Source of the DNA: Endomicrobium sp.
GTDB lineage: Bacteria; Elusimicrobiota; Endomicrobiia; Endomicrobiales; Endomicrobiaceae
Reading direction: 5' to 3'
Assembly: GCA_031260705.1 (NCBI GenBank)
Contig: JAISLA010000014.1
Span: 1-64,000 of the forward strand
Length of the DNA stretch: 64,000 nucleotides
Shown: positions 1-64,000 of the stretch, in pieces
Layout of the letters: each line of letters opens with the position of its first letter
Numbering within the stretch: the stretch's first letter is position 1
The notes under the pieces: model-generated
Told to the model about the DNA's origin: nothing
The model's database searches: none
Seen by the model: the letters and a program-made list of their open reading frames with translations, nothing else
Made by a program: the position numbers and the translations under genes

Positions 1-2
1 AA

Positions 3-173
3 AAACCTCTCTCTCCTGACCAAGCAAAAGAATTGCTCTCAAAAACCGATGGAATCCAGCTTTTAGATGATCCTGAAAATAAAAAATATCCAATGCCTCT
101 ATTTGCAGAAAATATGCAAATAACTGTAATTGTCTCACCAAATTATCACATTAGTGCTCTCTTTTATTTTTTA
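3..173 (+). pseudogene. asd: Aspartate-semialdehyde dehydrogenase, C-terminal part, truncated (runs off window start)
   Basis: Frame 3 reads KPLSPDQAKELLSKTDGIQLLDDPENKKYPMPLFAENMQITVIVSPNYHISALFYFL*; the first ~40 aa resemble the Asd C-terminal region (LSKxxGxxLxDDPxxxxYPMPL), then similarity ends and the normal C-terminus is missing. Confidence 0.5.
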
Positions 174-359
174 TGAGTGCTATTTAATAACAGTTAAAGA
201 TAAATATAATTATAATCAAAATTATTCATATTTATAAGTATAAATTTAATTAAATGTAATAATTTACTTTATTGTTTATAACTTATAAAATTTCTATTGT
301 ACTTAACATAATATATATTATCGGACAATAATTTTAAGCTCTTAAAACATTAAAAATTA

Positions 360-1577
360 TTAAGATTTAAAAAAACAGGTTGAAATACCCATGTCTTTAA
401 GCAAATCAAGATAAGGATCAGGGTCAAGTTCTTCAACATTTACCATTTTTTTGACATCCCAATCCCCTTTTGCAATTAAAATAGCTGCTGCAATAACCGG
501 AGTGCCTGCAGTATAACTGATAGCTTGAGATTCTACTTCTTCATAACAAAGTCTATGATCACATACACTATATATTAAAAACTCTTTCCTGCGTCCATCT
601 TTTGTTCCTACTATCAAATCTCCTATACAAGTTTTACCTCTATAGTCGGGAGCAAGAGTTTTAGGATCAGGGAGACAGGCTTTTACTACTTTCAAGGGTA
701 CTACTTCAACTCCTTCAGCCGTTCTTACAGGTTTTTCCGACAAAAGTCCTATATTTTTAAGCACATTGAAACAATTTATATAGTGATCATTGAACCCCAT
801 CCAAAACCTTATTGAATTTGCATCAATATTTTTTGAAAGAGAATGAATTTCATCATGACCGGTTAAATATATAGTCTGCTTGCCCACTACAGGGAAATCG
901 TATACTTTCTTTTCAGAATGAACGGGCTTACATACCCATTGCCTGTCTATCCATGTCCAAACCTTTACGAATTCCCTGAAATTTATCTCGGGATCAAAAT
1001 TTGTAGAAAAATATCTACCATGATTTCCGGCATTGACATCCATAATATCTATTGTATCTATAACGTCAAAAAAATGCTTCTTCGCATACGCTACATAAGC
1101 ATTTACAACGCCAGGGTCAAATCCAGCACCCAAAATTGCGGTTATGCATCTATCCTGACAGCGATCTTTGCGTTTCCACTCATAGTTTGCATACCATGGC
1201 GGATTTTCGCATACTTTATTCGGTTCTTCATGTATTGCAGTATCTATATATGCCGAGCCGGTTTCTATACAAGCTTCCAGTATCGACATATTGCAAAATA
1301 CCGACACTAAATTTACGGTAATGGAAACTTTAAGATCTTTCATCAACTTTACCATCTCGGGAATATTTAAAGCATCTACTTGTCTGATTTGTATTTTTTT
1401 AGAAGTATCCTTATAATTCTTCTTGCGTTCTATGCTTTCCAATATTTGCTCACAGTCCTCAAGCGAACGCGAAGCTAAGCAAATATCTCCAAACAAATCA
1501 TTGTTTTGCGCAAGTTTATGAGCAGCAACATGAGACACACCGCCCGCTCCCAACAAAAGTACGTTTCTTTTTCCCAT
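360..1577 (-). CDS. Saccharopine dehydrogenase family protein, likely carboxynorspermidine dehydrogenase (synthase)
   Basis: N-terminal Rossmann motif LLLGAGGVSHVAAHKLAQ; full-length 405 aa; adjacent to NspC-like decarboxylase. Confidence 0.88.
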   Translation of the reverse strand: MGKRNVLLLGAGGVSHVAAHKLAQNNDLFGDICLASRSLEDCEQILESIERKKNYKDTSKKIQIRQVDALNIPEMVKLMKDLKVSITVNLVSVFCNMSILEACIETGSAYIDTAIHEEPNKVCENPPWYANYEWKRKDRCQDRCITAILGAGFDPGVVNAYVAYAKKHFFDVIDTIDIMDVNAGNHGRYFSTNFDPEINFREFVKVWTWIDRQWVCKPVHSEKKVYDFPVVGKQTIYLTGHDEIHSLSKNIDANSIRFWMGFNDHYINCFNVLKNIGLLSEKPVRTAEGVEVVPLKVVKACLPDPKTLAPDYRGKTCIGDLIVGTKDGRRKEFLIYSVCDHRLCYEEVESQAISYTAGTPVIAAAILIAKGDWDVKKMVNVEELDPDPYLDLLKDMGISTCFFKS

Positions 1578-1595
1578 TTTCGGTAAATTTCTCCT

Positions 1596-2717
1596 TTATG
1601 ACAAATCTTTTAAAAAGTCATTATATAAAAACTTCTTTATAATTTCCATTTTCCCATCGAGTCTCTTAACAACAATGGAAGGCATTTTAAGTCCGTTAAA
1701 CCAATTTTTCTTAACCATCGTATATCCAGCAGCATTGGCAAAACGCACTGTAGAACCGACTTTAAGTTTGTCCGCAAGCTTATACTCGCCGAATATATCT
1801 CCGGCAAGACAAGACCTGCCGGCAATAATATACTCGTTTTTACCGTTTTTAGCATTAATTTTTGCAGGAGTTCTGTATATAAGTAAATCAAGCATATGTG
1901 CTTCAATAGAAGCATCGACTATCGCAATATCTTTTACATTTTTTACAATGTCTAAAATTGTAGTAACAAGTTCGCAGCTTCTTGTAATTGCGGTTTCGCC
2001 TGGTTCCAAATAAACCAAAACTTTATGTTCTTTGCTAAAACTTTTTAATTTTTTACAGAATTTATCCAAAGGATACCCGTCCTTTGTAAAATATAATCCA
2101 CCGCCAAGGCTAACCCATTCGACTTTATTTAAAACTTTCTCATATTTTGCGACTATTTTATCGAGCATTACGCTAAAACTTTTAAAATCGTCATTTTCGC
2201 AGTTATAGTGGAACATCAAGCCGCTTATCTTATCTAAAACCGACATAATTTCTTCTTCTGAAGTGACACCGAGCCTTGAATATTTTCTTGAAGGATCAGC
2301 CAAATCAAAATGTGAATAACTTATCCCTGGATTTATTCTTAAGCCAACCTTAATATGTTTTATATCATTATAAAACATATTAAGCTGTGATACAGAGTTA
2401 AATATGATTTTGTCAGCAATATTTTTCAGCACTGTAATATCGTCCGAAGAGTAAGCGACACTGAAAACATGCGTTTCTTTCCCAAACTTCTCATGACCAA
2501 GTTTCGCTTCATAAAAGGAACTACTAGTTGTACCGTCCATATATTTACTCATTAAATCAAATACAGACCATGTGGAGAAACATTTCAACGCCAGAACTGA
2601 TTTAGCTCCACTATTATCTCTTACATATCTAATCTTTTTCAGATTTCTAAGCAGTTTCCTTTCGTCAATCAAGTAATATGGCGTTTCTATTTCTTTATCC
2701 ATTCTATCTATTTTCAA
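1596..2717 (-). CDS. nspC: Carboxynorspermidine decarboxylase
   Basis: PLP alanine-racemase-fold decarboxylase: ETPYYLIDERKLLRNLKKI, VLALKCFSTWSVFDLM, HYNCEN, SLGGGLYF, LEPGE. Confidence 0.9.
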   Translation of the reverse strand: MKIDRMDKEIETPYYLIDERKLLRNLKKIRYVRDNSGAKSVLALKCFSTWSVFDLMSKYMDGTTSSSFYEAKLGHEKFGKETHVFSVAYSSDDITVLKNIADKIIFNSVSQLNMFYNDIKHIKVGLRINPGISYSHFDLADPSRKYSRLGVTSEEEIMSVLDKISGLMFHYNCENDDFKSFSVMLDKIVAKYEKVLNKVEWVSLGGGLYFTKDGYPLDKFCKKLKSFSKEHKVLVYLEPGETAITRSCELVTTILDIVKNVKDIAIVDASIEAHMLDLLIYRTPAKINAKNGKNEYIIAGRSCLAGDIFGEYKLADKLKVGSTVRFANAAGYTMVKKNWFNGLKMPSIVVKRLDGKMEIIKKFLYNDFLKDLS

Positions 2718-2903
2718 AAAATAAGAGACTGCACGTTTTATCCTTTTTTCTCTAAAATATGTAAAAACTCATCAGTCTTGTCTGATTTAAACCTTTGATA
2801 TCTTTGTTTCACTACACTATACTTAATATTTCTTTTACTTTTTTTGACAGTTTAAGCGATATACCCGATCTTAATTTTGTTTCTTGCAAGATTTCCAATC
2901 CAA

Positions 2904-3104
2904 TCATAGAAAACTAATTTTACAAAAAACTTTTCTATAGGATTTTCCTTCTTCACCAGTGTCCAACTGTATTCCTTTTTGTCTCCATATCTGCCAAGTC
3001 TTTGCTTGACCTGACTTAAGTTCACATTTTGTACAATGCCACTTTAAGTCACTTAATATTTCAAAATCGTGATGAGAAATTGTTTTTGGCTTAAATGGAT
3101 TCAT
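2904..3104 (-). pseudogene. Restriction endonuclease-like fragment
   Basis: MNPFKPKTISHHDFEILSDLKWHCTKCELKSGQAKTWQIWRQKGIQLDTG..., truncated by stop; directly follows a degenerate DNA methylase. Confidence 0.45.
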
Positions 3105-3111
3105 ATTTTAA

Positions 3112-3495
3112 AACTCCTTTTTAAAAACAAAAATATATTCGTGTTTAAAAAGAAAATAATCACTTTTGAGCGCTCTACATTTCCATATAGATAGAGTTCA
3201 TTCCAAACTTTCCTCTGTTCCCTTCAATATTTTTTATTACAATTCCCTTTAACTTTACTTTAAAATTTCTTTTTATCATATCTATGCAATAAAAACTTAA
3301 AGGAATATCTTCACTTTTTTATATACATCGCCAATAACTAATTTCACTTTACTTATATCTAATGCTAAATATTCTTTTTTTAAAGCTTTAGCATCTAGAA
3401 CATTTTCCTGCAAATGGCTCTAAAACAACATCATTTTCAATCGACATTAATATCTTCATCTGAAAACATATTTGTATAATCTTTATTCATAAACT
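3112..3495 (-). pseudogene. Degenerate DNA methyltransferase
   Basis: Minus-strand frames contain DVVLEPFAG (motif I-like), KLKGIVIKNIEGNRGK and CRALKSDYFLFKHEYIFVFKKEF*, an N6/N4-methylase-type C-terminus, split by several frameshifts. Confidence 0.6.
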
Positions 3496-3522
3496 CTCGA
3501 ATTATAAGTAACTTACACAATA

Positions 3523-3813
3523 TTAAAAAATTCTCCCAAGCACTTCCAAAACTGACATTCCGGGCTTTATTCCGGCTTTCTGTGCATGCGTGGTAGAACT
3601 TACAACGTTTTTTTTCAACATATCGTCAATAGTCTTCACACCGGTGACAACCGCCGCAATATTTTCCATTCTTTCAGCAGTTTCAAGGTTTAAATATCCG
3701 CACATTATAAAACCGTTATTTCCTTTTATAAAAACCAAATTACTGCCGCTGAATAATTCACCTTCAAAACCATAATACTTTTTTTCGTTCACAATAAATT
3801 CTTTTAATTGCAT
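3523..3813 (-). CDS. DUF1805 (YunC-like) family protein
   Basis: NLVFIKGNNGFIMCGYLNLETAERMENIAAVVTGVKTIDDML pattern. Confidence 0.8.
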   Translation of the reverse strand: MQLKEFIVNEKKYYGFEGELFSGSNLVFIKGNNGFIMCGYLNLETAERMENIAAVVTGVKTIDDMLKKNVVSSTTHAQKAGIKPGMSVLEVLGRIF

Positions 3814-4080
3814 TTCCCCCCCCCCTCTTTTACAGTTTGTTTAGTTCATTACAATTTTACAAGCGATTTTGTCATTGTCCAAATCTGTTTCTAGGCTGTA
3901 AACATTTACAATTTCTGCATCTCTCACGCTGAACAACAGCAATTAGCGGCAGCATGCGATCAAAACTATATAGAATTTAACAATCTCCATTTAAATTATT
4001 TTAAATAAAATTTGACTGTTTTACCAAAATTTGCTACTTTTACAAAGTTTTAAAATTAAAAATAACAAGGAAACAAATAA

Positions 4081-5913
4081 ATGAACTATAAACTTTGGTT
4101 CTGGATTGTAAATATCGTTTCAACAGCTTTAAGATTCCTTGTAACAAGCAAAATTGATATTACAACAGACGAAGCTTATCGCCATTTAGATCTTTTTTAT
4201 TTTGACCACTCGCCGATTACAGCATATTTGACTAAAGCATCAATACTCATTTTCGGGAATAACGAATTTGCAGCAAGATTTCTTACAGCTTTAATTTTCT
4301 TTTTTATATACTGGATTTTTTTTATATGCGCAAAAAAACTTTACAATGAAAGAACAGCTTTTACAGGAGTGTTATCGCTAAATGTCCTGCCCGCTTTTTC
4401 GTTTTTTGGATTCGCTATTGCTTTACCGAATTCTCTTTTTGTCCTCTTTTGGATATCGGCATTACTTGTCTTTATCATACTAATTGAAACCAACAATAAA
4501 AACTACTGGTACTTGCTCGGCATTATAATAGGTTTTACAATGCTTTCAGGATATAATGCTACACTAATATTTTTTTCAATTTTTATGTCTCTCATTCTTT
4601 TGCCGTCGCACAGGTCTTGGTTTAAAAAAAAAGAGCCTTATTTAGCACTTATTATATCCGCATTAATATTTTCACCAGCAATAATATGGAATATTGAAAA
4701 CAACAGTTTAAGCCAAAGTGCAGGCATCTTACTGCCAAAATTTTCTCTCACTCTTTTAGGAACATCACTCGGCGTGCAGGCATGCTATATATCTCCGCTT
4801 CTGTTTTTAATTTTTATTATCGCTACGCTTTTATGCATAAAAGAAGTTTATCAAAAAAAAGACCGTGCCGCTATTATCATTGCATGTTTTTCATCCCCCG
4901 CTTTTCTCCCGCTCAAAGGAATTGCCGTTTTTAACGAAATATTGCCGCACTGGACTGCAACAGGCTATTTGGTTTTGTCAATTTACACGGCTCATTTAAC
5001 ATTAAAATTCTGGCATATAAAATGGTTCAGAGCATATTCTTATGCGGCATGGGGATTTGCGCTGTTTACGCTTATCACGAGTTCGCTGCACATACATCCG
5101 ATAGAAAAATTTCTGCACATTAACCACCAAAGACATGTTGTTTCTAAACCCGAAAAAACCTATATAAAAAATGAATTTAACAATTGGGAAAATACAGTAA
5201 GAATAATAAACCTAAAAGAAAAACCTTTCACATTTATATATAAAAGTTATCTTGCAAGCAAATTTGTATCTAGCGATAATATCGATGCTTACGGTATACG
5301 GCAGAAACACTTAAATTCTCATACTGCAGATGTTTTAGAACCAGAGAAAGATTTGCGGCAAAAGCTTATAGAATTTGATCACAGTGCTTTTAAATTCATA
5401 AACTCCAATTTAAAATCCAAATTTTTAGACTTTTACGTATCATTGATATCTTATTGCGATTCTAAGTCTTTTAATTTGAGCTTTTTTATGATACTAATAA
5501 TATCCATAGGAATACTCTGGAACAATAAGAAAGAGCGTTTTTGGACTGCTCTGATCTTCTTAGCAAGCATATTGGCAATAGTAGCCATCATAATGTTTTT
5601 CTTAAAACATTACTTTAAAAGACCGCGTCCTTTAAAAGTACTAGGAGACAAAAATGTAAACACATTCTTTGAAAAACTATATTGCAATGCCTTTCCGTCA
5701 GGACATACGCAAATTGTGTTTTCTACATGTACTTTTATGTTTATAGTAGTAAAAAAATATTGGTATTGGTACCTGATTCTAGCTTTAGGAGTAAGTTTCG
5801 AGAGAATATATGCAGGATATCATTTCCCTTTTGACGTTTTGGCAGGAGCAGTAATAGGAATAATTTCCACTTATGCAACGGTCGCTTTGTTCAAGAAATA
5901 TTTTAAAATATAA
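4081..5913 (+). CDS. GT-C (ArnT/PMT-like, GT39) glycosyltransferase fused to a C-terminal PAP2-family phosphatase
   Basis: N-term DEAYRHLDLFYFDHSPITAYLTKASILIFGNNEFAARF; multiple TM segments; C-term PAP2 motifs KHYFKRPRP, PSGHT, RIYAGYHFPFD. Confidence 0.87.
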   Translation: MNYKLWFWIVNIVSTALRFLVTSKIDITTDEAYRHLDLFYFDHSPITAYLTKASILIFGNNEFAARFLTALIFFFIYWIFFICAKKLYNERTAFTGVLSLNVLPAFSFFGFAIALPNSLFVLFWISALLVFIILIETNNKNYWYLLGIIIGFTMLSGYNATLIFFSIFMSLILLPSHRSWFKKKEPYLALIISALIFSPAIIWNIENNSLSQSAGILLPKFSLTLLGTSLGVQACYISPLLFLIFIIATLLCIKEVYQKKDRAAIIIACFSSPAFLPLKGIAVFNEILPHWTATGYLVLSIYTAHLTLKFWHIKWFRAYSYAAWGFALFTLITSSLHIHPIEKFLHINHQRHVVSKPEKTYIKNEFNNWENTVRIINLKEKPFTFIYKSYLASKFVSSDNIDAYGIRQKHLNSHTADVLEPEKDLRQKLIEFDHSAFKFINSNLKSKFLDFYVSLISYCDSKSFNLSFFMILIISIGILWNNKKERFWTALIFLASILAIVAIIMFFLKHYFKRPRPLKVLGDKNVNTFFEKLYCNAFPSGHTQIVFSTCTFMFIVVKKYWYWYLILALGVSFERIYAGYHFPFDVLAGAVIGIISTYATVALFKKYFKI

Positions 5914-6090
5914 CATTCATTTCGGTACTTTTTATGTTTAAAATTAGGATATATGCGAAAATTTAAAATATTTTAAATGACAAAATAAAAATATTATCCT
6001 TTTACGTTGCTGTTTATAGTAATTAATATCAAGACTATATATTTAGTCGCATTTAACCATTTTTTTAAATCTATCCGTACCGGTCTTTTA

Positions 6091-6235
6091 TCATCTCAAA
6101 ACTCTTAAGCTAACACCGGCATATACGACAGCTCCGGGCATTGGATAACCTGCTGTAAGTTCATATCTGACATTGCCTACATTAAGCCCTTTTACCCATA
6201 AACTCAAATTATCATTCTCGACTACAAAAACGCAG
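6091..6235 (-). pseudogene. TonB-dependent receptor (BtuB-like), C-terminal remnant
   Basis: Minus strand: ENDNLSLWVKGLNVGNVRYELTAGYPMPGAVVYAGVSLRVLR*, a typical TonB receptor C-terminus. Confidence 0.7.
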
Positions 6236-7317
6236 AATCATTAAATAAAAATGACAGGCAATCATTAACAAGAGTGGTGCCGGCGGACGTGGTTATATGA
6301 CGAGGGCGATGCGAGGGCGAAAAAATCGTTATCGGAAGATGCCGCAACTGAAGATTTTTGGGACTTGTTTGCGGAGGAAATGCAAACACAAACACGCATG
6401 GAGATAACAATGACAAAAAAACTAATTACAATTATATTAATATCGGTGCTGCTAATAGCAGCACCACCGCAAGAAGCGCAAGCAAGCGTTATAGCCGCAG
6501 CGACGATGGATACGCTGTTTTGTATACTATATAATGATAAATCCGAGATGTGGCTGCATGGCAATGCGTTATATCGTTTGTAGTGATTGTAGCATCTATA
6601 ATATACGGCGTGTATACAGTTAGGCACGATGTGGAGGTTGAGAGCATTAACCGCCACCGTAACTGATTTTTTAAAGCCAGTTGGCTGTGGGCTTGCGTAT
6701 ACGTTAACGGCAAATTTAAAATAGCGCAGGTAAGTCGGTTAATATGACATTAAAACGATTAATTATTATATTTATTGTGTCTGAGGTTTTTGGCTTAATC
6801 AATGTCCGTGATGCTCGATAATCTTAAGTATTTGCAGCCTGCGCCTCTATACCGCCAAAAGAAAAAACAAAATAAATTATCCCGTAAGGGATCAGGAAGG
6901 GGGATCCCATGCCTCCTCCCTAAGATTAGGAGGATTTAAAAAATGAGCGGAGTGTTAATGTTGCCTCCGCTACGCCAACCGCAAAAGCAATCGCCGAACA
7001 AAATGAAAAAATTAAAATTGCTAATAAAAAAGCGAATGAAACTAATATTGCGATTAGCAAAAAGATAACAAAAGCGGTAGAGGATTGGCACAAACTTGTT
7101 GTGGATATTAACGCTAATCCTGAAAACTATAATATCACAAAAGCGGACTTGCAAGCAGCAATCGACGAGTGTAATGCCAATTTAAAATTGTGCAGAGAAA
7201 ATAGGGAAATATACGCTAGCAATATAAAAAAGAAAGTAAGCGGCAACGAAAAAGCAGACGAAATATTATATAAATACTTACAATTGAAGCAACGCTTTTA
7301 ACGCTATTTTTCTGCGC
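6236..7317 (+). mobile_element. Foreign insert (phage/plasmid-like) with decayed small ORFs inside the btuB-like gene
   Basis: Opposite-strand small ORFs (6365..6583, 7101..7301), locally higher GC, flanked by the two ends of one TonB receptor gene; exact borders approximate. Confidence 0.5.
6936..7301 (+). pseudogene. Small hydrophilic protein, frameshifted near its start
   Basis: ATG at 6942 after AGGAGG; MSG then frame change to VNVASATPTAKAIAEQNEKIKIANKKANETNIAISKKITKAVEDWHKLVVDINANPENYNITKADLQAAIDECNANLKL...LKQRF*. Confidence 0.45.
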
Positions 7318-7454
7318 AATAACAGTAATACTTACAGAAATTTTTTTATACTCTCATCATACTTTGTTAAAGTTATAAAAATATCTTGCGCTAAAACAAT
7401 ATTCGCCGCAAAAACAAGGTAAAATAGTACACTTAATATTTTTTCATTTCTCAC
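7318..7454 (-). pseudogene. TonB-dependent receptor (BtuB-like), N-terminal remnant
   Basis: GTG start 3 nt after the btuD stop; VRNEKILSVLFYLVFAANIVLAQDIFITLTKYDESIKKFL* then, after a frame change, VSITVIAQ: signal peptide plus plug-domain start. Confidence 0.65.
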
Positions 7455-7457
7455 TTT

Positions 7458-8243
7458 TTACCTCTTTCCGGTTTTACTCACCGGTATAACATACGGTCTA
7501 TTTGAAATCGGATTTGTTTTTACAACAACTGTCGTATTGTAAACTCTTTCAATATCTCTATAATTTAAAACTTCTTCAGCTGTTCCCTGTCTGCAAACTG
7601 AACCGTTTTCTATTAAAATCAGTTTACTACAGAATTCGCCTGCTGCATTCAAATCATGCAAACTTAAAATTATCGTTTTATCACGCTTTTCATTTAAATC
7701 TTTTAAAATCTCTAAAATATCATTCTGATTTCCTATATCCAAATGCGATGTAGGCTCATCAAAAACAATAATATCAGTTTCCTGGACTAAAACTTGAGCT
7801 ATTAAAACTATTTGCTTTTCTCCTCCCGAAAGTTCGTTGATATTTTTCTCTGCAAAATTTTTTATACACAAAAAGTTCATAACTTTTTTTATTGCAGCAT
7901 AATCGTCATCTGACGGAATTTTAAATATATTCATATAAGGATATCTTCCAAACATAATAAATTCAGAGACGGTAAAAGATAACGAAGTATCTATGCATTG
8001 AGGTAAAAAAGAAACTGTTTTTGCAAATTCTTTTCTTGAAAAAGAATTTATATTTCTACCGTCTATAAACACATTTCCGGAATACGGTTTAATTAAATTA
8101 CAGAGAACTCTTAATAAAGTGCTTTTGCCTGCACCGTTTTTCCCGATTATACCGAAGAAATCTTTTTTATCTATATCACATGAAATCTTTTTTAAAATTT
8201 CTTTATTTAAGTAGCCCGCCGAAAGATTTTCTATTCTTATCAC
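7458..8243 (-). CDS. btuD: ABC transporter ATP-binding protein (B12/iron-siderophore type)
   Basis: GKNGAGKSTLLR, LSGGEKQIVLIAQVL, VFDEPTSHLD. Confidence 0.85.
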   Translation of the reverse strand: MIRIENLSAGYLNKEILKKISCDIDKKDFFGIIGKNGAGKSTLLRVLCNLIKPYSGNVFIDGRNINSFSRKEFAKTVSFLPQCIDTSLSFTVSEFIMFGRYPYMNIFKIPSDDDYAAIKKVMNFLCIKNFAEKNINELSGGEKQIVLIAQVLVQETDIIVFDEPTSHLDIGNQNDILEILKDLNEKRDKTIILSLHDLNAAGEFCSKLILIENGSVCRQGTAEEVLNYRDIERVYNTTVVVKTNPISNRPYVIPVSKTGKR

Positions 8244-8298
8244 AATATTTTAGTCCTTTTCAAACTTGCCGCTTAGTTTGCGGTCAATACCGCTCTTT

Positions 8299-9345
8299 TT
8301 ATTTTCTATCCGGTTTTAGCAGTAAACAAATAAAGAATAACCCGCCTATTATGCTCGTAATTACGCCGACAGGTATTAACACCGGCGAAAACAACATTCT
8401 GCTCAAAGTATCACAAAGCGGTAAGAAAAACGCTCCGGCAAAAGCTGAAGCCGGTATCAAAATCACATTATTAGTCCCCATAATTTTTCTCATTATATGC
8501 GGTATCATTAAACCGACAAAACCTACGACGCCGCAAATTGAAACTGTTGCCGCCGTAACAAAGGATGCCGTAAGAAATAAAAACTTTATATTTCTTTCAA
8601 TATTTATACCAAAAGTCTTTGACTTTTCACCACCCAAAGACACAACGTTGATAATATTTCCTGACAAAGACAAAATTATTATGCATATAGGCACAACAGC
8701 TGTAATAAACGGAAGCAATCTCTCGTCAAAAGATGAAAAATTTCCCATAAGCCATAAAAAAGCAGTCTGCACACTGTTTTCAGGCGATAACGCGAACATA
8801 AGCATTACAGCAGATGAAAAAATATAACTCACAACCACGCCTGATAAAATCATTGCATTGGAATTAAATCTTTTCCGCATACTCAGTAAATACACAACAG
8901 ATACTGAAACTATCATACCGGCAAAAGCGCAGAAAGGAATAAAAAAACTCCTTATAGCTGCAAGACCGGAAATAAAAGCTGCCACTGCGCCCAAAGACGC
9001 ACCGCCTGAAATCCCTAAAGTAAAAGGATCTGCCAGCGGATTTTTTAGTATTGCCTGAAATACACATCCGCTTACAGCAAGTCCCGCGCCTACAATACAA
9101 GCCATAAAAATTCTCGGGAAACGTATCTGTTTTATCATTACGACAACATTCTCATCTACGGCACCGCCAAATAATGCTTTTACAGCATCAACAAACGATA
9201 TTCCGTCTAAACCGATTGCTAAAGAAAATAAAAATACTACAAAAACCGATACCAGCATTAATATATAAACAAACAAAAACTTCTTATTTGACATTAAAGA
9301 CATCCTCGTAAATAACTTTTGCAAGCATTGTCGCCCCTTTTGCAA
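8299..9345 (-). CDS. btuC: FecCD-type ABC transporter permease
   Basis: RFPRIFMACIVGAGLAVSGCVFQAILKNPLADPFTLGISGGASLGA; GLMIPHIMRKIMGTNN. Confidence 0.88.
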   Translation of the reverse strand: MQKGRQCLQKLFTRMSLMSNKKFLFVYILMLVSVFVVFLFSLAIGLDGISFVDAVKALFGGAVDENVVVMIKQIRFPRIFMACIVGAGLAVSGCVFQAILKNPLADPFTLGISGGASLGAVAAFISGLAAIRSFFIPFCAFAGMIVSVSVVYLLSMRKRFNSNAMILSGVVVSYIFSSAVMLMFALSPENSVQTAFLWLMGNFSSFDERLLPFITAVVPICIIILSLSGNIINVVSLGGEKSKTFGINIERNIKFLFLTASFVTAATVSICGVVGFVGLMIPHIMRKIMGTNNVILIPASAFAGAFFLPLCDTLSRMLFSPVLIPVGVITSIIGGLFFICLLLKPDRK

Positions 9346-10132
9346 ACGTCAGCGGCGTAGGCGTAAATATATCACCGGCGTAAACCATAAAAATTTTACC
9401 ATTTCTTACGGCTTTTATCATTTTATATTTGTTCCAGTTTTTTATTTCTTCACTGTTGATATCTCCAGCATTTACAAGCACTATAATATCAGGGTTACGT
9501 TTAATAATATCTTCAATATTAACAGCAAGATATCGCATATCAGTATCTTTATATAAATTTACGGTTTTAGTGTAGTAATTGTAATCGTTTACAAAACTCT
9601 GTTTCCCTGCCGTGTACAACGGTCTTGCTCCTATTTCCCAAAATACTTTTAATTTGTTAAAATCGTCTATTTTACCGTAAATTTCTTCTGTCGAATGTTT
9701 TGCCACATTTATTATTTTTTCTGCTTCTTTTTTTCTGTCAAGTTTTTTTGCCAGATTATAATAATTAACGCATATCTCGTTAAAATTTCTTGCTGTTTCC
9801 ACAACGTACACTTCAAAACCAAGACGCTCAAGTTTTTCAACCGCTGGTTTACTGTTTCCCTCTTTAGTCGAAATAATTAAATCAGGATTAAGCAAAGCTA
9901 TTTTTTCTATATCAGGTTCTAAAAGCGTACCTATAATTTCTTTCTCAGTCGTTCCTTTAGAGCAATAAATTGTTATGCCTTTAACAAATTGTTCAGCTCC
10001 GAGTTCATAGAGGCTTTCTGTGATTGACGGCGCCAGAGAAATAATACGCTTATATTCTTCAGCACAAGTAATACCTGCAAATAAAAATAGAAATGCGATA
10101 ATATAAACAATTCTTCTCATAAACAGTATCAA
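9284..10132 (-). CDS. btuF: Periplasmic cobalamin-type substrate-binding protein
   Basis: Signal peptide; YKRIISLAPSITESLYELGAEQFVKGIT; EKIALLNPDLIIS. Confidence 0.85.
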   Translation of the reverse strand: MILFMRRIVYIIAFLFLFAGITCAEEYKRIISLAPSITESLYELGAEQFVKGITIYCSKGTTEKEIIGTLLEPDIEKIALLNPDLIISTKEGNSKPAVEKLERLGFEVYVVETARNFNEICVNYYNLAKKLDRKKEAEKIINVAKHSTEEIYGKIDDFNKLKVFWEIGARPLYTAGKQSFVNDYNYYTKTVNLYKDTDMRYLAVNIEDIIKRNPDIIVLVNAGDINSEEIKNWNKYKMIKAVRNGKIFMVYAGDIFTPTPLTFAKGATMLAKVIYEDVFNVK

Positions 10133-10183
10133 TCAACTCCTAGATATAATCACTTTAAGTAAGCAACATTTCAAACTAACATA

Positions 10184-10699
10184 TTAATATTCTATACCTC
10201 TTTGCGCCTGTACTCCCTTTTTATAAGGGTGCTTAATCTCTTTCATTTCAGTAACTAAATCCGCAATATCAACCAACGACTGCGGAGCACCTCTGCCAGT
10301 TACTATTACATTTGATCTCCGTGATAACCGTTTTATAATATCAATAAATTTATTTTCATCAATGAATTTATCCCTTAATGCGATGTTAAATTCTTCCAAA
10401 ACAATCAAATCATACTTTTCAGGAACATCAGCAAGGTCTTTCAATTTTTCCACAGCGGAACAGCATTGACTTGCAACTTTATCAAGACTGACGCCTTTAA
10501 TGCAGTACGGATGCTCTTTTGCGAAGGAAAAAAAATCTAAATTGTCTAATTTAACCAAAATTTTCTGTTCTCCGTAAAAATTCTCGCCTTTAAATAATTG
10601 TATAAGGCAAACTTTAAATCCATGTCCCAAAGAACGAATTATCTGTCCTACAGCAGAAGTTGTTTTTCCTTTGCCATTACCTATATTTAAAATTATCAC
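10184..10699 (-). CDS. cobO: Cob(I)alamin adenosyltransferase
   Basis: NIGNGKGKTTSAVGQIIRSLGHG, YDLIVLEEFNIAL, VIVTGRGAPQSLVDIADLVTEMKEIKHPYKKGVQAQRGIEY. Confidence 0.92.
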   Translation of the reverse strand: MIILNIGNGKGKTTSAVGQIIRSLGHGFKVCLIQLFKGENFYGEQKILVKLDNLDFFSFAKEHPYCIKGVSLDKVASQCCSAVEKLKDLADVPEKYDLIVLEEFNIALRDKFIDENKFIDIIKRLSRRSNVIVTGRGAPQSLVDIADLVTEMKEIKHPYKKGVQAQRGIEY

Positions 10700-11069
10700 G
10701 AATACCCTCTTGGTACAATGTTCACTGTTTATATGCAGTAAATAAGTTAATAATAGCTATGAAACTTTCTATTTTCGCTGCTTTTCCTCTTATAATAAAT
10801 CATTAAGCTGTACAGAAAGAACTAATTATGTCTATAGGGCAAATATATTATTAGCGGTTTTATCTATAAGTAATAACAGTCCTATAAAAGACCTTATTTT
10901 GACGCCCAAAAGATAAATATTGTATTATTAAATATATTTTGTCAAGTTTTCCCATAACACAAACAAAAAAGGTGATAAGCACAACAGCCTATCAACTTTT
11001 TTGAATTCAGCTTGACAAGGTTTTATCTAGGGTAATGAGAAGACTAATTTTGAAGAAAATCTATATATG

Positions 11070-12047
11070 TAAGTTGTAAACAAAACAAAGGTTATGCCGA
11101 ACTATATAAATCTCAGATTAGAACTGCAAAAATGTTTCTTAATGCAATTGAAATTAATGTACAAAAAGATAAAATAATGTTAGAAATTCTCAAATCATCC
11201 CTTGAGCTTATCAAAAACAAATCTAACCCCGAACTTATCAAAGCTACTGAGAAGATGTTTGAACGCAGAAAGACTCAAGTCGTTAATTCTCCGAGAATAC
11301 TGCCAAGACTGTTAGACTCAAAAGCAGGCAATATTGTTTTTGATAAAATTGCTAGGAACTATATTGACAGTTTTAATTTTAATAAAATTGATAGTGGTAA
11401 ATAACTACGTTAAATATGAAGATAATTCAAATGTAGAGACTGTTAATATAAATAAAGATAATAAAAAATGCGATGAACTTTTCAATTCTCAATGAGATTT
11501 TCCTTGATTTTTTTTAAGAATGGTTAAAACTTGCAAAAAATAATCTCAAACAGCAAGAAGAAGAATGCAATATTGAAAGTATTAAAATTCAACCGGGTAA
11601 TCTAGGTGATGAAGATATCAAATTAGAAGATATTAATTTAAAGATTTCAGAAACCACCGTTAAACTAATTGAAGCTAAGGTTGAACTTGTAAAGGCGTGT
11701 CTTAGCACAATATTGTTTTTGAAGAGATTGCTAAAACTCTACCCAAAAAGCACTTGCCTGTTTTTAGCATCCCCGCCTGACTTTAATAACACCAGTAAAA
11801 TGAATGAAGAGCTTATCAAATTTCGTAATAGAATAATCAAATTCTTTAAAGATGAACTTAAAAACTCCAAAAACAAGATAATCCTATATTAAAAAAGTTG
11901 AAAGTAATGAAAAGAGTAATATTGAGATGATAGATGTCCTGAAAGCTAGATTAAAAGTATCTGAGATCCAAACAGACATTTATAAACTCTATGAAGAACA
12001 AATTGGACGACAACTAAGGGAACTTATATATAAAAGAGTTGAAAGAT
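11070..12047 (+). pseudogene. Decayed coding region, coiled-coil-rich, family not recognised
   Basis: Successive open blocks in shifting frames: AELYKSQIRTAKMFLNAIEINVQKDKIMLEILKSSLEL..., EWLKLAKNNLKQQEEECNIESIKIQPGNLGDEDIKLEDINLKISETTVKLIEAKVELVKA. Confidence 0.4.
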
Positions 12048-12632
12048 GACTATTACAAGTCTTTCGCTTAAAATTTTGCGGACTATTCTTAATTTAAAAC
12101 TTCTTTTTTTTAATTTATAAAACAATTAGAACGTATCCTTGCTTTTAAAAAATCCAAAAGAAAAAACAGTTATATCTTTTTTCACATTTTTTCTTTTTGA
12201 ATTCTGCGGGTTCAAGTTTTGCCGTGTCATCATCACCTCTAAGCGTTATTGCTTTTTTCCGTTTAGTCTCTTATCACTCGTAATACAACATATCATTTCG
12301 TTCGCTATCTTTAAGTTTTAGAAATCTGCGACTGGCTCGTTTCAGAATAACAGCAAATATTACTTTCTGGCATTTATATTCTCCAGTATCTGGATTAAAC
12401 CTGCACTTTTAGCCTTCGGATTTCCTGTTTTGTCATTTCCGATTGAGATTTATAGCAAAAATCTATAATTAACGGCTGAACTGATATATAATCGCCTTTT
12501 GCGATAGTAACCACCTAAAAGACTGCCAAGAAGTTTTACGAATATTAAGTTCGCTGCTTACGTCCCAAAAGTTCATCTTTCAGATATTCTTTACTGCCCA
12601 TCCAATCCAGCAGGCAGTTGGGAAAACTTCGT

Positions 12633-13028
12633 CTAGGACGGATTTGGACTTGAGGTCATTGTGCTAAGAAAGCTAGAGTTAGGAATAGGGGAAATTGTTG
12701 CTCTGACAGTTGTCCTGCTGTCGATCGCTGATTGTCCTCCTGGCTGCGGCGCTATCATATTCTGTATCCATCCAGCTATAGAAGCTCCTTTCCAAATGCC
12801 GACAATGCATAATAACACTGGCACACCTATCCACAATTTGTATTCCCACAAAACTTTTGCATATTTATACACCCCCAACGACACTTTTGCCTCAGCATTC
12901 TTCTCTAGTTTAGCTAAAGTATCACCAGATTTTACATTTTGTTTCCCCATGAGCTTGTTAAGATTTCCGCAACCTGTCAAAACCAAAACAAACATTAAAT
13001 ACGCTCGCAACACAACTAAAAAACGCAA
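12633..13028 (-). CDS. Small lipoprotein/membrane protein, possibly element-derived
   Basis: MRFLVVLRAYLMFVLVLTGCGNLNKL lipobox-like start; TM segment LWIGVPVLLCIVGIWKGASIAGWI. Confidence 0.4.
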   Translation of the reverse strand: MRFLVVLRAYLMFVLVLTGCGNLNKLMGKQNVKSGDTLAKLEKNAEAKVSLGVYKYAKVLWEYKLWIGVPVLLCIVGIWKGASIAGWIQNMIAPQPGGQSAIDSRTTVRATISPIPNSSFLSTMTSSPNPS

Positions 13029-13224
13029 CTTCTCGCTTTTTTCGAGGTTTACACATTTCCCCGCTATAAGACTGCTTCGCTGCTTTTGCTGGATAATTGG
13101 AACTTTTATGTCCGTTTTTAACTATATTTTTATCAAACTATAACTAGCATTGCTTAATGTAAGCCTTTATAAGCTAATAATATCAAATCAATGTTTGCAG
13201 AAAGAACGAGGAAACAATAAAAAC

Positions 13225-14145
13225 TTACTTAGCAGCTTTTGCTAATTTAGGTGTATCTTTAAACAGTTCTGCTACAGCGCCGATTGAAGCGGTAACTCCG
13301 GATGTTTCTAAAGGCATGAAAATCTTTGTCGCCTGCCCGTCGGCAACCTTACCAAGCGCTTCAAGATATTTGATAGCAATAAGATCATTAGTCGGTTTGC
13401 CTTCGTGTATTGCGTTATAAACTACTTCAATTTTATATTTTTCGGCTTCCGCAACTTTTCTTATTGCTTCAGCTTCGCCAGTAGCTTCTAAAACCTGCTT
13501 CTCTTTTACAGCTTCTGCATCAAGAATAACTGCTTGTTTTGCGCCTTCCGCTTTAAGAATTGCAGCTTGTCGTAAACCCTCTGCTTCCAGAATATTTGCT
13601 CTTTTTTCTCTCTCAGCTTTCATCTGTTTTGACATAGCATCGGTTATGTCTCTGGGAGGATCAATCTTTTGTATTTCGACTCTTGTAACTTTTACGCCCC
13701 ATTTATCTGTAGCTTCATCCATTACAACCCTCAGCTGAGTGTTAATTTTCTCTCTTGATGTAAGAGTACTGTCCAATTCCATATCTCCGATTACATTCCT
13801 TAAATTTGTTTGCGCAAGTTTTAAAGCGGCAATTGCAAAATTCTCAATATTATAAACAACTTTTACAGGATCTGTAACCTGAAAATAAATAATTGCATCT
13901 ACAACCACAGAAACATTGTCTTTTGTAATAACGCTTTGCGGAGGAACGTCAATAACGCGTTCTCTCATATCAACTCTTAGCATTCTCTGAAATATCGGAA
14001 TAATAATATTTGCACCAGAGCCTTTTGTGCCTGTATATTTACCTAAAGTTTCAACAAGTCCCTTTTCGTATTGTCTTATTATTTTTACCGAATTTGCTAT
14101 AAAAATAACTGCAAAAGCCGCAATTGCCCAAATAAGCACTGACAT
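13225..14145 (-). CDS. qmcA: SPFH/stomatin-like membrane protease-associated protein
   Basis: MSVLIWAIAAFAVIFIANSVKIIRQYEKGLVETLGKY...; start chosen at internal Met rather than ORF start at 14268. Confidence 0.88.
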   Translation of the reverse strand: MSVLIWAIAAFAVIFIANSVKIIRQYEKGLVETLGKYTGTKGSGANIIIPIFQRMLRVDMRERVIDVPPQSVITKDNVSVVVDAIIYFQVTDPVKVVYNIENFAIAALKLAQTNLRNVIGDMELDSTLTSREKINTQLRVVMDEATDKWGVKVTRVEIQKIDPPRDITDAMSKQMKAEREKRANILEAEGLRQAAILKAEGAKQAVILDAEAVKEKQVLEATGEAEAIRKVAEAEKYKIEVVYNAIHEGKPTNDLIAIKYLEALGKVADGQATKIFMPLETSGVTASIGAVAELFKDTPKLAKAAK

Positions 14146-14236
14146 TCTGCCCTCCACTTTTATTTTTCTGCTATGATTTTTTAAACGAAATAAAAATAAA
14201 TTTTTAGAAATTATCAAGAAACAGCATTTATCCGCA

Positions 14237-14668
14237 TCATTTTTTAACTGTAAGAGTCGTTCCAGCAATATTTTTTATTTTCACTGTTTCGCCTGTTTCA
14301 AGTTCAATATCGGATTCGGCTCTCCATATTTCGCCTGAAACTTTCACAAGCCCGGTTTTTAAAGGCGTTATTTTTTCAGCAACTACGGCTGTTGCTCCTA
14401 TAAGGGCATCAATATTTGAATTTACAGTTTCAGATCTGTTCATCATTCTTTTAAACATCGGTCTTATAAGGTACAGGGATAGGATGGAAACAACTATAAA
14501 AATAACAAATTCAATCCAGCTTGAAATATTAAAATAAGCCGCCGCTGCCGCAAAGACAGAACCTGCGGCAAGACAGGTAAAGAAAAAAACCGATGAAGTT
14601 AATATTTCAAAAATTATAAGAACAGCCGCAATTATAAGCCATGTAATCCAAATCATATTATCCTCCAA
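14237..14668 (-). CDS. NfeD-like protein
   Basis: WLIIAAVLIIFEILTSSVFF... ending GETVKIKNIAGTTLTVKK; next to SPFH gene. Confidence 0.85.
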   Translation of the reverse strand: MEDNMIWITWLIIAAVLIIFEILTSSVFFFTCLAAGSVFAAAAAYFNISSWIEFVIFIVVSILSLYLIRPMFKRMMNRSETVNSNIDALIGATAVVAEKITPLKTGLVKVSGEIWRAESDIELETGETVKIKNIAGTTLTVKK

Positions 14669-15477
14669 CGTTTAACCGGCCAGTATAAGAACAATGCCTT
14701 GCCTTTTATATATTTATCAGGCAGGGGTCCCCAAAAACGTGAATCAAAAGAAAAATCTCTATTGTCGCCCATCATCATATAATGTCCCTCCGGAACGACT
14801 ATAGGTCCGAAATTATCTCTTATAAAAGATGCAGGAATTGAAGTAAATTTACCTTTTTCCCAAGCTTCTTGATACTCTTTCTGAGCGTTAAATAAATTGA
14901 ATTTCTGAAAAATCGCATAATCGCCAAAAGTTGCGTATGTATCATTGACGCACATATTATTTACATACAATTTTTTATCTTTTATTTCAACTTTATCGCC
15001 TGCAACGGCTACACATCTTTTTATATAATCTTTTTTTATTCCTGATTCTCTTTCGGAAATTGTCAAAGCTTCAGGAGGACACTGGAAAATAACAATATCG
15101 CCGCGTCTTACTTTTTTTAAAGCTGCATACTTCTTTCCGCTAGCAGTAAACGGAATGCGGAAACCGTAAATAAATTTATTTGCAAAAAGATGGTCGCCCT
15201 CTAAAAGAGTTTCTCTCATGCTGCCCGACGGTATTTTGAAAGCCTGTATAAAGAAAAACATAATAAAAGACGCTATTATAAGAGCGGTCCATCCCGTATC
15301 AAGCCATGAATAGACTTTTTTAAAAACTCTTTGCGATAGCGGGGTTCTAAAATATTTTTTTATGGCAAGCATAAACATAGCTATTACAAAAAGAATGCTG
15401 CCTACAAGAAAAAGTTTCAATTCCATAATTATAATCCTCTTAAGTAAAATAGCAAACAACCGTTGGGCAGACGGCAC
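14653..15477 (-). CDS. lepB: Signal peptidase I
   Basis: FKIPSGSMRETLLEGDHLFANKF, KRCVAVAGDKVEI, MMGDNRDFSFDSRFWGPLP. Confidence 0.95.
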   Translation of the reverse strand: MPSAQRLFAILLKRIIIMELKLFLVGSILFVIAMFMLAIKKYFRTPLSQRVFKKVYSWLDTGWTALIIASFIMFFFIQAFKIPSGSMRETLLEGDHLFANKFIYGFRIPFTASGKKYAALKKVRRGDIVIFQCPPEALTISERESGIKKDYIKRCVAVAGDKVEIKDKKLYVNNMCVNDTYATFGDYAIFQKFNLFNAQKEYQEAWEKGKFTSIPASFIRDNFGPIVVPEGHYMMMGDNRDFSFDSRFWGPLPDKYIKGKALFLYWPVKRWRII

Positions 15478-15543
15478 AGATTACCGCAATGGCTGTATCT
15501 ATCCGTCCTGCAATGATATATGAATGTATAATTCTCTTGATTG

Positions 15544-17337
15544 CTATCCGTCTATTTTCAATACTGCAATAAAAGCTTCAGGCGGTATATCCACTTTGCC
15601 GAACTGTCTCATTTTGCGTTTACCTTCTTTTTGTTTTTCAAGAAGTTTACGTTTTCTTGTTATGTCGCCGCCGTAACATTTTGCAAGAACGTCTTTGCGC
15701 ACTGCCGATATCGTTTCTCTGGCAATTATTTTATTATTTACTTTTGCCTGTATGGGAACTTCAAACATATGCCTAGGGATAATATCTTTTAATTTTTCAG
15801 TGAGATAATATGCAATGGACTGTGCTTTATCTTTATGAGTTATAACGGTAAAAGCGTCGACAACTTCTGCATTTATCATAATTTCAAGTTTGACTAAATC
15901 CTCAAGCTGCGGATTAATATGCACATAATCAAAAGAAGCGTACCCTTTTGAAGCCGATTTTAAAGCATCATAAAAACCGACAATAATTTCTGCAAGAGGT
16001 ATATGATACTTCAATATCACAATTTTAGTGTTCATATATTTCATCAGCATCTGCTTTCCTCTTCTTTTCCGGCATAAATCAAGCATAGAACCCAAATAAT
16101 CTACGGGACAGATTATCGTTGCTTCAACGTAAGGTTCCCAAATTTCTTCAATATCTGAACTATTAGGAAATTTTGCAGGATTGTCTATTGTGACAAATTT
16201 ATCTTTAGACTTTGCTTTGTATATAACATTTGGAGCTGTAACCAATAAGTTTAAGCCAAACTCTCTTTCGAGTCTTTCTTTAACTATCTCTAAATGCAGA
16301 GATCCCAAGAATCCGCACCTAAATCCAAAACCCAAAGCCACCGAAGTTTCAGGAAAATAAACAAGCGAAGAATCCGAAAGTTTTAATTTTTCCAAAGCCG
16401 TTTTTAAACCGTCGTACTCAGAGGTACTGTTAGGATAAAGTCCCGCAAAAACAAAAGGATTTATTTCTTTATATCCTTCATGGGGATGCTTTGTCGGATT
16501 TGCGCTTTCGGTAATTGTATCGCCGATTTTTATGTTGTGTATATCTTTTATTCCAGCAACCACATATCCGACTTCGCCTGATGAAAGTTCGTCGGATTCA
16601 ATCATTTTTATTTTCATATATCCGACTTCAAGCACTTCATATCTTGCATCAGACATCATAAATTTCACTTTCATGCCTTTTCTTATTTTTCCGTCAAAAA
16701 CTCTTATAATGATTATAACACCGCGATAAGAATCGTAAAATGAATCAAAAATTAAAGCTGACAGCGGCTCTTCTTTTACAACTTTTGCCGGAGGAACGTT
16801 TGCGATTACGGAATCAACTATCTCGCTTATGCCTAAACCTTCTTTTGCGCTTGCAAGTATGGGTTCTGCGTCAACTTCTAGTCCCTCTTTCATCTGCTCG
16901 TATGCATTGTCCGCGGCGGCGGTAGGCAAATCTATTTTATTTATCACCGGTATGATTTTAAGTTTCGCGTTTCTTGCAAGCATAGTGTTTGCGAGTGTCT
17001 GGGCTTCTACGCCTTGCGTTGCGTCAATTACCAAAATTGCACCCTCGCATGCGGCAAGAGATCTTGAGACTTCATAAGTAAAATCCACATGACCGGGAGT
17101 GTCAATCAGATTAAGTATATACTTTACGCCGTCTTTATCTGTATAATCCATTCTTACGGCTTTGGCTTTTATGGTTATTCCTCTTTCTCTTTCGAGTTCC
17201 ATATCGTCAAGAATCTGATCTTTCATTTCCCTGCGTGAAACTGTTCCAGTATATTCAAGAAGCCTGTCGGCAAGCGTGCTTTTCCCGTGATCTATATGTG
17301 CTATAATGCAAAAGTTTCTTATATTATTAGACATCAC
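15544..17337 (-). CDS. lepA: Elongation factor 4
   Basis: NFCIIAHIDHGKSTLADRLLEYTGTVSRREMKDQILDDMELERERGITIK. Confidence 0.97.
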   Translation of the reverse strand: MMSNNIRNFCIIAHIDHGKSTLADRLLEYTGTVSRREMKDQILDDMELERERGITIKAKAVRMDYTDKDGVKYILNLIDTPGHVDFTYEVSRSLAACEGAILVIDATQGVEAQTLANTMLARNAKLKIIPVINKIDLPTAAADNAYEQMKEGLEVDAEPILASAKEGLGISEIVDSVIANVPPAKVVKEEPLSALIFDSFYDSYRGVIIIIRVFDGKIRKGMKVKFMMSDARYEVLEVGYMKIKMIESDELSSGEVGYVVAGIKDIHNIKIGDTITESANPTKHPHEGYKEINPFVFAGLYPNSTSEYDGLKTALEKLKLSDSSLVYFPETSVALGFGFRCGFLGSLHLEIVKERLEREFGLNLLVTAPNVIYKAKSKDKFVTIDNPAKFPNSSDIEEIWEPYVEATIICPVDYLGSMLDLCRKRRGKQMLMKYMNTKIVILKYHIPLAEIIVGFYDALKSASKGYASFDYVHINPQLEDLVKLEIMINAEVVDAFTVITHKDKAQSIAYYLTEKLKDIIPRHMFEVPIQAKVNNKIIARETISAVRKDVLAKCYGGDITRKRKLLEKQKEGKRKMRQFGKVDIPPEAFIAVLKIDG

Positions 17338-17485
17338 TGTTTTCCCTTAAACGAGGTTTGTCTGCCGGAGAGTTTTTCCTTTTAAAATATGATTAAAAAA
17401 AAACGACAGTGCGGATCAGTACTCAAACTGAGTTCATCCAAAATAGCGGCAAAAAGATAAAACGATAATAACAATTTTGGCAATA

Positions 17486-17523
17486 TTTTCTCTTTTTTCT
17501 TTAAAAGGTGAAAAAAGAGAAAA
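17486..17523. terminator. AT-rich perfect inverted repeat, possible terminator between ptsI and lepA
   Basis: TTTTCTCTTTTTTC (17486-17499) / GAAAAAAGAGAAAA (17510-17523), 14-bp arms, 10-nt loop; low GC makes function uncertain. Confidence 0.4.
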
Positions 17524-17532
17524 GATATTTTT

Positions 17533-19269
17533 TTATTGTATTTGAATAGTACTTATAATTTTTGAGATTGAATCTCTATCGCCGCATTTTAAAATTTCTT
17601 CTGCAATTCTTTGAACATTTTCAAAAGAAATATTTCTTATAACTCTTTTAATTTTTGGAATCTGTGCCGACGCTACGCTGAATTCATCAAGTCCTAATCC
17701 CAAAAGAACAGGCGTATAATACGGATCTCCTGCCATTTCGCCGCACATACCTACGTCTATTCCAGCTTTATGACTTTCATCTATAATTCGCTTAATAAAC
17801 CTTAAAATTGTAGGATGTAGCGGATCATAGAGACTTGCAACGTTTTCATTTACTCTGTCAACGGCAAGCGTGTACTGTATCAAATCATTGGTTCCTATTG
17901 AAACAAAATCAACTTCTTTAGCTATAGCATCGATTATCATAGCAGCGGACGGCACTTCTATCATTGAACCTACTTCTATTTTTTCATCAAATTTTATATG
18001 TTCTCTCTTTAAATCTTGTTTTACTTTTTCAAGAATTCTATTGGCTTCATGGAGTTCCTCAATCGCCGATATCATAGGGTACATAAGCCTGATTTTCCCA
18101 TAAGCCGACGCTTTAAGAACGCCTCTTAACTGATTGACAAAAATATCGGGATATTTAAGACAGAGTCTTATGGCTCTTAAGCCCAAAAAAGGATTTTCTT
18201 CTTGTTGCATATTTAAAAGACCCATTCTTGTAAGCTTATCACCACCCAAATCAATAGTCCTTATAATGGTCGGATAAGGCGACATTGTTTCCGCAACTTT
18301 GAAATATTTTTCAAAATGATCTTTTTCCGACGGCATAGTTTTGCGATTAAAATACATAAATTCCGTTCTGTAAAGACCTATACCCATTGCGCCGCTGTCT
18401 AATACCAACTGTACTTCGTCAGGATTGTCAATATTTGCAAAAATTAAAACTTTATGATTATCAATTGTTTCAGCCGGCAAATTTTTTAGCTTTTCAAGTT
18501 CTTTTTTTTTTGCAAACTGTATACTGCATTCTTTTTTGTATTTCGTTAAAGTTTCCGCCGTCGGATTTAAGATAATTTCGCCTTTATTTCCGTCGACAAT
18601 TATAGTGTCGCCGGTTTTTGCCTGCGAGGATATTACTCTTAACCCTGCAACGGCTGGAATTGCAAGTCCCTGCGCAACAATTGCGGTATGTGAAGTTTTT
18701 CCGCCGATGTCTGTAGCAAAACCTTTAACTAATTTTTCTTTTATTACAACGGTATCAGCAGGAGTTAAATTATGGGAGACAACTATCGAATCGTCGTTTG
18801 AACTCGCAAGAGTTGTTCTTTGTTTGCCGAGAAGATTCCTGAGAACTTTTTTTCCTATATCTTGAATATCAAGTGTTCTTTCCTTAAAATAATCATCTTC
18901 TATAGTTTCAAAAGAACGGACAATTTTATCTATAGCCTTAAAAACGGCATATTCTGCGTTAACACCCTCATCTATAAATTTATCAATAGCTTTTCTTATT
19001 GACGGATCGTCTAAAATTAAAAGATGAACATCGGCTATCTGAGCGTAATTTTTACCGAGAATGTCGTTAATTTTATCATGAGTTATTTTAAGTTCAGTTT
19101 TAGTTTTTTCAATAGCATCATTTAGACGTTTTTTTTCGTTTTTCCTTTCATTTTCGGGTATTTCTCTGTGAACAAGGTAAAAATCATCATTTTCAAAAAG
19201 AAAAACCTTGCCAATGGCAATTCCCGATGATGCCGCAACACCTTTGATGATAATATCTTTATTAGACAT
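17533..19269 (-). CDS. ptsI: Phosphoenolpyruvate-protein phosphotransferase (EI)
   Basis: GGKTSHTAIVAQGLAIPAVAG, GIGLYRTEFMYFNR, GMCGEMAGDP. Confidence 0.96.
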   Translation of the reverse strand: MSNKDIIIKGVAASSGIAIGKVFLFENDDFYLVHREIPENERKNEKKRLNDAIEKTKTELKITHDKINDILGKNYAQIADVHLLILDDPSIRKAIDKFIDEGVNAEYAVFKAIDKIVRSFETIEDDYFKERTLDIQDIGKKVLRNLLGKQRTTLASSNDDSIVVSHNLTPADTVVIKEKLVKGFATDIGGKTSHTAIVAQGLAIPAVAGLRVISSQAKTGDTIIVDGNKGEIILNPTAETLTKYKKECSIQFAKKKELEKLKNLPAETIDNHKVLIFANIDNPDEVQLVLDSGAMGIGLYRTEFMYFNRKTMPSEKDHFEKYFKVAETMSPYPTIIRTIDLGGDKLTRMGLLNMQQEENPFLGLRAIRLCLKYPDIFVNQLRGVLKASAYGKIRLMYPMISAIEELHEANRILEKVKQDLKREHIKFDEKIEVGSMIEVPSAAMIIDAIAKEVDFVSIGTNDLIQYTLAVDRVNENVASLYDPLHPTILRFIKRIIDESHKAGIDVGMCGEMAGDPYYTPVLLGLGLDEFSVASAQIPKIKRVIRNISFENVQRIAEEILKCGDRDSISKIISTIQIQ

Positions 19270-19277
19270 TTTCTCTC

Positions 19278-19541
19278 CTATTCGCCAAATTTGGATTTAA
19301 ACAAGTTTTCAATCGCAATTAAAACTTCATTTTCGTCAGGACCGTCAGCAACAAAATTCAATTTACTTCCTTGTCCTGCAGCTAAAGTTATGACGCCCAT
19401 AATACTTTTTGCATCAACTTCAAAATCATCTTTTAAAATTTTAACCGTAGACTGATATTCATTTATATTCTGCACAAGCATAGCTGCAGGTCTTGCGTGT
19501 AACCCCATTTCATTTAAAACAACAATGATTTTTTCTTTCAT
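19278..19541 (-). CDS. ptsH: Phosphocarrier protein HPr
   Basis: NEMGLHARPAAMLVQ, KSIMGVITLAAGQGS. Confidence 0.95.
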   Translation of the reverse strand: MKEKIIVVLNEMGLHARPAAMLVQNINEYQSTVKILKDDFEVDAKSIMGVITLAAGQGSKLNFVADGPDENEVLIAIENLFKSKFGE

Positions 19542-19551
19542 TTTTATAATC

Positions 19552-20340
19552 CTAGATAGACATTATGATACACGTTAATATTGTGCCGTAAAACAAAAAA
19601 GTTGGACTGAATTTCCTCGACACAAAAATTGAAAGCACAAGTATAACGCCATATATAAACACAATATTTACGGTGGTTTTGGGTAATATGTTGTTTGCTG
19701 CGGGTCCAAATCCGAAAACTTTCAAATATAAAAATAATGTGACAATAGGAATTATAAATTTGCCGACATTTCCCATCTTCCATAAAAGCTTAAAATTAAA
19801 TCTTAATAACCTGACAATACTTTCTCTGTCAAATATAAAACCCACAAACATAAGCCGGCATCTTACGGAAATATGTACGACATTGTAAAGAAAAATAAAC
19901 AATAAAGGAATTAAAACGTTATATGCTCCAAACCAACTATCAGATGTTTTTAAAAAGATTAACATAGATATGCTTATAAGCGCCGCTAAAGGTCTTAATG
20001 TTCCCCCAAAAAAAGAGTCGCCTATTGCAGCTAAAGGTCCCTCCATTACACTTTTAATAGCATTTATGTCAGAAATTTTTTCATTGCTACTGCCTTCTTC
20101 AACTATTTTTTTCTCTATGTTTGCTATAATTGCAACTATCACATTAGCCATATAAGGATGCGTGTTAAAATATCCCGTGTGTCTTAAAAGTGCTTTTTTT
20201 CTTTTGTCTTTATTTAAATAAATTTTATATAAAAAAGGTTTTAATATGAATAAAAATCCAATGTTTTGCATTCTTTCATAATTCCATAATGTTTGTATGA
20301 AAAAAGTCCTCATAAACATTTTGAAATATATTTTAATCAT
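19552..20340 (-). CDS. PTS mannose-family IID component
   Basis: FFIQTLWNYERMQNIGFLFILKP, HTGYFNTHPYMANVIVAI, MEGPLAAIGDSFFGGTLRPL. Confidence 0.93.
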   Translation of the reverse strand: MIKIYFKMFMRTFFIQTLWNYERMQNIGFLFILKPFLYKIYLNKDKRKKALLRHTGYFNTHPYMANVIVAIIANIEKKIVEEGSSNEKISDINAIKSVMEGPLAAIGDSFFGGTLRPLAALISISMLIFLKTSDSWFGAYNVLIPLLFIFLYNVVHISVRCRLMFVGFIFDRESIVRLLRFNFKLLWKMGNVGKFIIPIVTLFLYLKVFGFGPAANNILPKTTVNIVFIYGVILVLSIFVSRKFSPTFLFYGTILTCIIMSI

Positions 20341-20341
20341 C

Positions 20342-20980
20342 TCAATGCCTCAAAAACGGAGTTTTTATATTCCTGAAATTATGCATAACCATTCCGAAAC
20401 CGGATACAGGCAGCAAATACCAAGCTTTTTTAAAACCCTCAAGAATGAGTTCAGAAAACTGCAAATAGATATTTGCATATATCCATCCACCTATAATCAT
20501 TGCAAATATATAAAACAAAAATGCTCTTGAGACAAAAAAGAACAAACCTAAAGCTATTCCCAAATTTATCCGTCCATCTTTTCCGTTTTGTATTCCTTTC
20601 TCTACCCAATACATTATTTTAATATTAAAATTTCTTCCCCATATGTCTATCCATCTATATAAATACGCAAACGGAATAGCTAAAATCAAACCCCATATTG
20701 CAGCTTCATACAAACTCATAAAATATTTACAAACCCAAAAAGTAGATAAAATGCTTATTGAGGAAATATCCACAGGCAAAGCTACGCCCATAGGTACTGC
20801 ATCTATCCAGATCATTTCGACTATCATTCCTATCCAAAGAGCTGTGCCGATATCATCCATGAAAAAGCCTATAAGAGGAGCGCAGAATATCGGACGGCAA
20901 ATCATAAACTGTCCGAACCCTATTATATCCACAGTGCATAAAGCTGCAATAAATGCAAGAAAAATGACATTTTCCGTCAT
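20342..20980 (-). CDS. PTS mannose-family IIC component
   Basis: GQFMICRPIFCAPLIGFFMDDIGTALWIGMIVEMIWIDAVPMGVALPVD. Confidence 0.92.
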   Translation of the reverse strand: MTENVIFLAFIAALCTVDIIGFGQFMICRPIFCAPLIGFFMDDIGTALWIGMIVEMIWIDAVPMGVALPVDISSISILSTFWVCKYFMSLYEAAIWGLILAIPFAYLYRWIDIWGRNFNIKIMYWVEKGIQNGKDGRINLGIALGLFFFVSRAFLFYIFAMIIGGWIYANIYLQFSELILEGFKKAWYLLPVSGFGMVMHNFRNIKTPFLRH

Positions 20981-21109
20981 AATATATCCATTTATAATCG
21001 TTTTAAAATAAAACTTTTTAAGTTTTCCGGGACAGCTGATAAATTCTTTTTAATCCAATCAAAATTTCCATCCTAACAGTAACTGCGCATATAAAAAATA
21101 ATTTTCATT

Positions 21110-21613
21110 TTACCGCTTATGCATTGCCTTATATTCTTTTTTTATTAGAGACATAATATCTTTCTTCTCATCTTCAGGAAGGATTCGTCCTTCTATTTCA
21201 ATAGATTTAATGTGTATTTTGTATAGACTTTCCACATCGCTATCGTTTACACAGAGATTGTGTAAAAGCTGTCTTTTCCCGTTTATAAAATGCATTCCGC
21301 CGACATTTACAGATTTAAAGTCCGCTCCGGCTTCTATCATATATAATATGTCAGAGGGACTTACCGCTAAAATCATAACCCTTTCTCTGTCGTATTGTCT
21401 GCTTGTAATTACATTTGTCGCATCTTTGAGATTTTTTATATCAAGTTTTATATTGCCCGGCACAGCCATAGTCATAAGCATTTGCTGCACAGTATCCAAA
21501 GTCACTATATCTGAAACAACTAATATGATATTGACATCTAATATTTTCAGCCACCCCTGTACTATCTGTCCGTGTATCAACCTGTCATCTATTCTCACCA
21601 AAACTATAGGCAT
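21110..21613 (-). CDS. PTS mannose-family IIB component
   Basis: MPIVLVRIDDRLIHGQIVQGWLK. Confidence 0.95.
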   Translation of the reverse strand: MPIVLVRIDDRLIHGQIVQGWLKILDVNIILVVSDIVTLDTVQQMLMTMAVPGNIKLDIKNLKDATNVITSRQYDRERVMILAVSPSDILYMIEAGADFKSVNVGGMHFINGKRQLLHNLCVNDSDVESLYKIHIKSIEIEGRILPEDEKKDIMSLIKKEYKAMHKR

Positions 21614-21697
21614 TATTGTTATTCCTCACTTTATTCAATAAGTCGAAGTTTACAACCTTGCGGCGGCACGCATATAAAGAGCAATTGAAAAAACACA

Positions 21698-22129
21698 CTA
21701 TTTTATTTTATTGAATAACATTTTTTTTACATTTATTATGCTTTTCTGTCCGTCAAGCAAGACTTTTTCCGCCAGATCTGAAACAGTTTTTGTATTTTTG
21801 CTTGAAAATATCGCGGATAATACCATTGGAAGATTGACGCCGGAAAGAATTTCTGTATTAAGAGATCTGCACGTCAGAGCAGAGGCGCTGCAGGGACTTC
21901 CTCCAATCATATCAGTAAGTATCAGAGTTCCGTCTTCATCATTTATGTTTTTTAAAAGATTATTTATTCTATTTTGCATCTGTGCTAGACTATCATTGTC
22001 ACTTTTTTTAACAACATAGAGATTAGATTGTTTTCCGGCAACAATTTCTGCAGAGTTTACCAGTTCCTGCGCCAATTTGCCGTGCGTCGAAACAACGATT
22101 TTAATCATCTTTCGAATTCTCCTATCCAA
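21698..22129 (-). CDS. PTS mannose-family IIA component
   Basis: IVVSTHGKLAQELVNSAEIVAG, TDMIGGSPCSASA. Confidence 0.9.
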   Translation of the reverse strand: MDRRIRKMIKIVVSTHGKLAQELVNSAEIVAGKQSNLYVVKKSDNDSLAQMQNRINNLLKNINDEDGTLILTDMIGGSPCSASALTCRSLNTEILSGVNLPMVLSAIFSSKNTKTVSDLAEKVLLDGQKSIINVKKMLFNKIK

Positions 22130-22360
22130 GTTTATTATGGTTTTAACGAATATTTATCGTTTTAAACCTTTAAGCGAACAGTATATTTTCATAACTTTTT
22201 TGTAAGTCGTTAACGTAGTCAGCTGTTATATCGTAAGCATGATTTTCTATCGCTTCAACTTGGTCTGAAAGTTTAGAATTTTGCACTCGACAAAACATGC
22301 GCCATAAAGATCAAAAATCTGGAGGAAGACGCAAAATATTTAGGTAGTCCACCTCTTATT

Positions 22361-23236
22361 TCATTTTATCAAACGACAGTTATTATGCCACAAAATATCC
22401 CTATGATTGAGTTTCACTTTATACTTTTTGCTCTTTAAAAATCCGGTAAGTTTTTCAGCCGTAAAAACTGATCTATGCTGTCCTCCCGTACATCCTATTG
22501 CTATAGTCAGATAACTCTTACCTTCTTTAATGTATCCTGGAAGAGTTGTTTCTATAAGTTTTGAGAATATATTAAAGAAAACCTTGAATTCTTTTTGCTT
22601 TTCTACATATTTTCTAACAGCGTCATCTTTGCCGGTTTTAAATTTCAATCCGTGAATATAATTTGGATTTGTTATAAAGCGCACGTCATAAACTATGTCG
22701 GCATTTGGCAGTCCGTATTTATACCCAAAAGAAAGAATTGAAATATTTAAGTATTGTTTTCCGGGCTGGCGAATGTCTGCAAGCACTGAAATTATTTTTT
22801 TTAATTCTCCTATCATGAGGTTTGAAGTATCTATAACTTCATCCGCAACAGTAAAAATCCTATCTATGATTTTTCTTTCAAGTTTTATTCCTTCAGACAC
22901 TGATTTTCCCAAAGGATGACGACGACGGGTTTCCGAATACCGTCTGAGCAGAACAGAATCAGAAGCATTAAAAAAAATAATTTTATAGCCGATATTTTTC
23001 TTTTTGAAAACGATAAGTAGATCTTTAAAAGATGTAAGCGATTCTCCAGCACGCGAATCTACACTTATTGCCACATTTTTATATCTGACGGAATTTTTAA
23101 GGCATATATCGATAAAATCAGCGACCATTCGGATAGGTATATTATCAACACAGACGAAACTGAAATCTTCAAAAATTTTTAGAGCCTGACTCTTTCCAGC
23201 GCCTGACATTCCAGAAATTATATACAATTTTATCAT
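22361..23236 (-). CDS. rapZ: RNase adapter protein RapZ
   Basis: ISGMSGAGKSQALKIFEDF, CVDNIP, IAIGCTGGQHRSV. Confidence 0.96.
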   Translation of the reverse strand: MIKLYIISGMSGAGKSQALKIFEDFSFVCVDNIPIRMVADFIDICLKNSVRYKNVAISVDSRAGESLTSFKDLLIVFKKKNIGYKIIFFNASDSVLLRRYSETRRRHPLGKSVSEGIKLERKIIDRIFTVADEVIDTSNLMIGELKKIISVLADIRQPGKQYLNISILSFGYKYGLPNADIVYDVRFITNPNYIHGLKFKTGKDDAVRKYVEKQKEFKVFFNIFSKLIETTLPGYIKEGKSYLTIAIGCTGGQHRSVFTAEKLTGFLKSKKYKVKLNHRDILWHNNCRLIK

Positions 23237-24174
23237 AGAGTGTTTCTGTTTATTTCCTTTTGTAGTCTACCTCTTAAATCCCTTACCGTAGAATATCCCT
23301 TACTTTTAAGCTTTTGGTTTAAACTTGCTGTTTCAACAATTCCGGCGATATTCCTGCCAGGGCATACCATAATTGTAATTTCAGGGATTTTTACACTCAA
23401 AAATTCAGTATAATATTCGTTAATTCCCAGTCTCTCGTATTTCTTTAAAGTATCCCATTCCTCAAGCCTTATTACAAGTTCTATGAAGGATTCATCCAAA
23501 ACGTTTCCTATACCGAAAATATCTTTTATATTTATTATTCCAATGCCTCTTACTTCTATAAGGTTTTTTACAATTTCCATACTGCTTCCCACTAAAGTTT
23601 GCCCGGAACATTTTCTTATGTTTATGATATCATCGGCGACAAGCTTATGCCCTCTTTTTACAAGTTCAAGAGCGCATTCCGACTTGCCTATTGCAGATTT
23701 ACCGACAATCAAAATACCAAGTCCATAAACGCTCGTCATAACCCCGTGTATTTTAATTGAAGGCGCAAGTTTTCCATCTAAATAATAAATCAAATCGCTT
23801 ATAAACGAAGAAAAACTTAATTCCGTTCTCAAAAGCGGAATGTCAAGATCAGTAAAAACTTTTATCATTGCGTCAGTCGGTTCAAGTCCTTTTGTTAAAA
23901 TACAGCATACAGCATTTTTGTGAGAAAATATCTTATTTAACATTTTCACCTGAACGTCATAATCCAGATGCTTTAAGTATGCATATTCACTTGTTCCTAT
24001 AATCTGCATACGCTCGTATGGGAAATGTTCAAAAAATCCGGTAAGCGCAAGACCCGGTCTATTGATATTGGGAACAGTAATTTTCCTGCCAAGTCCGACG
24101 TTTCCCAACAGAAGTTCAAGTTTAAAATCTCCACTTTTCTCTTTAAGAAACGTATTTATATCTATAGTGGACAT
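23233..24174 (-). CDS. hprK: HPr kinase/phosphorylase
   Basis: GVMTSVYGLGILIVGKSAIGKSECALELVKRGHKLVADD, EVRGIGIINIKDIFG. Confidence 0.96.
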   Translation of the reverse strand: MSTIDINTFLKEKSGDFKLELLLGNVGLGRKITVPNINRPGLALTGFFEHFPYERMQIIGTSEYAYLKHLDYDVQVKMLNKIFSHKNAVCCILTKGLEPTDAMIKVFTDLDIPLLRTELSFSSFISDLIYYLDGKLAPSIKIHGVMTSVYGLGILIVGKSAIGKSECALELVKRGHKLVADDIINIRKCSGQTLVGSSMEIVKNLIEVRGIGIINIKDIFGIGNVLDESFIELVIRLEEWDTLKKYERLGINEYYTEFLSVKIPEITIMVCPGRNIAGIVETASLNQKLKSKGYSTVRDLRGRLQKEINRNTL

Positions 24175-24632
24175 TAATAAGCATCCTCTTGCTGTATTAT
24201 TTTTACGACTTCTTCCACCGCTACGGCATCTTTTATAGCCTGTCTTAAAAATTTGTCTTTAAAGAGTCTTGAAATTTTTGACAGCGCTTTCAGATGTTGT
24301 CCTGCCACTTCAACAGGTCCGACCAAAAGGAAAATTATATGAACCGCTTCTCCGTCAAGAGAATTAAATTCTATACCCTTATGCGAAATGCCAAGCACGC
24401 CCATCTGTTCCTGCAAAACACCGGTTTTTCCATGAGGTATTGCAACCCCTTGTCCAATTCCTGTAGAACCGAGTTTTTCTCGTTCCAAAATAATGTTAAT
24501 GATCTCGTCTGTTTCTTTGACTTTTTTTGTGTTTTTTAAAGTTTCTGCAAGTTCGATGATTGCTGATTTTTTATCTGTTGACTTCAGATCTACAATTATT
24601 GCATCCTTCCTCAAAAAATCCATAATTTTCAT
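24174..24632 (-). CDS. ptsN: PTS IIA (fructose/nitrogen type)
   Basis: REKLGSTGIGQGVAIPHGKTGV; start placed at MKIMDF within the ORF 24174..24650. Confidence 0.88.
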   Translation of the reverse strand: MKIMDFLRKDAIIVDLKSTDKKSAIIELAETLKNTKKVKETDEIINIILEREKLGSTGIGQGVAIPHGKTGVLQEQMGVLGISHKGIEFNSLDGEAVHIIFLLVGPVEVAGQHLKALSKISRLFKDKFLRQAIKDAVAVEEVVKIIQQEDAY

Positions 24633-25017
24633 TTCTTTTTCCTCTCTCATATCTCATTGAGTATCGCAAAAAAAACGCTTTTTCAACGCTGTGTTTTTTA
24701 TTTTTTAAAACTTTTAAATTGTTTTTTCTGCGGACTTTTGAATTTTCTTTTTGTTTTTTGAGCTGTTCTTCAAGTTTATTTATTGCCATACCTATTGAAG
24801 TATATAAATCAAAAGACTGTTCTTTCGCTCTGAAAGCGAGTTTACCTATATGAAAAACTATTTCTGTTATCTGTCTGTTTTTTTCAATGGATAAAATCAC
24901 ATGTATCCACACATTGTCACCGTCATAGAATTTGCTGACTTTTACAATTTTTTTACGGATATAGGAGTCGATTGAATCGGACAATTTTAGATATCTTGAC
25001 GTAATATTAATCTGCAT
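24571..25017 (-). CDS. hpf: Ribosome hibernation promoting factor (short form)
   Basis: MQINITSRYLKLSDSIDSYIRKKIVKVSKFYD...; C-term overlaps ptsN start. Confidence 0.85.
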   Translation of the reverse strand: MQINITSRYLKLSDSIDSYIRKKIVKVSKFYDGDNVWIHVILSIEKNRQITEIVFHIGKLAFRAKEQSFDLYTSIGMAINKLEEQLKKQKENSKVRRKNNLKVLKNKKHSVEKAFFLRYSMRYERGKRNENYGFFEEGCNNCRSEVNR

Positions 25018-25215
25018 CCTTTTCTCCTCTATTGCAAAATGATACTATTTCTCATTATGTAAAATATACAAAATTTACTCTGATTACTACAATTCAGTTA
25101 ATCTCTGAATTACAATAATTCCAGAACCGATCATTGGCATTTATTCTTTTTTCCGTTATACTGTTTTAAGACTGTTGATAATTCTGCTTTTTAAAACGCG
25201 GGTTAGATACGGCAA

Positions 25216-25935
25216 TTACATTCTGAAATTATCGCCTAAATACACTTTTCTGGCTTTGGGATTTTCAAGCAACTCTTTTGCATTGCCTTCAAACATAATT
25301 TTTCCTTCATGAATTATATACGCTCTGTCAATAATTTCGAGAGTTTCTCTGACGTTATGATCTGTTATAAGAATACCGAGACCTTTTTCCTTTAACTTTT
25401 TAGTAACTTTCTGCACATCATAAACCGTTATCGGATCAATTCCAACAAACGGTTCATCTAAAAGCAAAAATTTTGGATCTGTTATCAAAGCTCTTGCAAT
25501 CTCAAGTCTTCTTTTCTCTCCGCCGGACAGCGTGATGCTTAATTGTTTGCGTTGTTTTGTTAATCCGAAATCCTTAAGCATCAAATTGACTTTTTCTTTC
25601 TGTTCAGTTTTTGAAACGGGAAGCATCTGTGCTATGGACATAAGATTATCTTCAACAGTAAGTCTTCTAAATATTGACGGTTCTTGGGAAAGATATCCAA
25701 TTCCGGCTCTTGCTCTCTTATACATAGCCCATTTCGTTATTTCTGTATCGTCAAGATAAACACTACCGTCATAAGGCTTTATGAGACCAACCGTCATATA
25801 AAAAGTTGTAGTTTTTCCTGCACCGTTAGGACCGAGCAAACCTATAACTTCGCCTTGTTTTACGCTTATGCTTACACCGTTTACAACCATTCTGTATTTG
25901 TATTTTTTGAATAAATCTTTGGTTTTAAGTATCAT
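25216..25935 (-). CDS. lptB: LPS export ABC transporter ATP-binding protein
   Basis: GLLGPNGAGKTTTFYMTVGLIKPYDG, LSGGEKRRLEIARAL, LLDEPFVGIDPI. Confidence 0.95.
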   Translation of the reverse strand: MILKTKDLFKKYKYRMVVNGVSISVKQGEVIGLLGPNGAGKTTTFYMTVGLIKPYDGSVYLDDTEITKWAMYKRARAGIGYLSQEPSIFRRLTVEDNLMSIAQMLPVSKTEQKEKVNLMLKDFGLTKQRKQLSITLSGGEKRRLEIARALITDPKFLLLDEPFVGIDPITVYDVQKVTKKLKEKGLGILITDHNVRETLEIIDRAYIIHEGKIMFEGNAKELLENPKARKVYLGDNFRM

Positions 25936-26624
25936 TTTGTTTTATCTTCCATTTCAATTTTTCCTGCGACTTCGCCGTTCATAATCATTTTTTTATTGTC
26001 ATCGGCAATATTAAAGATCATCTCATCTGCCTCGTAAAATCCTTTTCTATCGTCATAAGAAACATGAACAATTGGTCTTTTTTTATATTTTTGAAAGATT
26101 GCATTGAGCGTTTTTCCGTTAAAAACGGCATTATCTGAATAAACTATTCCTGATGAAGTCTCAATTATGACGTTATCATAAGCATTTAAAGTTTCCAGAT
26201 TCCTGTCAATATAAATTTCCTGTGCGCATAAAATAATAGGTGGAGTTGAACTCGAACTCGAATTCTGTACAAAATATTTGGCTACGGTATTATCTCCCCA
26301 GAATTTCCCCTTTTTGTCATTTATATAATAATATGCAAAATTTCCGCACACTTCAAACCGTTTGCCATTTTGCATTTTTGACAACAATACAACATTATCA
26401 AACGCTGAAAGAATAGAATTTTTTTTATCATAAATCATTTTAGAAGCTGTCATAACATTTCCATCGGTAACGGCTTTTGAATTGCCTTTTAGAATCGTAA
26501 TTTCTCCGGCTTTTCTTACTTCCATTTCATTTCCCGTTATAAGAGTTTTTCCGGAAATACCGCCGGCAAAAGAAATAACGGTAAATATAAAAACAATAAA
26601 TAATGCAATATTTAATTTAATCAA
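25932..26624 (-). CDS. lptA: LptA/OstA-like periplasmic LPS transport protein
   Basis: Signal peptide; OstA-like repeats LITGNEMEVRKAGEITILKGNSKAVTDGNVMTASKMIYDKK; position lptC-lptA-lptB. Confidence 0.82.
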   Translation of the reverse strand: MIKLNIALFIVFIFTVISFAGGISGKTLITGNEMEVRKAGEITILKGNSKAVTDGNVMTASKMIYDKKNSILSAFDNVVLLSKMQNGKRFEVCGNFAYYYINDKKGKFWGDNTVAKYFVQNSSSSSTPPIILCAQEIYIDRNLETLNAYDNVIIETSSGIVYSDNAVFNGKTLNAIFQKYKKRPIVHVSYDDRKGFYEADEMIFNIADDNKKMIMNGEVAGKIEMEDKTK

Positions 26625-27174
26625 TTAAAATCCTTTGGTTTTTAATAATTATCTTATCTAATTTTGTATCGGACCTAAAACTTGTACCATATATAATTCC
26701 GCTCGGTCTTGTAATCTTAACGTTATTATTGCTGTAAATCAGTTCTTCTTTTGCATCATATACTAAATTCTCAGTCTGGAGATATTCATTGTTTGCGCTG
26801 TTTACGGTACACTTGCCATTGCCTTTAATATCGTAAGTATCCATATTTATATCGGCGCTTTCAGCGACAAAAGTTGAAATATAACTGCCTTTGTCATAAA
26901 ACTTTATTACGGGAAGTTTTAAATGAGCGATATTTTCGCTTTCATTTACAACAGCAGACTCCGCTTTTAAAATCATTTCCAGTTTTCCTTCACGTGTTTC
27001 CGTTATTGTAAACTCTTCTATAGTCTGTTCAGATACGAGCAGAGTTTCCTCAACAGCGGTTTTTTTCGCGCTGCAAATAAAAAACGTAAAAACAGAAAGA
27101 AAAAGAATTATAATTATTACAAACCATATAATATATCTTTTAGAAAAATTCATAACGGTACCCATCTTATAAAT
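26617..27174 (-). CDS. lptC: LptC-like LPS transport protein
   Basis: Single TM then VESADINMDTYDIKGNGKCTVNSANNEYLQTENLVYDAK pattern; operon context. Confidence 0.78.
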   Translation of the reverse strand: MYKMGTVMNFSKRYIIWFVIIIILFLSVFTFFICSAKKTAVEETLLVSEQTIEEFTITETREGKLEMILKAESAVVNESENIAHLKLPVIKFYDKGSYISTFVAESADINMDTYDIKGNGKCTVNSANNEYLQTENLVYDAKEELIYSNNNVKITRPSGIIYGTSFRSDTKLDKIIIKNQRILID

Positions 27175-27716
27175 CATGTCGATATATATCTGTCTAAAGA
27201 TTTTTTCCACTTGCCTTTTGCTTTCACAATAAGTTCTATTACTTCCCTTACGACGCCTTTCCCGCCGCTGAGAACTGAAACGTAATCAACATATTTTTTT
27301 ACTTCTTCGCAGGCATCCATAGGACATACTGAAAGTCCTGCAACCCTTAATACCGGTATATCTATTATGTCATCGCCTATATATGCCGTTTCGGACGTTT
27401 TAAAACCGTTTTCTTTTAATATTCTTTCCAAAGCCGCTATTTTGCTTGTACAGTTTTGGACAAGATAATCAATGTTCATATCCTTCGCGTGTTTTTCAAC
27501 CTGAAAAGACTGCCTGCCCGTTATCCATGCGGTTTTAATTTCCGGAGACATTTTTAAAAGTTCATTGTATCCCATTCCATCTCTAACATTCCATATCTTT
27601 ATCTCCTCACTGCTGTTTAACAATATTATTTCGCCGTGCGTTAAAACACCATCGACGTCACAAGCCAAAAGTTTAATATTTTTTGCTCTTTTTATAATAT
27701 CTTTTTTATTTTTCAT
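27174..27716 (-). CDS. kdsC: 3-deoxy-D-manno-octulosonate 8-phosphate phosphatase
   Basis: IKLLACDVDGVLTHGEI, WITGRQSFQVEKHAKDMNIDYLVQN, AYIGDDIIDIPVLRVAGLSVCPMDA. Confidence 0.92.
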   Translation of the reverse strand: MKNKKDIIKRAKNIKLLACDVDGVLTHGEIILLNSSEEIKIWNVRDGMGYNELLKMSPEIKTAWITGRQSFQVEKHAKDMNIDYLVQNCTSKIAALERILKENGFKTSETAYIGDDIIDIPVLRVAGLSVCPMDACEEVKKYVDYVSVLSGGKGVVREVIELIVKAKGKWKKSLDRYIST

Positions 27717-27855
27717 TATTTCTCCGCCACTTTTTACTGCCGGCATGTCTAAGCTAAGTAATAACTCCCTTATAACGGTTTTAAAATAAATATTTATTTA
27801 ATACAAAAGTGTGCTAGAAAATTGTTCAGACAGTATTTTTTTTAACTTCTAAATT

Positions 27856-28686
27856 TCATTTTATCACGTTGTCTATAATTTTTATATATTTAAGTATTTG
27901 TTTAAAATATTTTAAATCGACGCTGTTTGAGCCGTCGCAAAGAGCCTTATAGGGATTTTCATGAACTTCCAAAAATAATGCGGCGATTCCTATCGCTGCC
28001 GCAGCTTTTGAAAGAGGCAAAACAAATTCTCTGTTCCCACCGCTACGTGATCTATGAGCGCCGGGAATTTGAACACTGTGCGTAGCATCAAAGATAACCG
28101 GATATCTCAATTGTTTCATTATTTCCAAGCTCCTGAAATCTACAACAAGATTGTGGTATCCAAAAGAAGCTCCTCTCTCGGTAAGGGATAAATTTTTACT
28201 GCCAAATTTTTCGGCTTTTTCAACGACGCTAAACATATCTTCAGGAGCCAGAAACTGTCCTTTTTTTATATTGATGGGTTTGCCCGTAAGAGCGCATGCT
28301 TTTATTAAATCTGTCTGGCGAGATAAAAATGCAGGTACTTGCAGAAAATCTACGGCTTGAGCGGCTTTCGGCGCCTGATTTTCGGTATGAACGTCCGTAA
28401 TAACGGTTAAGCTTAATTCTTTTTTTACTTTCATAAGAATTTTAAGCCCTTCTTCAACGCCAGGTCCCCTGTAGGAATAACACGACGAACGGTTAGCTTT
28501 ATCGTAAGAAGTTTTAAAAATGAAAGGAATTTTTAATTCGGAAGTTATTTTCTTTAAGTTTGACGCCAAATTTAAAACCCGTTTCTCGCTTTCAATAACG
28601 CATGGTCCCGCTATGACGACAAACGGTTTATCGTTTGCAAGAACAATATTTTTACCGATTTTTATCTGTTTATTTTGCATCAGCAA
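27856..28686 (-). CDS. kdsA: 2-dehydro-3-deoxyphosphooctonate aldolase
   Basis: VIAGPCVIESE, FKTSYDKANRSS, VIFDATHSVQIPG. Confidence 0.95.
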   Translation of the reverse strand: MLMQNKQIKIGKNIVLANDKPFVVIAGPCVIESEKRVLNLASNLKKITSELKIPFIFKTSYDKANRSSCYSYRGPGVEEGLKILMKVKKELSLTVITDVHTENQAPKAAQAVDFLQVPAFLSRQTDLIKACALTGKPINIKKGQFLAPEDMFSVVEKAEKFGSKNLSLTERGASFGYHNLVVDFRSLEIMKQLRYPVIFDATHSVQIPGAHRSRSGGNREFVLPLSKAAAAIGIAALFLEVHENPYKALCDGSNSVDLKYFKQILKYIKIIDNVIK

Positions 28687-28689
28687 TCC

Positions 28690-29412
28690 TTACAAATACT
28701 TTTCAACCTTTGAGATGTCTTCAGGTATATCAACACCTACGGAATCGCGTTTTGTAATAACAATTTTTATTTTTTTGCCGTTTTCCAAAGCTCTTAACTG
28801 CTCAAGGCTCTCAGCTTTTTCCAAAACCGACATTTTAATTTTTGAAAACTCCAGTAGAGATTTTCTCTTGTATCCATATAGTCCCATATGTTTATAATAT
28901 TTGACTTTTGCATTATCTCTGTCGTAAGGTATCGCAAGTCTTGAAAAGTACAATGCGTATCCATCCTTATCAAAAACAACTTTAACGGCATTGGGATTTT
29001 TTATAACTTCCTGACTTGTTATCGGGAAAGCAGCGGTTACATATTCAAGAGATTTATTTTCTTTAAGTAAAACCGACAATTTATCTATCAGTTTGGGATC
29101 TATTAAAGGTTCATCGCCCTGCACATTAATAAAAACCCCGTAATCTTTTAAAAATTTTGATGCCGTAAAAGCTATTCTGTCCGTACCGCTTTTACAGGTT
29201 TTGGGCGTCATGAAAACATTAAATCCCAGCTTTTTTACAGTATCATAAATACGTTCATCGTCAGTTGCAATTGCTATAAAGTCGATCTCTTTACACTTTT
29301 TAATCCTCTCTGCAGTATGCTGTATAAGAGGTTTCTCTTTTATTAATGCCAAAGGTTTGCCCGGAAACCGACTTGAATTATATCTTGATGGTATAATTAC
29401 GGCTGTTTTCAT
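28690..29412 (-). CDS. kdsB: CMP-KDO synthetase
   Basis: IIPSRYNSSRFPGKPLALI, NVQGDEPLIDP, GLYGYKR. Confidence 0.95.
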   Translation of the reverse strand: MKTAVIIPSRYNSSRFPGKPLALIKEKPLIQHTAERIKKCKEIDFIAIATDDERIYDTVKKLGFNVFMTPKTCKSGTDRIAFTASKFLKDYGVFINVQGDEPLIDPKLIDKLSVLLKENKSLEYVTAAFPITSQEVIKNPNAVKVVFDKDGYALYFSRLAIPYDRDNAKVKYYKHMGLYGYKRKSLLEFSKIKMSVLEKAESLEQLRALENGKKIKIVITKRDSVGVDIPEDISKVEKYL

Positions 29413-29415
29413 TTT

Positions 29416-30393
29416 TTATAAGAATCCTTTAATTGTTTTTTCAAGTTCACGCAAATTTATCGTTGCTGTTCCGACTTTACCGACAACTATGCCTGCTGCA
29501 AAGTTCGCAACCTCCACAGCGCTTACCAAATCCGCTTTCGCAGCCAATGCCAAAGTCATCACAGATATAACAGTATCTCCCGCACCTGTGACATCGTAAA
29601 TTTCTTTTGCTCTTGCTGGAATATTTTTAACTCTATTATCAGTTTGAACAAGTATCATCCCTTTTTCGCCGCGCGTAATAAGAACAGAATCAGAATTTAA
29701 GGCTTTGAGAATTTTTCTGCCAAGTACCGTTATATCTTCATCGGTTTTTATATTTTTTGCATTCATTCCTCCAATTGCTTCTTTTTCGTTTGGAGTTATT
29801 GTCGTAACTTTCCTGTATTTTTTAAAATGTTCTGTTTTAGGATCAACTGTAATCGGTATTTTGTATTTTCTTGCAAGAAAAATTGTCCTTTTGAGAACTT
29901 TGGAACTTATGACTCCTTTGCCGTAATCGGAAATTATCACGGCGTTTGTTTCAGGCATTAGTTTCTCTATATTTTTTATGATCTTAGATTCGGTATGGTG
30001 TTCAAAAAAGCCTTTTAGCTCCTTATCTACTCTCACAACCTGCTGGTTTGCGGCTATGATTCTTGTTTTTATGATTGTCGGTCTTTGTAAATCACAAACC
30101 AGATAATCCGGATTTATTCCTTTTTGTAAAAACATTTCAATTAAAGATCTTCCGGCAATGTCTCCACCGATTGCACTTACGATAAATGCTTTAGCTCCCA
30201 GAGATGTTATATTATTTGCAACATTTGCCGCTCCACCGAGAGTTTCTGTTTCTTTTATAACATCCACAACGGGAACAGGCGACTCAGGAGAAATTCTTTT
30301 TACTTCTCCCCATACAAATTTGTCAATCATTGTGTCGCCGACAATCAAAATAGTCTGTTTTTTAAACAAAGATATTAGCTTCAAAAGTTTCAT
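29416..30393 (-). CDS. rfaE1: D-glycero-beta-D-manno-heptose-7-phosphate kinase (RfaE domain I)
   Basis: VGDTMIDKFVWGEVKRISPESPVPVV, DPKTEHFKKYRKVTTITPNEKEA, DVTGAGDTVISV. Confidence 0.93.
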   Translation of the reverse strand: MKLLKLISLFKKQTILIVGDTMIDKFVWGEVKRISPESPVPVVDVIKETETLGGAANVANNITSLGAKAFIVSAIGGDIAGRSLIEMFLQKGINPDYLVCDLQRPTIIKTRIIAANQQVVRVDKELKGFFEHHTESKIIKNIEKLMPETNAVIISDYGKGVISSKVLKRTIFLARKYKIPITVDPKTEHFKKYRKVTTITPNEKEAIGGMNAKNIKTDEDITVLGRKILKALNSDSVLITRGEKGMILVQTDNRVKNIPARAKEIYDVTGAGDTVISVMTLALAAKADLVSAVEVANFAAGIVVGKVGTATINLRELEKTIKGFL

Positions 30394-30406
30394 ATTCAGA
30401 TTGTGA

Positions 30407-31378
30407 TTACAAATAAGATTTATTTTTTAAATAATAACAATAATCTTTAACGGAATCTTCAAGCTCCGTAAAAGACTTTGTATAACCTGCATTTCTAAGA
30501 CTATCTATTTTTGCTTGCGTAAAATACTGGTATTTTGACTTTAAATAATCAGGCATTTCAATATATTCTATTTTTTCTTTTTTGCCGGCAACCGCAAATA
30601 TGGATTTTGCTATGTCGTTCCATGTTCTTGATTTTCCCGTACCGAGATTAAAAATTCCAGTTTTTGAGGGATTTTTAAATAAAAAGTACATCACATCGAC
30701 AACGTCTTTTACATATATAAAATCTCTGCGTTGTCTGCCGTCTGTATAATTCTCATCGTAAGACTTAAACAGTCTTATTAATCCCTTCTTGCCAAAGGCA
30801 TCATCATAACTTTTACAAATTATGCTGCGCATACCGCCTTTATGGTATTCATTTGGACCAAAAACATTGAAAAACTTTACACCGGTAGCTTTACTGAAAT
30901 AATTGTTATTCAAAAGCCACAAATCAAACATGTGTTTTGAAAAACCGTACATACTTAAAGGGGATAAATTTCTTATTTTTGATGTATCATCGTCATAGTC
31001 GTATTTTTCGTTTCCATACGTTGCAGCGGACGAAGCATAGATAAAAGGAATTCTAAGTTCAAAAGCCCAGAGGGAAAGAACTTTAGAATATTCATAATTG
31101 TTTTTTATATAATGGTTGGCATCTGGAAAAATTGTCGAGCTACACGCGCCAAGATGTACAATGGCTTGGGGTTTGGGAACTTGTCTACTTATTACGGCAT
31201 TAAAAAAATCGGTTTTCTGTATATAATCGTAGAAACTTTTACCAACTAAATTTTTCCATTTTTTACTGTTGTCAAGATGATCGACGACCAAAATGTCTTT
31301 TATACCTTCCTGATTTAATTTCCACAGAAAACAGCTTCCTATAAACCCCGCTCCGCCAGTTAGTACTATCATAAAAAC
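30407..31378 (-). CDS. hldD: ADP-glyceromanno-heptose 6-epimerase
   Basis: IVLTGGAGFIGSCFLWKLN, YASSAATYGN, KFFNVFGPNEYHKGGMRS. Confidence 0.93.
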   Translation of the reverse strand, partial: VFMIVLTGGAGFIGSCFLWKLNQEGIKDILVVDHLDNSKKWKNLVGKSFYDYIQKTDFFNAVISRQVPKPQAIVHLGACSSTIFPDANHYIKNNYEYSKVLSLWAFELRIPFIYASSAATYGNEKYDYDDDTSKIRNLSPLSMYGFSKHMFDLWLLNNNYFSKATGVKFFNVFGPNEYHKGGMRSIICKSYDDAFGKKGLIRLFKSYDENYTDGRQRRDFIYVKDVVDVMYFLFKNPSKTGIFNLGTGKSRTWNDIAKSIFAVAGKKEKIEYIEMPDYLKSKYQYFTQAKIDSLRNAGYTKSFTELEDSVKDYCYYLKNKSYL

Positions 31379-31625
31379 CCCTTGCACTTCTAAATATATA
31401 TTGTATAAAAAGATACTTTTATCTGTCAATTTATTCATAGACTTTAGACAGGCAGTAATGAACTGTTAAAAAACTGCAGAACAAGCGATATAGCGGCAAT
31501 AAAAAAGGAAGAAACAAAAAAATATTAAAAGAGTTGAGGGCAACGAAACCGGAAATAGTACAATACCATCTCTTTTTGATGATAAATGACATTTTGTCAT
31601 TCTATTGCGACAACGTTTTGTATGA

Positions 31626-34600
31626 TTAAGTTCGTATATAAAATCTAAGTCGGGACAGGAATCTTTTGAGATATTCTGCAGTATTTGTATCAATCATATC
31701 TTTTTTTAATTTAAATGCATAATATTTACCTGTTATAAATTCTATTATTTTTGAATAATCGCTTGTAAGTTTGATTATGTCTACTTTTGAGAAATCCGCT
31801 TTTTGCGAAAAACACAGGTATATATAATTATTATCTTCAGCTATTCTTTCAATATCAAGTTTTTCAGCAGTAAGTCTTAAATTCGTTATCTCGAATAACA
31901 TTTGTGTTTCATTCGGAATTTTTCCGAAACGGTCAAGAAGTTCATTCTTTATATTTTCTATCGCTTTGATATTCTGCGCATCAGAAAGTTTTCTATAAAA
32001 TAAAATTCTTATGCCTTCGTCTTCAATATATGTAGACGGAATTAACGCATTAATCTGCAAATCTATTGCGGTGTTCTTTTTTTCTTGCGAATCAACCACA
32101 TCTCCTTTAACTTTTTTCCCCTCTTCTTCAAGGAGTTTTGCAAACATATCGTAGCCTATATCCCCTACAAAACCGTGTTGGCTTGAAGAAAGTATACCGC
32201 CTGCTCCTCTTATTTCCAGATCTTTAAGAGCAAGTCTAAAACCCGACCCCAGTTCGCCGAATTCTCTAATAGCTTCGAGCCTTTTAGCGGCTTCATCGCT
32301 CAAAGTCTTGTCTTTATAAAATAAATAACAGTACGCTTTTTTTCTGTCTCTGCCTATTCTGCCTCTTAACTGGTAAAGCTGCGAAAGCCCGAAATTTTCT
32401 ACTTCTTCAATTATCATCGTGTTAACCGACGGTATATCCAAGCCGGATTCTATTATTGTCGTCGCCAGCAAAACATCAGATTCCATATTTATAAATTTCC
32501 ACATAATTTCTTCAATATCTTTTGCTTTCATCTGACCGTACATAACCCCAAGTTTTATGCCCGGCACAAGCTTTCTGATACTTGCGGCTTTTGTAAGAAT
32601 TGTTTCAATTTTATTATAAACGTAAAAAACTTGACCGTTTCTTGAAAGTTCCGCTTCAATAATATTTTTAATTAGGTTTTCGTCATATAACGAAACACTT
32701 GTTTCTATAGGCAGTCTGCCAAACGGCGGAGTTTCTATTACCGACAAGTCTCTAAAACCCGACAACGATGAAGACAAAGTTCTAGGAATAGGAGTTGCTG
32801 AAAGCATTAAAATATCAATATTTTTTTTCATTGACTTAATTTTTTCTTTCTGCTTTACGCCAAATCTGTGTTCTTCGTCAATTACCAATAAACCCAAATT
32901 TTTAAATTTCACGTCTTCTTGTAAGAGTCTGTGTGTGCCTACTATAATATCAACCAGTCCTTTTTCCAAATCCTGCGTTATCTCTTTTTGTTTTGCTTTA
33001 GTCTGAAATCTGCTAAGCACAGCAACTTTTATCGGAAAAGAAGAAAGCCTATTGCAGAAAGTATTGTAATGCTGCTGTGCCAGAACGGTGGTAGGAACTA
33101 AAACAGCAGTCTGCATACCTTCATGAACTGCTTTAAATGCAGCACGCACAACAACTTCCGTTTTGCCGTATCCAACATCACCGCAGACAAGCCTTTCCAT
33201 AGGATAAGGTTTAAGAAAATCGGTTTTTATGTCTTCAATGGCTTTTAGCTGGTCAGGCGTTTCATCGTAAGGAAATGTATTTTCAAGTTCTTTTTCCCAT
33301 GCCGTTTCCGGACCGAAAGGTTTTCTTTTTATCAAGCTTCTTTGAACATAAAGTTTTAAAAGTTCTTCTGCAAACTTTGCAGCAGCTTCGCGCGCTCTTG
33401 ATTTTACTCTTTCCCATGCGAGCGTATCCATAGAATACAGTTTAGGTTTAACGCCCTCAAGTCCGATATATTTTTTTACGGTTCTTATTTCTTCCGGCGG
33501 AATGTAGAGTTTATCGCCGTTTTTATATTCTATGCATAAATATTCTGAGAGGCTGTTTTCTCTTGAAATGATTTTCAGTCCTATATAACGCCCGATTCCA
33601 TATTTTTCATGAACTGCGTAATCGCCCACCGATATTTCCCAAATACCCTCTAAACGCCTACCGCCTTTTATTTTTGGAAAACTTACAGGCTTTTTCTTGT
33701 AAAGCATTTCGCGGCTTGAAATACATGCAATTTTTGCATTTTCTAAATAAAATCCCTGCGACAAACTGCCATATAAAAATTCAGGACTTTTATAATTCCA
33801 GCGGTTTTCATAAAATATGGCTGAAATATGTTCACGTTCGCCGTCATTTGTACAGTAAATTTTTATTTTTATATCATTTTCGGCAAAACCTTTAAGCGAA
33901 TTTAAAAAAAGATTTATATTGCCTTGAAATCCCGTAAAACTTTTATAACCCTGATACTGTGACCGGACATTTAATGAATCGTTTATGATAAGTTCATATT
34001 TATTAAACGATTTTTCAGCTTCTTCATCAATCGGATAATCAAAATACAATACGGTGTTTCCTTTGTCATTGATATTAAAATAGTCTTTAATTGTTGAATT
34101 GCATTCTGAAAAGCTGACAGGCAGTATTTTGATTTCGCTGATAAAAACATTTGAAAGCTGACTTCCCGGATCAAAAACTCTTATGGCTTCGACTGTATCA
34201 TATTCAAAAAGTATTCTGACAGGCATCTCACCTGCAACAGTCCAAACATCTATAATATCACCTCTTACCGCAAATTGCAGTTTGTTTTCAACAAAACTTG
34301 TTCTTGTGTAACCAAAAGAGGAAAGAGATGTCACTAAATTGCTGAGATCACATTTTTGATTTTGTACGACGGTAATACCGATATTGTTTTTGGGATCTGA
34401 TACTGGAGAATTAATTGAAATGTCCGTAGCACACACAATAAAACTTTTCAGATTTTTTATTTTGTCTGTCGTAAAAGTTCTCTGCTGCATGTCGTCTGAG
34501 GGGAGAATAAATATATCAGGAGCAGAGTGCAGAGATTTAACGGCAGGAATATCAAGTTCACAGTCCTGAGGTGTATGGAAAGTAGAATTAAAAAAAGAAT

Positions 34601-34769
34601 GTAAATCGTCATAAAAAGAATTGAGTTCCTCATCTTTGACAAAAGCAAAAACCTGCAAATCCAAAATTTCATTGATATCGCCGGCGCTGCCTTGCATTCC
34701 GGATATGCGTCTAAATAAATAATGGGCTTTACCGCTGCCGCTGATTCCTGATAAATAGATTTTATTCAA
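31626..34769 (-). CDS. mfd: Transcription-repair coupling factor
   Basis: VGDYAVHEKYGIGRYIGL, CGDVGYGKTEVVVRAAFKA, DEEHRFGVKQKE, LSATPIPRTL, 1047 aa. Confidence 0.97.
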   Translation of the reverse strand: MNKIYLSGISGSGKAHYLFRRISGMQGSAGDINEILDLQVFAFVKDEELNSFYDDLHSFFNSTFHTPQDCELDIPAVKSLHSAPDIFILPSDDMQQRTFTTDKIKNLKSFIVCATDISINSPVSDPKNNIGITVVQNQKCDLSNLVTSLSSFGYTRTSFVENKLQFAVRGDIIDVWTVAGEMPVRILFEYDTVEAIRVFDPGSQLSNVFISEIKILPVSFSECNSTIKDYFNINDKGNTVLYFDYPIDEEAEKSFNKYELIINDSLNVRSQYQGYKSFTGFQGNINLFLNSLKGFAENDIKIKIYCTNDGEREHISAIFYENRWNYKSPEFLYGSLSQGFYLENAKIACISSREMLYKKKPVSFPKIKGGRRLEGIWEISVGDYAVHEKYGIGRYIGLKIISRENSLSEYLCIEYKNGDKLYIPPEEIRTVKKYIGLEGVKPKLYSMDTLAWERVKSRAREAAAKFAEELLKLYVQRSLIKRKPFGPETAWEKELENTFPYDETPDQLKAIEDIKTDFLKPYPMERLVCGDVGYGKTEVVVRAAFKAVHEGMQTAVLVPTTVLAQQHYNTFCNRLSSFPIKVAVLSRFQTKAKQKEITQDLEKGLVDIIVGTHRLLQEDVKFKNLGLLVIDEEHRFGVKQKEKIKSMKKNIDILMLSATPIPRTLSSSLSGFRDLSVIETPPFGRLPIETSVSLYDENLIKNIIEAELSRNGQVFYVYNKIETILTKAASIRKLVPGIKLGVMYGQMKAKDIEEIMWKFINMESDVLLATTIIESGLDIPSVNTMIIEEVENFGLSQLYQLRGRIGRDRKKAYCYLFYKDKTLSDEAAKRLEAIREFGELGSGFRLALKDLEIRGAGGILSSSQHGFVGDIGYDMFAKLLEEEGKKVKGDVVDSQEKKNTAIDLQINALIPSTYIEDEGIRILFYRKLSDAQNIKAIENIKNELLDRFGKIPNETQMLFEITNLRLTAEKLDIERIAEDNNYIYLCFSQKADFSKVDIIKLTSDYSKIIEFITGKYYAFKLKKDMIDTNTAEYLKRFLSRLRFYIRT

Positions 34770-35232
34770 AACTGCAATCCTTACTGCTTTTTACTTTATT
34801 GTCCAGCCTTTCTGCGGCAATTTATAAGTGAATTAGAGAATATTCAAATAAAATTCAGTACAGTCCGGTTATCGGATGCACAATCTGCCTTTCGCACGCC
34901 GAATACGTTATCAGTTAATATACCTTTTCTCATATCAATACATGCTATCCGATTCCTATCACACAACCGATAAGGCTTAACAAAACGTAAATACTAATTA
35001 TTCTCTTCCTAATATCTATTCTCACCAAACATTATTTTCCCAGATAAAAAAAACTCCTTCCAAAGAATATTAAGCAGAACATTTTTAACGTCAGAAACAT
35101 ACTCGTAATTGCCAAAAAGCTGGCGATTAAATATTCGCTGCGGAGTACACCCAGTCTCTGCGACCGGTGTCTTTGATTTTGTGGTCGCAAATAATGCACA
35201 TAATTTCAACCTCGATATCACTCTTTTCCTCG

Positions 35233-35831
35233 TTATGTAAGATTAACAAATTTAGCTGTTTCTTCTTGCAGAAAGCCCGCAAAATCACTCCTGAATTTAA
35301 TATCTGAATCTTGATTATTTAAAAATAGTCTTTTTAATGACTCTTCTGAAATTACAAAATCAGCGGGAAGAGTTCCTTTTTTATAACCGCTAAAAATATT
35401 TTTTATTAAAGGCATATATACCTCTACCTTCATTGGTATATTAAAATGATTTTTATCCTCACACTTCTTTTGATATTCTAAAATAGAATTTCTATCAAGA
35501 TGTAAAATCAAAAAATCTTCAAAATTAAAATAATTAAAACGAAAATCAGGTATTGATTTAGGTTCTTTTATATATTCGTCATTATTTCTATTCTCATTTC
35601 TTTTATATATATCTTTATCTATCCAGATACAGAGTTTACTTTTTTTATTTTTCTTTTTTTCACATTTATATTTTTTTCTAACTTCTTTAAAATGTCCTGT
35701 CTCCACAGGGCGCGGAACCAAATTAATAGTTATTCCCCCCGGTCACCGAAGTATTTATTAAGTTCTTGTATATATGCACATTCACTTTTGCCTTCGCAGA
35801 TAATTATATAAATTAGGTTAAGTTTATACAT
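35233..35831 (-). pseudogene. RloB-like protein with a -1 frameshift at a G6 tract (possibly phase variable)
   Basis: MYKLNLIYIIICEGKSECAYIQELNKYFGDRG | ITINLVPRPVETGHFKEVRKKYKCEKKKNKKSKLCIWIDKD...; the two frames join at C6 (plus strand 35735-35740). Confidence 0.7.
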
Positions 35832-35840
35832 ATAAATTCC

Positions 35841-37193
35841 TTAAATATATGGAAATGGAATGCCTGAAAATTCACCGTTTAAATACATTTTCCTGAAATC
35901 CGCAGTATTTCTTACATTTTCAAAATCAGAAATTCTCTTAAATGTAGATCCGCTTTTTAAATTTTTGTTTATTAAAGCGACTTCGGAAACTCTTAAAATA
36001 TCCATATCGAGAATATCCGCACAGTGAATTGTAAATATCAGTTGGGCATTGTTTTTATTATATTCTTTACTTTTAAACATTTCTATAATTTTTGCAAGAA
36101 TTAAAGGATGTATGGAGTTGTCTAATTCATCTATCACTAAAATGTCACCTGCATTAAACGCTAATAACATTTCAGTAATTAAACCAAATAAAATATTTGT
36201 ACCTTTTGATTCATCTCGCTTCATATCAAAAATAATTTCCTGTCCATTAATGTCTTCATGATAAGAATCAATAAAATCACGCCTCACCGTACCTTTATCC
36301 GGGTCAAAACTGCTGTATCTGGGTATTGTTTTAGGAAAATTTTCATAATAACCTTTTAGTTTTTTATCTTTTATTTCAATATGTTTTGTAGTGGGAGCTA
36401 TCCTTAAAATATCTATATCAAATTTATGAACAATATTCGAAACCCTGTCAGAAATATCTTTAACATATTCATTGGATTTCTTTAAATCACTTAATAACCT
36501 TAACATCCTCTCAGCTATATCATTGGAGCTATATATCATCTTATGATAATAATATCCTTTGAAAACCGTACCAATATCTTCGCTCAAGCCGGGATAGTGT
36601 TCTGCGATAACTGACATAAAAACTCTTTTTTGTAAATAAACATTTTCTATCTTTTCAGAACACTCCACTGATAAAATATTTTTAATTTTTTCTTCATTGT
36701 ACTGTTCATTCATTACAGCATTAAAGTTATATCTCTCATTGCTGCGCGATGTATTATCTATTTCATATATAATCTTATCGTCTTTTAATAATGACTCCTT
36801 TTTAATTTCTCTATGGTCATACTCAATAAGATGTTTAAATTTTGCTGAACCTATAAAAATTTCAAGTTCAAAAATAGTGGTATTGTATTTATTATTTAAT
36901 CTGTTTGGAAAATAGCAATTTTGTATATTTGTCGATTTAATAATAAATCTATATGTAGACAAAGCTTTTATAATATTTGTTTTTCCGGAAGCATTTGCAC
37001 CGTAAATTGACATACACGGGACAAATCTGTTTCTCTTATCTTTTGGCGATATCTCTAAAAAAGGCATTTTTGAAAAAATTTGGTAATTATTTGGCGCTTT
37101 TCCTTCTGAATATGAGAAGTCAACTTTCATATCCAAAATAGACCTATAATTTTGAATTCTAAAAAAAGATAACATAGATTTTTCCTTAAACAA
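35841..37193 (-). CDS. AAA-family ATPase, RloA-like
   Basis: SIYGANASGKTNIIKAL Walker A, ILVIDELDNSIHPLI, IFTIHCADILD; full length 450 aa. Confidence 0.85.
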   Translation of the reverse strand: MFKEKSMLSFFRIQNYRSILDMKVDFSYSEGKAPNNYQIFSKMPFLEISPKDKRNRFVPCMSIYGANASGKTNIIKALSTYRFIIKSTNIQNCYFPNRLNNKYNTTIFELEIFIGSAKFKHLIEYDHREIKKESLLKDDKIIYEIDNTSRSNERYNFNAVMNEQYNEEKIKNILSVECSEKIENVYLQKRVFMSVIAEHYPGLSEDIGTVFKGYYYHKMIYSSNDIAERMLRLLSDLKKSNEYVKDISDRVSNIVHKFDIDILRIAPTTKHIEIKDKKLKGYYENFPKTIPRYSSFDPDKGTVRRDFIDSYHEDINGQEIIFDMKRDESKGTNILFGLITEMLLAFNAGDILVIDELDNSIHPLILAKIIEMFKSKEYNKNNAQLIFTIHCADILDMDILRVSEVALINKNLKSGSTFKRISDFENVRNTADFRKMYLNGEFSGIPFPYI

Positions 37194-37508
37194 ATATAAA
37201 CCTTACTTTCGTTTATATTATCAGTTGTATATGAATAAGTCAAATATATATTGCAATATAAACACTATTTTTGTACGTAATTTAAAAATTATTTTGTTTT
37301 CGCTTGATAATGATCGCCCTTTTTTTAGCTTTATTTTCATTGTTACTTCTATTTAATTAAACAGTTCATTAAGGCTGTTTCTTTTCTCGTCGTTTTCTTG
37401 TTTTATCTTTTCGTTTATTTCAAAACACCTATACAAAAAATATACCACCCCTTTTGAACTTGTGTCTTTAATTTTGAAATCACAAACTATTAGGATAATC
37501 CTCTGACG

Positions 37509-37802
37509 TCACTTACTTTCGTTTTGGTTGCCTTTTGTTGCTTTTCCAATAAATTTTAAAATAGCTTTCTTATGTGTTCCCATTTCCCATTCTCCGTCGG
37601 ATAATCTCGGTGCAAAGTGTACAACACCAACAACTGTATAAACGTCGTCGCCTAAATGTAATACGTCATTCTTTCTGAAATTTGCATCCGAATCCATAGT
37701 ACCAATATTTTCTGCTCTGGTAGTATCTACAAGTTCCCAATGATAAACTTTTTCCGTTCCGCTTTCAGAACAACCGACACTTACGACAACTAAACATAAC
37801 AT
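37509..37802 (-). CDS. Small lipoprotein-like hypothetical protein
   Basis: MLCLVVVSVGCSESGTEKVYHWELVDTTRAENIG...; start region may be frameshifted. Confidence 0.5.
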   Translation of the reverse strand: MLCLVVVSVGCSESGTEKVYHWELVDTTRAENIGTMDSDANFRKNDVLHLGDDVYTVVGVVHFAPRLSDGEWEMGTHKKAILKFIGKATKGNQNESK

Positions 37803-38334
37803 AATCTCTTCATAATTTTCTATCCTTTCTTTTCATTGTCATTAATACAACAGCAAAATAGTAGAACTGCAATAGTTTAAATACTCCCAAAACGATATAG
37901 TCGGAAAAAGCTTGGGTGTCGATGCAGCGTCAATCCTCACTGGCAGACTTTGCGGAAGATGAGCTGGTTTACAACCCATGAGGATTAATAAAATAACAAT
38001 AAGCCTTTTAAATCATTGCGTTATTAATTAATCTTTGGATATAAGTCCCCGCCACAACCGCTGTACTGGTCTTGTCACGATTAAGTCTTTCCTTTATTGT
38101 TTTGCTTTTCACTACGCCATATAATTTATTTTAACTATCTTTAGTCAAATATCAGAGAGCTTCATCCGGATATACCGATAGTATAGTTAGACTATCGTTC
38201 CTGCCGTTGTATCGTTTGCTGTGATGAACCCGCTGCCAATTTCTTAAGGCATCTAAAAATCTTGATATGGCAAAATAAGGAATTTGAACAGCACAATGGA
38301 CATTAATATTTTTATTTTGACGGTACCGCCGTCA

Positions 38335-38470
38335 TTATTTCACAAATTTGTCTTTTGACAAATCAACAACACGTTTCTTTAATTCTATTCTCACACATTC
38401 AGGCATAAAATCTTTAGTATCCCCTCCGAGCATTGCAATCTCTTTTACCATATTTTGTACATAATTCAAA
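38335..38470 (-). pseudogene. coaD: Phosphopantetheine adenylyltransferase C-terminal remnant
   Basis: MVKEIAMLGGDTKDFMPECVRIELKKRVVDLSKDKFVK*; matches CoaD C-term pattern (S-x-VKEIA-LGGD). Confidence 0.55.
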
Positions 38471-38500
38471 AATCATTTAGATTGCCATTGGCTGCGGAAT

Positions 38501-39349
38501 TTAAAGCCTCTTGAAGTTTTCTTCTGCCAAATAAGAGCTGCGGACATATCTACCGGATGCGACTTGTTTTATTCCTGATGAGACGGCAAAAATTTCCATT
38601 GTTTTAAATTCTTCCGGGCTGTATTCTTTGATTACAGGATAATGTTCCTTTGTCGGAGCAAGATACTGCCCTATTGTAAGAATATCGATATTTGTGTTTT
38701 TTATATCCTCAATCGTTTCAAAAACTTGTGTTTCAGTCTCGCCCAGTCCCAGCATTATCCCCGTTTTAACTTTGAAATCTGCGGCTTTTGCATATCTTAA
38801 AACTTCAAGAGAACGTTTATAATCGGCTCCTTTTCTTACTTTGCCGTATAGAGCGGGAACTGTCTCTAAATTATGCGAAAAAACGTCAGGCTTTGCATTT
38901 AAAACAATATCAATGGATTTTGTATTGCCTAAAAAATCGGGAACAAGAACTTCAACTTTACTTTCAGGAATAAGAGTTTTTATTTCACTGATAGTCTTTG
39001 CAAAATGTTCTGCTCCCCCGTCCGGCAAATCATCTCTTGTCACAGAAGTGATAATGTTGTATGAGAGTCCGAGCCGCTTAATGGCTTTCGCAATTTTTGC
39101 CGGTTCGTTTATATCTATAAGTTCAGGATTATGTTTCTCTACAGCACAGAAATCGCATCCTCTGGTGCAGTATTTGCCCAGTATCAGAAAAGTCGCAGTT
39201 CTATTTTTAAAACATTCGCCGATATTAGGACATTTTGCGCTTTGACATACCGTATTAAGCCTCTTAAATCCAAAATACTTTTTCAACGCCGTTATGTCCG
39301 AAATGGTAATTTTCTTTTTTTCCTGTTTCATTTTTTCATCAATAGACAC
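38501..39349 (-). CDS. lipA: Lipoyl synthase
   Basis: CQSAKCPNIGECF, TFLILGKYCTRGCDFCAVEK, SVTRDDLPDGGAEHF. Confidence 0.95.
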   Translation of the reverse strand: MSIDEKMKQEKKKITISDITALKKYFGFKRLNTVCQSAKCPNIGECFKNRTATFLILGKYCTRGCDFCAVEKHNPELIDINEPAKIAKAIKRLGLSYNIITSVTRDDLPDGGAEHFAKTISEIKTLIPESKVEVLVPDFLGNTKSIDIVLNAKPDVFSHNLETVPALYGKVRKGADYKRSLEVLRYAKAADFKVKTGIMLGLGETETQVFETIEDIKNTNIDILTIGQYLAPTKEHYPVIKEYSPEEFKTMEIFAVSSGIKQVASGRYVRSSYLAEENFKRL

Positions 39350-39372
39350 AGTTGATAAAACAATTTTTCATA

Positions 39373-40929
39373 TCAATGTCTGAAATGCCTCATACCTGCA
39401 GAAATCATCGCTATATTTCTGTCATCTGCAGATTTAATTGATTCTTTGTCCTTTATTGAACCTCCGGGCTGCACTATCGCCGTAACGCCGATTTTAGCGG
39501 ATTCTTCAACTACATCCGGAAAAGGGAAGAAAGCATCTGAAGCAAGGACAAGCGGGAATAGTTTTTCATCTAATCCATATTTGACGCTTTTCATTTTTTC
39601 AGCCGCTATCTTTAATGAATCAATGCGGCTCATCTGCCCTGCGCCTACGCCTACTGTCTGTCTTCCTCTTGCAAGAATAATAGCGTTTGATTTAACGTGT
39701 TTGGAAACTTTCCATGCAAAATCCAAAGCTTCACTTTCCGCTTTTGTAGGCTGGCGTTTTGTCATAAGTTTTATTTCATTCAAAAGTTGATTGTCTCTGT
39801 CCTGCGTAAGCATTCCATGAGACATCATTCTGTATTCAATAGAATTTTTTTCCTCTTGATACGGTATTGTTTGTAGTAAAAGTCTGATATTTTTTTTCTG
39901 AGTCAGGATATCGAGCGACTCTTTAGAATAATCAGGAGCTATAACACATTCAACGAATAATTTGCTTATTTCAGCAGCTGTATCTTTTTCAACAGCTTTG
40001 TTGAATGCTATTACTCCGCCGAAAGCGCTTACGGGGTCGCAGTCGAGAGCTTTTAAATAAGCGTCCTTTATATCCGTGCTTTCCGCACAGCCGCAGGGAT
40101 TATTATGTTTGATGACAGCACATGCCGGATTATTGAATTCATGCACCAGCCGCCATGCGGCTTCTAAATCAAGATAGTTGTTGTAAGACAACTCTTTTCC
40201 GTGAAACTGTTTTGCAGATATTACAACAGGCTTGTCATGCTCTATACCGTTAGAATATAATGCGGCTTCCTGATGCGGATTTTCGCCGTATCTTAATTCT
40301 GAAAGCTTTTTAAGCGGTATTGCAGCTTGCGTCGGAAATTTTTCATAAGTTAAGTAAGTTGAAATTAAAGAATCGTAATATGCCGTATGACGAAAAGCTT
40401 TTGCTGCCAGAGTGAGTTTCAGTTCTTCCGTAATAGAATTATTTTTCAGATCTTCAATAATGATTTTATAGTCGTTTACATCACATATAACAATGACATC
40501 TTTATAATTTTTTGCCGCAGCTCTTAAAAGAGCGACTCCGCCAATATCTATATTTTCTATAATGTTCTGATCTATTTTTTTATCTGCCGGTTTTGGTATT
40601 TTGTTTATGGTTGCTTCAAAAGGATATAAACTTACAACCACTATGTCTATTGTTCCTATCCCATGACGTTTTAACTGCTCAATATGATCAGTTTTGTTTC
40701 TTATTGCAAGAATTCCCCCATGAATTTTAGGATTTAACGTTTTTACTCTGCCGTCTAAAATTTCAGGAAACTCCGTAACTTCGGATATTTCCCGACACTC
40801 AATGGAATTTTCTTTTAAAACTTTTGCTGTTCCGCCACTGGAAATTATATTCCAACCCAGATTTTTCAATTCCTTTGAAAAATCAATGATTCCTGTCTTG
40901 TCTGAAACGCTAAGCAGTGCTGTTGACAT
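39373..40929 (-). CDS. purH: Bifunctional AICAR formyltransferase/IMP cyclohydrolase
   Basis: SVSDKTGIIDFSKEL, DGRVKTLNPKIHGGIL, KHNNPCGCA. Confidence 0.96.
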   Translation of the reverse strand: MSTALLSVSDKTGIIDFSKELKNLGWNIISSGGTAKVLKENSIECREISEVTEFPEILDGRVKTLNPKIHGGILAIRNKTDHIEQLKRHGIGTIDIVVVSLYPFEATINKIPKPADKKIDQNIIENIDIGGVALLRAAAKNYKDVIVICDVNDYKIIIEDLKNNSITEELKLTLAAKAFRHTAYYDSLISTYLTYEKFPTQAAIPLKKLSELRYGENPHQEAALYSNGIEHDKPVVISAKQFHGKELSYNNYLDLEAAWRLVHEFNNPACAVIKHNNPCGCAESTDIKDAYLKALDCDPVSAFGGVIAFNKAVEKDTAAEISKLFVECVIAPDYSKESLDILTQKKNIRLLLQTIPYQEEKNSIEYRMMSHGMLTQDRDNQLLNEIKLMTKRQPTKAESEALDFAWKVSKHVKSNAIILARGRQTVGVGAGQMSRIDSLKIAAEKMKSVKYGLDEKLFPLVLASDAFFPFPDVVEESAKIGVTAIVQPGGSIKDKESIKSADDRNIAMISAGMRHFRH

Positions 40930-40975
40930 AATGTCCTCTTTGTTATTTAATAAAATATTTTTATTATATTCTTTA

Positions 40976-41584
40976 TCAGCGCGAACACAATCTAAACGCT
41001 TTTGCTATATCTTGATAAGAAAAACCTCTTCTTAAAAAGAATGATGCTGTTCTTCTTATTTCATTTTTATCTTTTCCGCTGAACTTTCTAAATTTTGTTT
41101 TTAATATTTTAATAACCTGCTCGTAAGGCTCTATATCTGTCTTAATTGTTTCTAAAACGTCATTTATTAAACTTTTTTCTATGCCTTGTTTTTCAAGTTC
41201 AGCTTTTATTGCAAATTCCCCTTTCCCTTTTTGCGACAAATAAGCCGCATAAATTTTTGCAAATTTTTCATCGTTGACGTAGTTCAATTCCTCCAGCTTC
41301 TTAACGGCCTTTGCCGCAATTTCAGGTTCGTAGCCTTTTTGAAGAAGTTTCGCCTGCAAATTTTTGGAACTGTATGATCGTTTTGACACTAAAGCCAATG
41401 CATAAGAAACTGCTCCGTTTGATTTATCATAAGATATAAGTTCTTTAAATTCATTTTCTGAAACATCGCATCCCGTTTTAATGCCGAATTTGACAATACT
41501 GTCAGCAAAAACCGTCAAACTTTTACCGTTTTCAAAAAATACTTTAAACACATCTTTTTTGAATTTTATTTTTTCAATTTTCAT
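40976..41584 (-). CDS. recX: Regulatory protein RecX
   Basis: Three-helix RecX repeats: RSYSSKNLQAKLLQKGYEPEIAAKAVKKLEELNYVNDEKFA. Confidence 0.85.
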   Translation of the reverse strand: MKIEKIKFKKDVFKVFFENGKSLTVFADSIVKFGIKTGCDVSENEFKELISYDKSNGAVSYALALVSKRSYSSKNLQAKLLQKGYEPEIAAKAVKKLEELNYVNDEKFAKIYAAYLSQKGKGEFAIKAELEKQGIEKSLINDVLETIKTDIEPYEQVIKILKTKFRKFSGKDKNEIRRTASFFLRRGFSYQDIAKAFRLCSR

Positions 41585-41673
41585 TTTCTCACGCTGTGAA
41601 TATAAAATCGTCTGACTCTTATTTTAACAAAATAAACTGTTTAACCATGAGTCTGCCTTTCCCTGCTATAAAA

Positions 41674-42720
41674 TTAATATTTTATCAGCTCATAATCTCT
41701 GCTTCCTAACCCCAATTCTTGCGCATATTTTAACTGAACCGTCGGGTCAATTTCAGGATATATTTCTTTAAAGAAATCTTTTCCGAAAGCTTTGTTTACC
41801 AAATCATAGCTTGCTTGATCCACAGCGACGGGATCAATTCCGGCAATAATTCCAACATCGCTCATAAGCGGTTCATTTTTTGCAAGAGCAAAACAGTCGC
41901 AGTATTTGCTTATATGATTTAAAAAGTTTATATATGAGCTTTTTTTATCTTTTAAAATGCCTGACGCATATTCAATTATTTTTTCCTGAACTGCCGGAGG
42001 ATCTTCATTCCATTTTAATTTAAAAACTTTAAATACGCAGTTTACTATACACTGACCGCAGCCGGCGCATTTTTCTTTATCCATAACTATTTTCTTATTT
42101 ACAAGCGACAACGCTTTTTGGTAGCAGTGTTTAACACATGTCCCACAGCCGCTGCAAAGTTTTTGATTTACGGTAGGTTTTGACAAATGGTGCATAGCGT
42201 ATTTGCCGGCTTTGCTGCCGCAGCCCATACCTATGTTTTTTAACGCTCCTCCAAACCCTGTTATTTCATGACCTTTAAAGTGATTCATAAATATAAAATT
42301 GTCAGCATTATATATTTCCCGCGCGATGGCAACTGTTTTAAAATGTTTTAAATTGACTTCAATTTTTTCTTCGGTATTACCTTTTAATCCGTCTGCAATA
42401 ATTATGGGACATCCGCATTTTTCAACGGTAAATCCGTGTTTATTTGCAGTAAGAAGATGGTGGTATGCATCAGATCTTTTACCTACATAAATCGTACTTG
42501 CATCAGTTAAAAACGGATAAGCGGTTTTTTCTCTGGCAATTTTTACGACAGGCAAAACATATTCGGGTTTAATATATCCTTCGTTGCCGTCTTCGCCGAA
42601 ATGTATTTTTACTGCCAAAAGGTTTCTTGCTTTTACATGATTAAATATCATTGCAGCTTTTAAAAAATTATACAATTCATTTCTCATGTCCCAAGAAAGA
42701 AAATATACTTTGCTTGTCAT
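41674..42720 (-). CDS. DUF362 protein with two 4Fe-4S clusters
   Basis: CSGCGTCVKHC, CAGCGQCIVNCVF; NFIFMNHFKGHEITGFGGALKNIGMGCGSKAGK. Confidence 0.9.
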   Translation of the reverse strand: MTSKVYFLSWDMRNELYNFLKAAMIFNHVKARNLLAVKIHFGEDGNEGYIKPEYVLPVVKIAREKTAYPFLTDASTIYVGKRSDAYHHLLTANKHGFTVEKCGCPIIIADGLKGNTEEKIEVNLKHFKTVAIAREIYNADNFIFMNHFKGHEITGFGGALKNIGMGCGSKAGKYAMHHLSKPTVNQKLCSGCGTCVKHCYQKALSLVNKKIVMDKEKCAGCGQCIVNCVFKVFKLKWNEDPPAVQEKIIEYASGILKDKKSSYINFLNHISKYCDCFALAKNEPLMSDVGIIAGIDPVAVDQASYDLVNKAFGKDFFKEIYPEIDPTVQLKYAQELGLGSRDYELIKY

Positions 42721-42854
42721 TTTATACGCTCCTCATTTTTAACTGAGCTTGTTTCCGGTCAGTCTGCCGTTTCAATTTCGCTGCGGGAGCAGCGGTTATT
42801 ATTTGTCGTCTGCCGTAGTTTCAAGCATGAAAAAGAAGGGGCAGAGAAAAAGTA

Positions 42855-43571
42855 TTATTTTCCATATTTGCGTAGTTGTTTTACCGCAACTTCAAAATCT
42901 TTAGCTAACGCCGCTTCAAAAGTTTTTTCTTCGCTGCTTCCCAGTAATGTTAAAGTTAAAGCCGCAGCGTGAAGCGTAAGTCTCGAAATAAGCGGATTTT
43001 CAGGTTTGCCTTTTTTTATTTTATAGCTGCGTTTGAACGATGATAAGAATATTGGATCTGAAGTGCCGTATTCACCGTCTATCGCCAGCGGATGCCCAAG
43101 ACTCCAAAAATGTATTCTTATCTGATGTCTTCTGCCGGTAAGAGGCAGAGCGTTAACTAAAGTATAGCTCCGGAAATTTTCTAAAACTTTAAAATCGGTT
43201 ATTGATTCTTTTCCCGTTATGTCAGTGCGTACGTTTTTTCCGGAAATAATAAGAGGCTTATTTATCGTTCCTTTATTTTCTTCTAAGACTCCTGATAGCA
43301 AAGCAATATATTTCTTGCGGACTTTTGAGTTTTCAAACTGCACACTGATATTTCTGTGGGTTTCAGGATTCTTTGCAAACACCAAAACCCCGCTAGTATC
43401 ACGGTCAATTATGTGAACCACCCATAATTTTTGCTTTAGCTGGTTTTTTAATATTCCGACAAGCGTTTCGTTTTCATAAATGTTCCTGCCCGGAATAACA
43501 AGCATCCCAGACGGCTTATTTACGACTAAAATATTTTCATCCTGATAAATTATCCCAATTTGCTGTTTCAT
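42855..43571 (-). CDS. RluA-family pseudouridine synthase
   Basis: ILVVNKPSGMLVIPG, VVHIIDRDTSGVLVFAKN, GRRHQIRIHFWSLGHPLAIDGEYG. Confidence 0.9.
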   Translation of the reverse strand: MKQQIGIIYQDENILVVNKPSGMLVIPGRNIYENETLVGILKNQLKQKLWVVHIIDRDTSGVLVFAKNPETHRNISVQFENSKVRKKYIALLSGVLEENKGTINKPLIISGKNVRTDITGKESITDFKVLENFRSYTLVNALPLTGRRHQIRIHFWSLGHPLAIDGEYGTSDPIFLSSFKRSYKIKKGKPENPLISRLTLHAAALTLTLLGSSEEKTFEAALAKDFEVAVKQLRKYGK

Positions 43572-43644
43572 TTTTGCACCATGCTCTGCTGCAAGACTGC
43601 GTATAATTAGGAAATCTAATCCTCTGACAAAACAGCCTGCTTTT

Positions 43645-45699
<2,055 letters not shown>

Positions 45700-45751
45700 T
45701 TATCCGTAATGACGGCGGACAAATTTTTTATTTTAAATTTTTTTGATTTTT

Positions 45752-46165
45752 CTACGTTCTTATCATTCTTACGATTTTAAGCTTATCTAAAATGCCGTTG
45801 ACAAATTTACTTGAATTTTTTGTAGAATACTTTTTAGAAATTTCTACGGCTTCATCTATTATAACGCTGATTGGAATATTTGTAGTAGCCATAATTTCAT
45901 AAGTCGCAAGACGTATAATGTTGCGGTCAACAGCTGCCATTCTTTCAATTTCCCAGTTTTTTGCGTACTGCCTAATCAAAGAGTCTATATATTCTTTATT
46001 ATCGCAAACTCCTTTAAACAAATTTATTGCAAACATTCTATAAGCTTCACCTTTAGGGAAATACACGGCAAAAGAATCGTATATACTTTCAATTGAAGCA
46101 TTACAGTTATCTACTGCATAAAGCATCTGTAAAGAACATTCTCTCGCCTTTCTTCGGGTGCTCAT
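45752..46165 (-). CDS. nusB: Transcription antitermination factor NusB
   Basis: RRKARECSLQMLYAVD, AAVDRNIIRLATYEIM, IDEAVEISKKYSTKNSSKFVNGILDKL. Confidence 0.93.
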   Translation of the reverse strand: MSTRRKARECSLQMLYAVDNCNASIESIYDSFAVYFPKGEAYRMFAINLFKGVCDNKEYIDSLIRQYAKNWEIERMAAVDRNIIRLATYEIMATTNIPISVIIDEAVEISKKYSTKNSSKFVNGILDKLKIVRMIRT

Positions 46166-46220
46166 ATCCTCATCCTAGCGTTTTTTAGTTAAGAAATTCT
46201 ATAAAAATTAGAACATGGTT

Positions 46221-47273
46221 TCAATAGCCGAGTTGCCCGCAGGCAGCGTTAATATCCGCTCCTTTTGACTGTCTTACGTTAACTGTAATGCCGTTAAGTT
46301 TCAGTATATTTTTAAATTTTTGAATTGTTTTTTTACCCGGTGTTTGAAATTGCACGTCAGTTACAGGATTAAAAGGTATCAGATTTACCTGAACATCAGA
46401 ATTAATAAGGACACAGCGTTTCAGCAGCCTTGCAAGTTTATGCGCATCCGCTGAGGATACATTAATTCCTTTTACGAGAACATATTCTATTGTAAGATGT
46501 GAGTTTGTTTTTTTAAGATAGTATTTTCCCGCTTTTAATATATCTTCAATGCTAAAACCGAGATTGTCCGGAATTAATTTTTTTCTTTGTCTTTCATCGA
46601 CAGCATGCAGAGAAAGGGCGAGTCGAACGCCGAAATTGCTGTCTGCAAGTTTTTTTACTGCTGGAACGATGCCTGCGCTCGAAACCGTTATATGTCTCTT
46701 GCCTATACCAAACTCTTTGCTTGATAAAAGCGAGTTTAAAACGGAAATAATATTATTAAAATTAAGCATAGGCTCGCCCATACCCATAAATAAAATACCT
46801 GAGATTTTTTCTTTGGTGTCGTTCTCAATCTGTAAAATCTGTTCTATTATTTCCCCTCTGCTTAAATTTCTTGCAAGTTTAACTTTTCCTGATGAACAGA
46901 AAGCACACATTACGGGGCAGCCTATCTGCGATGAAATACACACCGAATTTTTTCCGTTTGCAGAAAGAAAAACGGCAAAAAAACATTTTTTGTCAGCCGT
47001 CCGGAAAGTATATCTGATTGTACCGTCAATTAGAGATTTTTCTTTTTTTACTATTTTTAATGTTCTTAAGAAAAACCTTTCGTCAAGTTTATTCCTCAGT
47101 TCTTTAGGAAGATTTGTAAAACTTTCAAAAGAGACAGCTTTTTTTGTATAAACCCATTCAATAATTTGATTTATTCTATAGTCTTGCTCAATTATGGGTT
47201 TTACAGCTGTTTTAAACTGCACATTATTTAGATCTAATACGTATTTTTTATAATTCTGTTTCAAGAGTTGCAT
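46221..47273 (-). CDS. rlmN: 23S rRNA (adenine2503-C2)-methyltransferase
   Basis: ISSQIGCPVMCAFCSSGK, GILFMGMGEPMLNF, ADINAACGQLGY. Confidence 0.95.
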   Translation of the reverse strand: MQLLKQNYKKYVLDLNNVQFKTAVKPIIEQDYRINQIIEWVYTKKAVSFESFTNLPKELRNKLDERFFLRTLKIVKKEKSLIDGTIRYTFRTADKKCFFAVFLSANGKNSVCISSQIGCPVMCAFCSSGKVKLARNLSRGEIIEQILQIENDTKEKISGILFMGMGEPMLNFNNIISVLNSLLSSKEFGIGKRHITVSSAGIVPAVKKLADSNFGVRLALSLHAVDERQRKKLIPDNLGFSIEDILKAGKYYLKKTNSHLTIEYVLVKGINVSSADAHKLARLLKRCVLINSDVQVNLIPFNPVTDVQFQTPGKKTIQKFKNILKLNGITVNVRQSKGADINAACGQLGY

Positions 47274-47280
47274 TATGCAG

Positions 47281-49014
47281 CTATTTTTTGTTGGAATTGA
47301 AAATTTTTATTAAATTTTTTGTCGAATTATCATGCTTATTGTCAGCTTGCCCTTTAAGTTCAGGCAGAATAACATTTGCTAAAACTTTTCCAAGCTCGAC
47401 TCCCCACTGGTCAAAACTGTTGATACGCCACATAATTCCTTGAGTAAATATTTTATGTTCGTATAATGCAATTAAAGCTCCGAGAGTTCTAGGCGTAAGC
47501 TCATCAAATAATATACTATTTGCAGGTTTATTGCCTTCAAATATTTTATGCGGAGTGAGAATTTTTATGTCTGCAGGAGAAATACCCGCTTTTTTCAGAT
47601 TCTCAACAGCTTCTTCTTTAGTAAGTCCAAAAGACAAAGCTTCCGCCTGGGCAAAATAGTTTGCCATAAGTTTTTCATGATGATCGCCAATTTTTTCAGG
47701 CGGGTTCACAAAACCTATAAAATCGCATGGAATAAATTTTGTTCCTTGATGAATAAGCTGGTAAAAAGAATGCTGTCCGTTCGTACCCGGCTCCCCCCAA
47801 ATTATCGGTCCGGTTTCATAATTAACTCTATCACCTTCAAAATTTATAGTTTTGCCGTTGCTTTCCATATCTCCCTGCTGCAGATATGCGGGAAATTTGT
47901 TCAGATACTGGCTGTAAGGCAGAACTGCGTGGCTTGAAGCTCTAAAAAAATTGTTATACCAAACCCCCAAAGCAGCCATAATCACAGGTATATTTTTTTC
48001 ATAAGGAGCATTTAAAAAATGCTGATCTATATAGTAAGCGCCATCTAAAAGTTCAGCAAATTTATCAAAACCGACATAACAGGCAATCGGTAAACCTATT
48101 GCAGACCATAGCGAATATCTGCCGCCGACAAAATCCCAGAATTCAAACATATTGTTTTCGTCAATGCCGAACTCTTTAACTTTTTTTGCGTTCGTGGAAA
48201 GAGCAACAAAGTGATTTGCAACGGCTTTATCGCCAAGTTTATCAGTAAGCCACTTTCTTGCGGTTAAGGCATTTGTAATTGTTTCAAGAGTTGTAAAAGT
48301 TTTTGAAGCAACTATAAAAAGAGTATTCTCCGGATTTAATTTTTTTAATACTTCGTATATATCCGCGCCGTCAATGTTGGATACAAAATAAACATTCGGT
48401 CCGTCGGCATAGTATTTTAGCGCTTCACAGACCATTTTAGGACCTAGATCTGATCCGCCTATACCGATGTTTACAACATCCGTAATTTTTCCGCCTGTTA
48501 CACCAACCCATTTTCCGCTTCTTAAATCATTGCTAAAATTCTCCATTTTTTTAAGAACTGCCTTGATTTCAGGCATAACGTCTTTTCCGTCAACATAAAT
48601 AGGCATATTACTTCTATTTCTGAGAGCCGTATGCAAAACAGCTCTTTTTTCGGTCCAGTTTATCTTTTCTCCCGAAAACATCTTTTTTGCGTATTCGTTT
48701 ACTTTTGCAACTTTTACAAATTCTATCAAGAGTTTGAAAGTATCTGAATTTATGATATTTTTTGAATAATCAAAGGTTATGCCTAAATCGTTGTCCCGTA
48801 TAGAAAACTCGTTAAATCTGTTTTCATCTTTAAACAAGTCTCTTAAATGAATTTTTTTAATTTCTCTATAATTTTTCTCAAGACTTTGCCATTGCGGTGT
48901 ATTCTTAAGCCCAAATTTGCTCATATGTCTCTCCCTATATGCGGAAAATCCCAAAACAGAAAATAAAAGAATCAAACAAACGCTGATAATTAAAGATTTA
49001 AAGTATATTCTCAT
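47281..49014 (-). CDS. pgi: Glucose-6-phosphate isomerase
   Basis: [43 protein letters not shown]; start may be internal ([12 protein letters not shown]). Confidence 0.95.
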
Positions 49015-49339
49015 CTATTTATCCTTATTGTTTATATATTTATATATTTTAAATTTCAACCGGATATGCTTTTGTCTTTTGGAATATTTTGCATTTTATT
49101 TTTACATTATAAATATAAACGCAAAAAGTCAAATAGGATATATGCGACATTTTGAGAATTGGAGTTTTCACAATTAAAGACAGAGTAGAAAACAAAAGAT
49201 AAAATATAAATGCAAGTTAGTTTTTTCATTACTCGTTTGCCGCAGACAGCAACAAGGACAACTTATGAAACCAGTAGATTGAACCCGTAATCATAACTCC
49301 AGCCTGATAGATATATTAGCGCCTTGCCACACATCGTTC

Positions 49340-50560
49340 TTTACATATCGTCAGGGCAGTTCCCAGCCTTTTCCTCCCCGCAAGCCAATTCACTAACGTT
49401 ATCGTACCAATCCAGTTCTGTCTGGTATATTTTATTTAACCATTTATTTCATCAGTGGCAGTACAGCTGTAAGGGACCAAATGGGCAGCCCAACCATCAT
49501 TTTTTGCTTTTAAATACGTATCTATAGGATTATCTTCAGTGCTTTTCAATTGTGAATCTATTTCGCTTGCCAATGATTAAGCAACTGATGCAATAAAAGG
49601 TAAAGCAAACGGTCCAAACGCCATTGTATATGCGACTACAAAGTCCATAAGAGCTGATTCTAAACAAGCTGCAGTTTCAACCAAAACCATAGTTAATTTG
49701 GTTTTTCCTGTAAAAGTATATTCTTTTTTAGGAAACATTGACCCTTTGACATTATATGCTGCGGCAGCAGAATAAACTATAATCTGAGGATATTGTATTC
49801 TCAACAATTTTGCAAACAGCAGGCTTTTATTATTTGTTTTTTGACGAAGAATGACTTTAACTTTTTGTTTTTTGAACTTGTCTCCTTCGACAAGCCAAGA
49901 GTAATTGCTTTTTTATACTTTTCATCTGTGCAAAAAAATGAAAATGTTTATCATAACCCAAATAAATACAGATATCATTAATTGTAGAATAATATTGTAT
50001 CCCTTTTGAATTTCGTTTTAAGTCTAAATTATATTCGGGTTTTACTGGAGATACCAAGATGTCGTAATCTTTACTGATGTTATCTGCAAGTACGTTGTAA
50101 TAGTGAACAAAATATCCTTTTATAGCTGTATCTTGATATCGACAATCTGTTTTATTTTTTGCACCCCTCTATTTTGCTTATTTAGTAGTATTGTTTTGTG
50201 TTTTAAATCCGATTAATGGATTTTCCAATGAAGGATTCATTCCAAGCGATAAAATTATTCCCATAAGATAATTTGTATTTCCGAGAAAATTTAAAACTCT
50301 GGCTTTGTATGTCGCCAAAGACAGCGCTATATTGTCGGCTTCATTTTGCATCGTCATTCTGTTCCTTATAAGATTAGCTATATTTAGCATCATCACCCAA
50401 CTGATGACAAGTATTACTACGAAAATTAAGAAATAATACAGAATACAGCGTTTGTCCTTTATGAGAAAACAGCTTATGTTTACAAAAATTGATCTGACAT
50501 ATATTAATTCTTTTCAAATTCTTTTGCTCATGGAAAAGTTTTATAATAATATTCTTCATC
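49340..50560 (-). pseudogene. TadG-like pilus assembly protein, fragmented
   Basis: Blocks in shifting frames: SHKGQTLYSVLFL / VVILVISWVMMLNIANLIRNRMTMQNEADNIALSLATYKARVLN / VSPVKPEYNLDLKRNSKGIQYYSTINDICIYLGYDKHFHFFAQMKS / LLRIQYPQIIVYSAAAAYNVKGSMFPKKEYTFTG... / SLASEIDSQLKSTEDNPIDTYLKAKNDGWAAHLVPY. Confidence 0.55.
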
Positions 50561-50580
50561 AGGAGCAGGCATATTTTGTC

Positions 50581-50778
50581 TCATTTAACATAACTCGCTT
50601 GGGATCCGGATATTTTTAAAGTGCCTGTGGTTATTCCTGATGGAGCGGAAACCCATTCATATTTTCCTTTCCAAAACTTTTTATAAATAATAAAAATACC
50701 CGACATTGCTACAAACAAAACGACAAACACGAGTAAAAACTCTGTTAAAGTTTGTCCTTTATTTATTTTCATTGTCAT
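50581..50778 (-). CDS. TadE/Flp pilin-like small protein
   Basis: MTMKINKGQTLTEFLLVFVVLFVAMSGIFIIYKKFW: short basic leader, GQTLTEF, hydrophobic helix. Confidence 0.5.
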   Translation of the reverse strand: MTMKINKGQTLTEFLLVFVVLFVAMSGIFIIYKKFWKGKYEWVSAPSGITTGTLKISGSQASYVK

Positions 50779-50799
50779 TCTTCTATCAATTTTGTTGTC

Positions 50800-51180
50800 T
50801 TTTACGACAGTTGGAGTAATTTATCAGTATTCTGTATTTTTTCCATTTTACTGAAGATTTCCCGACAACTCCAGCCGCTACAATAGGAAATTCTCCGCCA
50901 ACCATAAATTTAGCACTTGTACCTGATTTTGTAATAAGTTTAGGTTACAGCACCGTTTTCTTCCAAAATTTTGAGAGTTTTCAAAAGCTGCTTTCTTATT
51001 TCTACAAACTTTGACTCAACAACAGCCGGAATACTGAATATGTCTGGCGAAATTGTGCCTGACCATTCAATGCCCAGATCTCTAGTTTTGTTTTCATTGA
51101 TCTCGGTGATTTCTACGTCAATTTCTATCATTTGCTCTGATGCGTACGCAACAACTGCAAAAAAAATAAAAACGAAATGA
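50800..51180 (-). pseudogene. Secretin-like (Tad/type II) protein, frameshifted
   Basis: FFAVVAYASEQMIEIDVEITEINENKTRDLGIEW... then, after stop/frame change, LITKSGTSAKFMVGGEFPIVAAGVVGKSSVKWKKYRILI. Confidence 0.65.
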
Positions 51181-51183
51181 TAA

Positions 51184-52257
51184 CTAATTTTTTCTTTTTT
51201 GTCTTTTATAAAACGGTTTAGGAACTGTTTTTATCTTTCTTCTGTTATTGTGAATTTCAACTTCCAATTCATCCGTGTCGGCATCCGCATCAATCAACGC
51301 CATACCTATTGCTTTTTTTAATGTGGGAGAAAAAGAACCGCTTGTTACATATCCGACTTTTTTATTTCCCGAAAAAATTTCATTTGAATTTCTTGCAATA
51401 CCTGACGTACATTCAAACGCTATTGATTTTTTCATAGACTTGTTTTTTAGAAGCAGCAGCCTGTTTTTACCTATAAAATCGTTATCCCAATTTATTATCT
51501 TTTGAAATCCGGCGTCAATAGGATTTATATTCTCGTCAATTTCATGCCCGTGTAAAGGCATACAAGCCTCTAATCTTAAAGTATCGCGACAGCCGAGTCC
51601 GCAGGGTTTTACCGAAAGACTCATAAGTTTTTCCCAAAATTTATTTACCTGCTCTTTTGAGATAAAAACTTCAAAGCCATCTTCTCCCGTATAACCAGTT
51701 CTTGCAACTCTGTAAAAATCTACATTAATATCTTTCAATTTTAATATTGAAGCTGTAAAATATTTCATACTTTTTATATCGGTTTCAGAAATGCTTTGTA
51801 ATATTTCGGCAGACTTAGGACCTTGTATCGCAGTAAGAGAAATATCGCCGCTTATATTTTTTATTTCGACTTTTTCCATTTTATGTTTGTTTAACCAGTT
51901 AAAATCTTTTTCCAGATTTCCGGCATTTACTACAATCATATATTCACTGCCAAATTTATAAACTATAATATCGTCTTTTATGTCTCCTTCTTCATTTAAT
52001 ATCATTGAGTATCTTGCTTTTTTATCAGGCAGTCCAGACATATTTCCAAGCGTAACATAATTCAAAAACTTTTCAGCATTTTCTCCGGTTACTGTAAAAG
52101 TTCCCATATGAGCCGTATCAAATACCCCAACATTTGTTCTTACGGCATTATGCTCATCAATAATTGATGTATATTGCACCGGCATTTCCCAGCCGCCAAA
52201 TTCCGTAAATTTTGCTCCAAGCTTTTTATGCTCGTTAAACAAATGTGTTCTTTTCAT
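51184..52257 (-). CDS. gcvT: Aminomethyltransferase (glycine cleavage T protein)
   Basis: RTHLFNEHKKLGAKFTEFGGWEMPVQY, RTGYTGEDGFEVFI, GLGCRDTLRLEACMPLHGHEI. Confidence 0.95.
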   Translation of the reverse strand: MKRTHLFNEHKKLGAKFTEFGGWEMPVQYTSIIDEHNAVRTNVGVFDTAHMGTFTVTGENAEKFLNYVTLGNMSGLPDKKARYSMILNEEGDIKDDIIVYKFGSEYMIVVNAGNLEKDFNWLNKHKMEKVEIKNISGDISLTAIQGPKSAEILQSISETDIKSMKYFTASILKLKDINVDFYRVARTGYTGEDGFEVFISKEQVNKFWEKLMSLSVKPCGLGCRDTLRLEACMPLHGHEIDENINPIDAGFQKIINWDNDFIGKNRLLLLKNKSMKKSIAFECTSGIARNSNEIFSGNKKVGYVTSGSFSPTLKKAIGMALIDADADTDELEVEIHNNRRKIKTVPKPFYKRQKRKN

Positions 52258-52485
52258 TTTTTGTATTCCTCCTTATTTATTTTTAAGATTACCATCAGCT
52301 ATTAATATCTTCGATTGTGCCAAACCTCGCACCAGACAGACACTCCTTATAATAGTTAAGCTCTTGGTCTACAAGCATTGTAATCCTAATATCGCACATA
52401 ATAAACAATAAATCTTGCTCGACATCTCTTTAAAGGTTTTTAGCACATGGCTATGGAGTAGTCGTAATCACTCATACAGAGGAAC

Positions 52486-52963
52486 TCATTTGCACCCTCT
52501 TCTCCCACTTTGTACATATAAGCCCTTATCACTGTCCTCAGAACCGTCGAAGGACATGTACTTAAAGCATCCCGATTCTCCCGCTTTCGCTTCTGTTCCT
52601 AGCGTCGCTCTGTATATCGTTGCATTCAGTCTCTTTATGTATTCTGACCTGTCCCAGTTAAGTTTCATTTTGTTTCATCCCTGTTTATACCTAATAGTGC
52701 TCATATCCAAGGGTAACTGTTTGTATTTCAATTCTTCGTTTATGTCATCTAATATCGGTTCAACTCCCTTTTTGTACAATCTTCAAAAAACATTATCCCT
52801 AACTAAAATCTTCTTCATTTTACTCATATTTGTTACATCATTACTTCGTATAAAAAAACAACGATTAAAAAAGACCAAAATAATCAATATTAAACCAGCT
52901 CCTAATTAAACCAGCTCCTACTACGCATACAACTAATTCGATTATGAGTAATATGAACCACAT
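52486..52963 (-). pseudogene. Decayed small membrane protein/unknown ORFs
   Basis: RBS GGAAAAGGAG then MWFILLIIELVVCVVGAGL; frame broken by a 16-bp tandem duplication; downstream MKLNWDRSEYIKRLNATIYRATLGTEAKAG... Confidence 0.4.
52889..52920. repeat. Perfect 16-bp tandem duplication (ATTAAACCAGCTCCTA x2)
   Basis: Direct reading at 52889-52904 and 52905-52920. Confidence 0.95.
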
Positions 52964-53005
52964 TTTCACTCCTTTTCCCCTTGTTCTTGAAATTGCACAT
53001 AGAGT

Positions 53006-54196
53006 TTATTTTTTTGTTCGTAGGCTTAACTCATTAAGCCTTTCTTCTTTCCAAAATTTTGCAGTCTTTTTATTTAAAATAATGCAAGTATCATTATAAT
53101 TATCTTCACCCTTGCATTTGCCCCAATTCTTTGATTTAAACCCTTCATTATTGTTTTTTTTATCGTAAATGAGTTTGATTACTGCATTGTTTCTTAAAAT
53201 AGCCAAAGCAGAATTTTTATTTTCAATAGGTATTATTTTAGTTATATCTTTTCTATTTGAATATATTTCAATTCCAATCCTATCTCTTATGAAATCGCAA
53301 ATTGTTGGGTTGCATCTATCAGTTCTTTTTCCACTTTCATTTTCACCACCTTTTTTCAAAAATTTTAGGCATATAAATGGTAACCTATAAATAGCACCGC
53401 CGCCGTCCCCACCCCCGCATACCAGCCCCAATGCAACGGCGCACGTTTCTGCTCTAATAATTCTGCCAAATAATTTACAGTCTTTGGAGGCTCTGGCGGA
53501 ACAAACTCTGGGTGTTTTTTATTGGCAGTGCCTTCGCACTGCGGAATGTTATCGTATTTAAGCCAATCCTTGCGTCCGGCCTCTACCTCTTTTTCAACTA
53601 TTAAATCCCGTTTTTTGTTTAAGTTTGCAGCAATATTTTTCTAAGTCTTTGTATAGATTACAATTTACGTTCCCATCATCACTTGTCACATAAGTGTTTT
53701 GAAAAAAATCTCCGACAAATAAAAAGCCAATGTTTGCCTGAGCAACTTGAGTTATAAAGTTAAAATCATGACCGCCTAAATCCTGAAACTCATCAAAAAA
53801 TAAATAATCGTAAAATCTTTCAAGTCTTGCCTTTATATCATCAATTATACCTTTATCTTCAGCAAACTTACCCAAACGATTATAATAAAAACATTTTTCC
53901 TCATTTATATATTGTGAATAGAATTTTTTCGGTCTGTTAAAACATATTCCTTTTATTTTATACTTGAAAAGCACAAAAGGCTTAATGCAAAAATTGTATA
54001 AAAATCCAAAATATTCTTGAGTTCTGATATTATTTGGATGATACCCAAATCTTTTTACAATTCTATTTTTTATTAAATTGAGGTTTGTATTTGTATATGT
54101 AATAATGACAAATCGTTCTTTCAAATTTAAACGATCTATCAAGTACTTGGTTTTCCCTGAACCTGCTACAGCTAATATTAGTTTTCTCTCAGCCAT
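53006..54196 (-). pseudogene. UvrD-like helicase (GajB-like), split by an insert and frameshifted
   Basis: N-part 53594..54196: MAERKLILAVAGSGKTKYLIDRLN, FFDEFQDLGGHDF, FLFVGDFFQNTY. C-part: RCNPTICDFIRDRIGIEIYSNRKDITKIIPIEN... with TKNKLYV in the next frame. Confidence 0.75.
53319..53620 (-). mobile_element. Small foreign insert inside the gajB-like gene
   Basis: Higher-GC segment with frame VEKEVEAGRKDWLKYDNIPQCEGTANKKHPEFVPPEPPKTVNYLAELLEQKRAPLHWGWYAGVGTAAVLFIGYHLYA* followed by a RBS-like GGTGGTG and ATGAAAGTGGAA; borders approximate. Confidence 0.5.
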
Positions 54197-55745
54197 TTGA
54201 TTGACTCTTTAATATATTCGGGAACTGTCAACTCATCACCCTTTTTATCAAGTAATTCAAGTGCACACTCTGTTTTGTTATTAAGTATATATTGCTTAAC
54301 ATCTTTATTTTTTTTTAATTTTTCCCGAAAAATTTCATCACAAATTTCTTTGTTATTATTATATAAAGATATTTCAAATGTATATATATCATTATCTGTT
54401 TCATAGAAAACTTTAACATTTTCACTATTATAACTTGTATAGTTGTCAACACATTTATTTTGATAGTCTTTATCATTGTCTGTAATTACAGCTGTTTTTA
54501 TTTTTAATAGATTAGCTACCTCCATATATCTTTTGAATCTCTTTCCTCCAGCAGAAATAATATGTATATCTGATAAGTTTGGCTTTTCCCCAGTTTCTAG
54601 TTCAAAAAACTTCTCAAGCAATATATATTCCGTGTCACCTTCAACAAGAATCACTCTACTTGACAATATAAATTCTAATATGTTGTTGTATGATGACTTA
54701 ACAAAAAATTTTGCTGTTTCTTCACTTAGTTCCTCTAAAACAATGGGTTTTTCGCTACTGCTGTTTAACAAAATAGAATTACGTAAATCCAATCGAGCAC
54801 TAATCAAATTATTATGCGTCGCTATAAATAACTGTTTGTTTTGGGATTCGTTAAGTCTTTCTATCAATTTCAGCATATTAATGTGACTTAAATGATTTTC
54901 GGGTTCTTCTAACAGGATTATATCAAGTTCATCTTCATTTTTTTGCAATGCAAATTCAGTTTTTATGAAACATTGTCTTCCTTTACCACGATTTTGTAAA
55001 TCAACATCGTCTTCAGTAATTGTCAAATCTGTCTCAAGATTAAATTTTGTATTATTTTTTATTGAAAATTCGTATCTGCCTTTAGATATTCTGTCATTTA
55101 AACATTTTAATACCTTTTCTTTAAATTTTAATTTAAAATTACGATATTCATTTAAATGTTTATTTTTTTCAACTTTCGAAACGGAACAGTTATAAAGTGT
55201 TTTTACAAATAAGTCGGTAGCATATTCATTGTCTATCATTGTATTATCCAATAAAATATGTTTGAATTGTTTTTTAAGATAAGTATTGTAAGTATTGCCA
55301 CTAAATTTTATGAAAGAAATTGAATAGTACTCGTACGGGAAATTATTGGTACTCTGCTTTAATATATCTGAAATATCCTTGCTGAATTCTTCTTTCGGAG
55401 AACAAATTAAACTAATTCCAAAATGATCTTTTTCTAAAGAATTATTTCTTCCAAAAAACTCTTCATCTTTTATATCGTCAAAATATAATTCAATGATTAA
55501 TTTAGGTAAAGTTTCATATGTTTTGGTTGTAAAAAATTTCTTAATAGCATCTGTATTAAATAAATTGTCTAATCCCAGTGTTTCAATTTTATGTATACTT
55601 CCCGATAAAACTAAGTCTATTGCCGATAGAATAGAACTTTTACCAGATTCATTATCTCCAACAATGCATTAATATTTTGTTTAAAATTGATTTCAATAGA
55701 ACTGAACCTCTCAAAATTAAATACTCTGAGTTTTTTAATTTTCAT
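54178..55745 (-). pseudogene. OLD-family ATP-dependent endonuclease (GajA-like) with one frameshift at the Walker A
   Basis: MKIKKLRVFNFERFSSIEINFKQNINA | IVGDNESGKSSILSAIDLVLSG... continuous to 54178; LLEEPENHLSHINM, ATHNNLIS, TOPRIM VILVEGDTEYILLEKFFE and ITDNDKD. Confidence 0.8.
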
Positions 55746-55752
55746 TTTGCCG

Positions 55753-56920
55753 TCATTTTACCACAAATATTATATCCGCCAAAGCCGAAAATCTATGAGA
55801 TCTGCCATTGAATTCAAAAGATATATTCAAATCTTCTGTTTTTTTGCCTTTGAAATTGTCCAAATATGAAATAATCGCTGGTTTCAATAAGTTAATATTT
55901 CGTTTCAATTTCCATGAATTATTAAAGTCATCTGTGTCAACAAGAATAAGAAACAAGCGATTTTCTGAACCGAATCGCATTTCTCCCTGATTTTCATAAA
56001 GCCACTTTATTAAAATTTTCGTTTTTCTTGTACTTCTTTCAAAATCTCCAATTTTTCAGCTTTTAATTTTGTCAGTACTTGACTGCAAAATACATCATTT
56101 TTATCTTTCATTTTCTCTGTTATTTCGTAAAGAATATCAGTTGGTTTTGCATTTTTGTCAAATACGATTCCTGCTTCTGCTGCTTTCTTCTTTAGGTAAG
56201 TTAATTCAATTGGTAAACCTTTTTCTTTACGCTTACATTTAACGTATTCGACACTGGCAAGTAGGTAACTTTCAAATCAAATGGAATGTCATTGATAAAG
56301 AAATCGACGTTTTTTATTTGGCCAACCGTAGGCAACACAACAGGATGTGATTTAAAAACATTTTCAATCACTATGCTACTCCAATAATTATACCAACTGT
56401 TTAAAACATAGCCTTGTACTACGGGATTGATTTCGGTTTCAAATTTTGATATGAGATTATCATAAGATGGATTTAACACTTTTACATATTTTCTCACCAA
56501 ATATTTATCTAATGAACTCCGATAATCTCCACCCCAATCGAAATTTTTAAGTTTATATAATTCCGAAACCAACTGCTGAACGTCAACATTTGTTATTTGT
56601 ACATGACTAACCTTTTTAATGTAGTCATTTAGTAGGCTATGGCTTTGGACTATATCTTGAGAGAGCAACTCAAATAATTCTCGGAAATTATCTATTTGCT
56701 TTTTAGCAGCTATGGTATAGCCTGAAAATTTTAAAAAGTCTTTTACCAACTCAACCCGGATGACTGATTTAATTTTTAACCATAGCAATCCGATATTGTC
56801 ACGATTGAATTCTTCCAATTTCTCGTTTCTATATAGATCATCCCAATAATTAAAATTTTTCATTATACTAATTATTCCTGTTTTTTTATTGGAATAAAAT
56901 GTTTCTTTCGTGGTCTGCAA
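55753..56920 (-). pseudogene. Probable type II restriction endonuclease with two single-base frameshifts
   Basis: ORF 56201..56920 continues in other frames as GLPIELTYLKKKAAEAGIVFDKNAKPTDILYEITEKMKDK... and IKWLYENQGEMRFGSENRLFLILVDTDDFNNSWKLKRN...; lies directly downstream of a DNA methylase. Confidence 0.65.
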
Positions 56921-58011
56921 ACAAATAAAATTTCCTGGCTTCCCGCGACGCTTCCTTTTCCACCTCTATCATTTTGATAGGTTTTTGTTTCAATAGTTAC
57001 ATCGCGATATTTCAGGATTAACTCCTCAAAATCTTCTATTCCTGGATAACTTTTATTGTTATAACTAATTAACCAATAGGGTATCCCTCTTGATAACTCA
57101 AACAGTTTTTCAAAAGAGGAAAAGACATCACGCTTTTTATCAAAACCGCTGTATCTCTGTGGTTCATATCGTTTAATTCCATTTACAAATTCTTTGTCTT
57201 TCCAATATTCTGTATAAGTTTCAAGCAAATGATAAAAACCCTGATAATTAGCGTGACTGTCGCAATATGGAGGATCAAAATATACTAAATCAATATTTGA
57301 TAACTGCGGCAAAAGATCCAAAATGTTTTGATTAAAACTCCTATTGTCATGTGTATTGTCAAAAACTGCATTATTGTAACTCGGCAAAAGATCTTTAAAT
57401 AACTCTTTAATTGGACGAATTAAACTTTTGTTTCGTTTTATCCTTTCAGGATCATTGGCATAGACTAAAGCCTGCATATGACCGAAATGTCCCATTGTTA
57501 TTTTCCGAGTTATACTCCGATTGATTACTGTAAAGGCAATAACTTTCTTGTACTCATTTTCCAATAAAGAAATGTTGGCTCTAAAATTATCTAAAAATAT
57601 GGCTTCTTTCTTTTCAAAAAATATATTGGTAAATGTCTTTTCAATTAAATCAAAATCATCTTTGTTAGTTGCTGACTGAAAAAGAATCGCTAAGTCATTA
57701 TTGTCTAATGTATATGATTTATTTTCAATTAAGGCCTTGCCTATTTGATTGTTGAAATTGAGGAAGTCGTTGGTTATGGTTTTAAATCCTAATTGCTTAA
57801 AGAAAAAACTGACAGATTGAGAACCTGAAAAAGCATCAAGCACAGCAGAAATTCCATCCGGTATAAATTTATTTATCCATGACAAATGGGTGTGTTTTGC
57901 CCCTAAATATTGCGGCTCAGGAAATCTATAATCAAAATATTTATATTCTTCAAAAAGCATTTCAATCCTTATTCTTAACCAGTTCCGTACATTTTCCGAG
58001 TGCGTCTTCAT
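56872..58011 (-). CDS. D12-class N6-adenine DNA methyltransferase
   Basis: YLGAKHTHLSWINKFIPDGISAVLDAFSGSQSVSFFFKQLG (motif I) and VYFDPPYCDSHANYQGFYHLLETY (DPPY). Confidence 0.85.
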   Translation of the reverse strand: MKTHSENVRNWLRIRIEMLFEEYKYFDYRFPEPQYLGAKHTHLSWINKFIPDGISAVLDAFSGSQSVSFFFKQLGFKTITNDFLNFNNQIGKALIENKSYTLDNNDLAILFQSATNKDDFDLIEKTFTNIFFEKKEAIFLDNFRANISLLENEYKKVIAFTVINRSITRKITMGHFGHMQALVYANDPERIKRNKSLIRPIKELFKDLLPSYNNAVFDNTHDNRSFNQNILDLLPQLSNIDLVYFDPPYCDSHANYQGFYHLLETYTEYWKDKEFVNGIKRYEPQRYSGFDKKRDVFSSFEKLFELSRGIPYWLISYNNKSYPGIEDFEELILKYRDVTIETKTYQNDRGGKGSVAGSQEILFVCRPRKKHFIPIKKQE

Positions 58012-59326
58012 AGGCGTTCAGCAGACTTTCGCTAAGCGATGGATGGAACATTGTTTCTCTTGATATATACTCCATACCGCTTTTGAGAATCTGAGAAGCT
58101 GTATTTATGAGTTCGTCAGAATGTGCACCTACAATCCAAAAAGCTAACGGTTTTTTAGTTGTCTTATCAACAGCGCATTTTACAAAACCCGTACGCTCGC
58201 TTTCAATAAAAGCCCTGCCGCTTGCAGTAAACGGAAACTTTCCGAAGACAATATCTTTATATTTTGAAAAATCTAATACTTTTACCGAAGCACTTTGCGG
58301 CATTGCAAAAACAGCTTGCGGGACAATAAAGTTATCGACTACAATAAAATTTCCTCTAATAGCATTTTCAGCAGCTAAGGCTCCTTCGTTTTGGGCAGTA
58401 TATGCAAGCAAATTTTTCCCAGCAATGTCTCCTACGGCATAAATATTTTCTATATTTGTTTGGCAAAACTCATTCGTATCTATAAAACCTTTCTTTGCCG
58501 TTTTAATTTCGATATTCTCCAAACCTAAGTCATTGTTCGGCGTTCTGCCGGTAACTATCAATACTTTTTCATATTTGTCTGCATCATCAAACGCATCAGC
58601 ACATGAAGTCAGCACATTAACACCTTGCCTTAACAAATTTTTTCTTATTTCTTCAGATATTTCTTTATCTTCATTTGGAAGCAGGCAATTTTCATATTCA
58701 GATAGAGTTACTTGGCAGCCAAATCCCGAAAATATCGTTGCCATTTCAATGCCTATTGCTCCACCCCCTATTATAAGCATATTTTTCGGGATTTCTTTAA
58801 GATTTAAAGCCTCTGTCGAACTTATTACTTTACTGCCGTCAAAGGCAGAACCTTTTATTATTAAAGGTTTTGTACCCGAGGCGATAATAATTTTATCTGC
58901 AAAGACTTCGCAGATCACATCTTTTGAAACTGTGCCTCTTTCATTATTCAAAACTGTAAGAGTGTTTTTACCTTTAAACAAAGCGGTGCCGTTTATAACA
59001 TCTAATTTATGTGAAGATAGTATCATTTCCATGCCTTTTCTAATATTGGCAATATTCCTATCTTTTTTTGCGATTATATTTGCAAAGATAACTGGTTCTA
59101 AAACCGCCTTAAAACCGTATTCATAAGATTTTTGGATTTTTTGTTTTGTTTTTAGCGACTGCCACAAAAATTTTGTTGGAATGCATCCACAGTTTAAACA
59201 AGTGCCACCGGTAAAAGATTTCTCTATTACTGCAACTTTTGCTCCAAGCTGAACTGCTCTTATAGCGGCAGTAAATCCGCCCGGTCCCAAACCTATGACA
59301 GCAATATCATATTTATTCAAATTCAT
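57962..59326 (-). CDS. lpdA: Dihydrolipoamide dehydrogenase
   Basis: GLGPGGFTAAIRAVQLGAKVAVIEK, GGTCLNCGCIPTKFL, NIYAVGDIAGKNLLAYTAQNEG. Confidence 0.92.
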   Translation of the reverse strand: MNLNKYDIAVIGLGPGGFTAAIRAVQLGAKVAVIEKSFTGGTCLNCGCIPTKFLWQSLKTKQKIQKSYEYGFKAVLEPVIFANIIAKKDRNIANIRKGMEMILSSHKLDVINGTALFKGKNTLTVLNNERGTVSKDVICEVFADKIIIASGTKPLIIKGSAFDGSKVISSTEALNLKEIPKNMLIIGGGAIGIEMATIFSGFGCQVTLSEYENCLLPNEDKEISEEIRKNLLRQGVNVLTSCADAFDDADKYEKVLIVTGRTPNNDLGLENIEIKTAKKGFIDTNEFCQTNIENIYAVGDIAGKNLLAYTAQNEGALAAENAIRGNFIVVDNFIVPQAVFAMPQSASVKVLDFSKYKDIVFGKFPFTASGRAFIESERTGFVKCAVDKTTKKPLAFWIVGAHSDELINTASQILKSGMEYISRETMFHPSLSESLLNAYEDALGKCTELVKNKD

Positions 59327-59554
59327 TTATCCTTTAAATGAAATTATAGTTAAAACTATTGTCACGATTTCTTTTTTGTACTCTACCCCCTGTGCCGTTT
59401 TATATTATTCTACTATTTTATTTGCCACTTTTTATGCTTCTGCTAATTTTTAATAAAGTCATTATACTCATCTTATAAAAGTAATTCAATTTCATAATTA
59501 AGTCTGCAAATTACTTTATATTTTTCACATTATTAAAGATAGCATAAAGTCATA

Positions 59555-61261
59555 TTACTTTTTAAATATCTTTAACAATTCACTTACAACTCCTTCCGGT
59601 TTGAGAAGCCTGATGGTATCTTTGCCGTCTCTTCTTGCTTTTAATTCTACATTCCCATTTGCGAGATTTTTTTCGCTGATTGTTATTCTGTAAGGAATGC
59701 CTATAAGGTCAGCATCTTTAAATTTAATTCCGGCTCTTTCATCTCTGTCATCAATTAAAACATCTAATCCTTTTGAAGATAGTTCTTTGTGTATTTTCTC
59801 CGTTGTTTCTTTAGTTTTTTCATCTGCATAATTCAGAGGGACAATTGCGACTTCAAACGGGGCAATATTGTCAGGCCATATTATACCGTCATCGTCATGA
59901 GACTGTTCTATTGTTGCAGCAAGTATTCTTGTGACTCCTATCCCATAACAGCCCATAATAATAAATTTTTCCTTTCCGTTTGCGTCAAGGTACAAGGCAT
60001 TCATTGATTTTGAATATTTGGTACCCAGTTTAAAAGTATGTCCTATTTCAATACCTCTTGAAAATTTTAATTCTTCTTTTTTACATCTGGGACAAATATC
60101 GCCGCGCATAACTTTTCTTATATCGGCAACTATGTCTGCATTGTAATCCCTTTTGAAGTTTACGTTCTTTAGGTGATAATCTTTCTTGTTTGCGCCTGTC
60201 AGCGCATTTGATAATTCAGCGACAGACAAATCGGCTATAATTTTTATGTTTTTAAGTCTTGCAGGACCTGCGAAACCTATCGGTGCATTTGTAACGGAAA
60301 TAACAGTCTGTTCATCTGCAAGCGCCGTTTCATCTGCGCCGAGCAGAGTCTGAAGTTTTATTTCGTTTATCTCGTGATCTCCTCTTACTAAAACGACAAC
60401 AGGTTTTTTGTCTGCAATATAGATCATTGTTTTTATAAATTTCTTAGGAGACAAATTCAAAAGTTTTGCAACATCTTCGACAGCACCGACATCCGGAGTA
60501 AGTATTTCTTCCGCAGGAAGCACTTCTTCTTTAGATTGTTCGATTTTTAAGCATTCGGCTTTTTCGCTGTTTGTGCCGTAACCGCAGTTACACCAGGTCA
60601 TTTCTTCTTCGCCGGTATCTGTCAAAACCATAAACTCGTGAGAAAATGATCCGCCGATTGCGCCTGATACTGCTTCAACGGCGCGGAATTGAAAACCGCA
60701 TTTTATACATATATTTGTATAGGCGTCAAACATAGTTTTATAGTATTTTTCTAAGTCGGCTTCATCGGTGTGGAACGAATAAGCATCTTTCATTAAAAAT
60801 TCTCTTGAGCGCATCACACCAAAACGCGGGCGTATTTCATCTCTGAATTTTGTCCCAAATTGATACAGCATAACGGGAAGCTGTTTATATGACTTAATAT
60901 CTTTTCTTATCAGATCGGTTACCACTTCTTCCGCAGTCGGAGCAAGACAAAACTCAACATCTTTTCTGTCTTTAAGCTTGAAAAGTTCTTTTCCATAAAC
61001 ATTCCATCTACCGGTTTCCAACAACAAAGCTTTAGGAAAAATCAAAGGAAAAATTACTTCTTGTCCGCCCGCACTGTTCATTTCCTGTCTTATTATATTT
61101 TCAACCTTTCTTAAAACTTTAAGTCCTAAAGGCAATAACTCATAAAGTCCCGATGCTAGTTTACGCATCATTCCGGATCTTACCATAAGTTTTACGGAAA
61201 CTATATCAGCATCTGACGGAGCTTCTTTTAACGTGGGAATAAGCATTTTTGAAAAAAACAT
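59555..61261 (-). CDS. proS: Prolyl-tRNA synthetase
   Basis: SGMMRKLASGLYELLPLGLKVLRKVENIIR, RPRFGVMRSREFLMKDAYSFH, GCYGIGVTR. Confidence 0.97.
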   Translation of the reverse strand: MFFSKMLIPTLKEAPSDADIVSVKLMVRSGMMRKLASGLYELLPLGLKVLRKVENIIRQEMNSAGGQEVIFPLIFPKALLLETGRWNVYGKELFKLKDRKDVEFCLAPTAEEVVTDLIRKDIKSYKQLPVMLYQFGTKFRDEIRPRFGVMRSREFLMKDAYSFHTDEADLEKYYKTMFDAYTNICIKCGFQFRAVEAVSGAIGGSFSHEFMVLTDTGEEEMTWCNCGYGTNSEKAECLKIEQSKEEVLPAEEILTPDVGAVEDVAKLLNLSPKKFIKTMIYIADKKPVVVLVRGDHEINEIKLQTLLGADETALADEQTVISVTNAPIGFAGPARLKNIKIIADLSVAELSNALTGANKKDYHLKNVNFKRDYNADIVADIRKVMRGDICPRCKKEELKFSRGIEIGHTFKLGTKYSKSMNALYLDANGKEKFIIMGCYGIGVTRILAATIEQSHDDDGIIWPDNIAPFEVAIVPLNYADEKTKETTEKIHKELSSKGLDVLIDDRDERAGIKFKDADLIGIPYRITISEKNLANGNVELKARRDGKDTIRLLKPEGVVSELLKIFKK

Positions 61262-61334
61262 GGAATCATCCTCTTTTCAGTCGCAGTGAAAATGTGGATA
61301 TAGGTCGCCATTACTGTCTTTTCACTTTGTAATT

Positions 61335-61811
61335 TTAATCTCCCTGATATCTTGAAATTTTTAATATTTTAAATTTTGTTTTGCCTGCTGGCAACTCAAC
61401 CGCAACTGTTTCACCGGCTGTATGTCCCAGCAATCCCTGAGCAAGCGGGGACTGTATTGATATTCTGTTTGCGGCAGGATCTGCTTCTTCTAAATCCACT
61501 ATGGTATATTGATAATTCGCACCGTCTTCGTCCTTTATTGTTACGCTAACGCCTATAAACACCTTGTCAGAATCAATATCCTGTTCTTCAATAATTTTTG
61601 CACAGGCTATTTTTGAGTCAAGCTCCATAATTCTGCGTATAAGATTAGCGAGTGTTTCTTTTGCAGCGTGATATTCCGCATTCTCTCTTAAATCCCCGTG
61701 TTCTCTCGCTCTTGCAATTTCATCTTGAATCAGTGGCTTTCTTTTTTGAAGGTCGGTTAATTCTTTAATAAGTTTTTTTCTGCCTTCTCTGGTTAAATAA
61801 ATTTCTGACAT
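61335..61811 (-). CDS. greA: Transcription elongation factor GreA
   Basis: YLTREGRKKLIKELTDLQ, AREHGDLRENAEYHAAKE, SPLAQGLLGHTAGE. Confidence 0.97.
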   Translation of the reverse strand: MSEIYLTREGRKKLIKELTDLQKRKPLIQDEIARAREHGDLRENAEYHAAKETLANLIRRIMELDSKIACAKIIEEQDIDSDKVFIGVSVTIKDEDGANYQYTIVDLEEADPAANRISIQSPLAQGLLGHTAGETVAVELPAGKTKFKILKISRYQGD

Positions 61812-61831
61812 TTTCTGCTCCCAAAATCATC

Positions 61832-62914
61832 TTATCTACAATAACCTTTTATCATAGAAATAATTTTTTCAACCCATTTATCTGCATTGACCTTTCCTAT
61901 AAGTTTGCCGTTTTTAAACAATATTCCCGTATTCTTTTCTCCGGCTATGCCAAAATCTGCGTCTTTTGCTTCTCCCGGACCGTTTACAATGCAGCCCATC
62001 AAAGCCACTTTTACAGGTTTAGAAAGTCTCTTTAAGTTTTTTATTGCAGAAGTTTTCTTTTCAACTTCTGAAACTATCTTTATTAGATCAACTTCGCATC
62101 TGGAACATGTGGGACATGAAACAATCTCTATTCCGGAACTTCGGAGTTCCATAGACTGCAAAAGAGAATAAGCCGTTTTAACTTCTTCAACGGGATTTGC
62201 AGTAAGAGAAACCCTGATGGTGTCGCCGATACCGTCATATAACATTATGCCAAGTCCAGCCGCCGATTTTACGGTCCCGCTGAAAATTGAACCTGCTTCT
62301 GTTATTCCCAGATGAAGAGGATAATTTCTTTTTGAAGCAAAAAATTTATATGCTTTTATCGTCGTATCAATATTTGAAGCTTTTAAAGAAACAACTATGT
62401 CTTGAAAATTGTGCTTTTCTAAAATTTTTACATGCTCCATTGCTGCACTTGAAAGAGCTTTTGCTCGTAAAAAATTATCGGAAAAATTATGAACTTTTTT
62501 TAAAGATCCGGCGTTAACTCCGATTCGTATGGGTATATGCGCTTTTCTTGCTTCTTTTGCCAAAATACTTATTTTATCTTTTGAACCTATATTTCCTGGA
62601 TTAATTCTTAATTTATCAGCGCCCTGCTTTATTGCTTCAAGTGCTATTTTATAATCAAAATGAACGTCTGCAACCAGCGGGATTTTAATACTTTTTTTTA
62701 TTCTGCCTAAATTACAAGCAGATTCCATATCGGGAAGAGAAATACGTACAATTTCACAGCCTGTTTCTTCAAGTTGTTTTATTTGTCTTACGGTAGCTTT
62801 CCAGTCTCTTGAATTTGTATTTGTCATCGACTGGACAGCAACAGAAGACCCGCCTCCTATTATAACACTGCCGATATTTATTTTTTTTGTTTCGGTTCTT
62901 TTATAAAATTTCAT
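61832..62914 (-). CDS. ispG: 4-hydroxy-3-methylbut-2-enyl diphosphate synthase
   Basis: VAVQSMTNTNSRD, LVADVHFDYKIAL, SCPTCSRCEVDL, GCIVNGPGEAKDADFGIAG. Confidence 0.97.
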   Translation of the reverse strand: MKFYKRTETKKINIGSVIIGGGSSVAVQSMTNTNSRDWKATVRQIKQLEETGCEIVRISLPDMESACNLGRIKKSIKIPLVADVHFDYKIALEAIKQGADKLRINPGNIGSKDKISILAKEARKAHIPIRIGVNAGSLKKVHNFSDNFLRAKALSSAAMEHVKILEKHNFQDIVVSLKASNIDTTIKAYKFFASKRNYPLHLGITEAGSIFSGTVKSAAGLGIMLYDGIGDTIRVSLTANPVEEVKTAYSLLQSMELRSSGIEIVSCPTCSRCEVDLIKIVSEVEKKTSAIKNLKRLSKPVKVALMGCIVNGPGEAKDADFGIAGEKNTGILFKNGKLIGKVNADKWVEKIISMIKGYCR

Positions 62915-63444
62915 TTTTAGATTAAATCAAAATCTAACTTATAAATAAAAAGGAGTTAACAATCCGTCATAATTTTTACCGCTTTTCATATTCAGATAAA
63001 AAGATTCTGTAAAAATACACCGCTTAAAAAGCTTGTGAATGTATCTGCCGATGTAAATATGCTTATTTGGGCACAATTTACCAGTTAATCTTTATCTTAA
63101 TATTCACGCTTAACAATTAATATAAACAACCCTATCAACATAATAATTTTTACTAATACTCTTATTTTGTCTCAAAGTCTCTGTGAAATATGATAGACAG
63201 CTTGATATATGCGTTATCAAAATGAGAATGGAAAATGGAAAATTTTTCAGATACTGCCTTTTGCTTTAGTGAATAGAAACAGGAGCAAATTTTATCTTTA
63301 CTGCAGACATTGCAATGTAAATTAAATAAATGATATAGCATATCACAAAATAATAATAAAATATTTTTTCTTTGATAAGTACAAATAAATAATCATCTTT
63401 TTCCGCTAAACTCCTTCTCGGCTTTATTTTCCTTATATTACGAA

Positions 63445-63996
63445 TTATATTTCATTAATTAATTTTTCTGCATAGTGTCTCGCCCAATAGTCAGCTTCAA
63501 TAAAAGTATCCAATGAGGTACTCTTTGAAACCTTATGGGTTTTTACGGTTATTCCGACAATTTTCGCAATATCCGTAAATTTTATTTCTTTATTTAAAAA
63601 GGAAGCAACTGCCGCCTCATTTGCGGCATTCATTACTGCAGGCGCAGTATATCCTTTTTTTGCCGCATAGTACGCAAGCTTCAAACACGGGAACTTATTA
63701 AAATCAGGATTGTAAAATTCTAATTTATTGATTTCAATAAGATTTAGCGGTTTAATATTTGACGGCAGTCTTTCCGGATAGGTTAAAGCGTACTGTATCG
63801 GAAGTTTCATATCCGGATTTGAAAGCTGCGCTATAACCGAACCATCGACATACTCTACCATTGAATGCACTATAGACTGCGGATGTATAATAATTTCAAC
63901 TTTATCTATAGACACACCGAAAAGAACAGACGCTTCAATGGCTTCAAGTCCTTTATTCATAAGAGTGGCACTGTCAACCGTTATTTTCCTGCCCAT
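63445..63996 (-). CDS. dxr: 1-deoxy-D-xylulose 5-phosphate reductoisomerase, partial (window edge)
   Basis: [76 protein letters not shown]. Confidence 0.95.
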
Positions 63997-64000
63997 TTTC

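Follow-up and report, generated by a model that had tools for sequence, protein, structure and literature searches.

Results

Gene organization of the island

The window analyzed in this study, a 64,000-nt stretch of DNA from Endomicrobium sp., contains a four-gene island on the minus strand between lpd (dihydrolipoamide dehydrogenase, 57962..59326, minus strand) on the left and gcvT (glycine cleavage T protein, 51184..52257, minus strand) on the right in transcription order. In most congeners, lpd is directly followed by gcvT. The island genes are transcribed in the order methyltransferase gene, restriction gene, gajA, and gajB. The first gene (56872..57960, minus strand), whose ATG lies almost directly after the lpd stop codon, encodes an intact D12-class N6-adenine DNA methyltransferase (Pfam MethyltransfD12, E = 2e-16; PADLOC MTase_II, E = 2e-54). 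The second gene (55753..56911, minus strand), a probable type II restriction endonuclease gene, is frameshifted at approximately 56254 and 56021 and has no family in Pfam or PADLOC. The sister species has a 356-aa open frame at the same place, and a homolog adjoins the homologous methyltransferase gene in another genus of the family. This recurring pairing suggests that the gene next to the D12 methyltransferase probably encodes its restriction enzyme. The pair in the other genus lies on a short contig with no Gabija genes in view, and the methyltransferase/restriction pair is absent near all intact Gabija relatives inspected; thus, the island looks composite.

Elsewhere in the window, positions 35844-37193 (minus strand) encode an AbiLi-like AAA ATPase (PADLOC PDLC02335, E = 2e-63); the next ORF (35233-35721, minus strand) is 162 aa long and matched no family. 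The two may form a further abortive-infection pair in which the partner is shortened. Short ORFs at 50000-51150 (minus strand) resemble, by eye, pieces of a set of pilus/secretin genes; in Ca. Endomicrobium trichonymphae Rs-D17, the Tad-type pilus genes have been described as pseudogenes (PMC8809381).

The gajA pseudogene

The third gene, gajA (54178..55745, minus strand), is a pseudogene for an OLD-type ABC ATPase with a TOPRIM nuclease domain, as identified by GajA profile, Pfam, and reading frames. Its first 28 codons (MKIKKLRVFNFERFSSIEINFKQNINAL), read from 55745, share one frame, and the remainder, from CIVGDNESGKSS to the stop at 54178, is a 496-codon open frame offset by one base. The sole break in the reading of gajA is a one-base frameshift at approximately 55666, directly before the P-loop, where no homopolymer is present. 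A previous reading of this DNA (hereafter the sequence-only reading) had placed the restoring base near 55660-55672, in agreement with this result. Walker A, which comes after the frameshift, has no start codon connected to it. Because the earliest in-frame start past the frameshift is TTG at 55251, any product would lack Walker A and approximately 140 residues. A programmed frameshift was considered and rejected, as the shift is absent from the sister species, in which the gene decays elsewhere.

The decoded sequence contains Walker A (GDNESGKSS), the Walker B region (LLEEPENHLS), the TOPRIM glutamate (VEGDTEY), SAGG, and the DxD motif (TDND). In an alignment of 18 GajA relatives, the active-site residues of the Walker and TOPRIM motifs are invariant or near-invariant, and the window GajA retains 84 of the 90 positions that are invariant among these relatives. 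The TOPRIM residues E379, G409, D432, and D434 of Bacillus cereus GajA (PMC10781630) align with VEG, GG, and DND of the window protein.

The long open frame alone matches the PADLOC GajA profile PDLC00102 with an E-value of 8.8e-100, and the full decoded sequence, with an X placed at the frame junction, matches positions 1-531 of 532 with an E-value of 3.9e-105. Pfam searches detected OLD-like_TOPRIM (E = 7e-22) and AAA_15. With only 4.1e-19, the E-value for the class 1 Old profile was approximately 80 orders of magnitude weaker than those for the GajA profiles. In a Foldseek search with a middling model (pTM 0.47; TM-scores of approximately 0.3), solved Gabija GajA chains accounted for 14 of the 15 best matches (E = 6e-10 to 1e-5), and retron Eco8 and PARIS ranked 19th and 46th, respectively. 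The predicted fold match rests on local similarity and is supportive of Gabija but not decisive.

The split gajB

The N-terminal half of gajB (53594..54196, minus strand), identified with PADLOC and Pfam, starts at 54196, 19 nt ahead of the gajA stop, giving an overlap of 19 nt. It comprises UvrD/SF1A motifs I, Ia, II, and III, bears AVAGSGKT and FDEFQD, and ends at a stop after 200 codons. This half matches the PADLOC GajB profile PDLC00140 (E = 8e-35, positions 4-187 of 365) and Pfam UvrD-helicase (E = 2e-10), and it retains all 33 of the 33 invariant columns. The E-values of the GajA and GajB profile matches rule out chance, and the sequence-only reading, which had described a minus-strand OLD/TOPRIM gene overlapping a UvrD-like helicase gene, is confirmed.

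gajB is split by an insertion of approximately 255 bp (53344..53598), with a GC content of 0.47 compared to 0.34 for the whole window. The inserted DNA is missing from the sister species and is present in a single copy in its own genome; among the congeners, there is only a 46-bp partial match, in one genome. The displaced C-terminal half of gajB (52974..53319, minus strand) is recognizable from 91% DNA identity to the sister gene and 32-50% protein identity to the GajB C-termini of 29 relatives, and the C-half of the sister's GajB aligns to positions 286-346 of 369 of the GajB profile. Extra frameshifts are present near the 3' end of the displaced half, before motif VI. Between this remnant and gcvT lies a second lineage-specific stretch of approximately 670 bp (52302..52973), which was found in neither the sister nor any other congener compared. 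Searches for the source of these two stretches (53344-53598 and 52302-52973) in their own genome, congeners, viral contigs, phage protein and DNA records, and PHROGs gave no useful match. The interval of 53006-55745 originally assigned to the pair does contain gajA and the gajB N-half (53594-55745), but its low end was set by an ORF (53006-53431) that spans the insertion junction and takes in the displaced GajB C-half.

GajB of an intact relative gave a good model (pLDDT 90) with an SF1 helicase fold, and its matches included UvrD, PcrA, Rep, and GajB. A GajB whose second RecA domain has been split off would not be expected to link ATP to DNA movement.

The island in the sister species and other congeners

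In the sister species (G043, same genus; chromosome contig of 1,114,532 bp), all four genes are present at the corresponding site, with 86-94% DNA identity. The sequence-only reading had proposed a comparison with sister strains to find an intact version, and the gajA of this species does read through the P-loop region, but the gene is broken elsewhere. A 157-bp stretch has been lost in addition to several other deletions and frameshifts, and the TOPRIM region itself is hit by deletions and a frameshift. There are no nonsense substitutions in the aligned gajA codons of the sister, where the damage consists of indels. gajB is also broken by deletions and frameshifts, and its N-half is an open 200-codon frame. 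The methyltransferase gene is in three pieces and the restriction gene is open for 356 codons, the reverse of the window, in which the methyltransferase gene is intact and the restriction gene is frameshifted. In the sister (L046, 9396-11630), the loss of the methyltransferase with an open restriction frame would be harmful if the nuclease were active.

Scraps of the island remain between lpd and gcvT in two further genomes. In G004, these are a methyltransferase N-terminus (58% identity over 74 aa, E = 1e-24) and a GajB C-terminus (53% over 36 aa, E = 6e-8); in G038, part of the restriction gene survives, with 64% identity over 44 aa (E = 3e-9). Judging by coordinates, lpd and gcvT are no more than 165 bp apart in 17 other pairs, which come from 16 further congeners, and no island sequence was found at the two of these short-gap sites whose sequences were inspected (G040 and G005). 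The simplest history is one insertion in the common ancestor of the four genomes with independent erosion since. A prophage-borne system was rejected on account of the housekeeping flanks and the empty site in most congeners.

Two other features were observed at this junction. In the remnant site of G038 (L065, 200-760), a palindrome-rich repeat (GTCGTCATTGCGA...CTTCGCAGCTCGCAATGACG) occurs twice; it is probably a dispersed repeat element. G009 has an insertion of approximately 2 kb at the same lpd-gcvT junction (L066, G009:C4:2200-5600) with one long open frame, which resembles, by eye, a sulfatase/phosphoglycerol-transferase-type protein; the junction may thus tolerate insertions.

Timing of the decay

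The dN/dS values between the window and the sister are 0.27 for gajA, 0.17 for the gajB N-half, and 0.20 for the methyltransferase gene, and those of the housekeeping flanks are 0.23 (lpd) and 0.21 (gcvT). A gene that had been neutral since the split is expected to have a dN/dS near 1. The similarity of gajA and gajB to the housekeeping flanks suggests that the losses were late and independent, and the low dN/dS together with the retained invariant positions suggests that the system remained functional in the two lineages during most of the period after their separation. The sequence-only reading had called the loss of gajA recent, which these data bear out. Its description of the pair as decayed was also right but understated, since gajB and the adjacent restriction gene are broken as well; the broken gajB, the methyltransferase/restriction neighbors, the sister island, and the dN/dS values had been missed.

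Frame-changing indels number 18 in the 4.8-kb island (both genomes pooled, with one indel in the methyltransferase/restriction overlap counted twice) and one in 9.0 kb of housekeeping genes, where it lies at a start-codon edge. This distribution bears on whether the breaks could have arisen in sequencing or assembly, with an unbroken system in the living cell. The assembly consists of 17 contigs and is 81% complete, and the 84 retained invariant positions of GajA and low dN/dS are as expected of a working gene. However, the island has at least three frameshifts and the foreign insertion in 4.8 kb, compared with essentially none in 9 kb of flanking housekeeping genes, and random sequencing error would not follow such a boundary. 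Moreover, the P-loop break site is not a homopolymer, and the sister is broken independently at the same locus. We therefore regard such errors as a very unlikely explanation. The island has decayed in parallel in the sister species by different mutations.

The same data were considered with respect to a new use of the leftover pieces, in which the 357-codon TOPRIM frame from 55251 and the 200-codon helicase N-half would still be expressed and have a function. Both frames are open with dN/dS below 0.3, and the gajB N-half of the sister is likewise open for 200 codons. However, a product from TTG 55251 omits Walker A and approximately 140 residues, the TOPRIM region of the sister has deletions and a frameshift, and ATP would not be expected to be coupled to DNA movement in a helicase that lacks the second RecA domain. 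G004 and G038 also retain almost none of the island, and we consider retention for a new function to be extremely improbable.

Family assignment and relatives

A scan of genome contigs gave 32 GajA relatives, and GajA was extracted from 28 of them. GajB was readable in 26 of these 28, and in all 26 the gajA-gajB order is the same and the two genes overlap by 16 or 19 nt; GajA is 517-524 aa and GajB is 337-354 aa in length in these relatives. The 19-nt overlap of the window is the same as that of four Bacteroidota relatives (L014-L017). Together with the profile matches of GajA (E = 4e-105) and the GajB N-half (E = 8e-35), this conserved arrangement upholds the proposal that the pairing and order are those of Gabija, and the island pair is a member of a short-GajB branch of this family. 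No solved structure of this branch was found by sequence in searches with single GajA and GajB fragment sequences and with profiles.

A different OLD system (class 1 OLD, retron class 3 OLD, or PARIS) with a helicase gene as a chance neighbor would share some of these features, because the ABC ATPase is common to all of these systems and TOPRIM to most, and OLD, retron, and AriA chains came up in sequence searches with the GajA profile. However, Old is far outscored by the GajA profiles (8.8e-100 versus 4.1e-19), so that the profile search does not favor another OLD family, as the sequence-only reading had allowed it might. The overlapping helicase partner recurs in the 26 relatives, and Gabija chains rank first by fold ahead of retron Eco8 and PARIS, albeit with a middling model. 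In retron class 3 OLD, a reverse transcriptase gene and an ncRNA adjoin the OLD gene, and among the ORFs listed near the locus no such reverse transcriptase gene was evident. We find this alternative scarcely credible. Class 1 OLD, a single-gene system with no helicase partner, was rejected because a helicase gene overlaps gajA.

In a maximum-likelihood tree, the window GajA is placed beside the four Bacteroidota proteins with a support of 100/99. GajA of L040, which also comes from Elusimicrobiota and the same family, is placed separately with Prevotellaceae and Cloacimonadota records with moderate support. As judged from these sequence relationships, the Gabija pair was probably acquired from Bacteroidota.

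Discussion

In this study, we described homology, gene order, lesions, synteny, a decay series, and dN/dS values for an island in Endomicrobium. It is very likely that gajA and gajB represent a recently inactivated Gabija antiphage system that was horizontally acquired and lost independently in sister lineages.

With regard to the ancestral antiphage function, the cause of the loss, and the donor of the island, we infer the following scenario. In B. cereus, GajA tetramers and GajB dimers assemble into a 4:4 complex that is needed for defense (PMC10781630), and DNA cleavage by Gabija is inhibited by nucleotides, whose depletion on infection has been proposed to release it (PMC10822852). By analogy, intact GajA (an ATP-binding OLD/TOPRIM DNA cutter) and GajB (a short UvrD-like ATPase) of the ancestral system would have formed a complex whose activity was blocked by nucleotides and unleashed against phage DNA upon infection. 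The pair was horizontally transferred into the ancestor of several species of the genus, with a Bacteroidota-like donor as the probable source, and came to lie at the lpd-gcvT junction, where it adjoins a probable type II restriction-modification pair. Purifying selection on it lasted beyond the separation from the closest sister species. It was then lost independently: in the window through the P-loop frameshift of gajA, the insertion in gajB, and the frameshifts of the restriction gene; in the sister through breakage of the methyltransferase gene and through deletions and frameshifts that hit both gajA and gajB; and in two further species through near-complete deletion. With GajA lacking a joined P-loop and GajB lacking a joined second motor domain, the window copy is not expected, as judged from its reading frames, to have Gabija activity. 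The island may have been useful until recently in an endosymbiont-type lineage, and its independent loss at a similar stage in several sister species might reflect lost phage pressure or the cost of self-attacking nucleases as a driver of the parallel loss of non-CRISPR defense during genome reduction, a suggestion for and against which we see about equal grounds.

The working relatives, a frameshift-level pseudogene, a heavily deleted pseudogene, scraps, and an empty site form a graded loss series that covers one defense island in close relatives with shrinking genomes. The Gabija system itself is ordinary and the parallel decay is mildly interesting; for the mechanism of Gabija, our data add nothing new beyond pointing to the short-GajB branch. 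CRISPR-Cas and restriction-modification systems have been reported in Endomicrobiaceae (PMC11257099). Gabija is not mentioned in the Endomicrobium genome papers PMC11257099 and PMC8809381, and a literature search for Gabija and Elusimicrobiota found no specific link. Our results suggest that defense-gene counts in symbionts of this kind, which largely consist of CRISPR and restriction-modification, miss other systems.

Comparison with known systems

In the Gabija of B. cereus VD045 (class 2 OLD; PDB 8SM3), as in the island pair, the OLD ATPase-TOPRIM nuclease precedes a UvrD-like ATPase. The active-site residues are the same, and the B. cereus system is the best fold match of the middling GajA model. 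The identity is approximately 15-19% over the fold matches, and B. cereus GajA was not reached below an E-value of 0.01 in the GajA-profile sequence search; the biochemistry is therefore carried across a long distance. In the window branch, GajA is approximately 520 aa and GajB approximately 340 aa, compared with 494 aa for BcGajB, and the accessory domains of GajB are reduced. Unlike the B. cereus system, the window copy is a pseudogene pair.

The short-GajB Gabija systems of Flavobacteriaceae (Galbibacter and Algibacter; L014-L017) are closer, with 60-61% identity in GajA and 54-56% in the GajB N-half, the same 19-nt overlap, and a sister-group position in the tree (100/99). In these bacteria, the pair is intact and has no such methyltransferase/restriction pair alongside. 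A second Gabija locus of the genus, which also consists of a GajA and GajB pair, lies beside murJ. It is intact in G004 (L048; GajA of 544 aa and GajB of 390 aa), has a GajA split in two in G043 (L047), and was not found in the genome of the window. With approximately 32-34% identity to the island pair, it represents a separate acquisition at another site.

In Ca. E. trichonymphae, restriction-modification mobility and the decay of defense against foreign DNA were reportedly the subjects, according to their titles, of two studies by Zheng and Izawa in 2016. The restriction genes of the island may already be described there; both studies predate the naming of Gabija (2018). That case involves the same type of host as the Gabija island, and insertion and decay of defense genes are a theme common to both.
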